DNA of 64,000 nt from Pseudomonadota bacterium (lineage in GTDB: Bacteria; Desulfobacterota; Binatia; Binatales; Binataceae), in contig JAJPHZ010000035.1 of NCBI GenBank assembly GCA_021325025.1, positions 186,001 to 250,000 on the forward strand, written 5' to 3'. The notes under the pieces are model-generated. The model saw only the letters and a list, made by a program, of their open reading frames with translations. It did no database searches and was not told the DNA's origin. Shown one piece after another: positions 1 through 64,000 of the stretch. The position numbers and the translations under genes are program-made. Position 1 is the stretch's first letter; each line of letters begins with the position of its first letter.

Positions 1-454
1 TCGTCAGGCAGAAGAACGCTTGGGCCGTCGCCGCATGGCTGACCGCGATCGCCAGCGGCAGCAGCAGCAGGACGGTAAGCCCACCCAGGACGGCCTGCAC
101 GATCACCAATCCGAACGCGAACAAGGCCAGATTGCGGACGAAACGGCGGCGCTCAGCCTGCCAGGCCCAAATCGCCAGTCCCAGCGTCATCAGGGCGACG
201 GTGCCGGCGATCATGCGGTGGCCATGCTCGTAAAGCACGCCGCCCTGCATTTTGGGAAAGAACTTGCCGAAGGACAGCGGCCAGTCGGGCACCGCCAGGG
301 CGGAGCCGGTGGACGTCACCAGTCCGCCGGCGAAAACCAGTACGAAGGTGGCTGCGGCCAGCAGCCGGGCATAGCGATGGAGTCCGCGCAACCCGGAGCG
401 GGGTTGCAGCGCATGGCCCCTCGCTTGTTCATTGCTCATCAGCGCTACATCCAT
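1..454 (-). CDS. ctaA: Heme A synthase CtaA/COX15, 3' end cut by window edge
   Basis: Converts heme O to heme A in the cytoplasmic membrane, the cofactor of aa3 oxidases. The minus-strand reading from the ATG at 454 is open to position 1, so about 151 N-terminal residues are visible. It shows a first membrane segment (about residues 31-50), then a VPDWPLSFGKFFPKM stretch and an EHGHRMIAG motif whose histidines are heme ligands in the COX15/CtaA family, then further membrane segments. It lies 84 nt downstream of oxidase subunit I on the same strand, which fits a coxB-coxA-ctaA operon. The family is normally 300-350 aa, so more than half lies outside the window. Confidence 0.88.
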   Translation of the reverse strand, partial: MDVALMSNEQARGHALQPRSGLRGLHRYARLLAAATFVLVFAGGLVTSTGSALAVPDWPLSFGKFFPKMQGGVLYEHGHRMIAGTVALMTLGLAIWAWQAERRRFVRNLALFAFGLVIVQAVLGGLTVLLLLPLAIAVSHAATAQAFFCLT

Positions 455-538
455 GAGGCCTGATTGGGAGCGAACCGCGTGTCGCGGTCTCCGCCATACC
501 TATTCTCTCAGGCACTCAACTCACCAAGCAACGGCCAA

Positions 539-2293
539 CTAGTGGGCCACCGCGGCCCTGGCCGGCAGCTCGACGTTCTGCGGCAGATAGTCTTCGGCCG
601 TCAGCGGTGAACTGTATTCGTAGGGGCCATGATAGACCACCGGCAGCGGCCCGTCCCAGTTGCCGTGGGGCGGCGGGGTCGGCGTGGTCCATTCCAAGGT
701 GTTGGCGCGCCAGGGATTGTCCTCGGCCTTTTTGCCTTTGGCCAGGCTCCAGATGATGTTGGCCAGCAGCAGGAATTGCGCCGCACCCAACACGAAGGCG
801 CTGATCGAGATGAAGACGTTGATGGGCTGAATGGGCTTGAGGAAGTCGTACTGGAGCGGGTTATAGATCCGGCGCATGTGGCCGTTCATGCCCAGGATAT
901 GCATCGGGAAGAAGGTGCAGTTGAAGGCGATGAAGGTAATCCAGAAGTGGATCTTGGCCAGCGTCTCGTTCATCATCCGCCCGAACATCTTGGGGAACCA
1001 GTAGATGATCGCGCCGAAGAAGGCGAACAGGCTGCCGCCAAAGAGCACGTAATGGATGTGGGCGACGATGAAGTAGGTGTCGTGGATAAACATGTCCACC
1101 GGCGTGCAGGCCATGAAGATGCCCGACAGGCCGCCAATCACGAACATCGCCACGAACGCCAGCGCGTTCATCATCGCCGCCGTGTAGTGGATGTTGCCCT
1201 TGTAGATGGTGCCCAGCCAGTTGAAGGTCTTAATCGCCGAGGGCACGCCGATAATCATGGTGGTGAGCATGAAGCCGCTGCCCAGCGCGGGATTCATGCC
1301 GGACTGGAACATGTGATGGCCCCATACGATCCACGACAGAAACGCGATCGCCGCCATCGCGTAGGCCATCGCGCGGTAGCCGAAGATGGGTTTGCGCGAA
1401 AAGGTCGCAATCATCTCCGACGCCATCCCCATCGCGGGCAGAATCATGATGTAGACCTCGGGATGGCCGAAGAACCAGAACAGATGCTGCCACAGCAGCG
1501 GCTCGCCGCCGCCCGCGGGCAGGAAGAAATGCGTGCCGGCCAGGCGGTCGAACAGCAGCAGGGCCAGCGCCGTGGTCAGCACCGGCAGCGCCAGCAGCAG
1601 CAAAATCGCGGTGATGAACAGCGACCACACCACCAGCGGCAGGCGGAAAAACGTCATCCCTTTGGTGCGCATGTTGATGGTGGTGGTGATGTAATTGATC
1701 GAGCCCATCAGCGAGGAGATGCCGAGCACAATCAGGCTGATGCACCACAGGTTCTGGCCCCAATCGACCCCGGTGTAGACGGGCACCGCGCTTAGCGGCG
1801 CATACGAGGTCCATCCCGCCGCCGCCGGTCCGCCGGGCACGAAGAACGAGGCCAGCATGATCAGGCCCGCCACCGCGCCGACCCAGAACGACAGCATGTT
1901 GAGCACCGGGAAGGCCATGTCGCGCGCGCCAATCATCAGCGGGATCAAAAAGTTGCCGTAGCACCCGACCAGGATCGGCATGATCACGAAGAAGATCATG
2001 ATGGTGGCGTGCATGGTGAACATCGAGTTGTAGGTATTGGGCGGGATGGCGCCGTCGTACATGTAGGGTTCGGGCACCCAGTGCATGAACGGCACGGCGG
2101 TTTCGGGAAAGGCCAGCTCCCACCGCATCAGCATCGCCATCGCCCCGCCAATCGACATCATGAACAGCGCCATGAACAGGAACTGCCTGGCGATCATCTT
2201 GTGGTCGGTGGAGAAGATGTACTTGCGAATGAAGCTGAGCTCGTGGTGCTCAGCGTGTCCTGCATGAACTGCCGCAGCCGGAGTACTACTCAT
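539..2293 (-). CDS. ctaD: Cytochrome c oxidase subunit I (aa3-type)
   Basis: Catalytic subunit of the heme-copper oxidase that reduces O2 to water and pumps protons across the cytoplasmic membrane. The 584-aa protein has about 12 membrane segments. Visible key residues are His95 (heme a ligand), Asp125 in GARDMAFP (D-channel entrance), the GHPEVY motif at 276-281 (CuB His277, Glu279, Tyr281), His326-His327 (CuB) and His412/His414 (heme a3 and heme a). The HPEVY form marks an A1-type enzyme. It follows subunit II by 57 nt and precedes heme A synthase, so the three are probably co-transcribed. Length and motifs are normal for the family. Confidence 0.97.
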   Translation of the reverse strand: MSSTPAAAVHAGHAEHHELSFIRKYIFSTDHKMIARQFLFMALFMMSIGGAMAMLMRWELAFPETAVPFMHWVPEPYMYDGAIPPNTYNSMFTMHATIMIFFVIMPILVGCYGNFLIPLMIGARDMAFPVLNMLSFWVGAVAGLIMLASFFVPGGPAAAGWTSYAPLSAVPVYTGVDWGQNLWCISLIVLGISSLMGSINYITTTINMRTKGMTFFRLPLVVWSLFITAILLLLALPVLTTALALLLFDRLAGTHFFLPAGGGEPLLWQHLFWFFGHPEVYIMILPAMGMASEMIATFSRKPIFGYRAMAYAMAAIAFLSWIVWGHHMFQSGMNPALGSGFMLTTMIIGVPSAIKTFNWLGTIYKGNIHYTAAMMNALAFVAMFVIGGLSGIFMACTPVDMFIHDTYFIVAHIHYVLFGGSLFAFFGAIIYWFPKMFGRMMNETLAKIHFWITFIAFNCTFFPMHILGMNGHMRRIYNPLQYDFLKPIQPINVFISISAFVLGAAQFLLLANIIWSLAKGKKAEDNPWRANTLEWTTPTPPPHGNWDGPLPVVYHGPYEYSSPLTAEDYLPQNVELPARAAVAH

Positions 2294-2350
2294 ATAGTCC
2301 GATCCTTCTGACCCGTTCCTTGCAAAACTCCAAAGTCCGCCACGCCCGTG

Positions 2351-3019
2351 TTATTTGCCCTGCGAGTACTTGTCCTTAAGCCAGTGCTGAAAATCTTCCT
2401 CCGATTGAACGTACAATGTGCCCTTCATCCCCGAATGCCCAAATCCGCACAACTCCGCGCAAGGGATCTCGTACTGCCCCGGCTTGGTGGCCTCGAACCA
2501 CACATGAATTTCGCGGCCCGGCACGGCGTCCTGCTTAAGCCGAATCCAAGGCACGAAGAAACTGTGAATCACGTCCTTGGAGCTGAGCTGGAAGCGCACC
2601 ACCTTGTTGACCGGAACGTGGAACTCGTTTTCCACCGTCACGTCGTCGGCGGTGCCCAGCTTGCCGTCGGGACCGGGGTAGGTGATTTCCCAGTTGAACT
2701 GCTTGGCGGTAACCTTGTAGAAGACGTCGCCCGGCGGACCCTGCTCCTTGATATTGGCCCAGGTGGAGCGGCTGAGCAGCGCCAACCCGATCAAGATCAC
2801 CGCGGTTACCGTCGTCCACAGTACTTCCAGGCGCGGATTGCCCTCGATATAGGTCGCCTTGCGGCCGGGCCGGCTGCGATATTGGATCATGAAGACGATC
2901 ATCGCGATCGTGACCAGAGCCCAGACCACGGCGGTAATCCAGAAGATCAATGTGAAGAGGAAATCGATGCGCGGCGAGAAAGTCGAGATTCCTTCAGGCA
3001 ACCAAAAATGCTCAATCAT
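2351..3019 (-). CDS. ctaC: Cytochrome c oxidase subunit II
   Basis: Carries the CuA centre that accepts electrons from cytochrome c. The 222-aa protein has two N-terminal membrane segments (about 20-45 and 66-83) and a periplasmic cupredoxin domain. The CuA ligands are all present: His152, then Cys187, Glu189, Cys191, His195 and Met198 in CAELCGFGHSGM. No fused cytochrome c domain follows. The start is supported by a GGAAGG ribosome-binding site about 9 nt upstream. It is the first gene of the visible oxidase operon; the promoter should lie in the divergent gap before the acyl-CoA ligase gene. Confidence 0.96.
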   Translation of the reverse strand: MIEHFWLPEGISTFSPRIDFLFTLIFWITAVVWALVTIAMIVFMIQYRSRPGRKATYIEGNPRLEVLWTTVTAVILIGLALLSRSTWANIKEQGPPGDVFYKVTAKQFNWEITYPGPDGKLGTADDVTVENEFHVPVNKVVRFQLSSKDVIHSFFVPWIRLKQDAVPGREIHVWFEATKPGQYEIPCAELCGFGHSGMKGTLYVQSEEDFQHWLKDKYSQGK

Positions 3020-3333
3020 TCAGGCAACCTTCCGTTCTCTAGAAAATGTCGCACACGAAGGGGGGCAAACGCGCTCCCACCACCAATTCGGCGGGCATTA
3101 TGCGGCTGCGGATTCGTTTTCGGAAATGAAAAATACTGGCTTTCGATCCGAACCCGGTCTAATGCCTGCTCCGCCCGCAAGCCCCATCTTCCCCAACCGA
3201 GGGCGACAGTAGGCCGGACCGGAAATTAATGCAAGAGCAACCAGCGCGGCGGGGCAAAAACGGTGGCCGGCTTTGCGACAGGCCGCAGGCGCCGCTTGGT
3301 GTGCGCCTTGTTTCAGGCTAAATAGAGCGCACC
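3020..3333. other. Divergent intergenic region, oxidase operon / acyl-CoA ligase
   Basis: This 314-bp gap separates two divergently transcribed units and must hold both promoters. I see no convincing -35/-10 pair, no clear repeat and no plausible small gene; short open frames here have no ribosome-binding site. Confidence 0.6.
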
Positions 3334-5133
3334 ATGGAGCGACCCACGATGACCTCCGCGCCTTCACTTGCGCATGCCTTTGAGCACAACGCCGCCAGAT
3401 ACGGACCGCGCGTCTTTTTGCGCGAGAAACGCAACGGCGCCTGGTGCGACCTGTCGTGGTCGCAGGTCGCCGCCGCGACCCGCCGGCTGCGCGCCGGTTT
3501 GATCGGGCTGGGGCTGCGGCCCGGCGACCGGATTGCGATCCTGGCGGAAAACTGCCCGCAGTGGGTAATCACCGACCTGGCCGCGCTGGGACTGGGCGCG
3601 GTGGTGGTACCGCTTTATCCGACCAGTTCGGCCGATGAAATCGAGCACGTGCTGAGTGATTCCGGCGCTCGCGCAATCGCGGTAAGCGGCGCGGAGAATG
3701 TGAACAAAGTCGCCGCGCTCGCCCCGCGCCTGCCCGACCTGCACACGGTCGTGACCCTGCGCGAGGACACCCCGGTACCCGCCGCCGCGCCGCCCTCAGC
3801 GCGGGTGGTGACGATGGAGAGCTTGTGCAACGCCGCCGAAGCCGGGCTCGCCGAAGCTACACGCTCCGATATCGCGACGATCATCTATACTTCGGGCACC
3901 ACCGGGCCGTCCAAAGGCGTGGTGCTCAGCCACGGCAACATCCTGGCCAACTGCCACTCCAATCAGGCCGCGCTGGAGTTGAACGATCGCGACGAAATCC
4001 TGTCCTTTCTGCCGGTGGCGCATTCCTTCGAACGCACCGCCGGCTATTACACCGTGCTGACCGCGGGCGGCACTATCTCCTACGCCGAAGGGCTGGGGCA
4101 AATCGCGCAAAATCTGCTCGAAATCAACCCCTCCATCGTGCTGACCGTGCCGCGGCTGCTGGAAGTGATTCACAGCCGCATTGTGCGCACGGTGGAAAAA
4201 TCGCCGGCCCTGCGCCGGCGTCTGTTCGACCTGGCGCTGGCCACCGGCAGACGCGCGGGCACGTATCGTTTCGAGGGCCGCGCCGTGCCAGTACATCTGG
4301 CCGCCCCGATGGCGCTGTTTCGCAAGCTGGTCTTCGCGCGGATTCGCGGCCTGTTCGGCACCCGGCTGCGCTACCTGATTTCAGGCGGCGCTCCCCTGCC
4401 CCGGGAGATTTTCGAGTTTTTCGCCGCCGCCGAAGTTCCGATCGTCGAAGGCTATGGGCTGACCGAGGCTGCGCCGGTGGTGTCGGTCAACCTGCTGGGG
4501 CGCACCCGGCCGGGCACGGTGGGCCGGGCGCTTGAGGGAATTGAGGTGAAGCTTGCCGAGGACGGCGAACTGCTGGTGCGCGGCGCCAACGTGATGCAAG
4601 GCTACTACAAACTGGAGGCGGACACCCGGGCGGCAATCGACGAGCAGGGATGGCTGCACACCGGCGATATCGCGACCCTCGACGCGCAGGGCTTCATCGC
4701 CATCCGCGACCGCAAGAAAGAAATCATCGTGCTCTCGGGCGGCAAGAACGTATCGCCGGCCGCCCTGGAGGGCAAACTCGGCCGTATCCCGTTGATCGCG
4801 CAGGCCTGTGTGGTGGGCGACCGGCGCAAGCATGTCGGCGCGCTGCTGGTGCCCGATTTTGAAAAGCTTAAGGAAGAATTCAAGAGTGCTGATATTGACG
4901 CCAACTCGGCGCGGGCGCTGGTCGAAGATCCCAGAGTCAAGGCGCTGTATCATCAAAAACTGCGCGAGCTTAACCGCAACCTGGCCGACTACGAGGCCAT
5001 CTCCGCCTTCCGTCTGATCGCAACGCCGTTCTCCCAGGAGGCCGGCGAGATCACGCCGACGCTCAAACTGCGCCGCAAGGTGATCCTGGAGCACTACAAA
5101 CAAGCAGTAGAAAGCATGTACGACGGGAGCTGA
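3334..5133 (+). CDS. Long-chain fatty acid--CoA ligase (FadD15-like, AMP-forming)
   Basis: Activates fatty or related carboxylic acids with ATP and CoA, through an acyl-adenylate, for beta-oxidation or lipid synthesis. The 599-aa protein has the adenylate-forming P-loop at 183-200 (IIYTSGTTGPSKG), a GYGLTE motif near residue 374, a TGD motif before DRKKE, and the GGKN-type lysine of the C-terminal lid. It resembles the large FadD15/AMP-ligase group rather than the FadD13 group. Two candidate starts lie 15 nt apart (3334 and 3349), with no strong ribosome-binding site to decide. It stands alone, with no acyl-CoA dehydrogenase beside it. Confidence 0.93.
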   Translation: MERPTMTSAPSLAHAFEHNAARYGPRVFLREKRNGAWCDLSWSQVAAATRRLRAGLIGLGLRPGDRIAILAENCPQWVITDLAALGLGAVVVPLYPTSSADEIEHVLSDSGARAIAVSGAENVNKVAALAPRLPDLHTVVTLREDTPVPAAAPPSARVVTMESLCNAAEAGLAEATRSDIATIIYTSGTTGPSKGVVLSHGNILANCHSNQAALELNDRDEILSFLPVAHSFERTAGYYTVLTAGGTISYAEGLGQIAQNLLEINPSIVLTVPRLLEVIHSRIVRTVEKSPALRRRLFDLALATGRRAGTYRFEGRAVPVHLAAPMALFRKLVFARIRGLFGTRLRYLISGGAPLPREIFEFFAAAEVPIVEGYGLTEAAPVVSVNLLGRTRPGTVGRALEGIEVKLAEDGELLVRGANVMQGYYKLEADTRAAIDEQGWLHTGDIATLDAQGFIAIRDRKKEIIVLSGGKNVSPAALEGKLGRIPLIAQACVVGDRRKHVGALLVPDFEKLKEEFKSADIDANSARALVEDPRVKALYHQKLRELNRNLADYEAISAFRLIATPFSQEAGEITPTLKLRRKVILEHYKQAVESMYDGS

Positions 5134-5512
5134 ATGATTTAATGGGTCGGCAACCCCCTGGTTCGTAAAGCTGTGCCGTTGGGCGTTCGCAAAACGCTCG
5201 TCGATTCCCCTCAAAGCCGCAATTCTCCGATAATTTCCTTTTAAGATTCTTCGCACCGGGCCGCCGTACCGCGGTTGCACGCGCGGCCCGACTCACGCGT
5301 CGTGACCCGGCGGCGCCAATTCGATGCCTTGGCGGTGTCGTCAGTCAGGGGCCGGTTATGCGCTAATCCCTGTGCGCGTTCTTTTTTTGCTCGGGAACTA
5401 TTTGCCGGCGATTGCTGGTTCACATTACTTACGAGCCAGGCCGTTGCGGCGTTTGGTTCAGTTGCCGCATCGCCGACTCAATCCGGCTCGAATAAGTGTT
5501 CGGTGAAAAGTC
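5134..5512. other. Intergenic region with an inverted repeat
   Basis: Between the ligase gene and the lipoprotein gene lie 379 bp without a credible gene. An 8-bp perfect inverted repeat (CGGGCCGC at 5257-5264, GCGGCCCG at 5283-5290) could act as a terminator stem for the ligase gene, but no T-run follows. The promoter of the lipoprotein gene should be in the second half; I cannot fix its position. Confidence 0.5.
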
Positions 5513-6526
5513 ATGGAGTTATGGATTCCGCAAGCGCGCCTGGCGCGGCTGCTATCGGTGTGTTTGTTATGCATGGCCCTGGTGGCGTGCGGGGGAGGCG
5601 GCGGCGGGGCCAGCGTTACCCATACACACTTTATCGTGGTGAACAGCGACGCGGGCGGCGTTCCAAATCAACCCAGCGTGGCCACCTTCGACCGCGGCGA
5701 TCAGGGCGATACCGCCCCCGAGCTCTCAATCAGCGGGGCGCACACCGGTCTGGATGGGGGAGCGTCGCAAAGCGTCGCGATCACCAATAACGAGATTTTT
5801 GTCGCTAACCCTCAGATCGCGAGCATCACGGTTTACTCCGCAGCGGCCAACGGCGACATGATGCCCGCCGCCACCATCGCCGGAGCGAACACGGGTCTGA
5901 TGCGGCCAGTTGGCCTGGCCAGTACGGGCGGCAAACTTTATGTATCCGATGCTGCCGCCAACGCCATCGTGATATTCAACAGCACGGACTCGGGGAACAC
6001 GGCGCCGACGGCAACGATCGTGGGGCCTTCGACGATGCTGTCGGGACCGCAGGGAATTGCCGTCGACAACAGCGGAAATTTGTTCGTGGCCAACACCGGC
6101 AACGCCGATGTGCTGATGTTCGCCGCAAGCGCGTCGGGCAACGCGCCGCCGTCGGCTACAATATCCGGTCCGCTCACCCAATTGGTCAAACCGGTCGCGG
6201 TCGCACTGGATGGCCATGGCAATGTGCTGGTGAGCGACGACGGTGGCAAACCTGATGTGCTACTGTTCTTCAACGCCGCCGCCAACGGCAACGTCGCGCC
6301 CGACAGGACGATCAGCGGCGCAGCAACGACGCTTCACGCTCCCGGCGCAATCGCCCTTGATGCCGGCGGCCGGATTGTAGTGGCCAACACCGCGAGCGAC
6401 AGTATCGTGGTTTTCCCGGCGGGTTCCTCGGGCAATCAACCGCCCGAGGAAATGATCCAAGGCGCGACGACCGCGCTGTCAAGCCCGGTCGGCCTGGCAG
6501 TGGTTACGGTTGAAGGTCCTCCCTGA
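5513..6526 (+). CDS. NHL-type beta-propeller lipoprotein
   Basis: A 337-aa exported protein of unknown substrate. The N-terminus has a basic start, a hydrophobic stretch and the lipobox LVAC with Cys26, followed by a run of glycines, so it is probably membrane-anchored. From about residue 40 onward it is a tandem of roughly 50-residue units that repeat the pattern SGN..P..TI.G..T.L..P.GIA.D..G...VAN, typical of NHL or SMP-30-like propellers; about six blades can be counted. Such proteins usually bind ligands or partners rather than catalyse. No neighbour reveals a specific role: the next gene is convergent and only 21 bp away. Confidence 0.8.
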   Translation: MELWIPQARLARLLSVCLLCMALVACGGGGGGASVTHTHFIVVNSDAGGVPNQPSVATFDRGDQGDTAPELSISGAHTGLDGGASQSVAITNNEIFVANPQIASITVYSAAANGDMMPAATIAGANTGLMRPVGLASTGGKLYVSDAAANAIVIFNSTDSGNTAPTATIVGPSTMLSGPQGIAVDNSGNLFVANTGNADVLMFAASASGNAPPSATISGPLTQLVKPVAVALDGHGNVLVSDDGGKPDVLLFFNAAANGNVAPDRTISGAATTLHAPGAIALDAGGRIVVANTASDSIVVFPAGSSGNQPPEEMIQGATTALSSPVGLAVVTVEGPP

Positions 6527-6547
6527 CGGTTCGCGCAGTTCGCGCGG

Positions 6548-8215
6548 TCAGCCTCGCCCGGAGCGCAAAACCTTGCCCGGCAGGCAGTCGTTGGGCTTGC
6601 CGTGCTCGTATAGTACTTCGCCGTTGACGACCGAGTATTCCATTCCGGTCGCGGGCACCACTACGCGCCGTCCGCCGCCGGGCAGGTCGAAGCGGACTTC
6701 GGGGCGCTGTGCGTCAGAGCCCACGGTGGTGAAGTCAAAGATCGCAAAGTCCGCCGCCATCCCGGGCAGCAGGCGGCCGCGATCCTTAAGGCCGAAGAAA
6801 TCGGCCGGCTCTGACGTGATCCGTTTGACCGCCAGCTCCAGGCTGAGGCGTTGTTTGTCCCGCACCCACGTGCCCAGCAGCTCGGTGCAATAGCCGGCGT
6901 CGCAGAACAGATCGACGTGCGCGCCGCCGTCGGACAGTCCCAGCATCACACGCGGATCGCCCAGCAACTCGTCGGCGACTTCGAATCGCGCCGCCGAAAA
7001 ACGCATGTCGAGGTCCGCCTCCAGCGCGAGGTCGAGCAGCGTGTCGAGCGGGTCGGTGTTGCGCTGCGCGGCGATCTCCGCCACCGACTTGCCGATCAGT
7101 GGCTGGTGCGCCGGGCTGGCGGTTTCGTTGACCCAAACCATGTTCAGGTTGCCGTGCCAATTACGGTGGAGCTTGAGCTCTTCGTGGAAGCGCCGTCTGA
7201 AGGCCGGGTCGCGATACAGCCGCTTTTGCACGTCAGGGGGCTGATTAAAGGCCTGATTCCAGCACGGATAGGGTGAGAACATGAAGGGGGAACGCAGGTC
7301 GATGTCGCCGATGAGCGGCACCGCCAGCAGCTGCGGACGTCCGCCGCGCGCCACCAGCGGCTCAAGGCGTTTGACCAGCCGCAGGTGGGCATCAGGAATG
7401 TCATAGCGTTTGATGATGGCCAGCCATGTCACGCGCCCGCCACTGGCCTCCAGCAGCGTCTCCAGCGTTTCGTAATCTTCGCTGCTGGCACCGCCCGTGC
7501 GCGGCGCAATCTCGACCACGCCGTGGCCCAGTTCCTTGAGCACGCTGGCGTACTCGCGCAACTCCTCGCGGCTGGCCAGCCGGCTGCCCAACGGCTTGCC
7601 CTGATAGCCGATGTGATTGGGCACCTGGCTGGTGGAAAAGCCCATCGCACCCGCCGCCACCGCTTCCTTGATCAGCGCGCGCACCTGGGCCGTCTCCTCG
7701 GCGGTGGCGGCGCGTTGATTGGACTCGGGACCCATCACGTAATGGCGCAGCGGAGTCAGCGGCGCCAGGAAGCCCAGGTTGAGTGCGCTGCCACGCCGCT
7801 CGGCGGCGTCCATGAACTGCGGAAAGGTCTCCCACTCCCACTTGATGCCGCGGCTTAGCACGTCGAAGGGAATCGATTCGACGTTGACCAGGTCCCAGGT
7901 CGCGACCTCGCGCTCGGCGGGCCTGCACGGCGCCAGCCCGACGCCGCAGTTGCCCATGATGACGGTCGTGACGCCGTGCCATGAGGAGCAGCTAATCAGC
8001 GGGTCCCAACAGATCTGCGCGTCGTAGTGAGTGTGCGGATCGATAAAGCCGGGCGCGACGACCAGGTCCGAGGCGTCCAGCGTGCGGCGCGCTGGACCGC
8101 TGAGTTTGCCGATTTCCACGATGCGGCCCTGCGCCACGCCGATGTCGGCGTGATAGGCGGGGCGCCCGGTGCCGTCCACCACCATCCCGTTGCGGATCAA
8201 CAAGTCCAGTGCCAT
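6548..8215 (-). CDS. D-aminoacylase / N-acyl-D-amino-acid deacylase family amidohydrolase
   Basis: A 555-aa metal-dependent amidohydrolase. The N-terminal beta-sandwich strand is followed by the metal-binding signature PGFIDPHTHYDAQ (residues about 54-66), which is diagnostic of the D-aminoacylase/dihydropyrimidinase-like branch. A second metal region (GVTTVIMGNCGVG) and a C-terminal LSDGGAHVD motif carry the other expected ligands. Family members remove acyl groups from N-acyl-D-amino acids; the natural substrate here is unknown. It is the last gene of a minus-strand run that begins near 10744, 45 nt after greA. Confidence 0.88.
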   Translation of the reverse strand: MALDLLIRNGMVVDGTGRPAYHADIGVAQGRIVEIGKLSGPARRTLDASDLVVAPGFIDPHTHYDAQICWDPLISCSSWHGVTTVIMGNCGVGLAPCRPAEREVATWDLVNVESIPFDVLSRGIKWEWETFPQFMDAAERRGSALNLGFLAPLTPLRHYVMGPESNQRAATAEETAQVRALIKEAVAAGAMGFSTSQVPNHIGYQGKPLGSRLASREELREYASVLKELGHGVVEIAPRTGGASSEDYETLETLLEASGGRVTWLAIIKRYDIPDAHLRLVKRLEPLVARGGRPQLLAVPLIGDIDLRSPFMFSPYPCWNQAFNQPPDVQKRLYRDPAFRRRFHEELKLHRNWHGNLNMVWVNETASPAHQPLIGKSVAEIAAQRNTDPLDTLLDLALEADLDMRFSAARFEVADELLGDPRVMLGLSDGGAHVDLFCDAGYCTELLGTWVRDKQRLSLELAVKRITSEPADFFGLKDRGRLLPGMAADFAIFDFTTVGSDAQRPEVRFDLPGGGRRVVVPATGMEYSVVNGEVLYEHGKPNDCLPGKVLRSGRG

Positions 8216-8260
8216 CGGCGTTGAGCTCCTTTCAATCGGAGGGCGGCGGCTGTTCGCTGA

Positions 8261-8764
8261 TTAGCCTTCGCTGTTATTGCCGTTGTCCGACGCGATCAGA
8301 TCATGAATGGTGAGCAGGCGCGTGACCACGTAACAGCGCTTGCCCCTGGGGGTCTGCACTTCGAAGTCATCGCCCTCGCCCCGCCCCAGCATCGCCTTGC
8401 CCAGCGGCGACGCCAGCGAGATGCGGTTGAGCGAGGCGTCAACCTCCTCGGGGACCACGATTTCGTATTCGGTGCGGCTGCCCTCATCGAGGTCCTCAAC
8501 CTCGACCTTGCTGCCCAGGCCCACAGTGTCGCGGGGCACCGAATCAAGATTGATGCGGGCCAGTTCGGCAATCCGGAGCTCATAGTTGGACAGCCGGGCG
8601 CGCAAGAATTCCTGGCGCTGCTTGGCCATCGCCCATTCAGCATTCTCCGACAGGTCGCCATGGGCACGGGCCCGTTCCAGTTCCCTGGGCAGGTCAACGG
8701 TGAGTTCGCGCTTGAGATTCTCCATCTCTTTGCGCAGTCGCTTGACTACAGGTAGTTCCGCCAT
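8261..8764 (-). CDS. greA: Transcription elongation factor GreA
   Basis: Rescues backtracked RNA polymerase by stimulating transcript cleavage through the secondary channel. I place the start at the ATG at 8764, because a strong GGAGGAAGGGAG site sits just upstream; an in-frame extension to 8884 is arginine-rich and has no support. The resulting 167-aa protein has the N-terminal coiled coil with the GDLSENAEW tip motif carrying the catalytic acidic residues, and a C-terminal FKBP-like domain (from about residue 85). Length is normal for GreA/GreB. Why it sits among catabolic genes is not apparent. Confidence 0.92.
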   Translation of the reverse strand: MAELPVVKRLRKEMENLKRELTVDLPRELERARAHGDLSENAEWAMAKQRQEFLRARLSNYELRIAELARINLDSVPRDTVGLGSKVEVEDLDEGSRTEYEIVVPEEVDASLNRISLASPLGKAMLGRGEGDDFEVQTPRGKRCYVVTRLLTIHDLIASDNGNNSEG

Positions 8765-8901
8765 TGCTCCCTTCCTCCGCCGCCTCCTCGCATCGCGAGT
8801 CGGAGCGCCGGCCGCCCGCTTGGGAGGTCCGCGCCGGCGAGGGTATCCAACTCTATCTTTCCTCGCCGCGGGCGGCGGCTGCAATACTGTGACGGCCGCG
8901 C

Positions 8902-9135
8902 CTAGTCGGCCACGATCGAGGTCAGACTGCGATTGACTCCGGCGACGCTCTGGATGTTGTGCACCACCAGTTCGCCCAGCGACGAGACATCATCGGATTC
9001 CACCATCGCGATTATATCATGGGGGCCGGTGACGGTATGGGCGTAAATAACCCCTTTGACTCCGCGCAGCTTTTGCACCACCTCCTTGGCTTTGCCCGGA
9101 GAGGTGTCGATCAGGATGAAGGCTTTAACCGTCAT
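8902..9135 (-). CDS. Stand-alone Lrp/AsnC ligand-binding (RAM) domain protein
   Basis: A 77-aa protein that corresponds to the effector-binding and oligomerisation half of Lrp/AsnC regulators and has no DNA-binding HTH. The alpha-beta pattern is visible: an opening strand (VKAFILIDT), a helix with KAKEVVQKLRGV, then HTVTGPHDIIAMVES, the usual G.yD.....v motif. Such stand-alone RAM proteins probably bind amino acids or related ligands and may pair with full-length regulators. It starts 57 nt after the hydroxyacyl-CoA dehydrogenase gene on the same strand, with a GGAGG-type site upstream. Confidence 0.82.
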   Translation of the reverse strand: MTVKAFILIDTSPGKAKEVVQKLRGVKGVIYAHTVTGPHDIIAMVESDDVSSLGELVVHNIQSVAGVNRSLTSIVAD

Positions 9136-9191
9136 GCATGAGCCTCCTTCTCACGCCGCCCTGCCCGGGTTTGACTGCGGGCGCCCGCGCG

Positions 9192-10073
9192 TCAATGTTC
9201 GGGCGGGATCAAATTGCCCTGTTCGTCGTAGCTGTAAAAGCCGCGTCCGACCTTGCGCCCCAGGTACCCGGCATCGACGTATTTCTTGAGCAGCGGGCAG
9301 GGCCGGTACTTGTCGTCGCCCAGCACGCGATGCATCACTTCCATGATCGCCAGACAGGTATCCAGGCCGATGAGATCGGCGAGCTCCAGCGGCCCCATTG
9401 GCTGATTGGTGCCCAGCTTCATGGCGGTGTCGATATCAGTGACGCGCCCCACGCCTTCATACAACGTGTAAATCGCCTCGTTGATCATCGGCAGCAGCAC
9501 GCGGTTGACGATAAAGCCCGGAAAATCCTCGGCCACCATGGTGGTCTTGCCCAACCGTTCGGCCAGCTCGCGGGTGGTGTCGTAGGTCTGCTGCGAGGTC
9601 GCCAGGCCGCGGATAATTTCCACCAGCCGCATGGCCGGCACCGGGTTCATGAAATGCATACCGATCACGCGGTCGGCGCGGCTGGTTCGCGCGCCCATCT
9701 TGGTGATCGAAATCGAAGAGGTGTTGGAGGCAAAGATGACCTGTGGCGGGCAGACCTTATCCAGCTTCTTGAGCAGTTCGATCTTGGCGTCTTCGTTCTC
9801 GAGGATCGCTTCGATAATGAAATCGCAGTCGCCCAGCTCCTCCAACCGCGCGGTGGTCCGGATGCGGCGCAAGATTGCGTCGCGCTGCTCGGGCTTGATG
9901 CGCCCGCGCGCGATCATGCGGTCGACGTTGCGCGCGATGCCCTCAAGGCTGCGCTTGAGGACCTCCTCGCTGACGTCATGCAGCAGCACGTCGAGGCCCG
10001 CCTGGGCCGCCACCTGTGCGATTCCGGCGCCCATCTGACCGGCGCCAATCACTCCAATCCTGCGGATACTCAT
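9192..10073 (-). CDS. 3-hydroxybutyryl-CoA / 3-hydroxyacyl-CoA dehydrogenase
   Basis: Oxidises 3-hydroxyacyl-CoA to 3-ketoacyl-CoA with NAD(P), or runs in reverse, in fatty acid or PHB-type metabolism. The 293-aa protein has the Rossmann motif GAGQMG at 10-15, the catalytic His140 in GMHFMNPVP, Glu152 in VEII, and the C-terminal helical domain ending in GRKVGRGFYSYD. It is the size of single-domain HBDH (PaaH/Hbd) enzymes. The ATG at 10073 is preferred to the TTG one codon upstream. It lies 16 nt after the preceding small gene, so it is operonic. Confidence 0.94.
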   Translation of the reverse strand: MSIRRIGVIGAGQMGAGIAQVAAQAGLDVLLHDVSEEVLKRSLEGIARNVDRMIARGRIKPEQRDAILRRIRTTARLEELGDCDFIIEAILENEDAKIELLKKLDKVCPPQVIFASNTSSISITKMGARTSRADRVIGMHFMNPVPAMRLVEIIRGLATSQQTYDTTRELAERLGKTTMVAEDFPGFIVNRVLLPMINEAIYTLYEGVGRVTDIDTAMKLGTNQPMGPLELADLIGLDTCLAIMEVMHRVLGDDKYRPCPLLKKYVDAGYLGRKVGRGFYSYDEQGNLIPPEH

Positions 10074-10089
10074 CAAAGCCCCCGCCCAG

Positions 10090-10365
10090 CTAAAGGTAAG
10101 TGATGTAGTTTTTGAGCGATTTCAAAAGCGCGTCCACGTCACCGTGTTCGCCCAACTCGCGGCACAGCAACTGGTAATAGCCCTTGATTCGCGCCCGCTC
10201 CTGTTGCTCTTCGGGCACCGAGAGCAGGACCTGGAATTCCTTGAGCGCCGCCTGCACGTCGAGCTTTTTCTTGACCGTGATCTGTTCGTCGTCCACCGCG
10301 ATGAGCAGCCGGATGTGGTCGATCATCCGGTTCATCACCGCGAAGTCGCTGCGGTCCTTGCTCAT
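10090..10365 (-). CDS. Hypothetical 91-aa protein
   Basis: I do not recognise this family. The start at 10365 is chosen because GGAGAG lies 9 nt upstream; the open frame extends further but overlaps the preceding gene. The protein is mostly helical and charged, with a central KKKLDVQAALKEF segment and a final SLKNYITYL. It has no signal peptide, membrane segment or cysteine pair, so it is probably cytoplasmic. It lies 19 nt after the zinc-ribbon gene and 16 nt before the dehydrogenase gene, which makes co-transcription likely. Confidence 0.65.
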   Translation of the reverse strand: MSKDRSDFAVMNRMIDHIRLLIAVDDEQITVKKKLDVQAALKEFQVLLSVPEEQQERARIKGYYQLLCRELGEHGDVDALLKSLKNYITYL

Positions 10366-10384
10366 CGCCGGTTCTCTCCCCTCG

Positions 10385-10744
10385 TCATTGCGCGCCGGGC
10401 GGCTTCTCGCCCGCTCTCCAGGTGCCGGCTCCGGCGCCCGACGCTGCGGCCAGGCGTACCCGCCGGACATCCTCGGGCGACTGGCGGCCGGGCATTCCCA
10501 ATCCCTGCATCAGGGCATTGGCCATCTGCGAGGTCAGGCGGTCGCGAATCGTGGGCCGGCTGTCGACTTCGGTGTCCAGCACGCGATCGACCTGCTCGCG
10601 GGTCAATCCCTCGGCCCGGAACAAGTCCACCAGTTCGCCCATTCCGACCTTGCCCGCGGCACGGTCCACAATCGCCACCACCTTGGCACAGGTGGGGCAG
10701 ATTTTGCGGAAGAGCGTCCTGGTCTTGCAAAAAATACAGCGCAT
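10385..10744 (-). CDS. Small zinc-ribbon protein, hypothetical
   Basis: A 119-aa protein with two N-terminal Cys-x2-Cys knuckles (CIFC and CPTC, residues 3-6 and 16-19) that should bind one zinc ion. The remainder is helical (VGMGELVDLFRAEGLTREQ) with a Pro/Gly/Ala-rich tail and no recognised enzyme motif. It is the first gene of the minus-strand run 10744-6548. The ATG at 10744 is used; a TTG lies one codon upstream. The function is unknown; a nucleic-acid or protein-binding role is only a guess from the zinc ribbon. Confidence 0.65.
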   Translation of the reverse strand: MRCIFCKTRTLFRKICPTCAKVVAIVDRAAGKVGMGELVDLFRAEGLTREQVDRVLDTEVDSRPTIRDRLTSQMANALMQGLGMPGRQSPEDVRRVRLAAASGAGAGTWRAGEKPPGAQ

Positions 10745-11016
10745 CAAGTCCGTGATTTAATCGCCGATTCGGTTGGCGCTCAAAGATGAAAAAACCCGCG
10801 CCGGCCGCCGATTCGCGGCCCCGCGCAGGACGGATTTGGCGGATGCGTCGGCGCGCCCGCATGCCTGCTCCCGCCATCACGGCCAACTTACACCGCGCCG
10901 CCCGGACCGGCAAGCCGACCCCGGCAAAGGAATTCTCCCGGGCACCTATCCGTGGCTGTTGACGGCGGGGAGGCGCCTGGACTAAATTGAGAATCAATTT
11001 CAATAGGTCGGCGACG
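10745..11016. other. Divergent promoter region, zinc-ribbon operon / iron permease
   Basis: This 272-bp gap holds the promoters of two divergent units. The part next to the permease gene contains the Fur-like box listed separately. The remainder is GC-rich with no further motif that I can support. Confidence 0.6.
10988..11002 (+). promoter_or_regulatory. Fur-box-like operator upstream of FTR1 permease
   Basis: The sequence TGAGAATCAATTTCA matches 11 of 14 informative positions of the 7-1-7 Fur repeat (TGATAAT-N-ATTATCA). It ends 14 nt before the ATG of the FTR1 iron permease gene, a position where bound Fur would block the promoter or ribosome access. Iron-replete repression of the permease is the natural reading. 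Confidence 0.72.
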
Positions 11017-11925
11017 ATGACGCAAACGCCTGTGCCATATTTCTTCTACGCTCTCGGCATCCTGCTGCGCGAGGGGACCGAAGCGATGCTGGTGGTCGTG
11101 GCTCTGGCCGCCGGGGTCAAGCAGATGGGCCAGGGGCGGCGGGTGCGCGAGATCTACGCCGGCGCCGCACTGGCGGTCGTAGCCAGCGTGATGATGGCCT
11201 TTGGGGTGCAGGCCCTGATCTCCGACGACGCCAGCGACACCATGGAGGGCGTCTTTCAACTGGTCGCAGCCGGCACCTTGTTTTATGTCAGTTCGTGGCT
11301 GACCGCCAAGACGCAGGCCAGCCGATGGCACGATTTTCTGTTCGCCAGCCTTGAGCAATCAAAGCGCCGCGCGCTGCCCTTTGCGATGGGGATCACCGCG
11401 TTCATGGCAGTGCTGCGCGAGGGAGCGGAGACCATCGTTTTTTTCCAGGCCCTGCTCGGCGGCGCGGCGCGTGGCGCCGAGCAACACGCGATTTGGACCG
11501 GGATGGCGGCGGCGGGCGTGCTGTTGCTGATCGGATTCGTCACGCTGGAGCAGTTCCTGGTGCGCATTCCGCTGGGATCGTTCTTTCGCGCCACTTCGGT
11601 GCTGCTCTATGGGCTGGCCATAATTTTCGTCGGCCAGGGCATCGCCAGCCTCCAGGAAGCCAGTGTGGTCCACGCCAGCTTTGTTCCCTATGTGCCAACA
11701 ATCAAGGCGCTGGGCGTCTTCCCCACCGTTCAAAGCCTGGGCGCACAAGGGGTGTTGTTTGTCTTCTCGGCGGGCGCGCTGGTGTTTCCCGCCTGGCAGG
11801 AGGGATTGGCGGGGCGCAGCCGAAATCTGGCCGCCGCAGTGAACAAGGGCCAGCGCACCACGCCGGCCCCTGTAACGCAACCGCTTTCCGAACCTGAGTC
11901 TCAGGCCGCTTCTTCGGCCTCGTAA
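11017..11925 (+). CDS. FTR1-family high-affinity iron permease (EfeU-like)
   Basis: Integral membrane iron transporter of the FTR1/EfeU type. The 302-aa protein has about seven membrane segments and both iron-binding R-E-x-x-E motifs, REGTE at 18-22 and REGAE at 134-138. I start at the ATG at 11017; a TTG at 10987 would place the Fur-like box inside the gene. No EfeO or EfeB partner is adjacent, and the tail is a Pro/Ser/Thr-rich segment. Its 3' end overlaps the convergent ferredoxin gene by 25 bp. The Fur-like operator directly upstream supports iron-dependent control. Confidence 0.92.
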   Translation: MTQTPVPYFFYALGILLREGTEAMLVVVALAAGVKQMGQGRRVREIYAGAALAVVASVMMAFGVQALISDDASDTMEGVFQLVAAGTLFYVSSWLTAKTQASRWHDFLFASLEQSKRRALPFAMGITAFMAVLREGAETIVFFQALLGGAARGAEQHAIWTGMAAAGVLLLIGFVTLEQFLVRIPLGSFFRATSVLLYGLAIIFVGQGIASLQEASVVHASFVPYVPTIKALGVFPTVQSLGAQGVLFVFSAGALVFPAWQEGLAGRSRNLAAAVNKGQRTTPAPVTQPLSEPESQAASSAS

Positions 11926-12368
11926 CCCAGCGCTTCGAGAAAGACTTTCTTTTCCGCGGTCTGCATCACGTAAATCCCGTCCCAGCCGCAGACCTCCTCG
12001 CACAACATGCAGCCCACGCAGGTCTTTTCGTTGACCTGCACCTTGCCCAGGTAATTGGCGTGATTTTCCGGCGACGGCGCGATGCAGTCGAATGGGCAGA
12101 CATCCACACATACGCCGCAACCATTGCAATTGTCAGGATGGACCACCGCGATGGGGCGCTCGGCACGCTTGAGCACGTGGGTGATCTCGCCGCGGGTGTT
12201 CATGATCGCCTCGTCCGGACAGATCACGCCGCAGGCGCCGCAGTCGATGCACATCGCGGGTTCGATGAAGTAAACCTTTTTGGATTCACCCGAGATGGCG
12301 CCGGTGGGACATCGCTTTTCGCAGGCGCTGCATCCGGTACAGCTTTCGGCAATAATCGTGTAAGGCAT
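11901..12368 (-). CDS. Ferredoxin-type protein with four [4Fe-4S] motifs
   Basis: A 155-aa iron-sulfur protein with four complete Cys-x2-Cys-x2-Cys-x3-Cys-Pro/Gly motifs: CTGCSACEKRCP, CIDCGACGVICP, CNGCGVCVDVCP and CVGCMLCEEVCG. It could therefore carry four clusters, more than the usual two. It has no signal peptide and is probably a cytoplasmic electron carrier or the electron-transfer subunit of a larger complex. The upstream gene, 34 nt away on the same strand, encodes a small membrane protein that could anchor it. Its end overlaps the convergent iron permease gene. Its redox partner is not in view. Confidence 0.88.
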   Translation of the reverse strand: MPYTIIAESCTGCSACEKRCPTGAISGESKKVYFIEPAMCIDCGACGVICPDEAIMNTRGEITHVLKRAERPIAVVHPDNCNGCGVCVDVCPFDCIAPSPENHANYLGKVQVNEKTCVGCMLCEEVCGWDGIYVMQTAEKKVFLEALGYEAEEAA

Positions 12369-12402
12369 GATTAATCCAGCTTTGCCATTGGACGCCGCCG
12401 CG

Positions 12403-12588
12403 TCACTTGCGCATCTCCTCGATTATCCGCTCGCGCATTCCATGCTCGATCAACTGGTCGTTGCGCCGCGCCTGCTTGAATGACACGTAAGTGAAAAACA
12501 GCACCAGCAGCATCATCATCCCGATCGGGATGTTATCGGGCTCGGTGACGATCGTGAGAAACTGCTGCAAACCAGTGATGTGTTCCAT
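12403..12588 (-). CDS. Small single-pass membrane protein
   Basis: A 61-aa protein with one clear membrane segment (about residues 20-38, rich in Ile, Met, Leu, Val) and a charged cytoplasmic tail ending in RERIIEEMRK. GAGGG lies 7 nt before the ATG, which supports translation. It directly precedes the four-cluster ferredoxin gene on the same strand, and I infer that it tethers that protein to the membrane. I do not recognise the family. Confidence 0.65.
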   Translation of the reverse strand: MEHITGLQQFLTIVTEPDNIPIGMMMLLVLFFTYVSFKQARRNDQLIEHGMRERIIEEMRK

Positions 12589-12774
12589 AATGAGCCCTCA
12601 AATCCGGTTACCGGCCGAGCCGACAGTAAACAAATCAAGCGCGGAGTCCGCCGCCCATCAGCCCTGTTTTTCGTCTACCAGCCGCTCGCAGAGGTGTCAA
12701 CGCAAGGCCCTGGCTTGCTCACCCATGGCCCGGCAAGTATAAGGCTTTCCAACCCGTTTGCGGCCTGAGCATTC

Positions 12775-13572
12775 ATGGAGCAAAACATCGAGTCATCGCA
12801 GACCGCAGCGCCCCCGCGTGCAGAGGGCGACTCGTTGCTGCGGCTTTGCTGGGGGGCGGCGGCCACCTTGCTTGCCGTCCTCTACACCATCCCGTTGGCG
12901 ATTGCGGCCGCCCTGTCAGGGGCGATCGGACAAGCGCGCGGCGTGGCGTGGCTGGGCCGGTTATGGGCGCGGATGATAATCCGCACCGCGGGCGTCAAAG
13001 TGCAATTCGAGGGGCTGCACCACATCGACCACCTGGGCTCCTTCATCCTGGTCGCCAACCATCAGAGCATGTTCGACATCCTGGCGCTGCTAGCCTATTT
13101 TCCCCGGCCGATCCGCTTCGTGGCGAAAAAGGAACTGCTGAAGATCCCCGTGTTCGGCTTCGCGCTGAAACATGGCAACCATATCGTGGTCGACCGCGAG
13201 GCGGGCGGACAGGCGGTGCGCAAGGCGATCGACGTGGCCAAGTCCGGCCTGTGCATCGTCTTTTTCGCCGAGGGCCATCGCTTCAGCGACAACCACGTCC
13301 ACCGTTTCAATCCGGGCGCGGCGTGGCTGGCGCTGCAGACCCGGTTGCCGTGCGTGCCGATGGCGATCAGCGGCAGCCTGGCGATCATGCCGCGCGGCGC
13401 CAAGGTGGTGAGGCCGGGACGCACGATGCGCGTGATAGTCGGGGCACCCATCGACACCGAATCCCTGGCAGCATCGGAGCGCAATAAACTCACCCGCCAA
13501 CTGGAGCAGGCGGTACGCGAGTTGTTTGCGCGCAGCGCCGCTGCCGCGTCGACCGCGCATAACCGGCTCTAA
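12775..13572 (+). CDS. plsC: 1-acyl-sn-glycerol-3-phosphate acyltransferase (PlsC family)
   Basis: Transfers an acyl chain to lysophosphatidic acid in phospholipid synthesis at the inner membrane. The 265-aa protein has an N-terminal membrane segment (about 25-50), the HX4D catalytic motif at 96-101 (NHQSMFD) and the glycerophosphate-binding motif EGHR at 166-169, where EGTR is usual. A conserved V-P-M region (CVPMAISGS) follows. Length and order are typical of PlsC. The gene stands alone between divergent and convergent neighbours. Confidence 0.9.
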   Translation: MEQNIESSQTAAPPRAEGDSLLRLCWGAAATLLAVLYTIPLAIAAALSGAIGQARGVAWLGRLWARMIIRTAGVKVQFEGLHHIDHLGSFILVANHQSMFDILALLAYFPRPIRFVAKKELLKIPVFGFALKHGNHIVVDREAGGQAVRKAIDVAKSGLCIVFFAEGHRFSDNHVHRFNPGAAWLALQTRLPCVPMAISGSLAIMPRGAKVVRPGRTMRVIVGAPIDTESLAASERNKLTRQLEQAVRELFARSAAAASTAHNRL

Positions 13573-13592
13573 TCACGGGCGCTGCACTAACC

Positions 13593-13612
13593 GCCCTGAA
13601 AAATCTCAGGGC
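13593..13612. terminator. Hairpin between convergent genes
   Basis: A perfect 7-bp stem (GCCCTGA / TCAGGGC) with a six-base loop lies in the 50-bp gap between the convergent acyltransferase and aldehyde dehydrogenase genes. Its position suits a bidirectional terminator. There is no T-run, so the call is moderate. Confidence 0.5.
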
Positions 13613-13622
13613 CGCGCTCAGC

Positions 13623-15128
13623 TTACAACTTGACGAACACCGACTTCATCTGGGTGTACATCTCGATCGCGTGGTTACTGAACTCGCGGCCCTGGCCCGA
13701 TTGCTTGTAGCCGCCAAAGGGCATCGTGAAGTCCAGCACCATGTAGCAGTTGATCCAAACGGTGCCCGCCTTGAGCCTGCGCGCCACCTTGTGGGCGCGG
13801 CTGATGTCGCGGGTCCAGATGCCGGCCGCCAGGCCGTAGGTGGTATCGTTGCCCTGCAAGACCGCGTCGTTTTCGTCTTTGAAGGGAATCACCGCCGCCA
13901 CTGGGCCGAAGATTTCCTCACGCGCGATCTTCATGTCGTTGCGCACCTGGGTGAACACGGTGGGCTGTACGAAATAGCCCTTGGGCTGCGGCCCCGGACC
14001 ACCGCCGGTCAGCGCCGTGGCGCCTTCGGATTTACCCGCTTCGATATAACCCAACACCCGTTGATGCTGCACCTTGGACACCACCGGACCCATCGTGACA
14101 CCCGGCTCGAACTGGGCGCCCAGCTTGTGCGCTTTGGCGCGCTGCACCAGGCCGTCGACAAACTGGTCGTGAATCTTCTCCTGCACGAAGATGCGCGAGC
14201 CGGCGATACAGGCCTGGCCGGTGTTGCCGAAGATTCCGATCGCCGCGAAATTCAGCGCCGGCTCCATGTCGGCGTCGGCGAAGATGATGTGTGGAGACTT
14301 GCCGCCCAACTCCAGCGAGACGTGTTTGAGCGTGGCCACCGACGCCTTGAGGATTTCCTTGCCGGTAGTGGTCGAGCCGGTAAACGCGATCTTGTCGACG
14401 TCGGGATGGTTGCTGAGCGCAGCGCCGGCTACCGGTCCGAAGCCCGGCACGATATTCACCACGCCCTCGGGCACTCCCGCTTCCAGCAGCAGCTCGCCCA
14501 GCCGCAGCACCACCAGGCAGGCCTGTTCGGCCGGCTTGAGCACCACCGTGTTGCCGGTTGACAGCGCATGGGCGAGCTTGTTGGAGGCCGACATCAGCGG
14601 GCCATTCCACGGAATGATCTGACCGCACACCCCCAACGGTTCGCGCAAGGTGTAATTGAACATATCGGGCGCCGAGGGATTGGTCTCGCCGAAGATCTTG
14701 GTCGGCCATCCGGCAAAGTAAGTGAACAGCTCGACAGCCGACGTCACCAGCCCTTGGGCGCCCATGATCGGCGCGCCGTTGTCGAGCGAGGACAGTTCGG
14801 CAAGCTGCTCGCGATTTTGTTCGATCAGGTCGGCAACCTTCAGCAACAATTTGGTGCGTTGATGGGGCGTCATGCGGCTCCATGGGCCGTCCTCGAACGC
14901 CTTGCGCGCCGCCTTGACTGCCTCGTCGATATCTTCGGGACCCGCTTCGGCGACCTCCGCTAGCACCTCCTCGTTGGCGGGGTTGAGGCTTTCGAAGGTT
15001 TTGCCCGACCTGGCCGGAACCCACTTGCCGTTGATCAGCAGCTTTTTGGGGCTGCTGCGAAGGAACTCCAGGGTCCTGGGATCCTTGGCCCCCTGGGCTG
15101 CAATTTCCAATCGTGGTGCCGCTGCCAT
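13623..15128 (-). CDS. NAD(P)-dependent aldehyde dehydrogenase
   Basis: Oxidises an aldehyde to the acid in the cytoplasm. The 501-aa protein has Asn174 in the PWN motif, the general base Glu273 in ELGGKSP, and the nucleophile Cys307 in GNTGQACIAGSR, the layout of classical ALDH enzymes. The start at 15128 is chosen because GGAG lies 8 nt upstream; an in-frame extension to 15218 has no ribosome-binding site. The substrate is not predictable from the sequence. An amidohydrolase and an SDR gene follow on the same strand, upstream in coordinate order, which suggests a catabolic setting. Confidence 0.94.
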   Translation of the reverse strand: MAAAPRLEIAAQGAKDPRTLEFLRSSPKKLLINGKWVPARSGKTFESLNPANEEVLAEVAEAGPEDIDEAVKAARKAFEDGPWSRMTPHQRTKLLLKVADLIEQNREQLAELSSLDNGAPIMGAQGLVTSAVELFTYFAGWPTKIFGETNPSAPDMFNYTLREPLGVCGQIIPWNGPLMSASNKLAHALSTGNTVVLKPAEQACLVVLRLGELLLEAGVPEGVVNIVPGFGPVAGAALSNHPDVDKIAFTGSTTTGKEILKASVATLKHVSLELGGKSPHIIFADADMEPALNFAAIGIFGNTGQACIAGSRIFVQEKIHDQFVDGLVQRAKAHKLGAQFEPGVTMGPVVSKVQHQRVLGYIEAGKSEGATALTGGGPGPQPKGYFVQPTVFTQVRNDMKIAREEIFGPVAAVIPFKDENDAVLQGNDTTYGLAAGIWTRDISRAHKVARRLKAGTVWINCYMVLDFTMPFGGYKQSGQGREFSNHAIEMYTQMKSVFVKL

Positions 15129-15404
15129 GATAAAACTCCGCTGTTGCTTGCTTGCAGAATTGGTTTGACTGACCAATTCCCATAGATACGCCCCACTTCC
15201 GGGGCAGGCAACTTGCACTGGTTTGACCGCACTTTAAATATGAACGCCGTTGCTTCGGCGCCGATGCGCGCCGTCCTTGGCGAGATTAAGGCGGAGGGGT
15301 TGCGTTACCAGGATGCTTTTGGAGTCCACTGCGCAACCGCCCAAACCTCGGCGATTCGGAAGTCGGCCCGCTGGCCGAATTTGAACAGCCTTGACGGCGT
15401 CTTC

Positions 15405-16532
15405 TTACTGCAAACCGTAAAAGCGCTTGGCGCCGCCGGCCAGCACGTTGGCCAGCGTCTGCGGCGGCAGGCCCATCGCCTTGATCATGTTGGGCGCGCC
15501 GGGAAAGCCGTCCAGATGCGGATAGTCGGTCGCCCACAGGATGTTGGTCGAACCCAGGTAGTCGGCCAGCAGCGGCAGCGTCTTTTCCACCGGCTCGAAA
15601 GAGATGAAGCACTGGCGATGGAAAATCTCGCTGGGGCGCGTGGTCAGACGCGTGTCGTTCATGCCGACGTCGTCGAAATGGCGGTCCATCCGATCCAGCC
15701 ATCCCGCCATCCATCCGCCGCCCGACTCCAGAAACGCCACGCGCAGTTTGGGAAACCGATCGCACACGCCGCACATGATCATGCTGGTCGCCGCCGCCAT
15801 CATCTCGAACGTATGGGACACCGCATGGCGCACGGCACCGCCCCGCCGCGCGAAGCGCTCGATGGCGAGCGTGTCCTGGGTTGTCTCGCTGCCGCCATGG
15901 ATACCGATTGCGAAGCCGATATCCTGCGCCTCTTCCCACAGCGGGTAGTAGTCGGGATCGTGCAAGGGCCGGCCATTGTAAGGATTGGGGCGCACAAAGC
16001 CGGTGCGAAAACCCAGTTCCTTCGCCGCAAAACGCATTTCGCCGATTGCGCCTTCGACCGATTGCATCGGCAGCATCGCGGCGCCGAACAGCCGCTCCCG
16101 GTAGGGAGCGCAGTAATCCGCCAGCCATCGGTTGTACGCGCGGCACGTCGCGGTGGCGTAGTCGGGGTCCTTAATCGCGCCCAAAAACAGCGCCAGGCTC
16201 GGATAGAGGAAGGCGGCGTCGATGCCCTCCGCGTCCATGTCGGGGATGCGGGCGTGCGGGTCGAATCCGCCCTTTTTTCCCGCCAGGTAGGGAATCCTGG
16301 GCGATACGGTACCTTCGCGCGCACCGAAGGCGCCGGTGACGCCAAAGGTCACCGGCTTCTTGCCGCGCCCGATGTCGAGTCCGCGATCGCCCTCGATCCG
16401 CATCATCTCGCCGCCATTGTCCAGGATGAACAGCTTGGGGCAGATGGCGCGGTATTTGGGTTCGATGTACTTCTCCCACAGGTCGGGCGGTTCCAGGACA
16501 TGGCCGTCAGCGTCAATTACGTTGTATTCCAT
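15405..16532 (-). CDS. Amidohydrolase-2 family metal-dependent hydrolase
   Basis: A 375-aa TIM-barrel hydrolase or decarboxylase of the ACMSD-like group (PF04909). The N-terminal D-x-x-H motif (IDADGHV, residues about 6-12), a central GIHGGSE motif with a metal-ligand His, and the C-terminal WATDYPHLDG with the conserved Asp support the call. Members hydrolyse or decarboxylate ring-cleavage products and other carboxylates; the substrate here is unknown. A second, clearly related protein is encoded at 54981-56135. The gene lies 60 nt downstream of the SDR gene on the same strand. Confidence 0.88.
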   Translation of the reverse strand: MEYNVIDADGHVLEPPDLWEKYIEPKYRAICPKLFILDNGGEMMRIEGDRGLDIGRGKKPVTFGVTGAFGAREGTVSPRIPYLAGKKGGFDPHARIPDMDAEGIDAAFLYPSLALFLGAIKDPDYATATCRAYNRWLADYCAPYRERLFGAAMLPMQSVEGAIGEMRFAAKELGFRTGFVRPNPYNGRPLHDPDYYPLWEEAQDIGFAIGIHGGSETTQDTLAIERFARRGGAVRHAVSHTFEMMAAATSMIMCGVCDRFPKLRVAFLESGGGWMAGWLDRMDRHFDDVGMNDTRLTTRPSEIFHRQCFISFEPVEKTLPLLADYLGSTNILWATDYPHLDGFPGAPNMIKAMGLPPQTLANVLAGGAKRFYGLQ

Positions 16533-16592
16533 TCGCGTTCACCATCGATTCGCAAGCCAACAAGCGCGCAGGCCGCTGCAACGGCGCTCGTA

Positions 16593-17321
16593 TCAGTCGT
16601 ATGTTACCATTTCGCCGAACAGGAGCACCGACTTGTCGGGGTCGGGCGGCAGCGCGCCCCAGATGTTGCGGGCGGCGGTGTCGATATCGAACGCCTTGCC
16701 GGCCTCCAGGTCACGCTTGACAAACGGCCCCAGGGGCCACTGCTCGGGGTCGGTTTGGATCGAGCGATGCACTGCGGGCGTGTCGACGAAGCCCGGCCTG
16801 ATCGCAACCACCCACGGCCCCTTGCCGCGCTGCTTGCGTTCGCGGCGTACCACGCGCACCCAATGCTCGGCCGCGGCTTTGGCGGCGCAGTAGACCGCGT
16901 CCCCTTCCCACGGCACGCGCGCCGCCGCCGAGGTGATCATCACCAGGCCCGACTCGTAACCGGGCTTGCAGGCGCGCACAAACGCGTCGCCCAGGATGAG
17001 CGGTGCGGCCGCATTGGCGATCACCGACTGGCGGTACAACTGCGGGTCCACCTCGCCGACGAAGCCCTGCACCGCGCCCATGTAGGCGTTGTGAATGAAG
17101 ATGGCGCGGGCGCCCCTGAAATTCCGCAGTTCGTTGTGAAAATGTGCGCCGACCGCGTCCCAGGTGGCGGGTTCGGCGAGATCGAACCGCACGGTCTCAT
17201 AGTCCGGATGTTGACGCCGCGAAAGGTTGACAACTCTGGCGCCGGGATAAGGCACGTTGCGCGCGAGCCCCAGCCCCAGACCTTCGGTGGCACCACTGAT
17301 CCATACGATTGTGTCGTGCAC
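16593..17321 (-). CDS. Short-chain dehydrogenase/reductase (SDR)
   Basis: A 242-aa Rossmann-fold oxidoreductase. The cofactor motif reads SGATEGLGLGLA (residues 9-20), a TGxxxGxG variant with Ser in first place. The catalytic Ser (MITSAAARVP) and the YCAAK motif (Tyr-x3-Lys) are present. NAG is replaced by a HNAYMG stretch, common in the benzil-reductase-like SDR branch. Length is normal. It precedes the amidohydrolase gene on the same strand and is divergent from the lipoprotein gene at 17536. Confidence 0.85.
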   Translation of the reverse strand: MHDTIVWISGATEGLGLGLARNVPYPGARVVNLSRRQHPDYETVRFDLAEPATWDAVGAHFHNELRNFRGARAIFIHNAYMGAVQGFVGEVDPQLYRQSVIANAAAPLILGDAFVRACKPGYESGLVMITSAAARVPWEGDAVYCAAKAAAEHWVRVVRRERKQRGKGPWVVAIRPGFVDTPAVHRSIQTDPEQWPLGPFVKRDLEAGKAFDIDTAARNIWGALPPDPDKSVLLFGEMVTYD

Positions 17322-17535
17322 GAATTCTTCCTGCCGCTTGATTGTTCGCCTGCAGCCGGCGCGTCTGGCGCCGCGTCATGCTCAGTTGGCAAGCTATACG
17401 CACCGCCCGCGGACTCGTCAAACGGCGGCCGGCGCGTCAACCGTTGGACCGGCGCATTCGTCCAGCCAAGCGCCGGCAGAGCTGATTTTGAATCAAGCGG
17501 GCGGCGACGCAGTCTTTGTATCGAGGAATTCGGCC

Positions 17536-18387
17536 ATGAGCAGGCTCGGAAACCTGGCGTGGGAGGCGATAATAGCGATGCTTTCGATAGGCGCGTTTTG
17601 GGGATGTGCCGGGCAGTCCGCACCGCCGCCCCCGCGCCCTGCCAACCGCTACATCTATGTAACCGCGCAGGGCTTACCCGATGAATGTTACACCGACCTC
17701 GGCACGGTGACCGTCAACCAATCATTCGCCGATGCCGCCGTCGATCAGGACCATACGCAACGGGCCCGGCGTCTGCGCGCCGCCGCGCTCCGAGATTATC
17801 CGGACGACGTCGACGCAGTGATCAACGTTGCAACCCATCAAAACGACGTCGGCACCGAGCTCACGGTGACGGGCGAGGCAGTGCGGCTGGAGGATCATCC
17901 CACCGCGCAATGCATGCTGCGCGGCGGCGAAAAGGCGATGGACACCGCCGCTCTGATGGGTGCCGGCGCGATCGCCGGAGCAACCGTTGGCGGCCTGATC
18001 GGAGGCGCGGGCGCCGCCACCGCGGCCGGCATCGGGGGCGCGTCGGCGCTGGGCACACGCGAGCTGCTAGCGCATCAGGCTGCCCAGGAACAGCAGCAGC
18101 AGGACTTTGAAAAGACGCTGCGCACGCAACGCGAAGAAATCAAGCGCTTGCTCAAGGAACGCGCGCGCTTGCGCCAGTGCCAGGAGCAGGAAGTTCCCCT
18201 GCAAGCCTGTCTGACAACGCGTAGCACGGGCGCGTCGCACGATGAGGATGGGAGTGAAGCCACCGGCCAGGACACGGTCAATGCCAGCCCCTTCGAGATG
18301 CGCAAGCATCTTCAGGAGCAGCAGGATTACATCAAGCAGCTTCAGGATGAGATCGCGCAGATGAAGTGGCGCATGGGCGGTCACTGA
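17536..18387 (+). CDS. Lipoprotein with glycine zipper and coiled coil
   Basis: A 283-aa exported protein. The N-terminal signal ends in the lipobox FWGC (Cys24). A first domain (about 35-130) contains a DUF4156-like pattern with paired cysteines. Residues about 135-175 form a Gly/Ala-rich glycine-zipper segment that could insert into the outer membrane. A Gln/Glu/Arg-rich helix follows (about 180-215), and a final coiled coil includes LQEQQDYIKQLQDEIAQMK. GAGGAA lies 8 nt before the ATG at 17536. It lies upstream of the sigma-54 regulator gene, separated by 225 bp with a new promoter. Confidence 0.72.
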   Translation: MSRLGNLAWEAIIAMLSIGAFWGCAGQSAPPPPRPANRYIYVTAQGLPDECYTDLGTVTVNQSFADAAVDQDHTQRARRLRAAALRDYPDDVDAVINVATHQNDVGTELTVTGEAVRLEDHPTAQCMLRGGEKAMDTAALMGAGAIAGATVGGLIGGAGAATAAGIGGASALGTRELLAHQAAQEQQQQDFEKTLRTQREEIKRLLKERARLRQCQEQEVPLQACLTTRSTGASHDEDGSEATGQDTVNASPFEMRKHLQEQQDYIKQLQDEIAQMKWRMGGH

Positions 18388-18390
18388 ACC

Positions 18391-18418
18391 GTGCAAATTG
18401 CGGTTGCAAATTTTGCAC
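18391..18418 (+). promoter_or_regulatory. Palindromic upstream activating site for the sigma-54 regulator
   Basis: A perfect palindrome TGCAAA-T-TTTGCA (18405-18417) with a third half-site TGCAAA at 18392-18397. It sits about 95-120 bp before a sigma-54 promoter, the usual place for an enhancer-binding protein. The adjacent NtrC-type regulator is the obvious candidate to bind it. Confidence 0.55.
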
Positions 18419-18510
18419 AGCCACTAGGAGCCGGTGGCAGATTTTACACGAATGGATAGCGGTTCGCTTCTGACCTCCTTAAAACCGCCGAGATTTTCGC
18501 ATGCCCGGCA

Positions 18511-18526
18511 TGGCATATCGCTTGCT
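18511..18526 (+). promoter_or_regulatory. Sigma-54 (-24/-12) promoter
   Basis: TGGCATATCGCTTGCT matches the TGGCAC-N5-TTGCA consensus with exact spacing between the GG and GC elements. It lies 87 nt upstream of the regulator ATG at 18613 in an otherwise empty gap. It implies that the operon for regulator, kinase and lipoprotein is itself sigma-54 dependent and probably autoregulated. Confidence 0.72.
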
Positions 18527-18612
18527 CACAGGGCGTGGCGTTTCAATCCAGAGCGCTTGCCGGCAATCCCCCGCCGACGGGCCGCGTCGGTTCGTTGCCA
18601 CCCACGGGTGTC

Positions 18613-19977
18613 ATGGCAGAATGCAAGCGGATCTTGATTGCAGAGGACGATCCTTCTGTAAGGGGGCTGCTAAGGGAACTCCTCATCCGATGGAATTTCG
18701 AAGTGGCCGAGGCCGTCGACGGGTTGCAGGCCTGCAAGATGCTGGAAACCTACCGGCCCGACATCCTGTTGCTGGACATCAAGATGCCCAAGCTGGACGG
18801 GCTGGGGGTGTTAAGCGAAATGCGCTCGCGCCGCCTGTCGGTCCCGACCTTCATCATCTCGGGCGAGGGCGGCATCTCCGACGCGGTCAGGGCGGTCAAG
18901 CTGGGCGCCGAAGAATACCTGGAAAAACCGGTAGAGCCCAACCAATTGCGAATGCTGATGCGGCGAACCCAGGAGCGTCTGGCTGGGCAGCCGCAAGCGG
19001 CGTGGCTTAAGCTGGGCGACGGGCCGATTATCGGCCAGTCGCCGGCCATTGCGCAGGTGATGGAGATGATCGGTCAGGTGGCGCCGACCGAAGCTCCGGT
19101 CATCATCATCGGCGAAAGCGGGACCGGCAAGGAGTTGGTGGCCCGCACCATTCACAGCCTTTCTCCGCGCGGCGAAGGACCTTACGTGGGAATCAATTGC
19201 GCCGCGCTGCCCGCCAATCTTATCGAAAGCGAACTGTTCGGCCACGAGAAGGGCTCCTTTACCGGTGCCGAGGAGGCGCGCAAGGGCTGCTTTGAACTGG
19301 CCCATGGCGGCACGCTGCTGCTCGATGAGTTCACCGAGATGCGGCCCGACTTGCAGGCCAAGCTGCTGCGCGTGCTGGAGGATCGCAAGCTGCGCAGGGT
19401 GGGCGGCAACCGCGAAATCGCGCTGGATGTCCGCGTGCTGGCCGCCAGCAACAGCGACCTGAGCAAAGCGAACGCCGAGGGCCGGCTGCGCCAGGATCTC
19501 TACTATCGGCTGAGCGTGTTCGTCATCACCGTGCCGCCGCTGCGCGAACGCCCCGAGGACATCGTGCCGCTCAGCCAGGCCTTCATTCAGCGCTTCGCCG
19601 CCGAGAGCCATCGGGCCATCACCGGCGCCGACGAGGAATGCATGGCGGCGCTGCAATCCTACAACTGGCCGGGCAACGTGCGCCAGTTGCGCAATGTCAT
19701 TCAGCGCGCGGTCGCGCTCAGTTCCGGTCCCTATCTGCGCCGCTCCGATCTGCCGCCCGAATTCCAAATCCGCCCGCTCAGCGGCACCTCTTTCCAGGTG
19801 CGCGTGGGCGCCACCCTCGAAGAAGTCGAACAGGACCTGATCAACCGCACCATCGCAGCCTTCAGAGGCAACAAGACCCGCGCCGCCAAGGCTTTGGGAA
19901 TCAGTCTGCGGACACTCTACAACCGCCTGTCCCACCATCGCGCCGGGCGCGGCCCCACAAAAGACCGCAGCCGGTAA
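18613..19977 (+). CDS. NtrC-family sigma-54-dependent response regulator
   Basis: A 454-aa enhancer-binding protein. The receiver domain has the acidic pocket EDD at 11-13, phospho-acceptor Asp55 and Lys105. The AAA+ domain has Walker A GESGTGKE at 167-174, the sigma-54 contact loop GSFTGA at 214-219 (GAFTGA is canonical) and Walker B GGTLLLDEF at 232-240, with R-fingers further on. A Fis-type HTH ends the protein (NKTRAAKALGISLRTLYNRL). I start at the ATG at 18613, because the upstream extension would run through the promoter region. The cognate histidine kinase gene follows after 14 nt. Confidence 0.95.
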   Translation: MAECKRILIAEDDPSVRGLLRELLIRWNFEVAEAVDGLQACKMLETYRPDILLLDIKMPKLDGLGVLSEMRSRRLSVPTFIISGEGGISDAVRAVKLGAEEYLEKPVEPNQLRMLMRRTQERLAGQPQAAWLKLGDGPIIGQSPAIAQVMEMIGQVAPTEAPVIIIGESGTGKELVARTIHSLSPRGEGPYVGINCAALPANLIESELFGHEKGSFTGAEEARKGCFELAHGGTLLLDEFTEMRPDLQAKLLRVLEDRKLRRVGGNREIALDVRVLAASNSDLSKANAEGRLRQDLYYRLSVFVITVPPLRERPEDIVPLSQAFIQRFAAESHRAITGADEECMAALQSYNWPGNVRQLRNVIQRAVALSSGPYLRRSDLPPEFQIRPLSGTSFQVRVGATLEEVEQDLINRTIAAFRGNKTRAAKALGISLRTLYNRLSHHRAGRGPTKDRSR

Positions 19978-19991
19978 GGCGGAGTTTAACG

Positions 19992-21818
19992 ATGGGCCTG
20001 CGAGCCAAATTGGCCACCGGCTTCATGGTGCCGCTGGCGGTTACCGCCCTTGCCATCGGCCTGTTGGAGACCGGCCACACCACTCAATCGATGGTCAACC
20101 ATCTGGCGTCGCTGGGCAACCTGCTGGTCCATCAAACCTTCGAGGAGATGCGCGCCAGCAAGCCGCGCAATCTGGCGGCGCTGCGCGAAAATCACGCCTT
20201 TCGCAGCTTTCTCAACTCCGTGCTCGCGTTCGGCGAGGCGGTGGTGTCGGTGCGGGTCGAGGATCCCAGCGGGGTCGCGGTCGTGGCCGTGCCCGAATCG
20301 CTGGAGGGGCGCCAGGTCCCCGACGTGCCGTCGATCGGGCAGTTGCAGGCCGAGGGCGGATGGTGGGAGACGCTGTCGATGTTCCTCAACCTGCAGCCGC
20401 AAACCATCTACAAGGCCAGCGGCGTGATTGAGATCAACGGCCAGTACGCGGGCATGATCAAAATCGAACTGTCCACCGCGCTGATTGCCGCGCGCGTGCG
20501 CCATTCGATTATCACCGGGCTGTACCTGATCGGGGTCGCCCTGGTGCTGGGCTCAGTGGCGGGAACCATCATGGTCGGCACGGTGCTGCGCTCGCTGACC
20601 GCACTGAGCGCCGGCATCGAGCAGTTGGCGGTCGCGCGCACCAGCAGCGCTATCAAGGTGGAATCGCGCGACGAACTGGGCAAGCTGGCCGACAAGTTCA
20701 ACCTCCTCTCACGCCGCATCATGGCCGACCGTCAGCAGTGGGAGGAGGAGCGCAACCGGCTGACCGCCGCGGTGCGCTCGATCAATGACGCGGTGCTGCT
20801 GCTCAACTCGGCGGGCCGGGTGGTTTTTGCCAACGCCGAGGCGCTGGGACGCCTGGGCCTGCCCGAGGGACGGGCTCTCGGTCAGGACCTCGCCGAACTG
20901 CTGGGTCCCGAGCATGCGCTAGTGCGGCTGTGCGCCACCGCGCTGCGCGCGCACTGCGACTTGCACGACGTGCGGATGGAACTCAACGGCAGCGGCTCAC
21001 CGCAGTTCCTGGTCTCGCTGCTGGCGATGGATTTCGGCGGCGGCAATCCGGGCTCGCTCGTGCTGTTGCGCGACCTGTCGTGTGTGGAGGAGCTCGAGGA
21101 CACGCTCAACTTCTCGCGCGTGATGGCGCGCCAGGGGCGCTTGCTGTCGGGTATCGGCCATCAGTTGCGCAATCCGCTGCACGCCATCGCCATCCAACTG
21201 GAGTTGCTGGCCGACGACGCGCGGCGCGGTACGCCGCTGGAGACCAGAATCGAGGGCATCCGCGCCGAGCTGGGCCGCATGAAGCAAAGCATCAGCTCCC
21301 TGATGCGCTTTATCCGCCTCGACCGCATCGAGCCCGTTCTCTTTCCCATCAACGAACTGTTGCGGGAGATCGCGCAGCGTTACGTTTCGGGCCAACATCG
21401 CGCCGAGTACCGGCTCGACAACAGCATCGGCCAGGTGGAAGCGGACCGGGCGCTGCTGGCCGAGGCGTTGAGCAACATCGTCTCCAATGCGGTGGAGGCG
21501 ATGCCCGAGGGCGGCACCGTGCGCCTGAGCACCGAGGCGGTCGCGGCGGACAGCATCCAGATTGCGGTCGCGGATCAGGGAGCCGGGATTGCTCCCGAGC
21601 ATCTGTCGCGCATCTTCGATTTCTGTTTCACCACCAAAACGGGCGGCGCCGGAATCGGGCTTTCGATGGCGATGCGGATCGTGGACCTGCATCGCGGCAC
21701 CTTGCAGGTCGCCTCACAGCCGGGCCAGGGCACCACGATACGGATTACGCTGCCGATTCGGCAGTTCCGGGTGGATTGTCTGCCGGCGGAGTTTGGAGCG
21801 AGAGCGATTCATGCATAG
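19992..21818 (+). CDS. Membrane histidine kinase, partner of the NtrC-type regulator
   Basis: A 608-aa sensor kinase. It has membrane segments at about 9-26 and 173-197 flanking a periplasmic sensor domain of about 145 residues, then a HAMP linker (to about 247), a PAS domain (about 257-365), the H-box GHQLRNPLHA with His390, and a HATPase domain with N-box NIVSNAVEAM, a DQGAGI G1 box and GGAGIGLSMA. GGAG lies 8 nt before the ATG at 19992. It is co-transcribed with the regulator gene and overlaps the next lipoprotein gene by 8 bp. The signal is unknown. Confidence 0.94.
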   Translation: MGLRAKLATGFMVPLAVTALAIGLLETGHTTQSMVNHLASLGNLLVHQTFEEMRASKPRNLAALRENHAFRSFLNSVLAFGEAVVSVRVEDPSGVAVVAVPESLEGRQVPDVPSIGQLQAEGGWWETLSMFLNLQPQTIYKASGVIEINGQYAGMIKIELSTALIAARVRHSIITGLYLIGVALVLGSVAGTIMVGTVLRSLTALSAGIEQLAVARTSSAIKVESRDELGKLADKFNLLSRRIMADRQQWEEERNRLTAAVRSINDAVLLLNSAGRVVFANAEALGRLGLPEGRALGQDLAELLGPEHALVRLCATALRAHCDLHDVRMELNGSGSPQFLVSLLAMDFGGGNPGSLVLLRDLSCVEELEDTLNFSRVMARQGRLLSGIGHQLRNPLHAIAIQLELLADDARRGTPLETRIEGIRAELGRMKQSISSLMRFIRLDRIEPVLFPINELLREIAQRYVSGQHRAEYRLDNSIGQVEADRALLAEALSNIVSNAVEAMPEGGTVRLSTEAVAADSIQIAVADQGAGIAPEHLSRIFDFCFTTKTGGAGIGLSMAMRIVDLHRGTLQVASQPGQGTTIRITLPIRQFRVDCLPAEFGARAIHA

Positions 21819-22350
21819 GCAGCAGCTGGCCCTGACGGCGTTGACGATGATCTGTGTGCTTTCAGGATGCGACCTGATCGGCGCGCCGCAGCCCCCGTGG
21901 CTGAACCTATCGCCCCCCCAGCGCCCTTCTTACTCATATGCGGCCCGCCGGCACATACGCGTTAGCGAACACTCTCGCAGCGCGCGCACCGGCTACAGCG
22001 AGTCTGCGTCGAGAGCGCCTGCGCAATCAGATCTGGCGCCGCCTCCGGCAGTGAACAGTGCCGAGCGCGCCGCCACGCCGTCCACCGCAGTATCGGCTGC
22101 GCCCATCACCCTGAGCCTGGCCGGCGACAGTGGGGATCGCCAACGGGCGCAGCACCTTCTGCAAGTCACCGACGCCAATCTGATGCGCGCGCGCAGCCGG
22201 CATTTGAGCGCCGCCGAGCAGGAGACTTACCAGCGCGCCAGTCAGTTGGCGTCCCGCGCGCGGCGCGCGCTGGCGGACAACGATTGCGCGGCGGCCTCCA
22301 GCCTGGCGGGCAAGGCGTCATCGCTTGCTGCCGGGCTGAGCGGCGAATGA
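21811..22350 (+). CDS. Small lipoprotein, hypothetical
   Basis: A 179-aa exported protein with the lipobox LSGC (Cys20) followed by a Pro/Ser-rich, low-complexity stretch (about 30-105) and a C-terminal helical region with an AEQETYQRASQLASRARRAL segment. I do not recognise a family beyond a general DUF4398-like resemblance of the C-terminus. Its start overlaps the kinase stop by 8 bp, so translation is probably coupled, and it may be part of the sensory system or one of its outputs. Confidence 0.65.
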   Translation: MHRQQLALTALTMICVLSGCDLIGAPQPPWLNLSPPQRPSYSYAARRHIRVSEHSRSARTGYSESASRAPAQSDLAPPPAVNSAERAATPSTAVSAAPITLSLAGDSGDRQRAQHLLQVTDANLMRARSRHLSAAEQETYQRASQLASRARRALADNDCAAASSLAGKASSLAAGLSGE

Positions 22351-22503
22351 TGATTTGGGCCATGCGCCGTCCCGTCCTCAAGCCGCGACATGAGTTTCGC
22401 GAGGGTGCGGAAAAAGTCAAGACAGAGCGTTAACGTGAATGCCGGCGTTGCGCATCCTGCATAGATGGCTGCGTTCCTTTACTTCTCTTTCTTTGGGAGA
22501 GAT

Positions 22504-23884
22504 CTAGAGTGAGCGAAGCGGGTTGCGGAAGATTCTTTTTTCCGCAGCCGGTTGGGCGTGATCAGCGCGAGGAACGTGCGCGCCGGCGAGATGCATAAAG
22601 TCGACGAAGCCTTCGGCCAGCAACGGGAAAATATCCTCGAAGACGCGGCGCTTTAAGTCTTCGCCCAGTTTGCGGGCGTACTCCTCGCTTTCGTCGAGAA
22701 CCCGGTCAACTAAAGAAAGCGCGGCTTTCGCGTCCTTGGCGGACGACGGTGTGCGGTAGGAACGAATCGCAGCGAAACAGCAGCCAGAAATAACCGAACG
22801 CGTCGCCGGGTTCGGCAAAGCCAGGCCCCTGATCGGCAAGCAGGTCGGACAAATCGATCTCGTAATAGTTGGTCGCGCGCGAATGGGCGCGGCGCGAATA
22901 GAGCCGCCACAGGCGGCCGTTTGTCACGATTACCCAGAGCGCGTCACCGCGTTCGAGAAGGCTCACCACCTGCGCGCCGGGATTTTACCTCGGGCGCCGC
23001 GCTGTCGCGCCCGTAATCCTTGGCGTCCAGCATACGATCCCAGGGATAGGCAAGGCATAGCGCCAAAGGTTGACCTCTGATTGATCCTGAGAAAAGAGCA
23101 GATAGGTAGGGCCATCCGGAACGCTGCCGGAAATCGCGTTAAATCCCAGAATTTCAAAAATCGGCTCGAAGAGTTCGCGGCCAAGCGCGGCCCGGTCTTT
23201 GCCGCCGAAGCGTGCGGCGGCGCCGGCGTAAAGATCGCGAAGAAGGCTCCATGTCGGCTTCGCATCTTCATTCCACTCGGGAAGCTCGCGCAGCCGCTCG
23301 CTTAAGTAATGGTCGGAGAAGAGAGCACGGTTGTTGAAATATTCCTCTGACCACGCCGCGACCGTGTAAGCAACGGCGAGTTTTTCATATTGGGCCAACG
23401 GATCGGGCTCGGTGTAGGTCAGGCGGCGAAGCATCCTCAGACGCAGCCGCTCCGGCTTAAGCCGCTCAACGGTGAGCGTCCGCGGCCGGACTTTGACTTG
23501 CGGCGCTCCGATACCAAAGCCCGGAGCGGCGGGCTGCTCACGCTCAAGCAGGACGAAATCGAGCCGTTCGTAGTCGCTGGTCAGCACCAGCAGGTAGTTG
23601 CCAGCGAGCAGGCGGAAGGCATTCACGATCCCGCGTGTCAGCGCGACCGTAACCGAGCGCAGCTCGAACAGATATATCTGGAGTAAGCCCTCCTGATCGG
23701 CGAGAAGCTCGATCTTTTTGATCGGTTTCAACGTCGATTCCGTGGTGATGCCGAGGTTCGCCGGTGACTGAATCCTGCGGACGTCCGTGTTATAGCCGAG
23801 ACGTTCGAAGAACGCGGCGACGCCGTCAGCATTGCTCAGCGCCTGAATGTCGGCATAGCCGAGATTAATGTCGAGTTGGATCAC
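22504..23884 (-). pseudogene. Frameshifted, truncated Eco57I-type restriction-modification gene
   Basis: Three consecutive minus-strand frames together encode the N-terminal part of a large Type II restriction-methylase. Frame one (23884 to about 22985) begins MIQLDINLGYADIQALSN and contains the conserved YEKLAVAYTVAAWSEEYFNN and EPIFEILGFN segments. Frame two (about 22969-22706) continues with ALWVIVTNGRLWRLYS. Frame three (about 22740-22504) continues with RVLDESEEYARKLGEDL and FEDIFPLLAEGFV. At least two frameshifts break it, and the methylase core (NPPY) and target-recognition parts are absent. Intact homologues exceed 1000 aa. It is a decayed defence gene in an accessory patch. Confidence 0.75.
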
Positions 23885-23953
23885 AGCCCTCAGGTGCGCC
23901 CCTCAAGCAGGGACAAACCCCTAAACCTTCTAGCCACAGAACAGACTTGATCT

Positions 23954-24871
23954 TCACCCTATTTCTCGGATTTCAACCTCGAAGCGACCTTGCTTTTTCT
24001 CAGCTCGCAAGAAGGGCAAGCGCACGCCACCCATTCGCACCCACTCTCGAACCAGTTTTTCGTCTTCCGCGCTAATCTCGCAGCCGAGAATCAATCCGGC
24101 TAGGGAATCTGCCGGCAACTGATGCCAGCCGTAAGCGGGCACGTTTCCCCCTGGAGGCAACAAAACGCGCCACTCACCTTCATAGCGCCAGTGTGTGGAT
24201 TTGGTAAAAACGCTGGCGCGCCACGCGTTATGAAGTTCTGCTAGCGGTCTCCGCTTAGGGACGTCATCCGAATAATCAACCGGTTGTGCTTCAAATTCAT
24301 AGCGGCGAGAAAACCCGTCCTCTGCTTGGTATGGTGGTGGAGCTTGTTTCTCAAACTCTTCAAAATCCTGACCGAAACGCAAGGTGAACCGTCGAAATTT
24401 CAGGCATATGCCACGGTGGCCGTTTGCATAATGGGACCACATAAGGATGTGGTCAGGTACGGCGCTCAACGAGATCACTCCGCTGTTCGGAATCAATTCC
24501 TGCATCGTGTACTCGATGTGCTTTCTCAACAAGTCGTTGCCCTCAGGCATCAGTTCCTCAACTGCCTTGGCCCGGTCCGTATTCGAGAGCCCGGGATAGA
24601 CAGTGGGGACGTAGCTGTCCTCAAGCCAGCATCGCTTTTCGTCTTCCGTAGCGTCAAAGGTGGGCGCCAGTTTGCAGTCGAAGGGATCGTTAAACCAGGC
24701 AGGCGATGAAAACCGGATTTGTCCGTGCGCCAAGATTCTTTCCACGTCTTCGCGGGCGTAACCAGTCAGCGAACGGTACCGATAAAGAAACGTTGGCAGA
24801 TCAGTCACCGTCTCGCCCGGTACGTCAATATTTCTGCCGCGACCACGCCGATGCCTACCTTGAGGAGCCAT
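23954..24871 (-). CDS. DUF2971 protein
   Basis: A 305-aa cytoplasmic protein of the DUF2971 family. Recognisable marks are LYRYRSL near the N-terminus, the FSSPAWFNDPFDCKL segment, LMWSHYANGHRGICLKF in the middle, and the HWRYEGEWRVLLP motif in the C-terminal half. The biochemical role of the family is not settled; it is frequent in defence and mobile regions. The start is uncertain: the ATG at 24871 overlaps the XRE gene by 17 nt, and a GTG slightly further in is possible. The overlap suggests translation coupled to the XRE gene, as in two-gene modules. Confidence 0.78.
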   Translation of the reverse strand: MAPQGRHRRGRGRNIDVPGETVTDLPTFLYRYRSLTGYAREDVERILAHGQIRFSSPAWFNDPFDCKLAPTFDATEDEKRCWLEDSYVPTVYPGLSNTDRAKAVEELMPEGNDLLRKHIEYTMQELIPNSGVISLSAVPDHILMWSHYANGHRGICLKFRRFTLRFGQDFEEFEKQAPPPYQAEDGFSRRYEFEAQPVDYSDDVPKRRPLAELHNAWRASVFTKSTHWRYEGEWRVLLPPGGNVPAYGWHQLPADSLAGLILGCEISAEDEKLVREWVRMGGVRLPFLRAEKKQGRFEVEIREIG

Positions 24872-25205
24872 TCCCGTCGCCAGTGCCCCACTGGTAGGTG
24901 CTCGTTCGCGAAGTAGAACGTGGGACCAGATCGATCTTAAGGCTTGCGTCAAGCGCGCGCGCCGTCCTCGCCAGCGTCTTCAGCGTCAGATTGTTCAGCT
25001 TCCCGGATTCGATCTGGGCGATCATCGGCTGGCTCACGCCTGTTCGCTTGGCGAGCGCAGCCTGAGTGAGGCCGCGACGCTTGCGCAAGGCCGCGATCTT
25101 CTGTTCGATCAGAATCTGAGCCAATTCATCTTCGACTTCGCGCCGAATACCAAACTGGTCGACCTTCCCATCGAGCAGCTTCAGGCCTGAATTCTTACTA
25201 CCCAT
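24855..25205 (-). CDS. XRE-family HTH transcriptional regulator (antitoxin-like)
   Basis: A 116-aa DNA-binding protein. Residues about 37-90 form a lambda-repressor-like HTH with the readable core GLTQAALAKRTGVSQPMIAQ and IESGKLNNLTLKTLARTARA. An N-terminal helical extension (about 1-36) and an Arg/Ser-rich tail flank it. HigA- and MqsA-like antitoxins look similar, but no toxin ORF is next to it; the downstream partner is the DUF2971 gene. GAGGACC lies 6 nt before the ATG, and a palindrome within the promoter is a likely autoregulatory operator. Confidence 0.85.
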   Translation of the reverse strand: MGSKNSGLKLLDGKVDQFGIRREVEDELAQILIEQKIAALRKRRGLTQAALAKRTGVSQPMIAQIESGKLNNLTLKTLARTARALDASLKIDLVPRSTSRTSTYQWGTGDGNGSSR

Positions 25206-25254
25206 CTTAGGTCCTCTTCGATATCACCGCGTCAACCCGAGCGCTTTTGCCCAA

Positions 25255-25284
25255 AGTATAAGATGTACCTTATCGTCCCTGCAA
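25255..25284 (-). promoter_or_regulatory. Promoter with palindromic operator for the XRE gene
   Basis: Reading leftward: -35 TTGCAG (25284-25279), an 18-bp spacer, and -10 TATACT (25260-25255). The palindrome ATAAG-N6-CTTAT (25258-25273) fills the spacer and overlaps the -10, so a bound XRE dimer would block the polymerase. The XRE start codon is 50 nt downstream. Confidence 0.6.
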
Positions 25285-25740
25285 CACGTAAGTCTCGTCG
25301 GTCGCGACCGAAAAGTTCACCGCCAGCATCCCGGCCAGCGTGTACCGCATTTCCTTGCCGGTCTCGCGAACGACCAGTGCCGGAGTTCTGAAAGCCGCGC
25401 CTTCAGCATTCGTCCGCTGTCGAGCTTGAGCACGGCGCCGTCCTCGGCAATCTTAAGGATAGTCGCGAATTACCCGTTTGCGATCTTGAGCGAGCGGGCG
25501 CGCGGAATTGAATCCGCTCACCGGACGCAATGATGCGCTGCTTCTCGCGCCAGGCCTCGACGCTCTTGAATCGCGCCGGAACAAAGTGAGTCAGGCGGCC
25601 GAATAATCACTTCGTTGGCGCGACGATTTGCTCAACACCTCTGCGTGCAGGTGCGCATGGCGAGAGCTTTGCCGGCAGGATCTGTGGCGCGATACTGAGA
25701 GACGCTCACCCACGTTCTCTTTTTTTAGCTGATTTTGCCT
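25285..25740 (-). pseudogene. Decayed coding fragments, possibly from a conjugative relaxase/helicase
   Basis: No intact gene is present, but the minus strand reads through short coherent pieces in shifting frames: LTHFVPARFKSVEAWREKQR, then SLKIANG, a stop, FATILKIAEDGAVLKLDSGR. The join ANG(E)FATILKI...LDSGR resembles the SH3-like insert of MobF/TrwC-type relaxase-helicases (usual form ANGELGTV.....LDSGR). A last piece, ALVVRETGKEMRYTLAGMLA, ends at a stop 11 nt before the XRE operator and is unassigned. The assignment rests on short motifs only. Confidence 0.3.
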
Positions 25741-26137
25741 AGCGCGCGGGCCTGTGGATAGAAACGCATCTTCTCTTGTAAGACGCGGGGATTTGTTGCA
25801 TCATACACGCGTTTTTCTTGTTCAGTGTTCTTGCAGGTCGAGCGGTCGAGATCGGAGAGGATGGCGCATGCGTTTGGAATTTGCCTGCGTGCCGGCGGTG
25901 GGGAAAGTGCACGACAAAGATCGCTCCAACTTCAGGCCCTCTGAGTCTGGGCAGCAACAGAGAGGATGGAAGGCGGGTCGACGGCATTCGTCGGCGCGGT
26001 CTCTTGTAACATAAAAGAGCCGTGGAATGGAAAAGCGAAATTCGGCGTTGGCGCGCGACAGCCCGGTCCGGGCGCGCACGACAATCCAAGTAGTCCCGAA
26101 ATAAAATCCTGACAAACCTGAACAGTTTCCAGACATG
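25741..26137. other. Intergenic region upstream of the repeated leader element
   Basis: No credible gene. GC-rich inverted repeats occur near 26045-26080 (for example GCCCG-N3-CGGGC at 26061-26073). Parts of it resemble the segment before the second leader copy (around 50380-50440), which suggests that the shared region is longer than the well-conserved core. The promoter for the GH5-like gene should lie here. Confidence 0.45.
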
Positions 26138-26252
26138 ACCCGGCGCGGGCGTTGGCCCGCCCGCGCCGGGGGTTACCTGATGCGCCCGAGCACTACGGAC
26201 AACATCGAGGCTGGCAATCTCTATTGTCTTCCCGTGCTCGTGGCTCGTCAAG
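26138..26252 (+). promoter_or_regulatory. Candidate structured cis-regulatory RNA, left copy
   Basis: A 115-nt element that recurs, inverted, at 50246-50359; by hand about 100 of 117 aligned columns agree. Its parts, in order: a 13-bp GC-rich hairpin (CCCGGCGCGGGCG at 26139-26151 with its complement at 26158-26170); a conserved single-stranded stretch around CCTGA; CGAGCAC (26187-26193), which can pair with GTGCTCG (26234-26240); and inside that a stem from GACAA/TTGTC and GAG/CTC around a GCTGGCAAT loop. The longest identical blocks are GCCCGAGCACTACGGACA and ATCGAGGCTGGCAATCTC. It ends 18 nt before the GH5-like start codon. I know no riboswitch class with these blocks. Confidence 0.6.
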
Positions 26253-26271
26253 CAAACGAGAAAGAGCACGG
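26232..26271 (+). promoter_or_regulatory. Start-codon-occluding hairpin (putative expression platform)
   Basis: CCGTGCTC (26232-26239) is perfectly complementary to GAGCACGG (26264-26271), and inside it CTCGT pairs with ACGAG. The 3' arm covers the purine-rich ribosome-binding region and the first base of the GTG start at 26271. The 5' arm overlaps the GTGCTCG that can pair with the conserved core, so the two folds exclude each other. The inner pair U-A in this copy is C-G in the right copy, a compensatory change. Confidence 0.55.
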
Positions 26272-28187
26272 TGAAGCAAAACAAACCCCTTAAGTATGTT
26301 ATAGGTGCATTCGCGCTGGTATCGGCGCTGGCCGTATGGGTGCCGCAGGTTGCGGCCTCCTCGGTGGTTTGGTTTATCTCCCCGCTAAACGGACAGACCG
26401 TGAGCGGTTCGATTACCGTGATGGTCGGGATTTCGTCCAAGCCAGCAAACGGTCCGAATTCGGTGGCGTCGACGCGTCTGGAGGTGGACGGCACGGTGGT
26501 CGCCATCGGCTACAACGAGCTGAGCTGGAATACCACTACGGTGGCCAACGGAACCCACCAATTGCGGGTGGACGCCTTCAGCCGCTCCACTACTCCACTT
26601 GGCTATTCCATCATCAATGTCAACGTCGACAATCCGGTTGCAACGCCAGCGCCGACGCCCACGCTTGATCCGCCAAAGGCGACTGCTACCCCCACTCCCA
26701 AGCCGACGCCCACCACCAGTCCGAAGCCGACCGCTACTCCTGCTGCGGCCCCAACGTCGGTGCTCTGGTTCCTCTCTCCGCTCAACGGACAGACCGTGAG
26801 CGGGTCGATTACCGTGGTGCTCGACATCCCATCGACCCCGTCCGCTACGGATCCGACCTCGGTTTGGTGGACGCGCCTGGAGGTGGACGGCACGGCGGTG
26901 GTTTCGGGTTACAACAATCTGCCCTGGAATACGGCTACGGTTGCCAATGGAACTCATCAGTTGCGGGTCGATGGCTTCGCGTACGGTTCGAGCACCTCGC
27001 TGGGCTACTCGATCATCAACGTAAACGTCAACAACTCCGGTGCGACACCGACGCCAACGCCGAAGTCAACCCCTACTCCGGCGCCATCGCCGACTCCCAG
27101 TCCCAAGCCCACCGCCACGCCGGTGGGACCAACCCCCACGGCAACCGCCACTTCGACGGGTCTGTCCTTGTCGGTCTCAGGCAGCAGGTTGGTCAACGGG
27201 TCGGGACAAACCGTGACTTTACACGGGGTAGACATGGGCACCGCGGCCTTTAGCTGTCTCAACGGTTGGGGAACCTTCAACCAGCCCCACACCTCGACCA
27301 CGATTTCGGCGCTGCAAGCCTGGAATGTGAACTTCGTCTGGATCGGGTTGAATGAGGACTGCTGGCTGGGCATCAACGGCGAGCCCACGGGCGAGAGCGC
27401 CGCACAGTACCGCAGCGACATTCTGGCATGGAGTCGATCGCTGGAAGCTGCAGGAATCTATGTTCTTCTCGACCTCCAGTGGGTAGCCCCGGGAACCTAC
27501 GTCTCCAACGCCGAGCAGCCGCTTCCGGATAAGGATCACGCGCCGAGCTTCTGGGCATCTGTAGCCGCGACCTTCGCCAATGAGAAGGGCGTCGCCTTTA
27601 ACCTTTTGGATGAACCGACCTGCTATCTCGCCACTCAGGTGGGTGGAACCGCTTGCAATTGGAACGTGTGGTTGAACGGCGGCTCCAACGTCACATGCCG
27701 GCAGGGTTCGTGCAACGCTGTCCCGTATACACCGGTCGGCATGAACAGCCTGATCTCGACCATCCGCGCGGCCGAGGGTTCCGGCTGGCATCATGTCATC
27801 ATGGCGCCCACCCTGGGCTTCACGCTCAGTCTTGCCACCTGGCCCAGCTACGCGCCGAGCGACAGCGCCCATCAATTGATCGCGGGCTCCTCAGCCTGGG
27901 GCGGCAACACGGGAAACGATTGCGCCTGGACTGATACTACGTGCATGGCCAACGATATAGGGGCTCCGGTCCGCGCCGGGTATCCGGTAGTAATTTACGG
28001 CCAGGGCGGCACTCCCTGGTCGACGGCCAATCCGATCTTCCTTAACTGGACCCAAGCCAACATTTCCGGTGAATCTGCCTGGTCCTGGGAAAACGAAGGA
28101 GACGGGTATGCGCTGACCTCGGACGGGAACGGGACAGCTACAGTCTATGGCGCCAGCTACAAGCTCTGGCTCCTGGGATTGCCGTGA
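26271..28187 (+). CDS. Secreted GH5-like protein with two Ig-like repeats; altered active site
   Basis: A 638-aa exported protein. A signal peptide (about 1-29) is followed by two near-identical Ig-like domains (about 30-121 and 164-255; both contain SPLNGQTVSGSITV), Pro/Thr linkers (122-163, 256-295) and a C-terminal GH5-type TIM-barrel (297-638). The acid/base Glu448 is in a DEP motif where NEP is usual. At the nucleophile strand, YPVVIYGQGG has Gln578 where the family has Glu (AGEIG), and the active-site H-x-Y after strand six is not recognisable. It may bind rather than cleave polysaccharide. The start is the GTG at 26271, inside a regulatory hairpin. Confidence 0.8.
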   Translation: MKQNKPLKYVIGAFALVSALAVWVPQVAASSVVWFISPLNGQTVSGSITVMVGISSKPANGPNSVASTRLEVDGTVVAIGYNELSWNTTTVANGTHQLRVDAFSRSTTPLGYSIINVNVDNPVATPAPTPTLDPPKATATPTPKPTPTTSPKPTATPAAAPTSVLWFLSPLNGQTVSGSITVVLDIPSTPSATDPTSVWWTRLEVDGTAVVSGYNNLPWNTATVANGTHQLRVDGFAYGSSTSLGYSIINVNVNNSGATPTPTPKSTPTPAPSPTPSPKPTATPVGPTPTATATSTGLSLSVSGSRLVNGSGQTVTLHGVDMGTAAFSCLNGWGTFNQPHTSTTISALQAWNVNFVWIGLNEDCWLGINGEPTGESAAQYRSDILAWSRSLEAAGIYVLLDLQWVAPGTYVSNAEQPLPDKDHAPSFWASVAATFANEKGVAFNLLDEPTCYLATQVGGTACNWNVWLNGGSNVTCRQGSCNAVPYTPVGMNSLISTIRAAEGSGWHHVIMAPTLGFTLSLATWPSYAPSDSAHQLIAGSSAWGGNTGNDCAWTDTTCMANDIGAPVRAGYPVVIYGQGGTPWSTANPIFLNWTQANISGESAWSWENEGDGYALTSDGNGTATVYGASYKLWLLGLP

Positions 28188-28240
28188 TGGTCAACATGGG
28201 AACTATGTCGCGATGAAGAAATGAACCGTCTGTCGCGTAC

Positions 28241-28281
28241 GAGGGCGGACTCGACGGCCGGCCCGTTCGGGTTCCGCCCTC
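28241..28281 (+). terminator. Hairpin after the GH5-like gene
   Basis: A perfect 9-bp stem, GAGGGCGGA (28241-28249) with TCCGCCCTC (28273-28281), lies 53 nt after the stop codon. The GC-rich 23-base loop can fold further. It suits a terminator between convergent units, although only CTTGT follows instead of a T-run. Confidence 0.45.
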
Positions 28282-28447
28282 CTTGTACCTGACCACGGTC
28301 TAAGTAGGGTTGGCGCTTGTTGAGTGCCGAGGATCGAAATCCGCACCTCGCACTGTCAACCGCCGCGGAGGGCGTGGTTGCGGCACGTTTGTGAAACCGG
28401 GGCCCGCCCGGCCCATCATAACAACCTGTAGGGTCAGGCGGGAAACT

Positions 28448-29185
28448 CTATTTTATCATCCGGCAATGAATATTCCCGCGCAGTCCCGACAGAACCTGAA
28501 CGCTATTGACCATCCGCTCGTAGCCGACTCCCATAACGAAGGGGATAGTATGAAAGACCAGGTAGTGAGGTTCGGTCTCCCACATCTTTACCTCGATGCG
28601 ATCGAATCCCACTCGCTGGCCAACCTCGTTTATCACGCGGCGCGAATTGAAACGATAATACGTGGGCCACGGGTCGTGCTCTCCGGGCGGAAAGCCCCGC
28701 GCCCAATTCGCAACGCGGTGGTGAAACCACTCCGGAGTCATGCGCGCGATTAATGCAACGTAGTGGTGTTTGTTGGGTGTCCTGAAAAAGAACGAGCCCC
28801 CCTTGCGGAGCACGCGCCATACCTCCTTCAAAAACTGCGCCGGCGCCTTCACATGTTCCAGAACCCAATCGCTTAGAACGATGTCGAAGGTATCCGCAGG
28901 AAAGGGAAGCACGCCGTCCTCTTCAATGACGTGAGCTTCGTCCAATTCCGGATTTCGAATTACCTCTGGATCGATGTCGGCGCCGACCACGCGTGCGACT
29001 TCACCCTTGAGAATGCGGATGGGCTCGCGCGCGGCAGGAGGACCTGCGCCCAGATTGAGCAGAATCGTGCGCGGTGTCGTAAACTGGCGCACCCAGCCGT
29101 AAAAAGCCACTTCGCCGTTGCGCGAGTCGTCCGGGTAAAAACGCCTGAATACGGTTTTTGATACCATAGTTTCAATCGTCGCCAA
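28448..29185 (-). CDS. Class I SAM-dependent methyltransferase
   Basis: A 245-aa methyltransferase, cytoplasmic. Motif I reads LNLGAGPPAA (residues about 43-52), an acidic residue after strand two is in GADIDPEVI, and the methyltransf_11 signature DIVLSDWVLEHVKAPAQFL is clear. It lies at the distal end of the minus-strand polysaccharide cluster and may methylate a sugar, lipid or small molecule of that pathway. That role is inferred from position. The start is uncertain: the longest frame begins with TTG at 29185 and the first ATG is at 29167. Confidence 0.85.
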   Translation of the reverse strand: MATIETMVSKTVFRRFYPDDSRNGEVAFYGWVRQFTTPRTILLNLGAGPPAAREPIRILKGEVARVVGADIDPEVIRNPELDEAHVIEEDGVLPFPADTFDIVLSDWVLEHVKAPAQFLKEVWRVLRKGGSFFFRTPNKHHYVALIARMTPEWFHHRVANWARGFPPGEHDPWPTYYRFNSRRVINEVGQRVGFDRIEVKMWETEPHYLVFHTIPFVMGVGYERMVNSVQVLSGLRGNIHCRMIK

Positions 29186-29296
29186 CCTGGTCCGCCCTCG
29201 AGGCCCCGTGCAGTTCCTTGATACCCTCCACCGTGCGAAACCTCATGGCCCCACGCATCGTGCAGCGTTGGCCGTCGGAGAACGGCGCCCTCCGGA

Positions 29297-30535
29297 TCAC
29301 GGCAACGTGGCCAAATGCGCCTTATATCCCGCGCCGTACCTCGTCGGCGTGCCATCACTATCGGTTACAAGCGAAGGGTCTGAACAGGCTGCCACGTCCC
29401 ACGACCAGGGCGCGTATCCGCCGGTTCCAAGGCGGTCAAAGAACGACATGAAAGTATCGAGGATGGGGGTCCACCGGCACGCCGGCGCACCGCCCGCAGT
29501 CAGATCTCCAAAGCCGCCGGCGAGCAGTGGTACCTGCGCCGCCACCGCCGCCCAGGATGCAGTCCAACACGAAAGGGTCTGACAACTGCCCGCGCCGTCG
29601 TTGAAGAACTGAACGTAAGCACCTTTCTGCTGGTAAGGATCGGCCGGGCTGTCGGCCAGCCAGCTCCCGTTGCGATCAGCAAGGGTATTGGAAGAGTCGA
29701 TGCCGGGGATCCACACCACGTGGTGCCATCCATTACCTTCGGCGCCCCTGACCGTCATGAGTAACTGCCGTATGCCCGCGGCCGCATAACTCTTACCTGC
29801 CGGGCAGTCGCCGCCTTTCAGACAGGTTGCGTAGCAGCCGCCGTTATAAAGACATGACCACGTCAGCGTGAAACTCCCATCAGGGTTGCGCTGCGGTTCC
29901 TCGGCCAGGTTGAAGGAGACCGCCCGATCGTCGGCAAACTCCGAAGCAATCGAAGACCATAGGGCGCCGGCGTGATCGGCGTCCGGCAGTGGCTCATGGC
30001 TGTTGGACAGGTAGGAGCCGGGAGCGAACCAGGCCAGGTCCAGTACCGCATAAATCCCGTTGTCTTCCAGCAGGTTCACGTAATTCCTAATCGCACTGCG
30101 ATAATTGGCTCCGCTGGCAATGGCGGGTGCGCCGTTTATTCCGAGCCAGCAGTCTTCGTTGATTGAAAGCCATACGAGGTTGATGTTCCATCTCTTCATC
30201 GCCTCAACCGACGCCTGGTCGCTTGGCCCACTGAACACCGAGCCGCGGCTCAAACACGCATACGCACTACTGCCCCGGGCGACCCCATGCAGGAAAACGG
30301 TATTACCCATTCCGTCAACCAGACGATTTCCTGAAACCGACAGCGACATCGCTTTTGAATCCGAACCCGCGGCGGGCATCGCCGGTATGCTAAGTGTTGC
30401 GCGCGGAGTTGAACCGGCGATTGCCTGTTCGGCCGGCGCCGGCGCCGTAAAGACGGCCAATAGCAACAGACCGAGAACAGTCCTTAGACGGCTGCCACGA
30501 AGCGCAGCCTGCCCGTCTGATTTTGCGTAGTTCAC
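29297..30535 (-). CDS. Secreted GH5-like protein, second paralogue; altered active site
   Basis: A 412-aa exported protein with a signal peptide (about 15-36) and a single GH5-type domain (about 64-412) related to that of the protein at 26271: both share a LSVSGxRLV opening, a NEDCWLGING motif and an APGxYxSN motif. The acid/base Glu213 is in AEEP in place of NEP. At the nucleophile strand it reads PLLAGGFGD, with Gly341 where Glu is expected, so normal retaining hydrolysis looks impossible. It is embedded in the EPS cluster between the methyltransferase and glycosyltransferase genes, so a polysaccharide-binding or structural role is plausible. Confidence 0.78.
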   Translation of the reverse strand: MNYAKSDGQAALRGSRLRTVLGLLLLAVFTAPAPAEQAIAGSTPRATLSIPAMPAAGSDSKAMSLSVSGNRLVDGMGNTVFLHGVARGSSAYACLSRGSVFSGPSDQASVEAMKRWNINLVWLSINEDCWLGINGAPAIASGANYRSAIRNYVNLLEDNGIYAVLDLAWFAPGSYLSNSHEPLPDADHAGALWSSIASEFADDRAVSFNLAEEPQRNPDGSFTLTWSCLYNGGCYATCLKGGDCPAGKSYAAAGIRQLLMTVRGAEGNGWHHVVWIPGIDSSNTLADRNGSWLADSPADPYQQKGAYVQFFNDGAGSCQTLSCWTASWAAVAAQVPLLAGGFGDLTAGGAPACRWTPILDTFMSFFDRLGTGGYAPWSWDVAACSDPSLVTDSDGTPTRYGAGYKAHLATLP

Positions 30536-30565
30536 CTTACTACAAACAATCGCCTGGATGATACC

Positions 30566-31759
30566 TCAACCGGCTCGCGCGCCAGCACCGTGCGGATTCC
30601 AATTCCCCAGTGAATCGATAACGCGATAGTATTCGTTTCTCTGATCGATCCAGTTCAACCGATCTGCTATCTCCGCCGCTCGCATGGACAAGCGGGCGCG
30701 CCGCGCCGGGTTGCGATAGAGATCCTCGATCGCTGCGCTCAGGTCCGCAGGGTCGTCGGGCGTAAAGTAGCGTACCGCATCCTCATCAAAATAATGTTCG
30801 ATCGTCTTGAGCCGGGCAGCGACGACGGGAATCCCGAACATTGCATATTCGAGCAGCTTCACCGGCAGCATCAGGTGGGTTGCGCAACTGGCGCGATTGG
30901 GTACCAGGCCGACCGTTGCCCGCGATAGTATCGGCGGCAGTTCGCGCACCGGCGTCGGTCCCGCGAAAGTAACCATTTGCTCGAGATTCAACCGGGCCGC
31001 AAGCGCCTTGACACCGGGCAGGCCGTCGCCGATGCCCAGCACCAGCAGATGGAGCGAGGGAATGCGCTCGCGCAGCATATTGATCGCGTGCAAAGCGACG
31101 TCCAGACCCAGGCGCCGCGTGATGGTGCCATGATAGATAAGTGTAAACGGCTCGCACGCGCCCGCAGCCGGCCGCAGGCCGCTGTTGAATATCCGTGGGT
31201 CGGGGGAATTCATGACCACGTCCAGTTTGTCGGGCGGGATACCGGCCGCCTCCAGGCGTTGACGATGCGGCTCATGTACCGCCAGCACGCGGTTGGCAAG
31301 CCCGGCGCTCAGGCGCTCCTCGGCAAGCAGCAGGCGGGTGCCAACATCGGTTGGTCCCTTGCCGAACTTGTCCTGGTACAGCTCGGGCATCGTGTCACGT
31401 ATGTCGAGTATGATGCGGCTGCCGAACAATCGGGCCGGCAGGGCGCACAGCACGATTGCGTCGGGCATGGAGCAGGCGAGGACCAAGTCGTAAGGTTTTT
31501 CCAGGCTGCGGCGCAAAGCGATGGCGGCGGCCTGGACAAAGAAGCGCAAGTAGGTGCGCAAATAGCTGGATCGGCTGGAACCCTGGTAGCGCGGCCACTT
31601 TATCTCTATCAAGTTGATACGTTCGTTCCTGGCGGTTGGGGGACTCGCCAGGCAGATCACGTCGATTTCGTAGCCTCGTTCGGCCAGCGCTTCCGCGTGC
31701 CGCTGCGTCCGCGCGTCATACGCGTATCGATTGCACACGATGATTAGAACCCGGGGCAT
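30566..31759 (-). CDS. Family 4 glycosyltransferase
   Basis: A 397-aa GT-B enzyme that probably adds one sugar to the lipid-linked repeat unit at the inner membrane. The N-terminal domain opens MPRVLIIVCNRYAYDARTQR and contains a LDIRDTMPELY segment. The C-terminal domain has LIYHGTITRRLGLD, the GDGLPG loop and the EYAMFGIPVVAAR segment with the usual E...G.P motif. The start at 31759 has a GGAGAGGAG ribosome-binding site; the frame is open further upstream but runs into repeat sequence. It lies upstream of the GH5-like gene by 30 nt. Confidence 0.88.
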   Translation of the reverse strand: MPRVLIIVCNRYAYDARTQRHAEALAERGYEIDVICLASPPTARNERINLIEIKWPRYQGSSRSSYLRTYLRFFVQAAAIALRRSLEKPYDLVLACSMPDAIVLCALPARLFGSRIILDIRDTMPELYQDKFGKGPTDVGTRLLLAEERLSAGLANRVLAVHEPHRQRLEAAGIPPDKLDVVMNSPDPRIFNSGLRPAAGACEPFTLIYHGTITRRLGLDVALHAINMLRERIPSLHLLVLGIGDGLPGVKALAARLNLEQMVTFAGPTPVRELPPILSRATVGLVPNRASCATHLMLPVKLLEYAMFGIPVVAARLKTIEHYFDEDAVRYFTPDDPADLSAAIEDLYRNPARRARLSMRAAEIADRLNWIDQRNEYYRVIDSLGNWNPHGAGARAG

Positions 31760-32165
31760 GAAATCTCCTCTCCGCATCGCGGCTGCACCATCGGCGGCAT
31801 CCAGCGCAGGGCGCGCGCAGGACGCTTGGCAGGCTGTTGAAAAAACATTTTCACAGCCTGCTCCCTCTCTCTTATCTCTCCCACAGGGAGAGAAGATTAA
31901 GGAAGGAAGCCAGTTTTTATGCAGCGTGTTGAGTATCACCTGCTTGGTAAACTCCAGCATCCTACCTTCTCAACATTCTGCCAGGGGCTCATATATTGGC
32001 CGCCCAAAGGCTGGCAGCCGCGCTCAAGCGTGGCCTTCTCCTTGCGTTCATCTGCTCAGCTCCACACTCCCCAAAGGGCCGCGCTTCCCGCACCGGTTTG
32101 TGCCTTACTACGCACGTCCTCCCGCCGCGGCGCTCCGTTGTCGCGGAGGCCGCCCGAAATCGTCC
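31760..32165. other. Intergenic region inside the glycosyltransferase block
   Basis: This 406-bp gap in an otherwise tight gene run contains the inverted-repeat cluster at 31829-31893 and no credible gene. Open frames through it have no ribosome-binding site and repeat-derived composition. It looks like an insertion scar. Confidence 0.5.
31829..31893. repeat. Inverted-repeat cluster, possible MITE or REP remnant
   Basis: GCAGGCTGT-T-GAAAA (31829-31843) is complementary to TTTTC-ACAGCCTGC (31848-31861), with one bulged base. A second hairpin, TCTCTCCC-ACA-GGGAGAGA, follows at 31875-31893. The GGCTGTTGAAAAA form resembles insertion-sequence or MITE ends. It sits in the gap between two glycosyltransferase genes, where it could also attenuate the transcript. 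Confidence 0.5.
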
Positions 32166-33023
32166 TCAGCGCCATACCGTGTCTCTCAGCAAAAGCCTGC
32201 GCATCTGCTGGCGACGGACAAAACTGACCAATTCAGGTGAAGCGGCGCGCGGCAGACGGCGGAGGTATCCTCCACAATATCCGGCCAACATCAGGAGAGC
32301 CCCCACCACCGGTGGCGAAGCTGCCAGATGCCGTGCGGTACGCGCTAGCATCCACAGCGGTGAAGACCCGGTATGGAAGGCTGCGTAGCCTTGCGCCAAA
32401 CGGTTGCGCCACATCCCGCTGGCGGCACCCTGGGGACGATGATGGAGCGCGCGAATATGAGCGAATTTTCGCGTCCGGTAACCGCGCATCTGGGCGGACA
32501 TCAGGTCAATCGTGTCCCAGCCCAGGCCGGACGTCAGTCCGCAGATGGCTGCGAAGCAGGCCACCGAGTACATCTTCAGTCCTCCGGGTACATGGAACCC
32601 GGGGCCAGACAACTCGCGCCAACCAGACCCGAAGGGCTCGAGGAGGACTGGACCTCCGATACCGAGCCCGGGATCATTTTCGAATTCTCCGATCAGCAAA
32701 GCCGCGAAGTCTGAATCGAAACTGACGTCCGCATCGGCGCGCAAAATGAAATCGTAACGCTCAATCTCGTTCCGCGGTAAAAACTGCATCACCACCGACT
32801 CGCCCCCTGCGGTCCGTTCCCGCCGATGACTCAATCGATGCAACTCAATCCATGGCCATGTCTTTGCAGCGTCGGTGACTATTTGGGCCGTTGAGTCTGT
32901 GGAGCCGTCGTCGATTACGATCCAGCGGCCGGGCCGGCAAGTCTGGCTCGTCATCGATGCGATTAGGCCCGGAAGCAACTTCTCCTCATCGCGAGCCGGC
33001 GTTATGGCAATGTATTTTCGCAT
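32166..33023 (-). CDS. Family 2 glycosyltransferase
   Basis: A 285-aa GT-A enzyme. The N-terminus has the nucleotide-binding region IAITPARDEEKLLPGLI and VIDDGSTDSTAQIV; the DXD-type motif is in LRADADVSF (residues about 101-109). Hydrophobic segments near the C-terminus (about 237-260) suggest peripheral membrane contact. The start at 33023 gives a typical GT2 N-terminus; the ribosome-binding site is weak, and the frame extends upstream over the end of the preceding gene. It is part of the EPS cluster. Donor and acceptor are unknown. Confidence 0.87.
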   Translation of the reverse strand: MRKYIAITPARDEEKLLPGLIASMTSQTCRPGRWIVIDDGSTDSTAQIVTDAAKTWPWIELHRLSHRRERTAGGESVVMQFLPRNEIERYDFILRADADVSFDSDFAALLIGEFENDPGLGIGGPVLLEPFGSGWRELSGPGFHVPGGLKMYSVACFAAICGLTSGLGWDTIDLMSAQMRGYRTRKFAHIRALHHRPQGAASGMWRNRLAQGYAAFHTGSSPLWMLARTARHLAASPPVVGALLMLAGYCGGYLRRLPRAASPELVSFVRRQQMRRLLLRDTVWR

Positions 33024-33207
33024 TGTGCGTAACCCGATCCGGCTACCACGCTCTGCTCGGCAGGCTGCAGCCAGCCGCGTTCTCCGGCCCAGCAACAACC
33101 ATGCCCGCAAAAGCGCCCATATCTTCGCACTCTCACTTCCACGGCGCTGTGCACACTGTAGTTTTTGGATTCCGCAAAACTGTCGTTGAAAGAGTTGACT
33201 TCTCCGG

Positions 33208-34008
33208 CTAATCAAAAAACCTGTAGTAGATAATCGCCCAGATGGCTGCGGCGGCATCACGCCATCCGATCTTCTTGCCTTCTTCGTAGGTACGGCCCGA
33301 GTACGAGATCGGGACTTCGTAAATGCGCCAGCGTGCGCGAGCCGCCTTGGCGGTAATTTCGGGCTCGAAAGTAAAGCGGCTGGCCGACAGCTTCAGCTTC
33401 ACCAGCTTATCGCGCACAAACGCCTTTTGTCCGGTTTCCATGTCGCTCAAATTGAGATCGGTCACTATGTTGGACAGCAGCGTCAGAAGGCGATTCCCAA
33501 TGTAATGCCAGAAGAACAGCACACGGTGCGGGCCGCCCAGAAAGCGCGAGCCGTAGACCATGTCCGCACGGCCGTCCATCAGGGCCGGCAGCATGAGGGC
33601 GAAGTCCCTGGGGTCGTACTCCAGATCGGCGTCCTGCACAAAGATGTAAGGCCTGGTTGCCAATGCGAACCCCGAGCGCAGCGCGGCGCCCTTGCCGGAG
33701 TTTTTCTCGTGGTAAACTATTTTTACGTTGGGATGGTGGTAACTGCGCAAAACTTCGCGCGTCCCGTCCGTCGACGCATCGTCGACGATGATTATCTCCA
33801 CATCAAAACCGGTCTCGAGCACGCGCTCAATAACCGCGCCAATCGTTTTCACCTCGTTGTAGACCGGTATTATCACCGAGATGGCAGTTCTTTGTGCCAC
33901 ACATTCGCTCAGATCAAACAGCGAACGATAAACCCGGCGTGGGGCCACACTTGAGGCGCCCTCCGAATCGACGATTAACGGTTGGAGGGCATCAGCACCG
34001 CTATTCAT
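33208..34008 (-). CDS. Family 2 glycosyltransferase, dolichyl-phosphate mannose synthase-like
   Basis: A 266-aa GT-A enzyme of the DPM1-like group. The motifs IIPVYNEVKTIG, IIVDDASTDGT, the DXD in QDADLEYDP and GSRFLGG are all present. There are no C-terminal membrane segments. Such enzymes transfer hexose to polyprenyl phosphate, giving a lipid donor for GT-C enzymes. The next gene upstream, overlapping by 4 bp, encodes just such a GT-C type membrane protein, so the two may work as a donor-transferase pair; this pairing is inference. Confidence 0.9.
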   Translation of the reverse strand: MNSGADALQPLIVDSEGASSVAPRRVYRSLFDLSECVAQRTAISVIIPVYNEVKTIGAVIERVLETGFDVEIIIVDDASTDGTREVLRSYHHPNVKIVYHEKNSGKGAALRSGFALATRPYIFVQDADLEYDPRDFALMLPALMDGRADMVYGSRFLGGPHRVLFFWHYIGNRLLTLLSNIVTDLNLSDMETGQKAFVRDKLVKLKLSASRFTFEPEITAKAARARWRIYEVPISYSGRTYEEGKKIGWRDAAAAIWAIIYYRFFD

Positions 34009-35447
34009 TTAGACTCCTCCACAATCCGATGAGATTGATCACACCCGGTACTTGCTGGGGGTACGAGACCCTCGCCGGCATCGGCGAGCGGCGCCGGCGA
34101 CGGAAAGCAGCCTAACGCCGCTGCCGCCGCCAACAAGGGAATGACCGGCGCGCGAAACCGCACATCCGCTTCACCCCCTGCCGCCAAAACCATCAAAAGA
34201 ACTCCGGAAACCGCCAGGTAGACAACCCACATTTGATAGTCATTGGGCACCCGCCTGCATCGCGCCAGTCCGTTGGCTATTCCGATCCACAGCACCAGCG
34301 TGAGCCCGGCCTCCAGGGCAACCAGCGCGGTGAGCAGCGGCGACCCGAACATGCTTTGCAGCGCCATGCGAACACGGCCGAGGCTGGGGGCACCGGCATT
34401 GAGACCGTCGCCCGCGGTAGCGCCCTGGGTTCCGAGCATCCTCGCCAGCGGGCTGCGAATCGGTGAGAGAGCCAGATAAGCCGCCGCCTGCAGGGTCATC
34501 GCCGCGGCCTGCCATGGGTATGATTCCACGACCTCGAAACCCATTCGATTCATCCGCCGCGCGAGTTCCGGCGACTGAACCGCAGCGCTATATATGCGCT
34601 CGTAGGGTACTCCCAGCCGCCTGGCGAACGAGGCGCGAGCGGCCGCCAACAGAATTCCGCGCCGGCGCGCCACGATATCCGCGGCGCGGTAGTAATACAT
34701 ATTGATGGCACCTACGGTGGACAGCCCGGGGTACCGTGCTACGTAGTAATTGCGTGACGACCATACGCACAGGGCCAAAGTGGGAATTGCGAATGCAAGC
34801 GCTGCCGCCGCCAGGCGCAGCCGCCGCTCAAGCCGGGACGACGCGAGCAATGGAACAGGCAGCAGAAATGGAAGTATAATCGCAATCGGCCGAATCAGCA
34901 CCGCCGCGCCGGCGAAGGCTCCGGCGAAGGCAGCCGTTAAAATCGCGTTGCGCGGCCGCGAGCCGACCCGCAAGGCGAGGATCAGAGCAGCCGTTAATGC
35001 GAGTTGAAACAGCGATTCCGCCATTACTTCATTCGACATCACTATGGAGGGAAGGTCGAAAGCAATAAGCAATTCCGCAGCGAGGCCGGCGCTCAAATTC
35101 CAGCAGCCGCCTATCCATTCGGCGACCAACAGGCAGACGACGCCGCCCATGATCGCCTGCGCCGCCAGGACCCAGCGAATACTGTCGCCGAACAAGGCAA
35201 GAAAGATGGGATAACCCGGTGTGCGCAGGATTTCGGGCGGCTGGCACGACCCGCCGGCAAGACGCGCAAATCCGCAGCCATGGCGTATACCGTGGGCCAA
35301 CTGCATGTACTCGAAGGAGTCATCGGGCCGCATGGCGAAAGAAAGATCGGAGCGAAGCAGGGGTGCCAGGCGTATGGCCGCCGCGATGAGCGCGATGGCT
35401 ACCGGCAGTAATCGCATCATACGACCTTCGAGTTTCATCTGAGTCAT
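34005..35447 (-). CDS. GT-C-type integral membrane glycosyltransferase
   Basis: A 480-aa protein with about ten membrane segments. An acidic pair in the first periplasmic loop (MRPDDSFEY, residues about 39-47) is in the position of the catalytic D/E motif of GT-C enzymes such as ArnT and PMT-like transferases, and RTPGYPIFLALFG is the typical GT39/GT83-like motif after it. A soluble part (about 250-320) follows. It overlaps the DPM1-like gene by 4 bp (ATGA), so translation is coupled. It probably moves a sugar from polyprenyl phosphate onto the growing glycan outside the membrane. Confidence 0.8.
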   Translation of the reverse strand: MTQMKLEGRMMRLLPVAIALIAAAIRLAPLLRSDLSFAMRPDDSFEYMQLAHGIRHGCGFARLAGGSCQPPEILRTPGYPIFLALFGDSIRWVLAAQAIMGGVVCLLVAEWIGGCWNLSAGLAAELLIAFDLPSIVMSNEVMAESLFQLALTAALILALRVGSRPRNAILTAAFAGAFAGAAVLIRPIAIILPFLLPVPLLASSRLERRLRLAAAALAFAIPTLALCVWSSRNYYVARYPGLSTVGAINMYYYRAADIVARRRGILLAAARASFARRLGVPYERIYSAAVQSPELARRMNRMGFEVVESYPWQAAAMTLQAAAYLALSPIRSPLARMLGTQGATAGDGLNAGAPSLGRVRMALQSMFGSPLLTALVALEAGLTLVLWIGIANGLARCRRVPNDYQMWVVYLAVSGVLLMVLAAGGEADVRFRAPVIPLLAAAAALGCFPSPAPLADAGEGLVPPASTGCDQSHRIVEESK

Positions 35448-35465
35448 TGCGGCGCAAAAGCGAAG

Positions 35466-37730
35466 CTAAAATCCTGGTTTGGTCCATGTGCGTTGCGCAA
35501 GGGCGACCTTGACTGCGGCGATATAGTTGAGAGCACCCGGGTCGTACCATGACCCCGAATACCAGTGACCCATACAGCCCCACTGCATCTGGTCGATGCC
35601 GGCGTGCGGATAGCGCGGATAACCGCTGGCCGGAGTCTGTTGGGCCAGGTATGCAAGGTCGCCGTTCATACAGGCACGTTGATAGGCAAGGCTGATATCG
35701 ACGTTGAAAGCGGTGCTGCTCCGGAGCAGCCGCCAGCCGCCGATGCTGCTGAACTTGGCCTGCATGATGCCGTAACTGAGGCCGCAACCGGTGCCGTCCC
35801 AGGCGCCGATGAATCCACTCCCCGGCGGGCATCGCGTGCGCTGATGGCCGCGGTCGCCCGCCGCCTCCTGATGCCAATTGGATTGGACCAGGGCTTCGGC
35901 ACGCACCACATCCTCATCGATTCCCCATTTGCAGGCGCCCCAGCGCAGGATTTGGTCGGTAGTCCCGGTGAACCTGCCGTTGACGCGCAGGAAGTCCGCG
36001 AGCGGGGCAAACCCGCCTTTGATTGGCGTCAGATGGAAGTCCACCAGTTCGGCAAACGTCGGCATCGTGTGGTTATCGGTAGCGGCGGCAGGACGCGGTT
36101 CCCAGGAACTGCCGTTGCTCGCGGCGACCGCGCAGCGCGCATCGTCGGGCAGCGCGGCCCGCGGCGCCAGGGTGGGGAAATGGTAATTGCTTTGGGCCCG
36201 CGCCGTCCGCGCCATCGCGATCAGCGCCAGCGCCATCAGGGCCGCGCTCAACGCGGCGGCCGCCGGTGACAGTGCGGCACTTTGTTTGCGGCGTTCCGCT
36301 CGTTCCTGCTCGACTCTCAGGATGCGGACCCGTTCGGCAATTCCCCAGGTCAGGAAAAAGGTTACGCCAATCAGACCGGTACAGTCGGAGATCGAGGCTT
36401 CGGTCAGATTGTGTATCAACATTGGAATGACCATCCAGAACGCCACCGGCTTGAGGCCCCAGGGGTCGTCCCCGCGCCGCAGCGCTGCATACCACGGGCG
36501 CAGCACGATGAAGAGCCACAGCAACAGAGCGGGGATGCCGGTGGCGACCGCGCGGGCGATATAGCCGTCATGCAGCGAGCTTTGCGGCCCCATGTCCCAA
36601 GGTCCCCACCAGATTGGGAAATAGCGGCTTTGCAGGATGGCTCCTTCCACTCCGTAGCCGTATCCGAGCAGGGGCCGCTGTTTAATCTGGCTTAGGGCAA
36701 ATGCCCACAGATCGGTTCGACCGGTAAGCGTGGTGACGTTGCCACGCGCCAGGTAGCCTTCGGAATCGGGCCGCAGATGGGCCATTGCGAGCAACACCGC
36801 AAGCAGCAGCAAAACGACCATCGCCCGCCCACGATGCCGCCACAGCGCATAGCAGGCGGCGCCCACCGCCAGGGCGACGAAGGGCGTGCGGGAATCGGCC
36901 AGCGCCGCCGCAGCCAGGGCGGTCAGGATCGACAGCGCGAGCAACCAGCGGCGTTTTGCCGTGGCATACGGCCATAGCACCGCCGCACCGCCCACGGTTA
37001 CCAGCATCAACTCGCCGACGTCATTTGGTCCGTTGAAGATGCCGCAGAACCGAATCACGCTTCCGGCGCTTGCGACGTCATTATCGGTGGGAACAACCCA
37101 GGTAAGACTGCGCGGCAGAAGAAAGGCGGAACCCGCGACCAGCGCCACAACCACCGCGCATCCCAACACGATCGGAGTCAACAGTCGCGCTACATCCTGG
37201 GGTTGCTGGATTTGCGAAACGACAAAGCTGAGCGCACCGAACGCCATCAAGGCGCCCAGCAAACGGACCGTCGAGAAGTCGGGGGCCAGCGAATAGGAGA
37301 TCGTAACGGCCGACCACAAAAAGTAATACAGGTAGAGCCTGAAGCCGTCGCGCGCAAAACTTCGAGTCCGCCAGGCGGACGGTAACAAAGGAAGGCAGAA
37401 AGCGGCGATCAATCCATAATGAAACAGGGCGCGCTGCGCGCCGGCCAGCAGCCAGGTCGCAGTCGCCAGGTCGGTCAGCACCAGCGCACCGGCAAGCCAG
37501 ACGGGATTAGCCGTGGTATAGCGGACCGCCCACCACAACAATCCTGCTGCGGTCAGCGCCACGGGCAGCAACGCCCATTGCGGCCTCAAACCGACAACCG
37601 CGAGGATCAGCGCGGCGCTCATCCCAGCGGCACCAGCCAGCACCAGCCGATGCCCAGGTGCAAGGCCTCCAGGCGTGCAATCATTCGAATTGGGGACGTA
37701 CCCGAGTATTGATTGCGGTGCCCGCCTCAT
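35466..37730 (-). CDS. Wzy/O-antigen-ligase-type polymerase fused to a lysozyme-like domain
   Basis: A 754-aa protein. Residues about 28-515 form a polytopic membrane domain with the Wzy_C periplasmic loop marks (GRTDLWAFALSQIKQRPLLG, then SLHDGYIARAVATG), which polymerises or ligates polysaccharide repeat units. Residues about 520-754 are an exported soluble domain resembling lytic transglycosylases: WGIDEDVVRAEALVQSNWHQ, SYGIMQ, TAFNVD and GCMGHWYSG. At residue 616 it has Gln where I expect the catalytic Glu. The reading frame is continuous, with no internal start of note. It lies between Wzx and the GT-C genes. Confidence 0.82.
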   Translation of the reverse strand: MRRAPQSILGYVPNSNDCTPGGLAPGHRLVLAGAAGMSAALILAVVGLRPQWALLPVALTAAGLLWWAVRYTTANPVWLAGALVLTDLATATWLLAGAQRALFHYGLIAAFCLPLLPSAWRTRSFARDGFRLYLYYFLWSAVTISYSLAPDFSTVRLLGALMAFGALSFVVSQIQQPQDVARLLTPIVLGCAVVVALVAGSAFLLPRSLTWVVPTDNDVASAGSVIRFCGIFNGPNDVGELMLVTVGGAAVLWPYATAKRRWLLALSILTALAAAALADSRTPFVALAVGAACYALWRHRGRAMVVLLLLAVLLAMAHLRPDSEGYLARGNVTTLTGRTDLWAFALSQIKQRPLLGYGYGVEGAILQSRYFPIWWGPWDMGPQSSLHDGYIARAVATGIPALLLWLFIVLRPWYAALRRGDDPWGLKPVAFWMVIPMLIHNLTEASISDCTGLIGVTFFLTWGIAERVRILRVEQERAERRKQSAALSPAAAALSAALMALALIAMARTARAQSNYHFPTLAPRAALPDDARCAVAASNGSSWEPRPAAATDNHTMPTFAELVDFHLTPIKGGFAPLADFLRVNGRFTGTTDQILRWGACKWGIDEDVVRAEALVQSNWHQEAAGDRGHQRTRCPPGSGFIGAWDGTGCGLSYGIMQAKFSSIGGWRLLRSSTAFNVDISLAYQRACMNGDLAYLAQQTPASGYPRYPHAGIDQMQWGCMGHWYSGSWYDPGALNYIAAVKVALAQRTWTKPGF

Positions 37731-37742
37731 ACTTGTCCTCGA

Positions 37743-39338
37743 TCATGACCACTGGGTGCGGAAGACGGCGTTGAGCTCAAAGGCGCTCGCCACCATCGCA
37801 CCCAGCATCTGTCCTTCGAACCACAGAAAAACGGCCGCCGGCGGCAACACCACAAAAGCCAGTGCCAGCGCCCCGCCAGCGCCGCACAACATGCTGAGCC
37901 ACTTGCCGGCCAAAGTGGCAAGCGCACAGGCAAAGGCCAGACGCGCGCCCGGGATAGTGGCGATCATCACGTCGCGCGGGCCCAGCTTGACCATCGCGCT
38001 GGCGACCAGCACGCCGGCGACGCTGATCAAAGCTTCCACCAGGCTCATCGCCGCGCTGATTCCCACCAGGCCGCTGGCGCTCATGCCACACACCGCGGCG
38101 ATGATCAGAACCAGGCGGGCGCTATGCAGGTAGATATCGATTTCCGGGCGCCCCTTGGCGAAGTAAACCGCACCCATTCCGACTCGAAGCCCGACCAGGG
38201 CGAGGCCGCCCGAAAGCAGGCGCAGCGGCTCCGCGGCGGGCAGCCATCGCGCGCCATACACGGTGCGGATCAACTCGGGAGCTGCGACCGCAGCACAAGC
38301 CGCCATCGGCAGCACGACCTTGGCGATATACCCGACGAAATTGCGGTAGCCGCGGCCGAGTTCGGCGTCATCGTCCTGGAGCATGCAGAAGGCGGGGAAG
38401 GCCACCCTGCCCGCCACCTTGTAGAGACGGTCTGGAACAAAGCGCAGCAGATCCCAGGCCAACATGTAGAAGCCCAGAGCGGAGGCTCCCAGTAGCCGGC
38501 CTACCAGGATGTAATCGGCGTTGGCCGATACCGTGCAGAGCAGGTTTCCGCCCCATACCCCGGCGGCGAACCGGCGCAGGTCACGCACCGCGTCGATGGT
38601 GGGCCAGGCGCGTGGCAGACGCGGCGCGGCAATCAGCATCACCAGGGCGCGGACCGCAAAGCGCGCGCTCAAGCCGGCCATCAGGCTCCAGGAAGCCAGG
38701 CGGGTCCACAGCAGTCCCAAGGCGGTAACCAGAAAAGCGACCTCGGCCGCGACTTCGGCGGCGGCCAGGGTTCCGAACCGCAGCTCGCGCTGCAAATAGG
38801 CGTTGGAAGTCACCGCGACGCAGTCGAGCAACACCGGCAGGCAGATCAGGCGCACGCCCGCGCTCAGGCGCGGCATCGCCATTAGTTCTGCAATCACCGA
38901 AGCGCCGGCATACAGAGCCGCCGCGCCGATCAAACCCAGACCTACGCTGATGAGCCAGGCGGTGGATTCTTGAACCGGACTCAGATTCTTGCGCTGCACC
39001 AGCGCTTCGGTCAGTCCAGGTTGCAGTGCCGTGCCTGAAAACATCACCAGCACCAGCAGCACCCTGAACAACCCCAACTCTGCGGCACCGAGTTCGCGCG
39101 CCAGCACCACCATCGCGCACAAACGCAGGCCTTGCACCGCGCACTCGGCCATGACGTTGTCGCGCACGCTGCGGGTGAATCTGGCGCCCAAAGCGAGGGT
39201 GACCTCGTTCACTTGCTTGGTCATCGGTTCAGCCGGCGACTGCCCCACTTGGGAATTGAATTGGCCATCGAGCACCTCGAAAAATGGCACTGAGTCATGC
39301 GCTTGCGCGATCGCAGGGTCGTGCGAATCAGACTTCAT
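37743..39338 (-). CDS. Wzx-type polysaccharide flippase
   Basis: A 531-aa polytopic membrane protein with about 12-14 segments, of the MATE/MVF-like flippase group that moves lipid-linked repeat units across the inner membrane. Telling parts are LGAAELGLFRVLLVLVMFSGT near the start, and in the second half NADYILVGRLLGASALGFYMLAW and YKVAGRVAFPAFCML, typical of the lipopolysaccharide biosynthesis group. AAAGGTGAG lies directly before the ATG at 39338; the longer frame to 39521 is basic and unsupported. It is followed by the polymerase gene after 12 nt. Confidence 0.9.
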   Translation of the reverse strand: MKSDSHDPAIAQAHDSVPFFEVLDGQFNSQVGQSPAEPMTKQVNEVTLALGARFTRSVRDNVMAECAVQGLRLCAMVVLARELGAAELGLFRVLLVLVMFSGTALQPGLTEALVQRKNLSPVQESTAWLISVGLGLIGAAALYAGASVIAELMAMPRLSAGVRLICLPVLLDCVAVTSNAYLQRELRFGTLAAAEVAAEVAFLVTALGLLWTRLASWSLMAGLSARFAVRALVMLIAAPRLPRAWPTIDAVRDLRRFAAGVWGGNLLCTVSANADYILVGRLLGASALGFYMLAWDLLRFVPDRLYKVAGRVAFPAFCMLQDDDAELGRGYRNFVGYIAKVVLPMAACAAVAAPELIRTVYGARWLPAAEPLRLLSGGLALVGLRVGMGAVYFAKGRPEIDIYLHSARLVLIIAAVCGMSASGLVGISAAMSLVEALISVAGVLVASAMVKLGPRDVMIATIPGARLAFACALATLAGKWLSMLCGAGGALALAFVVLPPAAVFLWFEGQMLGAMVASAFELNAVFRTQWS

Positions 39339-39561
39339 CTCACCTTTGATCCATCGTTGGCGGCGCGTGCGTGACCTTTGGCGGGCGCCGACGCAGGCGG
39401 CCGCAACGTCTAGCGGGCATTCAAAACCTGCGGCCCCTCCCGCGCACGTCCCTTGATACCGGCGTTGCACGCAATTACCGCGACGCGTTTGCCTGGCACG
39501 GCCGGCCTGCGGACCCGGCACCAGACGCGGCCGTCGCAGGCACAGTCACAGCAAACCGCAG

Positions 39562-40809
39562 TCAGAATCCGGGCCATGTCCTGGCCTCCCGGTAGGCGAG
39601 CGGTTCCTGACTAAGCAGGCGCGCGGTGGCCGCCGCGTGCCGGTCCACGATTCTGGGCTCGCCCTCAACAAGGTGCAGTTGGGCGTACGCCCGCCGCCGC
39701 CACCATCGCGCCACTTGCGAAGGCAACGCATGCCAGGCGTCCTCGATTCCGCAAAGGTAGGCCAGAAGTCTTTCGTAGGCCTGAAAGTAGATGCCGTCGC
39801 CGCAGTAGTCGGGATGAATCAGGGTGAGGATCATCCCGCCTAGGGAGGCGATCCAGCGCGCTTTGCGAATCCAGGCCGAGACCAGGTCGCGTCCCAGCAG
39901 ATGGATCAGCGTGTGGTCCTGGGGCAGGGTGTAGGGCAGCTCGACGACCGCGCCGATAAAGAACGGAAAGATGCTGCAGGTGCCGCCCGGTTGCGGCTCG
40001 AAAATGTCGGAGTCGGAAAAGCTGCTGTCGAAGTCAAACCCCAGGCGCGGAATCCATTGTACGCGCCGCAGCGTGGAAGGAGAGCGAAAGCCCCGCAGTC
40101 CGTGCTCGCGCGCGATGAAGCGGATGCGCGCGGCTTGTTCCTGAAAATCGCGCTCGCTGCGAAACAGCCGTCCGTCGTGGCGCAGGCCGTGGGCGCCAAA
40201 CTCGAACCCGCGCGCGCGTAGCGCATCGATCTGTCTCCAGTCAATCGGGTACTGGTCGAGTGCCAGGTTCCAGGCCGAGCGCAACCCGTAGCGCTCCTCC
40301 AGCGCCGCCATCTTCTCCATCGCCGCCAGGCCGCGCGGGCTTTCCACGTCGTGGGTGAGCACGATGCAGCAGGACTTGCCCTGCGGCCAGAATCCGACGT
40401 GCCAGGCGTCGTCCACGCCCACTTGCTCCATCATCGCGCTCAGCGCCCGGCGCCAGATTCGCAGCAGGGCATCCTCGCAGGGCCAGTCGGGAAAGGAAGG
40501 GCGAGCCCTGCTGCTGATCGCAATGGAATTGAGCCAATGGCGCAGGATCACCGGAATCAGGCCCTTGACGGTGTAATAGTAATCAAGCATTCGCGACGGC
40601 CGGCGATGATGGTCTTCCAGATACTCCTCGAACAGATAATGATGTGCGCGCCGCTCGGATTCTTCGATCAACCCCGCCAGACGGGGGCGCCAGGCCTCGG
40701 GCGGCTTCCAGAACGAAAATGCGTCGTTGCGATATGCATGGGGCACCGCGCACGCAGAGGAAAGCTGGTGTGCTGGCCCGCGGTCGCTCTCGCTGGCAGT
40801 GAGGTCCAT
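39562..40809 (-). CDS. Polysaccharide deacetylase-like protein
   Basis: A 415-aa NodB-type protein. The metal and catalytic motif 1 reads LTHDVES (His153, Asp154) and motif 2 GAHGLRHDGR (His207, His211); a GFRSPST segment is motif 3. An extra N-terminal helical domain of about 140 residues precedes the barrel. Such enzymes de-N-acetylate sugars in polysaccharides; in exopolysaccharide loci of the XrtA type a similar gene is usual. There is no signal peptide, so it may act in the cytoplasm on precursors. The start at 40809 has only a weak ribosome-binding site. Confidence 0.83.
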   Translation of the reverse strand: MDLTASESDRGPAHQLSSACAVPHAYRNDAFSFWKPPEAWRPRLAGLIEESERRAHHYLFEEYLEDHHRRPSRMLDYYYTVKGLIPVILRHWLNSIAISSRARPSFPDWPCEDALLRIWRRALSAMMEQVGVDDAWHVGFWPQGKSCCIVLTHDVESPRGLAAMEKMAALEERYGLRSAWNLALDQYPIDWRQIDALRARGFEFGAHGLRHDGRLFRSERDFQEQAARIRFIAREHGLRGFRSPSTLRRVQWIPRLGFDFDSSFSDSDIFEPQPGGTCSIFPFFIGAVVELPYTLPQDHTLIHLLGRDLVSAWIRKARWIASLGGMILTLIHPDYCGDGIYFQAYERLLAYLCGIEDAWHALPSQVARWWRRRAYAQLHLVEGEPRIVDRHAAATARLLSQEPLAYREARTWPGF

Positions 40810-40962
40810 ACGCTTTTCTTTAACATCGATCGCCGCATTTGCTTGCGGCGAATAAATCCCGCCGATCGCACGCATCCAGATTCATGGCGCTCCGCCGCGC
40901 GCCGTGAGCGGCGCCAGGATCGAGTCAGTCCGGGTCTCAAATCGCGCCCCGGCCCAAGCCGC

Positions 40963-42390
40963 TCACAGACCTCCTCCGCGAACCATCTCGGGCATCGTCA
41001 GCGCCAAAATTTTCAGATCGGTGGCCAGCGACCAGTTCTCCAGGTACTGCACGTCCAGCCGCACCATGTCGTCGAATGACAGATGATTGCGGCCGCTGAC
41101 CTGCCACAGACCGGTGACGCCGGGCAGCACTGCCAGGCGGCGGCGATGGTGCGGCGCGTAATGCTCGACTTCATAGGGCAGTGCGGGACGCGGCCCGATC
41201 AGACTCATCTCGCCGCGAATCACGTTGATGAGCTGCGGCAATTCGTCCAGGCTGAAGCGGCGCAGCCAGCGTCCCACCGCGGTGATGCGATCATCCTGCG
41301 CCAGCTTGAACACCGGCGTGCCATTGTTGCGCTCGCCGCTCGCCCGGGATGAAATCCACTGCCGCACGAACTGGCGATGCACTTCGTCGGTGGCGTGGGG
41401 TTTCATGGTGCGCAGCTTGAGCATCTCGAAGGGCCGGCCATGCAGTCCGATGCGGGTCTGGCGGTAGAGGATCGGCCGCCCGCTGGTCAGCGCAATCGCC
41501 GCCGCCGCCAGCCCCAGCAGGGGCGAGACCACAATCAGCACCAGCGTGGCCAGCACCAGGTCCATGCCGCGCTTGAGCACATAGTTGAGGCCCTCGATAT
41601 TGGAGCCGCGCGGCCCAACCAGCGGAATCGCGCCGATCATGTCAAGGCGCAGTCCCGACGCCATCGAACCGAACAACCACGGCACGATGCTCCAGCGCAG
41701 GCGCAATTCCTCGCACTGCGCAACTAACTCCGCCTGGCGCTCAGCGCCCGCCTCGGGCAGCGCGATCACCACTTCCAGCCCTTCATACTCGCGCGCCAGT
41801 TGGCGCAGGCAGGAGGCGGGTCCGAGCAGCGGCAAGCCGCGATAGCTGGTGCTGTCGGCCTCGTCGTCCACGAAGCCCAGCAGGTCGTAATGACAAAGCT
41901 CGTCGAGCACCTGGTCGCACAGGTAGCGGCCGACGCGATTGAGCCCGACGATCACCAGCGGCACGGAGATTTCCTTTCTGGCGTACAGATGCCGGATCGC
42001 CAGGCGCAGCAGCGTGCGAAAGGCCAGCACGGATATCACCGTCAGCGGATAAATCAGGACGGCGGTGATACGCGAGGCGTCCAGATGCATCAGGAAGCCG
42101 ACCATGATCACCATCAGCGCGCCCGCGGCATTGGCGCGCAACAGCGCCACCGTCTCGGCCATCCCGCCGCCCCGCATCCGGTACAGATCCATCCAGCGAA
42201 AGATCAGGATCCAGCCGGCGAGCAATGCCGATGCGACCAGCACCAGGGCCGGGAGATCGGCGAGCAGGTGGTGGCGCATCGCATGGGAAGGGTCGTGAAT
42301 AGCCAGCGCCGCGCACGCCGCCGCCATCAGCGCCGCGGCGTCGGTGCCGGCGAAGAGCACCTTCTGCTTATGTTGTTCGTCGACAAACAT
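40963..42390 (-). CDS. Polyprenyl-phosphate sugar-1-phosphate transferase (initiating enzyme)
   Basis: Starts repeat-unit assembly by moving a sugar-1-phosphate from a nucleotide sugar onto undecaprenyl phosphate. The 475-aa protein has four N-terminal membrane segments, a central NAD-fold domain (VIVGLNRVGRYL), a further membrane helix (about 275-300) and the bacterial sugar transferase domain with KLRTM, RFSLDELPQLINV, GEMSLIGPRP and LPGVTGLWQVSGR. This is the WbaP/EpsE layout. The ATG at 42390 follows a GGGGGAAG sequence and begins 19 nt after the aminotransferase stop. Confidence 0.95.
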   Translation of the reverse strand: MFVDEQHKQKVLFAGTDAAALMAAACAALAIHDPSHAMRHHLLADLPALVLVASALLAGWILIFRWMDLYRMRGGGMAETVALLRANAAGALMVIMVGFLMHLDASRITAVLIYPLTVISVLAFRTLLRLAIRHLYARKEISVPLVIVGLNRVGRYLCDQVLDELCHYDLLGFVDDEADSTSYRGLPLLGPASCLRQLAREYEGLEVVIALPEAGAERQAELVAQCEELRLRWSIVPWLFGSMASGLRLDMIGAIPLVGPRGSNIEGLNYVLKRGMDLVLATLVLIVVSPLLGLAAAAIALTSGRPILYRQTRIGLHGRPFEMLKLRTMKPHATDEVHRQFVRQWISSRASGERNNGTPVFKLAQDDRITAVGRWLRRFSLDELPQLINVIRGEMSLIGPRPALPYEVEHYAPHHRRRLAVLPGVTGLWQVSGRNHLSFDDMVRLDVQYLENWSLATDLKILALTMPEMVRGGGL

Positions 42391-42409
42391 CGCGCGCCGC
42401 TTCCCCCGC

Positions 42410-43549
42410 TCAGTGTGCGCACAGCGCCGCCGCAACCGCCTCGGCGACCGTGCGCACGTCGTGTTCGGTCAGGTGAGGATGCATGGGCAAAGACAGGATG
42501 GTATCGGCCAGCCGTTCGCTGACCGGGAAATCGCCGCGGCGATAACCCAGTGCGGCGCAGGCAGGCTGCAGATGGAGCGGGACGGGGTAATGAATTCCGC
42601 AGCCGATTTGATCGCGCATCAGCGCCTGACGGATCAGGTCGCGGCGCGGGCTTCGAATCACGAACAGGTGATAGCAGGACTCGGCGCCTTCGGGCTCGAT
42701 CGGCGTCTGCACATCGCATCGGGACAGCAGCTCACAGTAGCGGCGGGCGATGGCGCGCCGGCGCGAATTCCATTCCTCCAGACGTTCGAGCTTGCCCAGC
42801 AGCACCGCCGCCTGCAGCGTGTCCAGACGTGCGTTGTATCCGGACTCGCGATGCAGGTAGTGGGACAGACGCCCATGATCGCGCAGCACGCTGACCCGTT
42901 CGGCCAGTTGCGCGTCGTCGGTGACCACCGCGCCCGCCTCGCCCCACGCGCCCAGGTTCTTACCCGGGTAAAAACTGAAGCAGCCCAGGGTCCCGACCGC
43001 ACCGGCACGTTTCCATCCGCCCTCGACATGGACCCGCGCGCCGTGCGCCTGGCAGGCGTCTTCGATCACCGCCAGGTTGTAGCGCCGCGCAATTTCCAAC
43101 AGCGGACCCATCGCGGCAGGCAATCCGTAAAGATGCACCGGGACAATCGCGCGCGGCCCGTTGGAGGTACGGAAGGTTCCCGCTTCGAGATACCGTCGCA
43201 CGGCATCGGCGCTGATCGTGGCCGTGTCCGGCTCGATATCCACAAACACGGGCGCCGCGCCGGTTTGCAGGATGGCTGCGGCGGTGGCGATAAAAGTCAT
43301 CGGCGTGGTAATGACTTCGTCGCCGGGACCGACGCCGGCGGCCAACAGCGCCAGACGCAGCGCGTCGGTTCCGCTGCCGACGCCGATCGCATGTCCGACG
43401 CCCAGGTATTGGGCGAAGCGGGCTTCGAACTGCGCCACCTGCGGCCCGCCGACATAGGCGGTGCAGTCGTGAATGCGCTCGCATTCGGCGTCCACCTGCT
43501 GGCGGACCTCGGCGTTTTGAGCGGCCAGATCAACAAACTTAATCGGCAT
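42410..43549 (-). CDS. DegT/DnrJ/EryC1/StrS sugar aminotransferase (WbpE-like)
   Basis: PLP-dependent aminotransferase acting on a keto nucleotide sugar. The 379-aa protein has Asp164 in EDACQAHG and the Schiff-base Lys197 in SFYPGKNLGAWGEAG, with the GSGTDAL phosphate-binding loop at 58-64. The start at 43549 is supported by AGGAG 8 nt upstream and overlaps the acetyltransferase gene by 11 bp. With the neighbouring oxidoreductase and acetyltransferase it forms the WbpB-WbpE-WbpD triad that makes 2,3-diacetamido uronic acid sugars from UDP-GlcNAc-derived uronate. Confidence 0.92.
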   Translation of the reverse strand: MPIKFVDLAAQNAEVRQQVDAECERIHDCTAYVGGPQVAQFEARFAQYLGVGHAIGVGSGTDALRLALLAAGVGPGDEVITTPMTFIATAAAILQTGAAPVFVDIEPDTATISADAVRRYLEAGTFRTSNGPRAIVPVHLYGLPAAMGPLLEIARRYNLAVIEDACQAHGARVHVEGGWKRAGAVGTLGCFSFYPGKNLGAWGEAGAVVTDDAQLAERVSVLRDHGRLSHYLHRESGYNARLDTLQAAVLLGKLERLEEWNSRRRAIARRYCELLSRCDVQTPIEPEGAESCYHLFVIRSPRRDLIRQALMRDQIGCGIHYPVPLHLQPACAALGYRRGDFPVSERLADTILSLPMHPHLTEHDVRTVAEAVAAALCAH

Positions 43550-44051
43550 CGACGTGGCTCCTGTCGCCCTGCGCGGCGCGCGCCAGCAGGCGCGCCGGAT
43601 TTCCGGCCACCACCGCGCCCGCTGGGACATCGCGCGTGACCACCGCTCCGGCTCCGATCAGCGCGCCCTCGCCGATGCTGACTCCGCACATGACCACTGC
43701 ACCGCTGCCGATCGAGGCGCCCCGCCTGACCAGGGTGCGCTCCATCAGCCAGTCCTCGGCCGCCTTGGGCGAGCCGTCGGCGTTGGTGGCGCGCGGGCGG
43801 CGATCGTTGATGAAGACCACGCCGTGGCCGACGAAGACTTCGTCCTCGACACGCACCCCGGAGCAGATAAAGGTATGAGAGGAGATTTTGCAGCGGCGCC
43901 CGATTTTCACGTCGGACTGAACTTCAACGAACGCCCCAATCCGGGTATCGTCGCCGATCTCGCAGCCGTAGAGGTTGACGAAATCGGCCAACCGCACCCC
44001 TTTGCCCAAACGCACGTCGTCCGCAACGCTCACATAGATGGGAGCACGCAT
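43539..44051 (-). CDS. Left-handed beta-helix sugar N-acetyltransferase (WbpD/WlbB-like)
   Basis: A 170-aa hexapeptide-repeat acetyltransferase. The repeats run almost the whole length (for example VRLGKGVRLADFV, CEIGDDTRIGAFV, IGEGALIGAGAVV), and the VFINDRRPRA loop is typical of UDP-3-amino-glucuronate N-acetyltransferases. It transfers acetyl from acetyl-CoA to the amine installed by the adjacent aminotransferase. It sits between the oxidoreductase and aminotransferase genes, overlapping the latter, and its size is normal for WbpD/WlbB. Confidence 0.9.
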   Translation of the reverse strand: MRAPIYVSVADDVRLGKGVRLADFVNLYGCEIGDDTRIGAFVEVQSDVKIGRRCKISSHTFICSGVRVEDEVFVGHGVVFINDRRPRATNADGSPKAAEDWLMERTLVRRGASIGSGAVVMCGVSIGEGALIGAGAVVTRDVPAGAVVAGNPARLLARAAQGDRSHVDAD

Positions 44052-44069
44052 CGCGCTTCCTCCCCTGCC

Positions 44070-45173
44070 CTAACGGTCCTCGCCCAGCGCCACCGCGACA
44101 CCGCCGCTGCGCAGCGATTGCTGCGCCGCTTCCAACACCGCCACTACGCGCAGCCCGTTGAGGCCGTCGGTGACGGGGGTGTGATTGTGGCGGATACAGT
44201 CGACGAAGTGCTCGCATTCGCGCTTGATCGGCTCGATCTCCTCGATGCGCGGGATGTGGATGTCGCCGTAGCGGTAGGCGTATTGGAACTCGCCGTAGTT
44301 GTCGTAATAGGGTTGTACGCTGACACTGCGGTCGTAGATGCGGACCTTCTCCTGCAGGGCAGTGTCGTCGTACACCAGCATCCGGCGCGAACCGACGATG
44401 GTGGTGCGGCGGATCTTGTTGGGATCAAGCCAGCTCACGTGCACGAACGCGATCACGTTGCGCGGCAGGTAAAGCGTGATCAGGGCGACGTCCTCGATTT
44501 CGCGCCGGTAATGGCTTTGCCCCTGGCAGGACACCGCCTCAGGCATCTGACCCAGCAGCATCAAGATGATCGAGATGTCATGGGTGGCGAGATCCCACAC
44601 CACGTTGACATCCTGTTGGAAAAGGCCCAGGTTGGCGCGCACCGAGCTGATGTAGAGTACCTCGCCGATTTCGCCGGCTGAGATCAACTCATGCAGTTTG
44701 AGCACCGGCGCGCTGTATTCGAAGGTGTGCCCCGCCATCAGCACGCGATCGCGCAGCCGCGCCAGACGCACCAAATCGGCGGCCTCGGCCCGCGACATGG
44801 CCAGCGGCTTTTCCACCACTACGGCCTTGTCAGCCTGTAAACAGCGCCTGGCCAACTGGTAGTGAGTGCTGACCGGAGTGGCGATTACCACGCCGTCGAT
44901 GTTTGAATCATGCAGGACGTCCTCGAATTTCTGCGTGACCTCAACGCCGGGATAGAGATTTTTGACGTGCTCCAGCCGCTCGGCGCTTAAATCGCACGCC
45001 ACCAGGCGGCGCGCGCATCGCAGCGAGCAAAAGTTGCGAATCCAGTTGGGACCCCAGTAGCCCATCCCGACCACCGCCAGACCGTGCAGCGGGCGGGCGG
45101 GCGCGGGTGCCTGCTTGACCGAGCCGTTAGCCGGCACCAGAGTCCCGTTCAAATCAGCGATTTCCAGCTTCAT
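44070..45173 (-). CDS. Gfo/Idh/MocA-family sugar oxidoreductase (WbpB/WlbA-like)
   Basis: A 367-aa NAD-dependent oxidoreductase. The Rossmann motif GMGYWG is at 36-41 and the EKPLA motif is near residue 120. In the WbpB/WlbA branch the enzyme oxidises C3 of UDP-N-acetyl-glucuronate, giving the ketone for the aminotransferase. The genes for the next two steps follow directly. The UDP-GlcNAc 6-dehydrogenase (WbpA) of that pathway is not in the window. GAGGAGGTG lies before the ATG at 45173, which overlaps the preceding stop by 4 bp. Confidence 0.88.
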   Translation of the reverse strand: MKLEIADLNGTLVPANGSVKQAPAPARPLHGLAVVGMGYWGPNWIRNFCSLRCARRLVACDLSAERLEHVKNLYPGVEVTQKFEDVLHDSNIDGVVIATPVSTHYQLARRCLQADKAVVVEKPLAMSRAEAADLVRLARLRDRVLMAGHTFEYSAPVLKLHELISAGEIGEVLYISSVRANLGLFQQDVNVVWDLATHDISIILMLLGQMPEAVSCQGQSHYRREIEDVALITLYLPRNVIAFVHVSWLDPNKIRRTTIVGSRRMLVYDDTALQEKVRIYDRSVSVQPYYDNYGEFQYAYRYGDIHIPRIEEIEPIKRECEHFVDCIRHNHTPVTDGLNGLRVVAVLEAAQQSLRSGGVAVALGEDR

Positions 45174-45949
45174 TGCCACCTCCTCGAAAGAACATTGGCC
45201 CACGGGCGCAGCGGGGCCGGCAGCTCCGGCACACCGTTGAGAATCACTCCCGCCACGGTGCGGGAGGCCGCCTTGAGAGCCGCGGCCGTGGTGGCCAGTT
45301 CGTCGCGCTCGGTCGCACCATAACGGGCCACCACGATGATCGGGTCGGCCGGACGGGCCAGTGCCAGCAGCCGGCCGTCAAGACGCACCACGCCAAGGTC
45401 GACCACGGTCAGCAGAAAGCCGTCGAGCAGCGCCTCATAAGCCTGCGCGTCGCCGGGTTTGAGCGCCGCGGTCATCGGCAGACAACTGGCCAGTTCCAGG
45501 CGCGGCATCGCGGAGGGCCGCACCACGAATTGATCGCCCAGGAGCAGCGGTGCATTGGAACCGGGCAGGGGCGGAAACATCTTGTGCAGGGCGGGCTTGC
45601 GCAAATGCGCATCCACCAGCAAGGTTCTCAAACCCAGGCGCTGGCTCAGATCCAGCGCCAGACCCACCGCGACGGTGGAGGCGCCGTCGCCCGGGCGGCA
45701 TCCGGTGACCAGCAACCGCACGCTCTGGCCGACGCCCGCCAGCGGCGCGACGCGCTCGTTCAACACCTGCAGCGAGCGGGTGCGGGCGGCTTCAAATGGA
45801 GTGCGGGCCTGGCCCAAGACAGGAATCGGCGCCAGCGCGCCGGCCGAATCGGAGCCGGACTCGATGACGGTTTCCGCTTCCCGGCAGCGCTCATCCCATA
45901 GCGGCGCCTTGCCGTTGCGGCCGCGACGCAGTATTTCGGAGTAGTTCAT
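45170..45949 (-). CDS. Degenerate BY-kinase/CpsD-like protein
   Basis: A 259-aa protein with the fold signature of the cytoplasmic half of bacterial tyrosine autokinases that control chain length with Wzz. The P-loop region reads VTGCRPGDGAST, with Ala90 where the essential Walker A Lys should be. Walker A' reads LVDAHLRKP (VDADLRRP is usual), and no C-terminal tyrosine cluster exists. It therefore probably does not phosphorylate itself, though it could still bind the co-polymerase. It lies between the ATPase gene and the sugar-modifying genes, overlapping the latter by 4 bp. Confidence 0.78.
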   Translation of the reverse strand: MNYSEILRRGRNGKAPLWDERCREAETVIESGSDSAGALAPIPVLGQARTPFEAARTRSLQVLNERVAPLAGVGQSVRLLVTGCRPGDGASTVAVGLALDLSQRLGLRTLLVDAHLRKPALHKMFPPLPGSNAPLLLGDQFVVRPSAMPRLELASCLPMTAALKPGDAQAYEALLDGFLLTVVDLGVVRLDGRLLALARPADPIIVVARYGATERDELATTAAALKAASRTVAGVILNGVPELPAPLRPWANVLSRRWQ

Positions 45950-45957
45950 AATCGCAG

Positions 45958-47367
45958 CTATTCCACGTCACTGTCGTCGATCGGTTTTGAGCTCGCGTCC
46001 GAAGAGCGCGGCAGATAGACGAATTCCCCCGGATAAATCCGCGCGGCATCTTTAATCTGCGGGTTAAGCCGCATCAGACGGTGCACACCGGCGGTCGTGC
46101 CCAAATGACGCATGGCGATGCCGCCCAAGGTGTCGCCGGGAGCGACGATCACATATTGGGAACCTGAACCCACGGGCGGCGCGGCCGAGGCCGGAGCGGA
46201 TTCTGCCGCCACGGGCTTTTCCACGGTGCTTTCGCCGGCCGACTCGACCGCACTGGCGGGCACATCTTCCGCCGCCCGCAGCGAATCGCTAGCCGCGTGG
46301 GGACGCAAAGGCGCGGCCGAGCGCGTTGTGGCGGTTATCGAATCGAGCTCGACCACCGGCACGGTGTCGGTCACCGTTACCGGGTGCATGGCCCAGGCAC
46401 GTGCGTGGCGTACCGGGGCGCGGTTCATCATCAGATGCCCGCTGGCGAACCCTGCAACGCCCAGCAGACCAAGTCCCAGCACCGGCCATAGCAAGCGTAC
46501 TCCCTGGCGCAGACGCGCGACCAACCAGGGGACGGCGCGATCATGGCGGCCCACGGGCTCCGAAGCGGCGTAGTCCGCCGCCACTTCCCGCGCCATCGCC
46601 AAACTGACGCGCCGTGCCGCGCTGGAATACGCCAGCAACAGGGAGTTATGGCACAGGGCATTGATGCGGCGCGGAATGCCCGCGCTGTGGCGCACGATAT
46701 GGCTGAGCGCGCGGGGAGCGAAAATCCGCTCGGTCGCGGCGCCGCTCAGGCGCAAGCGATGCTCGATGTATTGGCGGCATTCCAGCGGCGTCAGCGGCAG
46801 CAGGACCGCGCGCGCGCCGATGCGTTCATTGAGGTGGCGCATCGCGGGGTTGGCCAGCCGGCGCGCCAATTCATATTGGCCGGCCAGCACGATCTGAGCC
46901 GCCTTGCGCCCGTGGCGCTCAAGGTTGGAGAGCAGACGGAACTCTTCCAGGGCGTCGTCGCTTAAGGTCTGCGCTTCATCGATCAGGATCGCGATACGCT
47001 GGTCGAGCGGCAGATCCAGCGCGTATTGGGCAAACGCATTGAGCATCGAGGCCTTGCCGCCGCCGCGTCCGCCGCGCACTCCGAGCTGGCTTAAAATGGT
47101 GCCCAGCAGTTCGTTGAAACTGAGCTTGGGATTGCCCAGGTAGACGGCGCGCACCTCCCGGTATTGACGCGCGAGCAGGGCGCAAACCAGGGTGGTCTTA
47201 CCGGTACCGCTGTCTCCGATGAGCAGGGTCAGACCGCTGGGTTCGTGCAGCAGGCCCCATTCCAGCGCCGCCAAGGCGTCGCGATGGGTACGGCTCATGA
47301 ACAGCGCCATCGGCGACGCGGTAAATTGAAAGGGCGGCGCGCTCAGACCGAAATGCTCCAGGTACAT
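45958..47367 (-). CDS. ExeA/GspA-like AAA ATPase with C-terminal LysM domain
   Basis: A 469-aa inner-membrane protein. The cytoplasmic AAA domain has Walker A GDSGTGKTT at 51-59 and Walker B LIDEA at 128-132, and opens MYLEHFGLSAPPFQFT as ExeA-type ATPases do. A membrane segment follows near 291-310, then a Ser/Ala/Pro-rich spacer and a LysM domain (about 406-455, YVIVAPGDTLGGIAMRHLG) that would bind peptidoglycan. A related ATPase is a standard member of XrtA-type exopolysaccharide loci. It may open a passage through peptidoglycan for the export channel. It starts 2 nt after the Wzz-like stop. Confidence 0.9.
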   Translation of the reverse strand: MYLEHFGLSAPPFQFTASPMALFMSRTHRDALAALEWGLLHEPSGLTLLIGDSGTGKTTLVCALLARQYREVRAVYLGNPKLSFNELLGTILSQLGVRGGRGGGKASMLNAFAQYALDLPLDQRIAILIDEAQTLSDDALEEFRLLSNLERHGRKAAQIVLAGQYELARRLANPAMRHLNERIGARAVLLPLTPLECRQYIEHRLRLSGAATERIFAPRALSHIVRHSAGIPRRINALCHNSLLLAYSSAARRVSLAMAREVAADYAASEPVGRHDRAVPWLVARLRQGVRLLWPVLGLGLLGVAGFASGHLMMNRAPVRHARAWAMHPVTVTDTVPVVELDSITATTRSAAPLRPHAASDSLRAAEDVPASAVESAGESTVEKPVAAESAPASAAPPVGSGSQYVIVAPGDTLGGIAMRHLGTTAGVHRLMRLNPQIKDAARIYPGEFVYLPRSSDASSKPIDDSDVE

Positions 47368-47369
47368 GC

Positions 47370-48887
47370 CTACTCCTGGTTAAGTTCCCGCAACTGCGCG
47401 ATAGTCTTAAGCCCGCTCACCGCATTGACCGCGGCCGGGGAGTAGATGCGTGGGTCCAACAGTTCCTCCAACCAGCCGACGCCCACCGCACATCCCAGGG
47501 CCAGCAACACGCCCACCGCGAGGTTCAGCGGCACGATCGGATAGACCGGCGCGGCGGGAAAACTGGGCGGTTCGGCGACGCTGACATTGAGGATTTTGGA
47601 GCGATTGAGCGCACCCGCCGCACGCGCTTCCTCCCCGCGCCGCAGATAGGAGATGTAGGCCTGCTTTTCGGTATCGACCATGCGTTGCAGCCGGTCGTTC
47701 TCGACGCTGGCGTTGAGCAATTCGCGCACCTGCGCCTGCGCCTTGGCGATCTGCTCCTGCTGCGCGATCTGGGTGGCCTTAAGCGACGCCGCCAGGGCTG
47801 TGGCCTGCTGCAATTCGGTGTCCAACTGCAACCAGACCGGATTGAGGTCGGTGCTCTGCTCCTGCACCTCGGTATGTTTCTCGCGGTCCAGGATGCGATG
47901 GGCCGCGGCCAGCCGTGCGTCGATTTCCTTCATCCGTTCGCTGTCGGGCTGATAGCGGGTCAGCAGTTCGGCGCGTTCGGCTTCCAGTTGCAGGACCTGC
48001 GGTTTGAGTTGCTGCAGCGCCATGTTCTGCACCACCTTGACTTCCTTGCCGACCCGTTTGGGAGTGGAAGAAACCTCGGCGCTCAGCACGGCGGCGCGCC
48101 GTTGGGCGGCGGCCAGGTCAGCGGCGGTCTTGGACGCGTCGTTTTGCAATTGCGCAATCCGCGTGATCAGCGCCTGCTTCTGCTCGGACGGATTGGCAAT
48201 TCCGGTCTGCACCTGGTAGGCACGCAACTGTTCTTCGGCGGCGCGCAGGCGCCCTTGCAGGATGTCGGCCTGTTTTTGAAAAAACCGCTCCGCCTGCGGG
48301 TCGTGAGACATGCTGCTGTGGAATTCCTGGTACTTGTCGATCAGCCGTTCCAGGAAATCGTGGGACCACTTGGGGTCATGCGAGCTGAAACTGACTTCAA
48401 TCACGTTGGAGCGCTTGATGACGTAAGAGGAGAAATGGCGCTCGATGTGATGCGCCCATTGCGCGCGCGGGCTTTCAGAGGCCGCCCCGTGCACCAGCTC
48501 GTACAGCCGGCTGGGCAGGTCCAGCACCGATTCCACGACCGCCCTCAAACTGCCGCCGGCGCCGGGCTTGGGCTCGCTCAGGCCATCGAGCGCCTGCTGG
48601 AAGAGGTAGTCCGAAGAAATCAGCTCGCGTTCGGAATTGAGGTCCTCCTCGGTAACCGCATTGGCGACTACCGCGCGCTGATTGGGGCCGTTGTCGTTCA
48701 AGGCCGGAGAAACGAGTAACTGGGCGCGATTGTCCTGGATCAGGATCTTGGCGGTGGAGCGGTAGGTCGGCGGCCAGACAAAAGTCGCGACCAGGACCGC
48801 GGCCCCAATCGCCACCGCGACCTCGGCCATGATCACCCGTCGGCGCACTGCAAACTGCAGCCACTGGTCGAAAGAAAAGTCACGCAT
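47370..48887 (-). CDS. Wzz/GumC-type polysaccharide co-polymerase
   Basis: Sets chain length and links polymerase to export channel. The 505-aa protein has an N-terminal membrane segment (about 18-38), a long periplasmic coiled-coil region (about 190-410) and a C-terminal membrane segment preceded by the Pro-rich EPPSFPAAPVYPIVPLNL motif. There is no fused kinase domain; the degenerate kinase-like protein two genes downstream may fill that place. The ATG at 48887 has GGGGTGAGG upstream. It follows the Wza-like gene by 19 nt. Confidence 0.92.
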   Translation of the reverse strand: MRDFSFDQWLQFAVRRRVIMAEVAVAIGAAVLVATFVWPPTYRSTAKILIQDNRAQLLVSPALNDNGPNQRAVVANAVTEEDLNSERELISSDYLFQQALDGLSEPKPGAGGSLRAVVESVLDLPSRLYELVHGAASESPRAQWAHHIERHFSSYVIKRSNVIEVSFSSHDPKWSHDFLERLIDKYQEFHSSMSHDPQAERFFQKQADILQGRLRAAEEQLRAYQVQTGIANPSEQKQALITRIAQLQNDASKTAADLAAAQRRAAVLSAEVSSTPKRVGKEVKVVQNMALQQLKPQVLQLEAERAELLTRYQPDSERMKEIDARLAAAHRILDREKHTEVQEQSTDLNPVWLQLDTELQQATALAASLKATQIAQQEQIAKAQAQVRELLNASVENDRLQRMVDTEKQAYISYLRRGEEARAAGALNRSKILNVSVAEPPSFPAAPVYPIVPLNLAVGVLLALGCAVGVGWLEELLDPRIYSPAAVNAVSGLKTIAQLRELNQE

Positions 48888-48906
48888 ATCGCCAGTCCTC
48901 ACCCCG

Positions 48907-49674
48907 CTAAAGCGCCGGCACCGGCACTGACATGTACGGCGGGAAGGGCAGCAGCCCCTGGATATACTGTTTGACGAACAGGTCGACGTTGGCGATCGGG
49001 CTGCGCGGCACTACCAGCACGTCGGAGGGCAGCAGCGCCACGTCGTCGACACCTTTGCCGCTGTTGGCCGCCTGCAGGTCGATCTTCATGCCGTGCGGAT
49101 TGCCGCAGGCGTCGCGGCGGATCAGCACAGTGCTGTCGGCCCCGCCGTTTTCGGTAACGCCGCCCGCCTCCGCGATCGCCTGCAAAGCGGTTTCGCCCGG
49201 CTGCAGGGGGAAGGCGCCCGCATGAGCCACCTGCCCTTGCACATAGACCCGCCACGTCGGGCTGTTCTTGACGTGCACGGCCGCGCCCGGATTGCGCAGC
49301 TCGCGGCGATAGGCCTGATCGAGCCGTTGCGCAAACTGCTCCGGCGTCAGACCGGCGGCGGGCAGCGAGCCGACCAGATCGAGGCTGACATTTCCGTCGG
49401 GACGCACCGTGACGTCGCGGTTGAATTCCGGGTTGAGATAGAAGTCGAGCTGCAATTCGTCGCCGGGCCTGATGATATAGTTGCCCTGTTCGGCCTCCTG
49501 CGCCGCCAGCATCGCGGCTGGCGGACAGGTGCTCTTGCGTGCCGCGGCGCTTGCGACCAGATCGCCGCGTTCAGCCGTGCTCGCGCATCCGGCCAGCAAC
49601 ACCGCGGCAAGCACGACGCCAAGACTTGCTTTCAGCAAACCATCTGTGAGCCGAACCGACGCGCCCGGAATCAT
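48907..49674 (-). CDS. Wza-like outer-membrane polysaccharide export lipoprotein
   Basis: Forms the export channel for the polymer. The 255-aa protein has a signal peptide with lipobox LAGC (Cys30), then the Poly_export domain starting YIIRPGDELQLDFYLNPE and a SLBB domain (WRVYVQGQVAHAGAFPLQPG). It is shorter than E. coli Wza (about 380 aa) because it has one SLBB domain. GGAGGG precedes the ATG at 49674, and a 7-bp hairpin overlaps that site. It is the first gene of the minus-strand EPS run and is preceded by a leader of about 700 nt that contains the repeated RNA-like element. Confidence 0.92.
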   Translation of the reverse strand: MIPGASVRLTDGLLKASLGVVLAAVLLAGCASTAERGDLVASAAARKSTCPPAAMLAAQEAEQGNYIIRPGDELQLDFYLNPEFNRDVTVRPDGNVSLDLVGSLPAAGLTPEQFAQRLDQAYRRELRNPGAAVHVKNSPTWRVYVQGQVAHAGAFPLQPGETALQAIAEAGGVTENGGADSTVLIRRDACGNPHGMKIDLQAANSGKGVDDVALLPSDVLVVPRSPIANVDLFVKQYIQGLLPFPPYMSVPVPAL

Positions 49675-49680
49675 TCGCCC

Positions 49681-49702
49681 TCCAAAAACAGCTGCGCTTT
49701 TG
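49681..49702 (-). promoter_or_regulatory. RBS-overlapping hairpin before the Wza-like gene
   Basis: On the transcript TCCAAAA (49702-49696) pairs perfectly with TTTTGGA (49687-49681) around an 8-base loop. The 3' arm includes the GGA of the GGAGGG ribosome-binding site of the gene starting at 49674, so the fold could lower initiation at the first EPS gene. Confidence 0.4.
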
Positions 49703-50091
49703 GACCATCAAAGGCCGAACAGGACGGCCTGAACCAACGAGTTCACGACCGCCGCAACCCTCCGCAAGAGCAGTGCCACGATGAAAGGGCTAGAAAATCC
49801 GCCGGTTTTCGATTGGCCCGATGCAGGATCTGCACGGTCCCCTGCAAAAGGTCCAATGTAGAAATTACTGCCGTCCAAGTCCGGGGCGGAAGAACGGCCT
49901 CACATCAGCAGGCTAAGAAGGAGGGGAAATGCGCCTGAGCAGGACTCTTGATTAAAGCCAGCCGGGATCCGGCGCGGGCAAAATGGACCCGACACCACGG
50001 CGGGTGGGATAAAAGCGGCCGCGCCGTAGCTGAAGCACCATCACAGCGCCGGCCTCAGGGCCAGGACCGAAATTGCAATCGCCCTGTGCAC

Positions 50092-50124
50092 CCGCAACCA
50101 GTGTTGAGTACTTACTGGTTGCGG
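50092..50124. repeat. Perfect 11-bp inverted repeat in the EPS leader
   Basis: CCGCAACCAGT (50092-50102) and ACTGGTTGCGG (50114-50124) flank an 11-base loop. It lies between the leader element and the first EPS gene. It could be an attenuator hairpin in the transcript or a dimeric operator in DNA; no T-run follows on the minus strand. Confidence 0.6.
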
Positions 50125-50128
50125 ATGG

Positions 50129-50215
50129 CTATCTGCTATTCGGCCAGTACCGTAATTCCCCAATCCAACCCGAAGCGAACCAGGCTCCGGGTTGGTTTGA
50201 GGAGCGTAACACCAT
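50129..50215 (-). CDS. Possible 28-codon leader ORF
   Basis: An ATG at 50215, preceded by TAAGG 6 nt upstream, opens a 28-codon frame (MVLRSSNQPGAWFASG...) that ends in TAG at 50129. It begins 12 nt after the hairpin that ends the right leader copy, in the same relative place as the GH5-like start in the left copy. It has no recognisable motif. It may be a regulatory leader peptide or chance. Confidence 0.3.
   Translation of the reverse strand: MVLRSSNQPGAWFASGWIGELRYWPNSR
50165..50195. repeat. 8-bp inverted repeat in the EPS leader
   Basis: CCAACCCG (50165-50172) and CGGGTTGG (50188-50195) flank a 15-base loop within the possible leader ORF. It is another strong hairpin in the long leader before the EPS operon. 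Confidence 0.45.
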
Positions 50216-50226
50216 AATTGCCTTAG

Positions 50227-50264
50227 GTGGGCCCGGTTTCTCTCCCTTGACGGGCCGCGACCAC
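50227..50264 (-). promoter_or_regulatory. Terminal hairpin of the right leader copy
   Basis: On the transcript GTG (50264-50262), a 5-nt bulge and GGCCCG (50256-50251) pair with CGGGCC-CAC (50235-50227). It corresponds to the start-codon hairpin of the left copy: the shared CTCG/CGAG stem there is CCCG/CGGG here, a U-A to C-G compensatory change. It ends just before the TAAGG of the small leader ORF. Confidence 0.45.
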
Positions 50265-50359
50265 AAAGCGACAATTGAGATTGCCAGCCTCGATTGTGTC
50301 CGTAGTGCTCGGGCACGTCAGGTGAACCCCGGTGCGGGCGGCCAACGCCCGCGCCGGGT
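50246..50359 (-). promoter_or_regulatory. Candidate structured cis-regulatory RNA, right copy
   Basis: The inverted second copy (114 nt) of the element at 26138-26252. It is transcribed toward the Wza-like gene about 570 nt away, the first gene of the EPS run. The GC-rich first hairpin is kept with one C-A mismatch. The GAGCACTACGGACA and GAGGCTGGCAATCTC blocks are identical, and the inner GACACAAT/ATTGTC stem is kept. The long-range pairing CGAGCAC with GTGGTCG has one mismatch in this copy. Placement upstream of the major EPS transcript supports a role in its control. Confidence 0.6.
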
Positions 50360-50411
50360 AATTTTTTTCAGTCCAGCATCAGGAAGAGCATCGGCCGGAC
50401 CAAGAGTCGGC

Positions 50412-50436
50412 GCGAACGCCGACCGCGGATATCCGC
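50412..50436. repeat. Palindrome and UUCG-type hairpin upstream of the right leader copy
   Basis: GCGGATATCCGC (50425-50436) is a perfect 12-bp palindrome. Next to it, read on the minus strand, GTCGGCG-TTCG-CGCCGAC forms a hairpin with a UUCG tetraloop. Similar but imperfect sequence precedes the left copy around 26040-26060. These could be part of the RNA or regulator sites near the promoter. Confidence 0.45.
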
Positions 50437-50640
50437 TCTTCCATCTCCAAACGTCTTTCCAGGTCCGGCATCTGCCGTGGGCAGCTACCCACACAAACGC
50501 CTGGCAAATTCACTTTTTCACCGCGGTGCGCGGTGCCGCGGCTGCCGGGTGAGGCGGAAGAATCGCAGAGCGGGTACATACGGAGGACCCGGCAAATCTG
50601 AAGCGTGAGACTGAGCGGCCGCGCCTGCAAACCCAAACAC

Positions 50641-50830
50641 TCGCCTATAGAGTATAAGTAATGAATAAAACGTTTTGTAATTGTGACATAGAATTAATAA
50701 GTTTTATCCACAGCCTATAACTTCATGGAAAATGCAGTTAGCTTCAAAACCTAGAAGTATACCTACAAACCTGCACTTATCAAGCGATTCTTGACAGGAA
50801 ATCATGCGGCAAATACACGATCTGCTGCAA
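50641..50830. other. AT-rich segment with a DnaA-box sequence and promoter-like elements
   Basis: About 190 bp with composition far more AT-rich than the rest of the window. It contains AAAACGTTTT (50667-50676), a perfect DnaA-box sequence TTATCCACA (50704-50712), and on the plus strand TTGACA (50792-50797) followed after 17 bp by TACACG. There is no gene in it. It separates the EPS leader from the nitroreductase gene and probably contains promoters; see the findings for the origin question. Confidence 0.5.
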
Positions 50831-51075
50831 GAGTTTCATGCCTGACCATGCACTATTTGCATGGTCGCGGAGCCGTGCGTCATCATACTTCCATAGCCGG
50901 GGTCGAAACCGAAGCAAATTGAAGAGCTGCACTTGGGCAACGCACCCTTTCGGCTGGCCCGGTGGCCGCTTACACGGGCCGATTGCGCTCTTACGGCCCG
51001 AAGACCGATACGCTAGGATGGGCCGGCAAAAGGATCGCGCAGTCCCTGGAAAGCCGGGTTGGCGGAGGATGAAAC

Positions 51076-51756
51076 ATGAGTGAAATCGGATTGTTCGAAG
51101 CGATACATACCGCCCGCGCGCTGCGCCGCTTCAAACCGGATCCGGTACCCGACCATCTCATCACCCGCATTCTGGACGCCGCGATCAGGGCTCCTTCGGC
51201 CAGCAACCAGCAAAACTGGGCGTTCGTGGTAGTCAAAGACCCGGCGCAACGCCGGCGAGTCGCGGAAATCTACCGCAAGGCGTTCGCGATGATGTCGGTC
51301 ATGTATCGCGACCGCGGACCGGCGCCGCATCAAACTCAGGCCGGCTATGCCAGGATGATGGGCGCGGCCGATCATCTGGCCAACCATCTGCACGAGGTTC
51401 CGGTGATAATCATCGCCGGCTTGATCGCGCCTGCCACCCGCCATCAGCCGCCCGCTGAAGCTGCCGCCAGGGTTGCCGCAGCCCGGCCGCTGATTTCAGG
51501 CGCCAGCATCTATCCGGCGGTGCAAAACATGCTGCTCGCCTGCCGCGCCCTGGGCCTGGGCTCGGTACTCACCACGATCCACGCCTACTACAACGACGAG
51601 GTGCGCGCGGCACTGGAGCTGCCCGCCGGGTTCATGACTTACGCGATGCTGCCCATCGGCTTCCCACAGGAGGGGTTCGGACACGGACCGGTCAAGCGCC
51701 GTGCGCTGGACGAAGTTGCGTGCCTGGACCGATGGGGCAATCGATGGCGCGGCTGA
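51076..51756 (+). CDS. Nitroreductase-family flavoprotein
   Basis: A 226-aa FMN-dependent oxidoreductase that uses NAD(P)H. The FMN-binding N-terminal pattern is ARALRRFKPDPVPD followed by APSASNQQNWAFVVV (residues about 14-55), and the second conserved block is SGASIYPAVQNMLLACRALGLGSVL. The substrate is unknown. GGAGG lies 7 nt before the ATG at 51076. It is the first gene of the catabolic-looking island on the right and is convergent with the following SDR gene, 22 bp away. Confidence 0.9.
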   Translation: MSEIGLFEAIHTARALRRFKPDPVPDHLITRILDAAIRAPSASNQQNWAFVVVKDPAQRRRVAEIYRKAFAMMSVMYRDRGPAPHQTQAGYARMMGAADHLANHLHEVPVIIIAGLIAPATRHQPPAEAAARVAAARPLISGASIYPAVQNMLLACRALGLGSVLTTIHAYYNDEVRAALELPAGFMTYAMLPIGFPQEGFGHGPVKRRALDEVACLDRWGNRWRG

Positions 51757-51778
51757 GCCGGCAGCAACGGGCCGCACG

Positions 51779-52600
51779 CTAATGGATGGGCTTGACCGAG
51801 GAGGTCGCCATGCTCATCAATTCAGTGGCGGCGCGCCGGTCCGCAGTGCACAGCGCCTTGGCAAAATCGCGATTGGTCTCCCCGGCAAACCATGTGGGTC
51901 CATCCTTAATGTGATCGAGACCCTCCTGGGCAACATCCTCGGGTTCCATGACGAAGTAGCCGGATTCCTCCAGGCGCGTGCCGTGGCGGACGATGGCCGG
52001 TGTCCTGGTATTTCCGATCACGTAGCTGAGGACGTCGACGCCAAAGGGCCTCAGTTCGTACCAAAGCCCTTCCCCCAGCATCTGCTCAAAGGCCTTGGAG
52101 GCGGAGTAGGCGGCCACATTGGCGCCGCCCGCGCATCCCCCGAGAGACCCGACCAGGATGATGCCGCCGCGCCCGCGCTGACGCATCGCAGCGCCGAAAT
52201 GATGGGCGAGGATGGTGGGCCCGAGCACATTGAGGCGGATGATTTGCAACGCCGCCTCCAGCGGACGGTCGACAAACAATCCGTGGCCGCCCTCCAGGCC
52301 CGCATTATAGATGAACAGCCCCACCTCCAGACCAGCGGTCAGAGCCTTGACCTCCTCCACCTCGGCCGCGACGGTCAGATCCAGCGGTGCGGCGCGCACC
52401 TCGACCTGGCTTTCCGCAGTGATCGACTTTGAAAGTGCGACCAGTGGTTCAGGCTTGCGCGCGATGAGGAAGGGCTTGATTCCATGCGCGGCGATCTTGC
52501 GGGCGAAGGCTGCCCCAACTCCCTCAGAGCCGCCCGCAATCACCGCCCACGGACCGTACTGTTTGTAGAAATCGTCGCGCGGCGTCAGGTCAAGTTCCAT
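51779..52600 (-). CDS. Short-chain dehydrogenase/reductase
   Basis: A 273-aa SDR. The cofactor motif reads IAGGSEGVGAAFA (GGxxGxG form), followed by YNAGLEG in place of NNAG, a catalytic Ser in LVGSLGG and the active-site pair in AAYSASKAF (Tyr and Lys). It belongs to the 17-beta-hydroxysteroid dehydrogenase-12-like or KAR-like branch on overall look. The second of two adjacent ATGs (52600) is preferred because GGAGG lies 6 nt before it. It is preceded by the SMP-30-like gene, 12 nt away on the same strand. Confidence 0.88.
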   Translation of the reverse strand: MELDLTPRDDFYKQYGPWAVIAGGSEGVGAAFARKIAAHGIKPFLIARKPEPLVALSKSITAESQVEVRAAPLDLTVAAEVEEVKALTAGLEVGLFIYNAGLEGGHGLFVDRPLEAALQIIRLNVLGPTILAHHFGAAMRQRGRGGIILVGSLGGCAGGANVAAYSASKAFEQMLGEGLWYELRPFGVDVLSYVIGNTRTPAIVRHGTRLEESGYFVMEPEDVAQEGLDHIKDGPTWFAGETNRDFAKALCTADRRAATELMSMATSSVKPIH

Positions 52601-52612
52601 CATAGACCTCCC

Positions 52613-53488
52613 TCAGCCGGCAAAGCGCGGCTCCGGCTTGCCCTTGACCCCCAATCCGCGGATCACGTACAGCCCGCCGTCAGCCTCATTGGTCTGCAAC
52701 ATCCCGCCCAACGCGCTGCCGATCGAGGTGATATACAGTTCGTCGAGATTCGGGCCGCCGAACATGGTGGCGGAAACATGCTTGGGCGGAACCTTGATTA
52801 CCCGTTCCAGCCGGCCGTCGGGCGCGAAGCATCCCACCTGGCCCGCCCTGACCAGCGCCGGCCACACCCGGCCTTGCGCGTCCACCGTGCAGCCGTCGGG
52901 ACTGCCGCCCAGTTCGGTGGTTTTGGCGAAGACACGCCGATTGGAGGCGCGGCCAGTTTCGGGGTCGTAATCGCAGGCGAAGATTGTGTCGGCAGTAGTG
53001 TCGGAATAGTAGAGGGTGCGGCCGTCGGGACTGAAACACGGCCCGTTGAAACATGCCACCCCCTCGCCCAGCCGGGTCCACTTCAAGTCGGCGTCCAGCC
53101 GGTAGAATCGCCCCACCGCTTCGCCCTTGAGGTTGATTTCACCCACCACGAATCGGCCGCGGGAATCGACCTTGCCGTCGTTAAAGCGCGTATGCGGCAG
53201 CTTGCCTTCAGGGTAGGCGATCATCGTAAGCTTGCCGGAGTCGAAATCGAACAACTCCAATCCGTGATTGGTCGCGAGCACGGCGCCGCCGCCCCGGCGC
53301 AGCGCAAAGGACCCGATATGACGCCCCTCGACCTTCCAGGAGCGGACGCTGCCGTCGGCGGGCTGGAGGCGGAAGATTTCGCCCCGCTCCGCATCGATTC
53401 GGTAAAGCGCGCCCTCGCCGACGTCCCATACCGGACCCTCGCCGATCTGATCCACCGTGTTGCCGATTCGCTCGATTGTCACCGCCAT
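52613..53488 (-). CDS. SMP-30/gluconolactonase-like protein
   Basis: A 291-aa six-bladed beta-propeller. The typical blocks are GEGPVWDVGEGALYRID at the start, HTRFNDGKVDSRGRF in the middle (the metal-ligand Asn region), FSPDGRTLYYSDT, and PDGCTVDAQGRVW. Enzymes of this family hydrolyse sugar lactones or other lactones with a divalent metal. I start at 53488, where GGAG lies 9 nt upstream; the longer frame to 53992 crosses the divergent promoter region. It is followed by the SDR gene. Confidence 0.9.
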   Translation of the reverse strand: MAVTIERIGNTVDQIGEGPVWDVGEGALYRIDAERGEIFRLQPADGSVRSWKVEGRHIGSFALRRGGGAVLATNHGLELFDFDSGKLTMIAYPEGKLPHTRFNDGKVDSRGRFVVGEINLKGEAVGRFYRLDADLKWTRLGEGVACFNGPCFSPDGRTLYYSDTTADTIFACDYDPETGRASNRRVFAKTTELGGSPDGCTVDAQGRVWPALVRAGQVGCFAPDGRLERVIKVPPKHVSATMFGGPNLDELYITSIGSALGGMLQTNEADGGLYVIRGLGVKGKPEPRFAG

Positions 53489-53680
53489 TGCCGCACACTC
53501 CGGTCTAACGCTTCGTGGCTGTACGCCTGAAGCTGTAGCCTGATGGCTGCGAGCCGTCAATTGGAAGACCGCCGCGCTGGCCAGCGATTGACAGGCAGCA
53601 TGAACCTGCGCGAGAAGGCAGGCGAAGGGCGAAGCGTAGGCCGCCAACAAGCGGGGAGACCGCAGAGAAACAGGTGATTT

Positions 53681-54145
53681 ATGGACAACGACAGGCTGCG
53701 CGAACTGTGCGATCGAATCGAAATCAGCGAGGTGGTTCACCGCTACGCAACCGGCGTGGACAACAAGGACTGGATGCTGTTTGGGAGTTGCTTTACCGAC
53801 CCGATGGAGGCCGACATGACCGCAACCGCGCTGGCTACACCGGCGCCGCAGCAATTCCCGCTGGAGCGTTGGCGGCGCGTGGCCGAGCGTACGTTGAGCC
53901 CGTGGAACCGCACGCAGCACTATATGTCCAATCTGACCATCAAGGTCGAAGGCGATCGCGCGCAATGCGTCGCCTATCTGTATGCGCGCCACTACCGGCC
54001 CGACGACGCCCAGGACAAGGAGCCCTACGACATGGGCGGTTATTACACTTTCAAGTTCGTGCGCACGGCGCAGGGATGGAAGATCAACAGCTACAAGCTC
54101 AATCCGCTTTGGGAGCAGGGCACACCGCCGCCGCGCCGCCGTTAG
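53681..54145 (+). CDS. SnoaL-like / NTF2-fold protein
   Basis: A 154-aa cone-fold protein of the SnoaL_4 group. It begins with a helix (LRELCDRIEISEVVHRYATG), followed by VDNKDWMLFGSCFTDP and a strand-rich half with TQHYMSNLTIKVEGDRAQC and GGYYTFKFVRTAQGWKINSY. Members are cyclases, isomerases or dehydratases on polyketide- and steroid-like substrates, or simple binding proteins; the catalytic residues are too variable to decide. It is divergent from the SMP-30-like gene and near P450 and EthD genes. Confidence 0.85.
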   Translation: MDNDRLRELCDRIEISEVVHRYATGVDNKDWMLFGSCFTDPMEADMTATALATPAPQQFPLERWRRVAERTLSPWNRTQHYMSNLTIKVEGDRAQCVAYLYARHYRPDDAQDKEPYDMGGYYTFKFVRTAQGWKINSYKLNPLWEQGTPPPRRR

Positions 54146-54249
54146 GCCATCGCGCCCGACGCCGCGATACGGGCGCCCACGAACTTATTTCCGGCTCAGG
54201 TGGATCAATCCGCAGGAGCGGTAGGACAGGCGTTCTGGCGGTGGAACAC

Positions 54250-54312
54250 GCGCGAGCATTTTTTTCTCGCGCCACTACTGACTTTTTATAAAGACACCCG
54301 GGGCAACGGGTG
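54250..54312. terminator. Two hairpins between convergent genes
   Basis: GCGCGAG and CTCGCGC (54250-54256, 54266-54272) enclose a T-rich loop, and CACCCG/CGGGTG (54295-54312) is followed on the minus strand by TCTTTATAAAA. The second is a plausible terminator for the minus-strand gene ending at 54373, and the first for the SnoaL-like gene. Confidence 0.5.
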
Positions 54313-54372
54313 CTTGCTCAGCCAGCGCTGGCGGGGACGCGCGCCCCGCCATTATTTTGTTTCATCAACCGA

Positions 54373-54909
54373 TTATCGCACTGTGATCGCGGTTACCTCG
54401 GGATGGGCCAGCACGGTCAGCGCGCGATCGATCGCGAAGTCAAAATCGGGCACCGCAAGTGCGCAGCCGGTGGCGTTGAGCGCGTTGTGCAGCGGCGTGA
54501 TCAGGGCCGCCGCAACCGCAGCGTCGGCCTTGACCGCCGCAAGCCGCGCCGCTTCGCTCTCGGGCCCGCGCCGGGCCCGCGCCGCGTCGATCTTCTCCAG
54601 CAGCGAGCGCAGGGCGGCAATCGCGCGCGGCTCGCCGCCCTCGACGTTGATCACCATGTCGGGTTCGACCGAGACGTCCAGCGTAACCCTTATGCGCTCG
54701 CCCTCGCGTACGGCGGGGGGAGGATTCTTGAGGCTCATGTGAAACCCGAGTTGATGCCAGGAGCGCCAGGTTTGTGCGTCGGAGGCGCGCGCCGGGTCGG
54801 CGGTCAGCAGCAACGCGTAGTAAAGCTGCTCAACGCCGGCCAGCGTCCGAAAGCTGCGAGTGCTGGTGGGGTTTTTGGTGTTTTTTATTTCCACCGAAAG
54901 GCTGGGCAT
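54373..54909 (-). CDS. Hypothetical 178-aa protein
   Basis: I do not recognise this family. The start at 54909 has GGAG 7 nt upstream. The first part is polar with strands (SLSVEIKNTKNPTSTRSFRT), and a beta-rich middle contains VTLDVSVEPDMVINVEGGEP. The second half is a helical Ala/Arg-rich segment (LLEKIDAARARRGPESEAAR) and a final PDFDFAIDRALTVL. There is no signal peptide or membrane segment. It follows the amidohydrolase gene by 71 nt on the same strand and may share its transcript. Confidence 0.6.
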   Translation of the reverse strand: MPSLSVEIKNTKNPTSTRSFRTLAGVEQLYYALLLTADPARASDAQTWRSWHQLGFHMSLKNPPPAVREGERIRVTLDVSVEPDMVINVEGGEPRAIAALRSLLEKIDAARARRGPESEAARLAAVKADAAVAAALITPLHNALNATGCALAVPDFDFAIDRALTVLAHPEVTAITVR

Positions 54910-54980
54910 AACAGTCTCCATAAAGGGCGCGCCCGCCGGAATCCGGCAGGCGCGCCCTTGTGTCACCAGGTGCGAAGAAC

Positions 54981-56135
54981 TTAAGGAGTCGGGGTCAGGT
55001 CGCGGTTGGGGTCAAGGCCGTAGAACTTGACCATATTGTCCACCAGCACCTTGCGGCGATCGGCTTCGCCCACGCCCTCAAACATGTCGTCAATCATTTC
55101 GCGGCTGACCGGATAGGTAGCCATGCTGTGGGGGAAATCGGAGCCCCATGCCATGATGTCGGTGCCGATGTAGTCGCGCAACTTCATCGCCGTGTGGTCG
55201 ATGATGAAGCCGAACATGCAGTGCTCACGCCAATACTCACTGGGCAGCTTCTTGAACTTCAGTTCGTAAAATTTGTGCCAGCGCAGATAGACTTCGTCCA
55301 GCCGGGTGTTAAGCGCGTGAATCAGCCATGAGCACTGTGTTTCGGGAAAGTAGATGCGCAATTTGGGGAAGCGGTCGAAGGTACCATGCAAAATCAGCCG
55401 CCCGATGGTGCCGCCAGTGGCGGTGGTGGCGCCATTGCCCGACAGGATCATCTCGATGGTGGGCGATTCGGAGAACGCAATCGGTCCGCCGAAATTGACG
55501 TGCGGCGACAGCTTCATGTCGGCGTCGAGCAAAGCGGCCCAGAAGCGGTCATCCACCTCGGGTTTGGGATCCGGGCCGCCGTTGGGCCACATGGTGGGGC
55601 ACACTGCGCGCAGGCCCATCGCACGGCAGCGCTGCATCTCCGCAATCGCATCGTCCACGCCGCTCTCCGGCACCATCGCGCAGCCAATCAGGCGGTCGGG
55701 TGCAACCGCGCAGTATTCTTTGGCAAGGAACGTGTTGTAGGCCTGGACGCAGGCCAGGTAGGCGTCCTTGTGCTTGGGGAGCAATTTGCGCATCAGGCCG
55801 GGACCGAAAATCGGCAGGAACAACACCTCGGCGTCGATCCCATCCTGGTCCTGCTCGCGCAGCCGCTGCACCGCATCCCCGGTGCCGGGGCGGCAGGTGC
55901 CGTCATCGAAGTGATAACGCTGGGTGTTGCGCGGAGTGTACTGGTCGAACCGCAGGTCGCAGTAGAGGTTGCCGATGTTCTCGCGGGTAAATTCGCCCAT
56001 CTGCCAGTACTCGGTGCCATCCTCGCGCCGGATTAGTTTTGGCACCACATCCTTGAACTTGGCCGGCACCCGGCTGGCAAAGTCGATCGGCACTTCCACG
56101 TGGCCGTCGCCCGAGATCACATTGTATTTGCGCAT
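54981..56135 (-). CDS. Amidohydrolase-2 family metal-dependent hydrolase
   Basis: A 384-aa TIM-barrel enzyme of the ACMSD-like group. The N-terminal motif is SGDGHVEVP with the metal-binding His, a central SPHVNFGG block carries a further His, and the C-terminal WGSDFPHSMATYP contains the conserved Asp. GGGAGG lies 6 nt before the ATG at 56135. It is related to the protein at 15405-16532 but is clustered here with P450, EthD and DUF1329 genes, which suggests a role in breaking down a hydrophobic or ring compound. Its substrate cannot be named. Confidence 0.88.
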   Translation of the reverse strand: MRKYNVISGDGHVEVPIDFASRVPAKFKDVVPKLIRREDGTEYWQMGEFTRENIGNLYCDLRFDQYTPRNTQRYHFDDGTCRPGTGDAVQRLREQDQDGIDAEVLFLPIFGPGLMRKLLPKHKDAYLACVQAYNTFLAKEYCAVAPDRLIGCAMVPESGVDDAIAEMQRCRAMGLRAVCPTMWPNGGPDPKPEVDDRFWAALLDADMKLSPHVNFGGPIAFSESPTIEMILSGNGATTATGGTIGRLILHGTFDRFPKLRIYFPETQCSWLIHALNTRLDEVYLRWHKFYELKFKKLPSEYWREHCMFGFIIDHTAMKLRDYIGTDIMAWGSDFPHSMATYPVSREMIDDMFEGVGEADRRKVLVDNMVKFYGLDPNRDLTPTP

Positions 56136-56225
56136 GGCTGTCCTCCCTTGCGGCACCCTTCAGTAAACCCGATTGCGATTTCCATGTCCAACCGCCAAGG
56201 CATCCGCTGCCCGCCCCATCTGCGC

Positions 56226-56894
56226 CTACCGGGGCCAGATCAACAGATGCTCCTGCGCCCAGAACGTGCTGACCGAGGAGACGAACTTCTCGCCGTCGGC
56301 CCAGGTACCGTCGATGAATTCCTCGGACTGCAAAAAGCGCCGCGCCGCTTCGACGTCGTCGAACCACAGTTGCGCCACGCCGTCCCATCGCGGCTCGGCC
56401 AACTGATACAGTTCGTCCAGTGTCTCGCTGCGCTCGTAGCGGCGCAGCCCGGGCAGCTTCAACGCCATCGGCGCATGCACCTCCGCCCAGTAGCGTCGGT
56501 ACTCGGCCACCGACATCCCGGCCTTGCGCTTGTTGGGCCACACCCCCTTGACCATGCCCGGTTTGCGCGGCCCGTCCAGCACCACGATGTCGTTGGTGGT
56601 CAGGTATTCGACGTGCTCGCGGTCGATGAAGTTGAGTTCGTCTTTGATTAGGGTTGCCATCTGCGGCGAGGCGAGCAGCGCGCGCAGATCGTCGAGCGTT
56701 TCGGTCCACAATTCGGCGATTCCCTCATAGGGCGAGTCGCCGGGCGGATCGAGCAGACCGTGGCTTTGCACATAACGCTTGATTTGCGCAATCGGCTCGG
56801 TGACGGCACGCGGATGGCGCTTGCGCCAGTACGTGAAGAACTGCTCGCGGCTCAGATCGGGCCGGCGGCTGATGAAATATCGCCAGTGAACCAT
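56226..56894 (-). CDS. Tandem EthD-domain protein
   Basis: A 222-aa protein made of two ferredoxin-like EthD repeats. Each begins with the same pattern: first WRYFISRRPDLSREQFFTYW with HPRAV, second VWPNKRKAGMSVAEYRRYW with HAPMALKLPGLRRY. EthD is required for some P450-dependent ether degradation pathways, where its biochemical job is unclear. Here the P450 gene lies directly upstream, 12 nt away on the same strand, so a functional link is likely. The fusion of two domains in one chain replaces the usual dimer. Confidence 0.85.
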   Translation of the reverse strand: MVHWRYFISRRPDLSREQFFTYWRKRHPRAVTEPIAQIKRYVQSHGLLDPPGDSPYEGIAELWTETLDDLRALLASPQMATLIKDELNFIDREHVEYLTTNDIVVLDGPRKPGMVKGVWPNKRKAGMSVAEYRRYWAEVHAPMALKLPGLRRYERSETLDELYQLAEPRWDGVAQLWFDDVEAARRFLQSEEFIDGTWADGEKFVSSVSTFWAQEHLLIWPR

Positions 56895-56906
56895 CAGCGG
56901 CCTCGG

Positions 56907-58145
56907 TCAGGCGGCCGCACGGCGCGGGGTGAACTTTACCGGCATGCGCTTGTAGCCGCCGATCAGGTTGGAGGCGACGCGCTCCACCGGCCCGGTCAAC
57001 TCGATATCGGGCATGCGGTCGAGCACCTCATTGAGCATCAGCCGCATCTGCAGCCGCGCCAGATGGGCGCCCAGACAGAAATGCGGACCGTAGCCGAAGC
57101 CGACGTGATCGTTGGGCCAGCGGGTGATATCGAAGCGGTAAGGATCCTCGAAGGCGTCCTCGTCGCGATTGGCCGAAGCGTTCCACACCACCACCCAATC
57201 GCCCTCTCTGATCTTGCGCCCGCGCAGTTCACTGTCGCGCGTCGCCACCCGCATGAGCTGAACGATGGGGCTGGTCCAGCGCACGATCTCCTCGATCGCG
57301 CTGCGCATCAGCGCCCGATTTTCCCGCAGCAGCCGCATCTGATCGGGATTTCTGATCAACTCCGCCACGCCCCCCGAGGTCGAGTTGCGCGTGGTCTCCA
57401 GCCCGCCGATCACGAACATGAAGCCGTTGTGTCCGATCTCCTCCTCGGTCAGCCGCCGTCCCATCACCTCGACGTTGGCGATCAGGCTGAGCAGATCGTT
57501 GCCGGGATTGCCGCGGCGCTTGAGCGCCAGGCGCAGGCAATAATCGAAGATGCCCTTGTAGCCGGTGTCCTTGGTCACCGTCGCACCGCCTTCGATCTGG
57601 TACTCGGGATCTTCGGCGGCCATCGCCATGTTGGCCCAGCGGAACATCTGCGCCCAGTCGGAGCGGGGAATCTGCATCATGTCGCAGATGATCGCCATCG
57701 GCAGTCTGGCCGCGACGTCCATCACGAAGTCGCACTGACCGCGGGGCAGCACGTCGTCGATGATTTCGGCCACCAGCTTGCGTCCGGGCTCCTCGTAGCG
57801 GGCAATCGCGCGCTGCAAAAACGGCCCGACAAAGGCCTTGCGCAGGGGAGTGTGGATGGGCGGGTTGCTGGAGACCAGCGACTTGTCGCGCGCGCCCTTT
57901 TGCGGGTCCGCGTCAAACTGCTCCATCTCCGGACTGCTGGGCAGGCCGGAGCCAGAGCGGAAGCCGACGTTGTCGCGGTAAACCGCCTGCACGTCCTCCA
58001 GCTTGGTCACCGACCAGAAGCCGCGGCTTAGGTTGCTCACCGTCCAATGCACGGGGTCCTCGCGCCGCAGCCGCTTCCAGACCGAATGCGGGTCGCCCTG
58101 CGCAAAGAACAGTTGATTGGTCAAATTCAGATCATCCTGATCCAT
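56907..58145 (-). CDS. Cytochrome P450
   Basis: A 412-aa soluble bacterial P450 monooxygenase. The heme-binding loop FGYGPHFCLGAHLA has the thiolate Cys357. The K-helix ExxR is in EEIVRW, and the I-helix oxygen-activation motif reads GGLETT (AGxxT form). It resembles the CYP107/CYP125-like bacterial class in length and motifs. No ferredoxin or reductase gene is adjacent, so its electron donor must lie elsewhere. It forms a tight pair with the EthD gene. The substrate is unknown; steroid, terpene or ether compounds are possible. Confidence 0.94.
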   Translation of the reverse strand: MDQDDLNLTNQLFFAQGDPHSVWKRLRREDPVHWTVSNLSRGFWSVTKLEDVQAVYRDNVGFRSGSGLPSSPEMEQFDADPQKGARDKSLVSSNPPIHTPLRKAFVGPFLQRAIARYEEPGRKLVAEIIDDVLPRGQCDFVMDVAARLPMAIICDMMQIPRSDWAQMFRWANMAMAAEDPEYQIEGGATVTKDTGYKGIFDYCLRLALKRRGNPGNDLLSLIANVEVMGRRLTEEEIGHNGFMFVIGGLETTRNSTSGGVAELIRNPDQMRLLRENRALMRSAIEEIVRWTSPIVQLMRVATRDSELRGRKIREGDWVVVWNASANRDEDAFEDPYRFDITRWPNDHVGFGYGPHFCLGAHLARLQMRLMLNEVLDRMPDIELTGPVERVASNLIGGYKRMPVKFTPRRAAA

Positions 58146-58237
58146 CGCTGATACCTAGGGGGCACAACCAAGACCCGCCCGCCCTCTGTTTGATTTATTT
58201 CCGTCTCAGACCCGTCAGGCCGACCCGGCGCCGGCCG

Positions 58238-59584
58238 TCATTTCATTACTCTATCCAGTCCACCCGGAGTATAGACCCCGGCTTCTCTATACTGACCCGG
58301 GACGTCGGCGTCCATGGTCAGATCGTAGCCGATATCGGGCGACGCATGATTGTTCTGCCAATCCGTCGCTTCCGAAAAGGCGAACGAACGGGGCATCACC
58401 GTGCGCTCACCGCGGTAATTGATCGGCCCGATTATTCCCCAGGTAGTATGGTAGAGCTTATGGTTGCGATCGTAGTTTTCCAGGTTGCCTGCGCTGTACC
58501 AGGTCTGAGCGTCGGTATAAAAGATGCGCTCCGAGTAACAGTAGCCGCGGCCAAGCGCGGGAACGGGTTTCATGTTAATGATATAGGTCTTGCGTACCTC
58601 CCAGTGATTGTAACCGGGTTTCGGCCATCCCGGAAACGCACCGCCCGGCTTGTAATCTCCGCCTACGTAACCCCTGGCTGACGCCTCGATGTAGGCGGTC
58701 TTGTCATCGGCGAACGCCCACAGCAGTTTCTTCTCTCCATAATACTCGGGCTTGAAGAACGCCGGCTTCCAGTCCGTGTCGTCCGCCAGATAGTCGGTGC
58801 CGAGGATTGGCGTGCAGCGCGACGCGGTGGACAGCCGTAGCGAGCGGCGCAGGCTGGGCAGAAATACATACTCCTCGGTGAGCCGGGAGGGATCGTCTGA
58901 AATCAATTCCAGCGCGGTGGTATATTTAGCCTGCTCGGGCGTCAACTGGATGAAGCGATTGGCATTGATATTGCCGTCGGCATCGGGAAGGTTCATCGCG
59001 TAGGGAGGGTCGCTCAGATGCATCAGGCGGTAGAAACTGTCGTCGGTATCCTCCGGGGTGACGTTGCCGAAACTGTCGGTCTCCCAGTTATGGCTGAACT
59101 CGTGGAGCACGAAAGGTTGATAGTAACCCGCCCAGGTGTTGTACATGATCTTGGCGGCCATATTCGGTTCGGTGGGATTGGGAAAAGGAAGGCCGGCCTG
59201 GTATCCCTGCCAGGTGAATCCACCGGTGGACGGATCGGGTACCAGTTTGGTTTGCCCGGCGTACTTCTCGGTGTCCTCGCGCATCTTCTTGGGCATCGGA
59301 TAGTTACCGGTGGGCCGTACCTCGATTACGTAGTCGGGTGTGTCGGCGACGTGAAAATGCATTTTGCCGCTGAAGGCGAGCTGCAGCCAGACCGGCATGA
59401 AGCGCCGATACTGAGTCCAGTTGTGCACCGTGATCCTCGTCCCCGGCGCAATCGTATCGGGCGAATTCGCATCGACCAGTTCGTTGTAGGCGTTGCGGTC
59501 AAACAGCTGCGCGCCTGCCGCTGGCGGCCACACCGCCCAAATCCCCAAAGCGATCAGAACCAGCAACCCGAAAAGCCGTTTCAT
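58238..59584 (-). CDS. DUF1329 exported protein
   Basis: A 448-aa protein with a signal peptide (about 1-25, ending near AGA) and the DUF1329 body, recognised by NWTQYRRFMPVWLQLAFSG near residue 50, PRSFAFSEATDWQNNHAS and WGIIGPINYRGERT. DUF1329 proteins are predicted to be LolA/LolB-like outer-membrane or periplasmic proteins often near hydrocarbon and steroid catabolism genes; no biochemical role is settled. GGGGAGAAG lies before the ATG. It follows the TetR regulator gene by 20 nt and precedes the P450 gene. Confidence 0.85.
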   Translation of the reverse strand: MKRLFGLLVLIALGIWAVWPPAAGAQLFDRNAYNELVDANSPDTIAPGTRITVHNWTQYRRFMPVWLQLAFSGKMHFHVADTPDYVIEVRPTGNYPMPKKMREDTEKYAGQTKLVPDPSTGGFTWQGYQAGLPFPNPTEPNMAAKIMYNTWAGYYQPFVLHEFSHNWETDSFGNVTPEDTDDSFYRLMHLSDPPYAMNLPDADGNINANRFIQLTPEQAKYTTALELISDDPSRLTEEYVFLPSLRRSLRLSTASRCTPILGTDYLADDTDWKPAFFKPEYYGEKKLLWAFADDKTAYIEASARGYVGGDYKPGGAFPGWPKPGYNHWEVRKTYIINMKPVPALGRGYCYSERIFYTDAQTWYSAGNLENYDRNHKLYHTTWGIIGPINYRGERTVMPRSFAFSEATDWQNNHASPDIGYDLTMDADVPGQYREAGVYTPGGLDRVMK

Positions 59585-59604
59585 GATCTTCTCCCCGTTT
59601 TTTC

Positions 59605-60381
59605 TTAAACGGTCAGCCCCGCTGACCGCGAGTTACGCAGTCTGGAACCGGAGACCGGCTTGCGCATGGCCGGGACATTGGCGCCGCGCGCCAGACCGGC
59701 CAGCGGCAACGGCGCGTCGACTTCGCGAATGACACGCGGCAGTTCACGCTGCAAGCGGTGATACCTGGCGAGCAATCTGGCGCGGCCGGCGCCGGCCGAT
59801 ACGCCCAGTAGCATCAGGGTAAAGATATACAGCAGATGGGTGCGCAGCCCCTGGTCGTCGAGCACCTCGCGCACCCACAAATCGAGCACTCCGAGAAAGC
59901 CGATTACCAGATGGCGCGCGACGAATTCGGCATCGGCGTCGGCGCGCAGCAGCCCGGCCTCGATCGCCTCTTCGATCGGGCGTTGAAACATCTTGACGCT
60001 CCCCGCCGTCAGACTGGATTCGTTGGCGCCGAGGTTGGAGCCCTTGAGCGCCTTCATCAGGATTCGAAGGACCACCGGGTCGGCCGCGAAGGTGGCGGCG
60101 CCCACCTCGGCCAGATGCAGTAGGTAGTCCAGGGGGTCCAAGGGGCGCGACTGCTCGGCCTGATTGTAGAGCGTTTCGATAATGCCCAGGCGCAGACCGT
60201 GCAGCACTCCGCCCTTGGAGCCGAACAGATTGTAGACGGTCTGCACGCTCAACTCGGCCCTCCGGGCCAAAGCGCGCATCGAAAGGCCGACGCTGCCGCT
60301 GCGGCAAATCAACTCGTGCGCCGCGGCCAGCACCCGTTGGCGGCGTTCCAGTGCTTGCTTTTCACGCAATCCCATGCGCAT
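59605..60381 (-). CDS. TetR-family transcriptional regulator
   Basis: A 258-aa regulator. The N-terminal HTH reads RVLAAAHELICRSGSVGLSM then RALARRAELSVQTVYNLFGS, a clear TetR DNA-binding domain; the C-terminal helical part binds an unknown ligand and is followed by an Arg/Pro-rich tail. The start is uncertain between the ATGs at 60381 and 60375, and the frame is open much further upstream without support. It lies between an SDR gene and the DUF1329 gene on the same strand, so it probably controls this island. Confidence 0.87.
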   Translation of the reverse strand: MRMGLREKQALERRQRVLAAAHELICRSGSVGLSMRALARRAELSVQTVYNLFGSKGGVLHGLRLGIIETLYNQAEQSRPLDPLDYLLHLAEVGAATFAADPVVLRILMKALKGSNLGANESSLTAGSVKMFQRPIEEAIEAGLLRADADAEFVARHLVIGFLGVLDLWVREVLDDQGLRTHLLYIFTLMLLGVSAGAGRARLLARYHRLQRELPRVIREVDAPLPLAGLARGANVPAMRKPVSGSRLRNSRSAGLTV

Positions 60382-60455
60382 CTCACCCGGGAATTCCGGA
60401 TCGTGTTCAATTTTCAGAACGCGTTCCAGAAACCAGCACAACGCCGCGCTGGTTG

Positions 60456-61253
60456 TCAAGCGCCGGGGCGGCGCGGGCGCGGACGCTCGTAATGGCCCGC
60501 CACGGCGCCGCCGTCGATTACTAGGTTGATGCCGGTGATCCATTCGGCGTCATCGCTGCACAAAAACGCCGCGATCCCCGCCACGTCCGAGGGCCGACCG
60601 ATTCTGGGAATCGGTTGGGCGTTGGCGAACAGGCGCTCGGCCTCTGCCTCGCCGCCCGCCAGCCGGCTCCATACGGTGGGCGTGTTGATCACACCGGGCG
60701 AGATGCAGTTGACGCGGATCCGATCTTTGGCCAATTGGAGCGCAGCCGACGCCGTCAGATTGACCATCGCGGCCTTGACCGCGCTGTAGGCCGGACTGTT
60801 CGCTTCGGCGCGGATGGCGGCCACCGAGGCGTCGTTGAGGATCGTGCCGCCGCCCGCCTTGCGCAGGTGCGGGACAGAGTGCTTGATGCCCAGGAACACA
60901 CTGCGCAGCCCCACGGCGAAGCATCGATCCCAGTCCTCCACGCGTGTCGATTCCAGCGGACCAACAGGCTCAAAAGCCGCCTCATTGTTAAACATGATGT
61001 CGAGGCGGCCGAACTCAGAGACCGCGCGCTCGACCAGCGCCTGGATCGCCGCTTCGCTGGATACGTCGGCGCGGTGGAACACCGCGCGTGCGCCACTGGC
61101 GCGCAGCCTCCTGGCCAACTCCTCACCGGGCTCCACGCGCATGTCCGAGATGACCACTGCCGCTCCTTCCCTGACGAAACGCTCCGCGCATCCGGCTCCG
61201 ATACCCAGCGCCGCGCGCGTGATGATCGCAACTTTGTTCTGCAGCATTCCCAT
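60456..61253 (-). CDS. SDR family protein with altered cofactor motif
   Basis: A 265-aa classical-type SDR. The catalytic set is recognisable (Ser in NDASVAA, Tyr and Lys in PAYSAVKAAM, then RVNCISPGVINTP). The cofactor motif, however, reads ITRAALGIGAG where TGAASGIG is usual, with Arg in place of the first Gly, and NNAG is FNNEAAF. These changes touch the NAD(P) site, so activity may be reduced or the cofactor preference altered. It heads a minus-strand group with TetR and DUF1329 genes and is divergent from the CaiB-like gene. Confidence 0.85.
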   Translation of the reverse strand: MGMLQNKVAIITRAALGIGAGCAERFVREGAAVVISDMRVEPGEELARRLRASGARAVFHRADVSSEAAIQALVERAVSEFGRLDIMFNNEAAFEPVGPLESTRVEDWDRCFAVGLRSVFLGIKHSVPHLRKAGGGTILNDASVAAIRAEANSPAYSAVKAAMVNLTASAALQLAKDRIRVNCISPGVINTPTVWSRLAGGEAEAERLFANAQPIPRIGRPSDVAGIAAFLCSDDAEWITGINLVIDGGAVAGHYERPRPRRPGA

Positions 61254-61392
61254 AAAAGCGTCTTCCCTTTCCGTGCTCCCGCCCCTAAGCGGGCCGGGGT
61301 GGGATCAGAGTTGAACGTACTCCTTCAAGCACAGCCGCCGAGTATTTTCATAGCGCTTTCAAGCTTGCTCCGAGTAATACATAGTAGCCGCC
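61254..61392. other. Divergent promoter region, SDR / CaiB-like gene
   Basis: A 139-bp gap that must contain two promoters and possibly the operator of the nearby TetR protein. Imperfect inverted repeats such as GCCCCTAAGCGGGCCGGGG occur, but I cannot single out an operator. Confidence 0.45.
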
Positions 61393-62550
61393 ATGGGACC
61401 GTTATCCGGATTTAGAATAATCGAGATGGCCGGCATCGGACCGGCGCCGATGTGTGCGATGCTGCTGGCCGACATGGGCGCCGAGGTGCTGTGTATCGAC
61501 CGCACCGCCGAATCCGGCCTGGGCATCCCGGTCAATGCGAAATACGACCTGCTACGCCGCGGCCGCCGCTCGGCTGCATTGGATCTGAAGCGGCCCGAGG
61601 CCGTGCAGACGGTGCTGCGCATGGTCGAACGCGCCGACGCGCTCATCGAGGGCTTTCGGCCCGGGGTGATGGAACGGCTCGGGCTGGGCCCCGACGTGTG
61701 CCTGGCGCGCAATCCACGTTTGGTCTACGGGCGGATGACGGGATGGGGCCAGGAAGGACCGTTGGCGCACGCGTCAGGCCATGACATCAACTACATAGCC
61801 CTGGCCGGCGTGCTCCACGCCATCGGGCGCAAGGGCGAGCGCCCGGTGCCGCCGCTTAACCTGGTGGGAGACTTCGGCGGCGGCGCGCTGTACCTGGCGT
61901 TGGGCGTGGTGGCCGCGCTGCTCGAGCGCGAGAGATCGGGCACGGGCCAGGTGGTCGATGCGGCGATGGTGGACGGGGCGGCGTCACTGATGACGTTGAT
62001 GTACGGACTGCATGCGGCGGGGCGATGGGTAGAGCGGCGGGGCGAGAATCTGCTCGACAGCGGCGCGCCCTTTTACGACGTGTATGAAACGGCCGACCAT
62101 AAGTACGTGGCCGTTGGATCGCTGGAGCCGAAGTTTTATCGCGAGTTGCTGCGTCTGACCGGACTCGAAAGGGAAAAGTTGCCCGCCCAGCACGACGCGT
62201 CGGCGTGGCCGGCGATGAAGGAGCGGCTGGCCGCCATCTTTTTAAGCAAAACGCGCGACGAATGGTGCCGCATCATGGAAGGCAGCGAGGTTTGCTTCGC
62301 CCCAGTGCTGACTATGTCTGAAGCACCGGGCCATCCGCACAACCGCCATCGCGCCACCTTCGTGGAACACGAGGGGGTCGTGCAGCCCGCCCCGGCGCCG
62401 CGCTTTTCGCGCACGCCCGGCGTCATCCAGCGCCCGCCGTCGGCGCCCGGCGCCGATACGGAGAACGCGTTGCGCGACTGGGGTTTCAGCGCCGAGGAGG
62501 TCGGGCACCTGCTCGCATCCGCAGCCGCGGGCACAGCAGCAAAGCGATGA
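61393..62550 (+). CDS. CaiB/BaiF-family protein, alpha-methylacyl-CoA racemase-like
   Basis: A 385-aa family III CoA-transferase-fold protein. The pair [13 protein letters not shown] (His130) and NLVGDFGGG (Asp160) matches the His/Asp acid-base pair of alpha-methylacyl-CoA racemase (His126/Asp156 in the mycobacterial enzyme), not the Asp of formyl-CoA transferases. The enzyme would interconvert 2-methylacyl-CoA epimers before beta-oxidation of branched or sterol side chains. It fits the P450 and hydrolase genes on its left as a catabolic set. It is convergent with the ATP synthase genes. Confidence 0.9.
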
Positions 62551-62597
62551 GGCCTTAAGAACTTTTGTGCACGCCACGGGGTTTGAAGCCTGTCCGG

Positions 62598-63449
62598 TCA
62601 ATCCGGCCTCGCCAGCGCTTCGGCGCCGGAGATCACTTCCAGGATCTCATTGGTGATTTCCTGCTGGCGAAGCAAGCGCTGCGCGCCGGACAGTTCCTCC
62701 AGCCTGGCTTCGATCGCGTGGCGGGCCGACTGTGTCAGCGCGACGCGGGCGGCGTTTTCGCTGGCGAAGCTTTCGGTGGCGCCGCGCACCAGTTGGGCGT
62801 AGAAGTATTCCCCGATCAGCCGGTCGATCAGCACCGCCGCCGCCAGATTGCTCAACGGCGCCGGTCGCGTCAGGTAGCCGCGGAACCGCCCCAGATCCAG
62901 CGGCAGCAACACTTCGCGTTCGATGGAAAAGCGCCCGTGCCCGCCGTAACGTGCGAAGGTCATTGTCACCTCCGCCATCGCGCCCCGGCTGAATCGATCG
63001 TAAAGGGCCTCGGCCACAACGTGCGCCACCGTGGTGATAGCGCCGATATTGGTGGCCATCGGCGTGTTCCACGCAACCCCAAGCCTGCGCTCCTGCGCCA
63101 TCAGGGCGCCGCGGCTCCCCACGATGTAAAGTTCCGCACCTTGGAGGCTGTCGGCCACCGCTTCCAGCAACCGTTCGTTGAACGCGCCGCAAAAGCCGTG
63201 TTCGCCGCAGAACAGAATCACACCCCGCAAGGCCGGCCCTCCCGTGGCGCCATGCCTTGCATCGCGCCCAAGGCCGCTCTCGGCTTCGGCGATGGCGGCG
63301 CCAATCGTATCGCTGTAGGCGCGGATTGCGGCCAGCGAATTCTGAGCCTGCTGGACGCGGGTCGCGGCCAGCGAACGCATCACGCCGATCACGTCCTGGA
63401 GTTGAGTGAAGCTGGCAACCCGCGCTTCGATCTCAGACAGCCGTTCCAT
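62598..63449 (-). CDS. atpG: F-type ATPase gamma subunit, alternate (N-ATPase) type
   Basis: Central stalk subunit of the F1 motor. The 283-aa protein has the N-terminal rotor helix (VASFTQLQDVIGVMRSLAATR, residues about 11-31), a Rossmann-like middle (GVILFCGEHGFCGAFNERLL) and the C-terminal helix (SARHAIEARLEELSGAQRLL and ITNEILEVISGAEAL). The sequence departs from standard AtpG in ways that match the N-ATPase branch, and it directly follows an alpha subunit and ends the operon, as in atpDCQRBEFAG loci. It lies 21 nt after the alpha stop codon. Confidence 0.85.
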   Translation of the reverse strand: MERLSEIEARVASFTQLQDVIGVMRSLAATRVQQAQNSLAAIRAYSDTIGAAIAEAESGLGRDARHGATGGPALRGVILFCGEHGFCGAFNERLLEAVADSLQGAELYIVGSRGALMAQERRLGVAWNTPMATNIGAITTVAHVVAEALYDRFSRGAMAEVTMTFARYGGHGRFSIEREVLLPLDLGRFRGYLTRPAPLSNLAAAVLIDRLIGEYFYAQLVRGATESFASENAARVALTQSARHAIEARLEELSGAQRLLRQQEITNEILEVISGAEALARPD

Positions 63450-63470
63450 CGTGCGACTCGCAATTGGTGC

Positions 63471-64000
63471 TCAGGGTGGGCCCGATGGCTTGGAGTTCTC
63501 GCCGCCGGCTATCTCATCGGCGAGCAACTGCATCGCCCCGGTCAGCGCCGATCGGATGGCGTCGTCCAGCTCGCCGCTTTCAATCAGCTTTGCGATCGCG
63601 TCGCAAGCGTGGGCAACGAGCCATTGCGGCAGCCGCTCGGAAAACTCCGCGACCTGCTCAATTGCGATCCGATCCACAATCGCCTGCTCGAGCGCCAGCA
63701 GTTGCGCGACCTGTATTTCCATAGGGCGCGGCGCGTACTGCGCCTGCTGCAGGATGGCGCGCAGGCGCCGCCCGTGCTCGAGCGCGCGGCGCGTGCGCTC
63801 GTCCATAATCGTGCCGAAACGCGCGAACATCTCCAGTTCCAGGAACTGCGCGTAGGCCAGGCGCAGCGGTTCAGCCAAGCTGCGCATCGCTCCCACCTGG
63901 GTTTTGCCGCCCACCCGCGAAACGCTCTTGCCGACATCGACCGCCGGATGATGACCCGCGTAGAAGAGTTTTGAATCCAAACAGATTTGGCCGTCGGTAA
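63471..64000 (-). CDS. atpA: F-type ATPase alpha subunit, 3' end only
   Basis: The C-terminal part of AtpA, cut by the window edge. The frame is open through position 64000, and the visible part begins with TDGQICLDSKLFYAGHHP and the VGKSVSRVGG motif carrying the arginine finger region of the alpha subunit. The helical C-terminal domain and a Gly/Pro-rich tail follow. Upstream residues lie outside. Directly followed by the gamma subunit gene without a delta gene, it supports the alternate N-ATPase type, which may pump sodium ions. Confidence 0.9.
   Translation of the reverse strand, partial: TDGQICLDSKLFYAGHHPAVDVGKSVSRVGGKTQVGAMRSLAEPLRLAYAQFLELEMFARFGTIMDERTRRALEHGRRLRAILQQAQYAPRPMEIQVAQLLALEQAIVDRIAIEQVAEFSERLPQWLVAHACDAIAKLIESGELDDAIRSALTGAMQLLADEIAGGENSKPSGPP

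Follow-up and report, generated by a model that had tools for sequence, protein, structure and literature searches.

In plasmid pT181, attenuation is controlled by an antisense RNA, a small RNA being encoded opposite a leader that can form alternative helices. The locus described here has the same layout, with the small RNA a prediction, but it is chromosomal, the step controlled would be translation rather than transcription, and we infer the coupling between RNA and leader.

Intergenic small RNAs that occur as sibling copies are known in bacteria from Neisseria, where they are represented by NgncR_162/163 (PMC9973317). Our element resembles these in being short and structured, with its own promoter and several related copies per genome, although here the RNA is predicted from sequence. 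It differs from them in that no Hfq was detected, the T-run is weak or absent in most copies, and the linkage is to Big_7 and exopolysaccharide genes. In bidirectional promoters (PMC10268837), the -10 elements overlap and the starts are usually 18 bp apart. Pseudo-symmetric DNA, sigma70-like boxes on both strands and opposite transcripts are features in common, as candidates in our case, but here the candidate promoters point towards one another, their starts lie ~3 nt apart, and the one on the plus strand (CTGAYG-N17-CACAAT) is weak. With the riboswitch candidates known as the gltD and carA motifs (PMC8632094), the locus shares a start-region hairpin or conserved structure directly before a gene; unlike them, it has no broadly conserved sense aptamer and no ligand-related gene set, and it is confined to one genus.

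The element was met in a window of 64,000 nucleotides (the whole stretch of DNA that was analysed), in which an earlier note had seen two copies of a block and proposed a riboswitch controlling a secreted gene. Further copies re-explain what two copies may suggest to be a switch. Once the strand is corrected, what looked like an orphan riboswitch is more plausibly a small-RNA family tied to exopolysaccharide and secreted Big_7 genes, and the block is best classed as a new family of small RNAs, restricted to one uncultured genus, next to a conserved start-codon hairpin. The features discussed are collected in Table 1; individual copies and leaders elsewhere are cited by L numbers.

Table 1. Features of the two element copies and their neighbourhoods in the window
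Feature	Position	Strand	Remarks
Possible sense promoter of secreted gene, ACGACA-N18-TAAAAT	26078..26107	+	Copy 1 only, unconserved elsewhere
Predicted small RNA, copy 1, ~78 nt, two hairpins	26138..26215	-	+1 at ~26215, 3' end at ~26138; R2 92 bits; 8 copies; promoter directly upstream
Predicted 3' hairpin, 13 bp, GC-rich, terminator-like	26139..26170	-	Copy 1 without T-run; both-side changes in 5 of 13 pairs
Predicted 5' hairpin, invariant TGC in loop	26176..26210	-	94% of cells paired
Sigma70-like promoter, copy 1: TTGACG (26251-26246), 17-nt spacer, GACAAT (26228-26223)	26223..26251	-	
5' arm of start-codon hairpin	26229..26239	+	Inside small-RNA promoter spacer
3' arm of start-codon hairpin	26264..26275	+	Pre-GTG region, GTG and codon 2
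Secreted protein gene, two Big_7 Ig-like domains and a GH5-like domain	26271..28187	+	Pfam Big_7 1.5e-7; Cellulase 5.2e-5, just under cut-off
Poly_export/SLBB gene, first of exopolysaccharide operon beside copy 2	48907..49674	-	Pfam Poly_export 5e-19
Promoter, copy 2: TTGACG-N17-GACAAT	50247..50275	+	
Predicted small RNA, copy 2	50283..50359	+	R2 96 bits; upstream of and divergent from exopolysaccharide operon
Intrinsic terminator, copy 2: 13-bp stem, then TAATTTTTTT	50328..50368	+	

Distribution of the element

Direct reading confirmed that the block ends 18 nt upstream of the GTG start at 26271, and the second copy in the window was recovered at 50245-50359, in inverted orientation (minus strand) with respect to copy 1 (115 nt at 85% identity, E 2e-30). 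The searches brought eight copies in all, spread over three species that belong to a single genus: G000, the genome of the window, has two, G025 one and G026 five. The searches covered 41 genomes of the family at the DNA level and employed two covariance models. R1, built on the whole element in its plain sense orientation, was run on 148 genomes of the class and found no homologue outside the genus; R2, built on the minus-strand RNA alone, was run on 36 relatives and 395 genomes of the phylum, and among the latter found nothing convincing outside the genus, with one weak match of the kind expected by chance. The covariance-model searches, of the kind that the earlier note had called for, agree with the DNA search in placing copies in two sister species of the window's genome. 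A degenerate pattern was also scanned against 84,980 species; apart from chance matches inside coding sequence it returned only the same genus, in the form of two sister genomes (Centralia MAGs 278 and 399). No copy was found in plasmids, and viral contigs gave one chance coding match only. Rfam, searched at curated thresholds and permissively, had no match, in keeping with the earlier note, which had recognised none of the riboswitch classes that it considered.

Three of the copies stand at one orthologous site, between an SDR/SMP-30-like gene block and the exopolysaccharide operon. Across the three genomes the element is 81-93% identical at this locus, compared with 69-77% for the neighbouring genes. 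Other intergenic DNA there gives only short matches, the element being nearly the sole conserved non-coding stretch. Its identity above that of the genes on either side makes purifying selection likely.

A predicted small RNA on the minus strand

Read on the small-RNA strand, each element opens with a conserved GCCASCCTYGAY. A two-hairpin model in the minus orientation fits all eight copies, which are few and related, a limit on the reading as a small-RNA gene, and RNAalifold finds the two-hairpin fold unaided. In the 5' hairpin, minus-strand G-U pairs occupy 14 cells at five pair positions, whereas would-be plus-strand G-U pairs occupy three cells. Compared with shuffled sequences, copy 1 folds with z = -4.94 on the small-RNA strand and -3.30 on the opposite strand, and copy 2 with -4.93 and -1.97. 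For L009 the fold is slightly better on the other strand (z = -5.7, compared with -4.8), and folding by itself therefore leaves the strand undecided. The sense-strand model R1 fits seven copies and was rejected, the eighth scoring 36 bits with it and 82 bits with the minus-strand R2.

The limits of the conserved RNA are sharp, the predicted +1 marking one end and the 13-bp GC hairpin the other; in the ungapped alignment, conservation falls from 0.9 to ~0.37 at the +1 and to 0.25 just beyond the 3' hairpin. Five copies have TTGACG-N17-GACAAT or its AACAAT variant 6-7 nt upstream of the conserved +1, within the top 0.2-0.5% of positions. L009 lacks the whole palindromic right half, yet it carries TTCACC-N16-TAAAAT at the same distance from the +1 (top 0.2% of locus positions). 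The promoter is decayed in L007 and L008. In the gapped alignment, the -35 (0.86) and -10 (0.81) boxes are as conserved as the RNA, whereas the spacer (0.62) and discriminator (0.42) vary, and conserved boxes about a variable spacer are, judged by this pattern, a putative promoter footprint. A gene for a ~78-nt minus-strand RNA is predicted, and its product would presumably be made in the cell.

Copy 2 amounts to a full promoter-RNA-terminator cassette. It alone has a strong T-run after the 3' hairpin; the other copies have the stem alone, with a T-run that is weak or absent in most. Hfq (PF17209) had no match in G000, G025 or G026, whose estimated completeness is 93-96%, in a search that was positive in controls including E. 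coli and B. subtilis, so a classic Hfq-dependent role in trans is unlikely.

The start-codon hairpin

On the plus strand, the earlier note had paired CCGTGCTC (26232-26239) with GAGCACGG (26264-26271), hiding the start region of the secreted gene. The positions are exact and the helix is real and longer than noted, with 11 bp and one bulge in the window, where 26223-26285 folds with z = -5.65. A start helix of 11-16 bp is present in all four homologous leaders, from three genomes. The three leaders other than that of the window belong to secreted Big_7 proteins or a close homologue (L014, L011, L012), and there the helix runs through ATGAAGAGA. Compensatory changes are seen among the four leaders: in L006 and L001, U-A pairs have become C-G and the pairing is preserved. 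Tested against shuffled start regions, the four leaders have a combined p of ~1.5e-7, which is overstated because they are related and not independent; counting control ORF starts that pair as well gives ranks of 0-3 of 176. The sealed start is the minimum-energy fold in three leaders, and L006 is partly sealed.

The element stands directly before a start codon in half of its copies, and the core is retained in the gene-less ones. The arm is conserved at 0.76 beside the gene and at 0.45 where there is none, whereas the corresponding values for the small RNA are 0.77 and 0.75. The arm has drifted where the gene is lost (window copy 2, with its decayed start codon) or absent (L004, L008), and copies without a neighbouring gene have kept the RNA and promoter boxes but lost the switch arm. 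As the arm drifts without the gene and the RNA does not, the element is under two constraints that can be told apart: the small RNA and its promoter appear to be constrained in most copies, and the start-codon arm only beside the gene. L008 was also considered as the leader of an enoyl-CoA hydratase gene; this role was rejected, since between the two lies a conserved promoter-like stretch that belongs to the hydratase gene itself.

The Big_7 secreted proteins are a sizeable paralogous family in the genus (G000, G025, G026), and most paralogues are without the element, e.g. those at G025:C140, G025:C152, G026:C13, G000:C9 and G000:C28. The window itself has a second secreted GH5-like gene nearby at 29297-30535 (minus strand), 41% identical in the catalytic part to the gene at 26271 and likewise without the element.

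How the two strands may be related

We consider it probable that the leader of the secreted Big_7 gene adjoins, back to back, a minus-strand small-RNA gene whose promoter spacer doubles as the start-sealing arm. The sigma70-like promoter on the minus strand would make the ~78-nt two-hairpin RNA, and the same promoter region would, on the plus strand, also serve as the 5' leader of the gene. By folding back, the promoter-spacer sequence would cover the start codon together with the first codons and lower translation, the sense gene being poorly translated because its start is buried. Either the RNA or RNA polymerase at the opposing promoter may modulate the gene. The likeliest coupling would be mutual exclusion of the two transcriptions, with RNA polymerase at one of the facing promoters shutting it out from the other, or antisense pairing with the leader if it is transcribed from upstream. 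Should the start helix and small RNA cooperate, the arrangement would be very compact, a promoter on one strand and a translational lock on the other.

The translational riboswitch of the earlier note is in our judgement unlikely. In such a switch the start would be freed when the core (26176-26210) pairs with the arm (26229-26240), or else be sealed by the arm, with a ligand or protein deciding between the two. An expression platform hiding the start region does exist, conserved in four leaders, and CGAGCAC stands at 26187-26193 exactly as reported. Its pairing with the arm is present in most copies, with 88% of cells paired and compensatory changes in L004, L007 and L008, the most striking being those in L007, whose small-RNA promoter is decayed; these changes keep a sense-strand switch in play. 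In the long palindrome they are joined by sense-strand G-U pairs (19 cells versus 5), which outnumber A-C in the core-arm helix, and together they favour a sense-strand fold. Against this, two pairs are broken in L006, one of the four gene-linked copies, where the start helix survives by compensatory change, and the pairing is absent from L009. Few parts of the long stem are as poorly conserved as the arm, which is the variable spacer of the predicted promoter and is conserved only where the gene is present. A role of the core as aptamer of this leader is not supported: it survives without a neighbouring gene and, in one copy, without the 3' half that holds the arm; its conservation is highest up to the predicted +1 of a promoter on the opposite strand, on which the window copies also fold better, and it is not consistently sense-oriented upstream of genes. 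No shared sense promoter or sigma54 site upstream of the element is consistent across copies. The four linked genes, from one genus, all encode the same type of secreted protein and show neither a metabolite theme nor a ligand-linked set, and no known class was matched in Rfam.

Equally doubtful is a leader gated by antisense RNA. If the sense transcript starts upstream, the minus-strand RNA, perfectly complementary to the core, would bind the core, and the arm thus released could shut off the start codon. A candidate sense promoter at copy 1 (Table 1) and the sealed minimum-energy folds described above speak for such gating, but that promoter is not conserved, and pairing of the small RNA with the neighbouring start region is no better than for shuffles in three of four cases. 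In its fullest form, which we likewise regard as improbable, this would be a self-contained switch within ~115 bp, an antisense RNA from within the leader refolding that leader while the spacer of its own promoter seals the start. That the element is instead non-regulatory, a mobile or repetitive palindrome of the REP/MITE kind, seems very improbable. It does occur in multiple intergenic copies, 1-5 per genome, and in G026 a doubtful inverted pair flanks a ParB-like gene lying between two genes that in G000 are separated by ~370 nt. The copies are few, however, those at the orthologous site are retained at an identity above that of the genes, the conservation is sharp and promoter-like, and several copies are linked to start codons.

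Other repeated sequences

The inverted pair lies at L010:6630-7940 (G026:C1), and the flanked gene resembles a ParB-type domain protein with no Pfam match; the gene sits elsewhere in G025, without the element. Close by, at L010:8327-8431 (G026:C1), is a different stretch of ~100 nt that recurs at ~80% identity at several sites in G000, e.g. C37, C15, C33, C6, C42, C19 and C12, and at few in G025. ARAGORN calls no tRNA in it, and it is possibly another repeated RNA or element of the genus.
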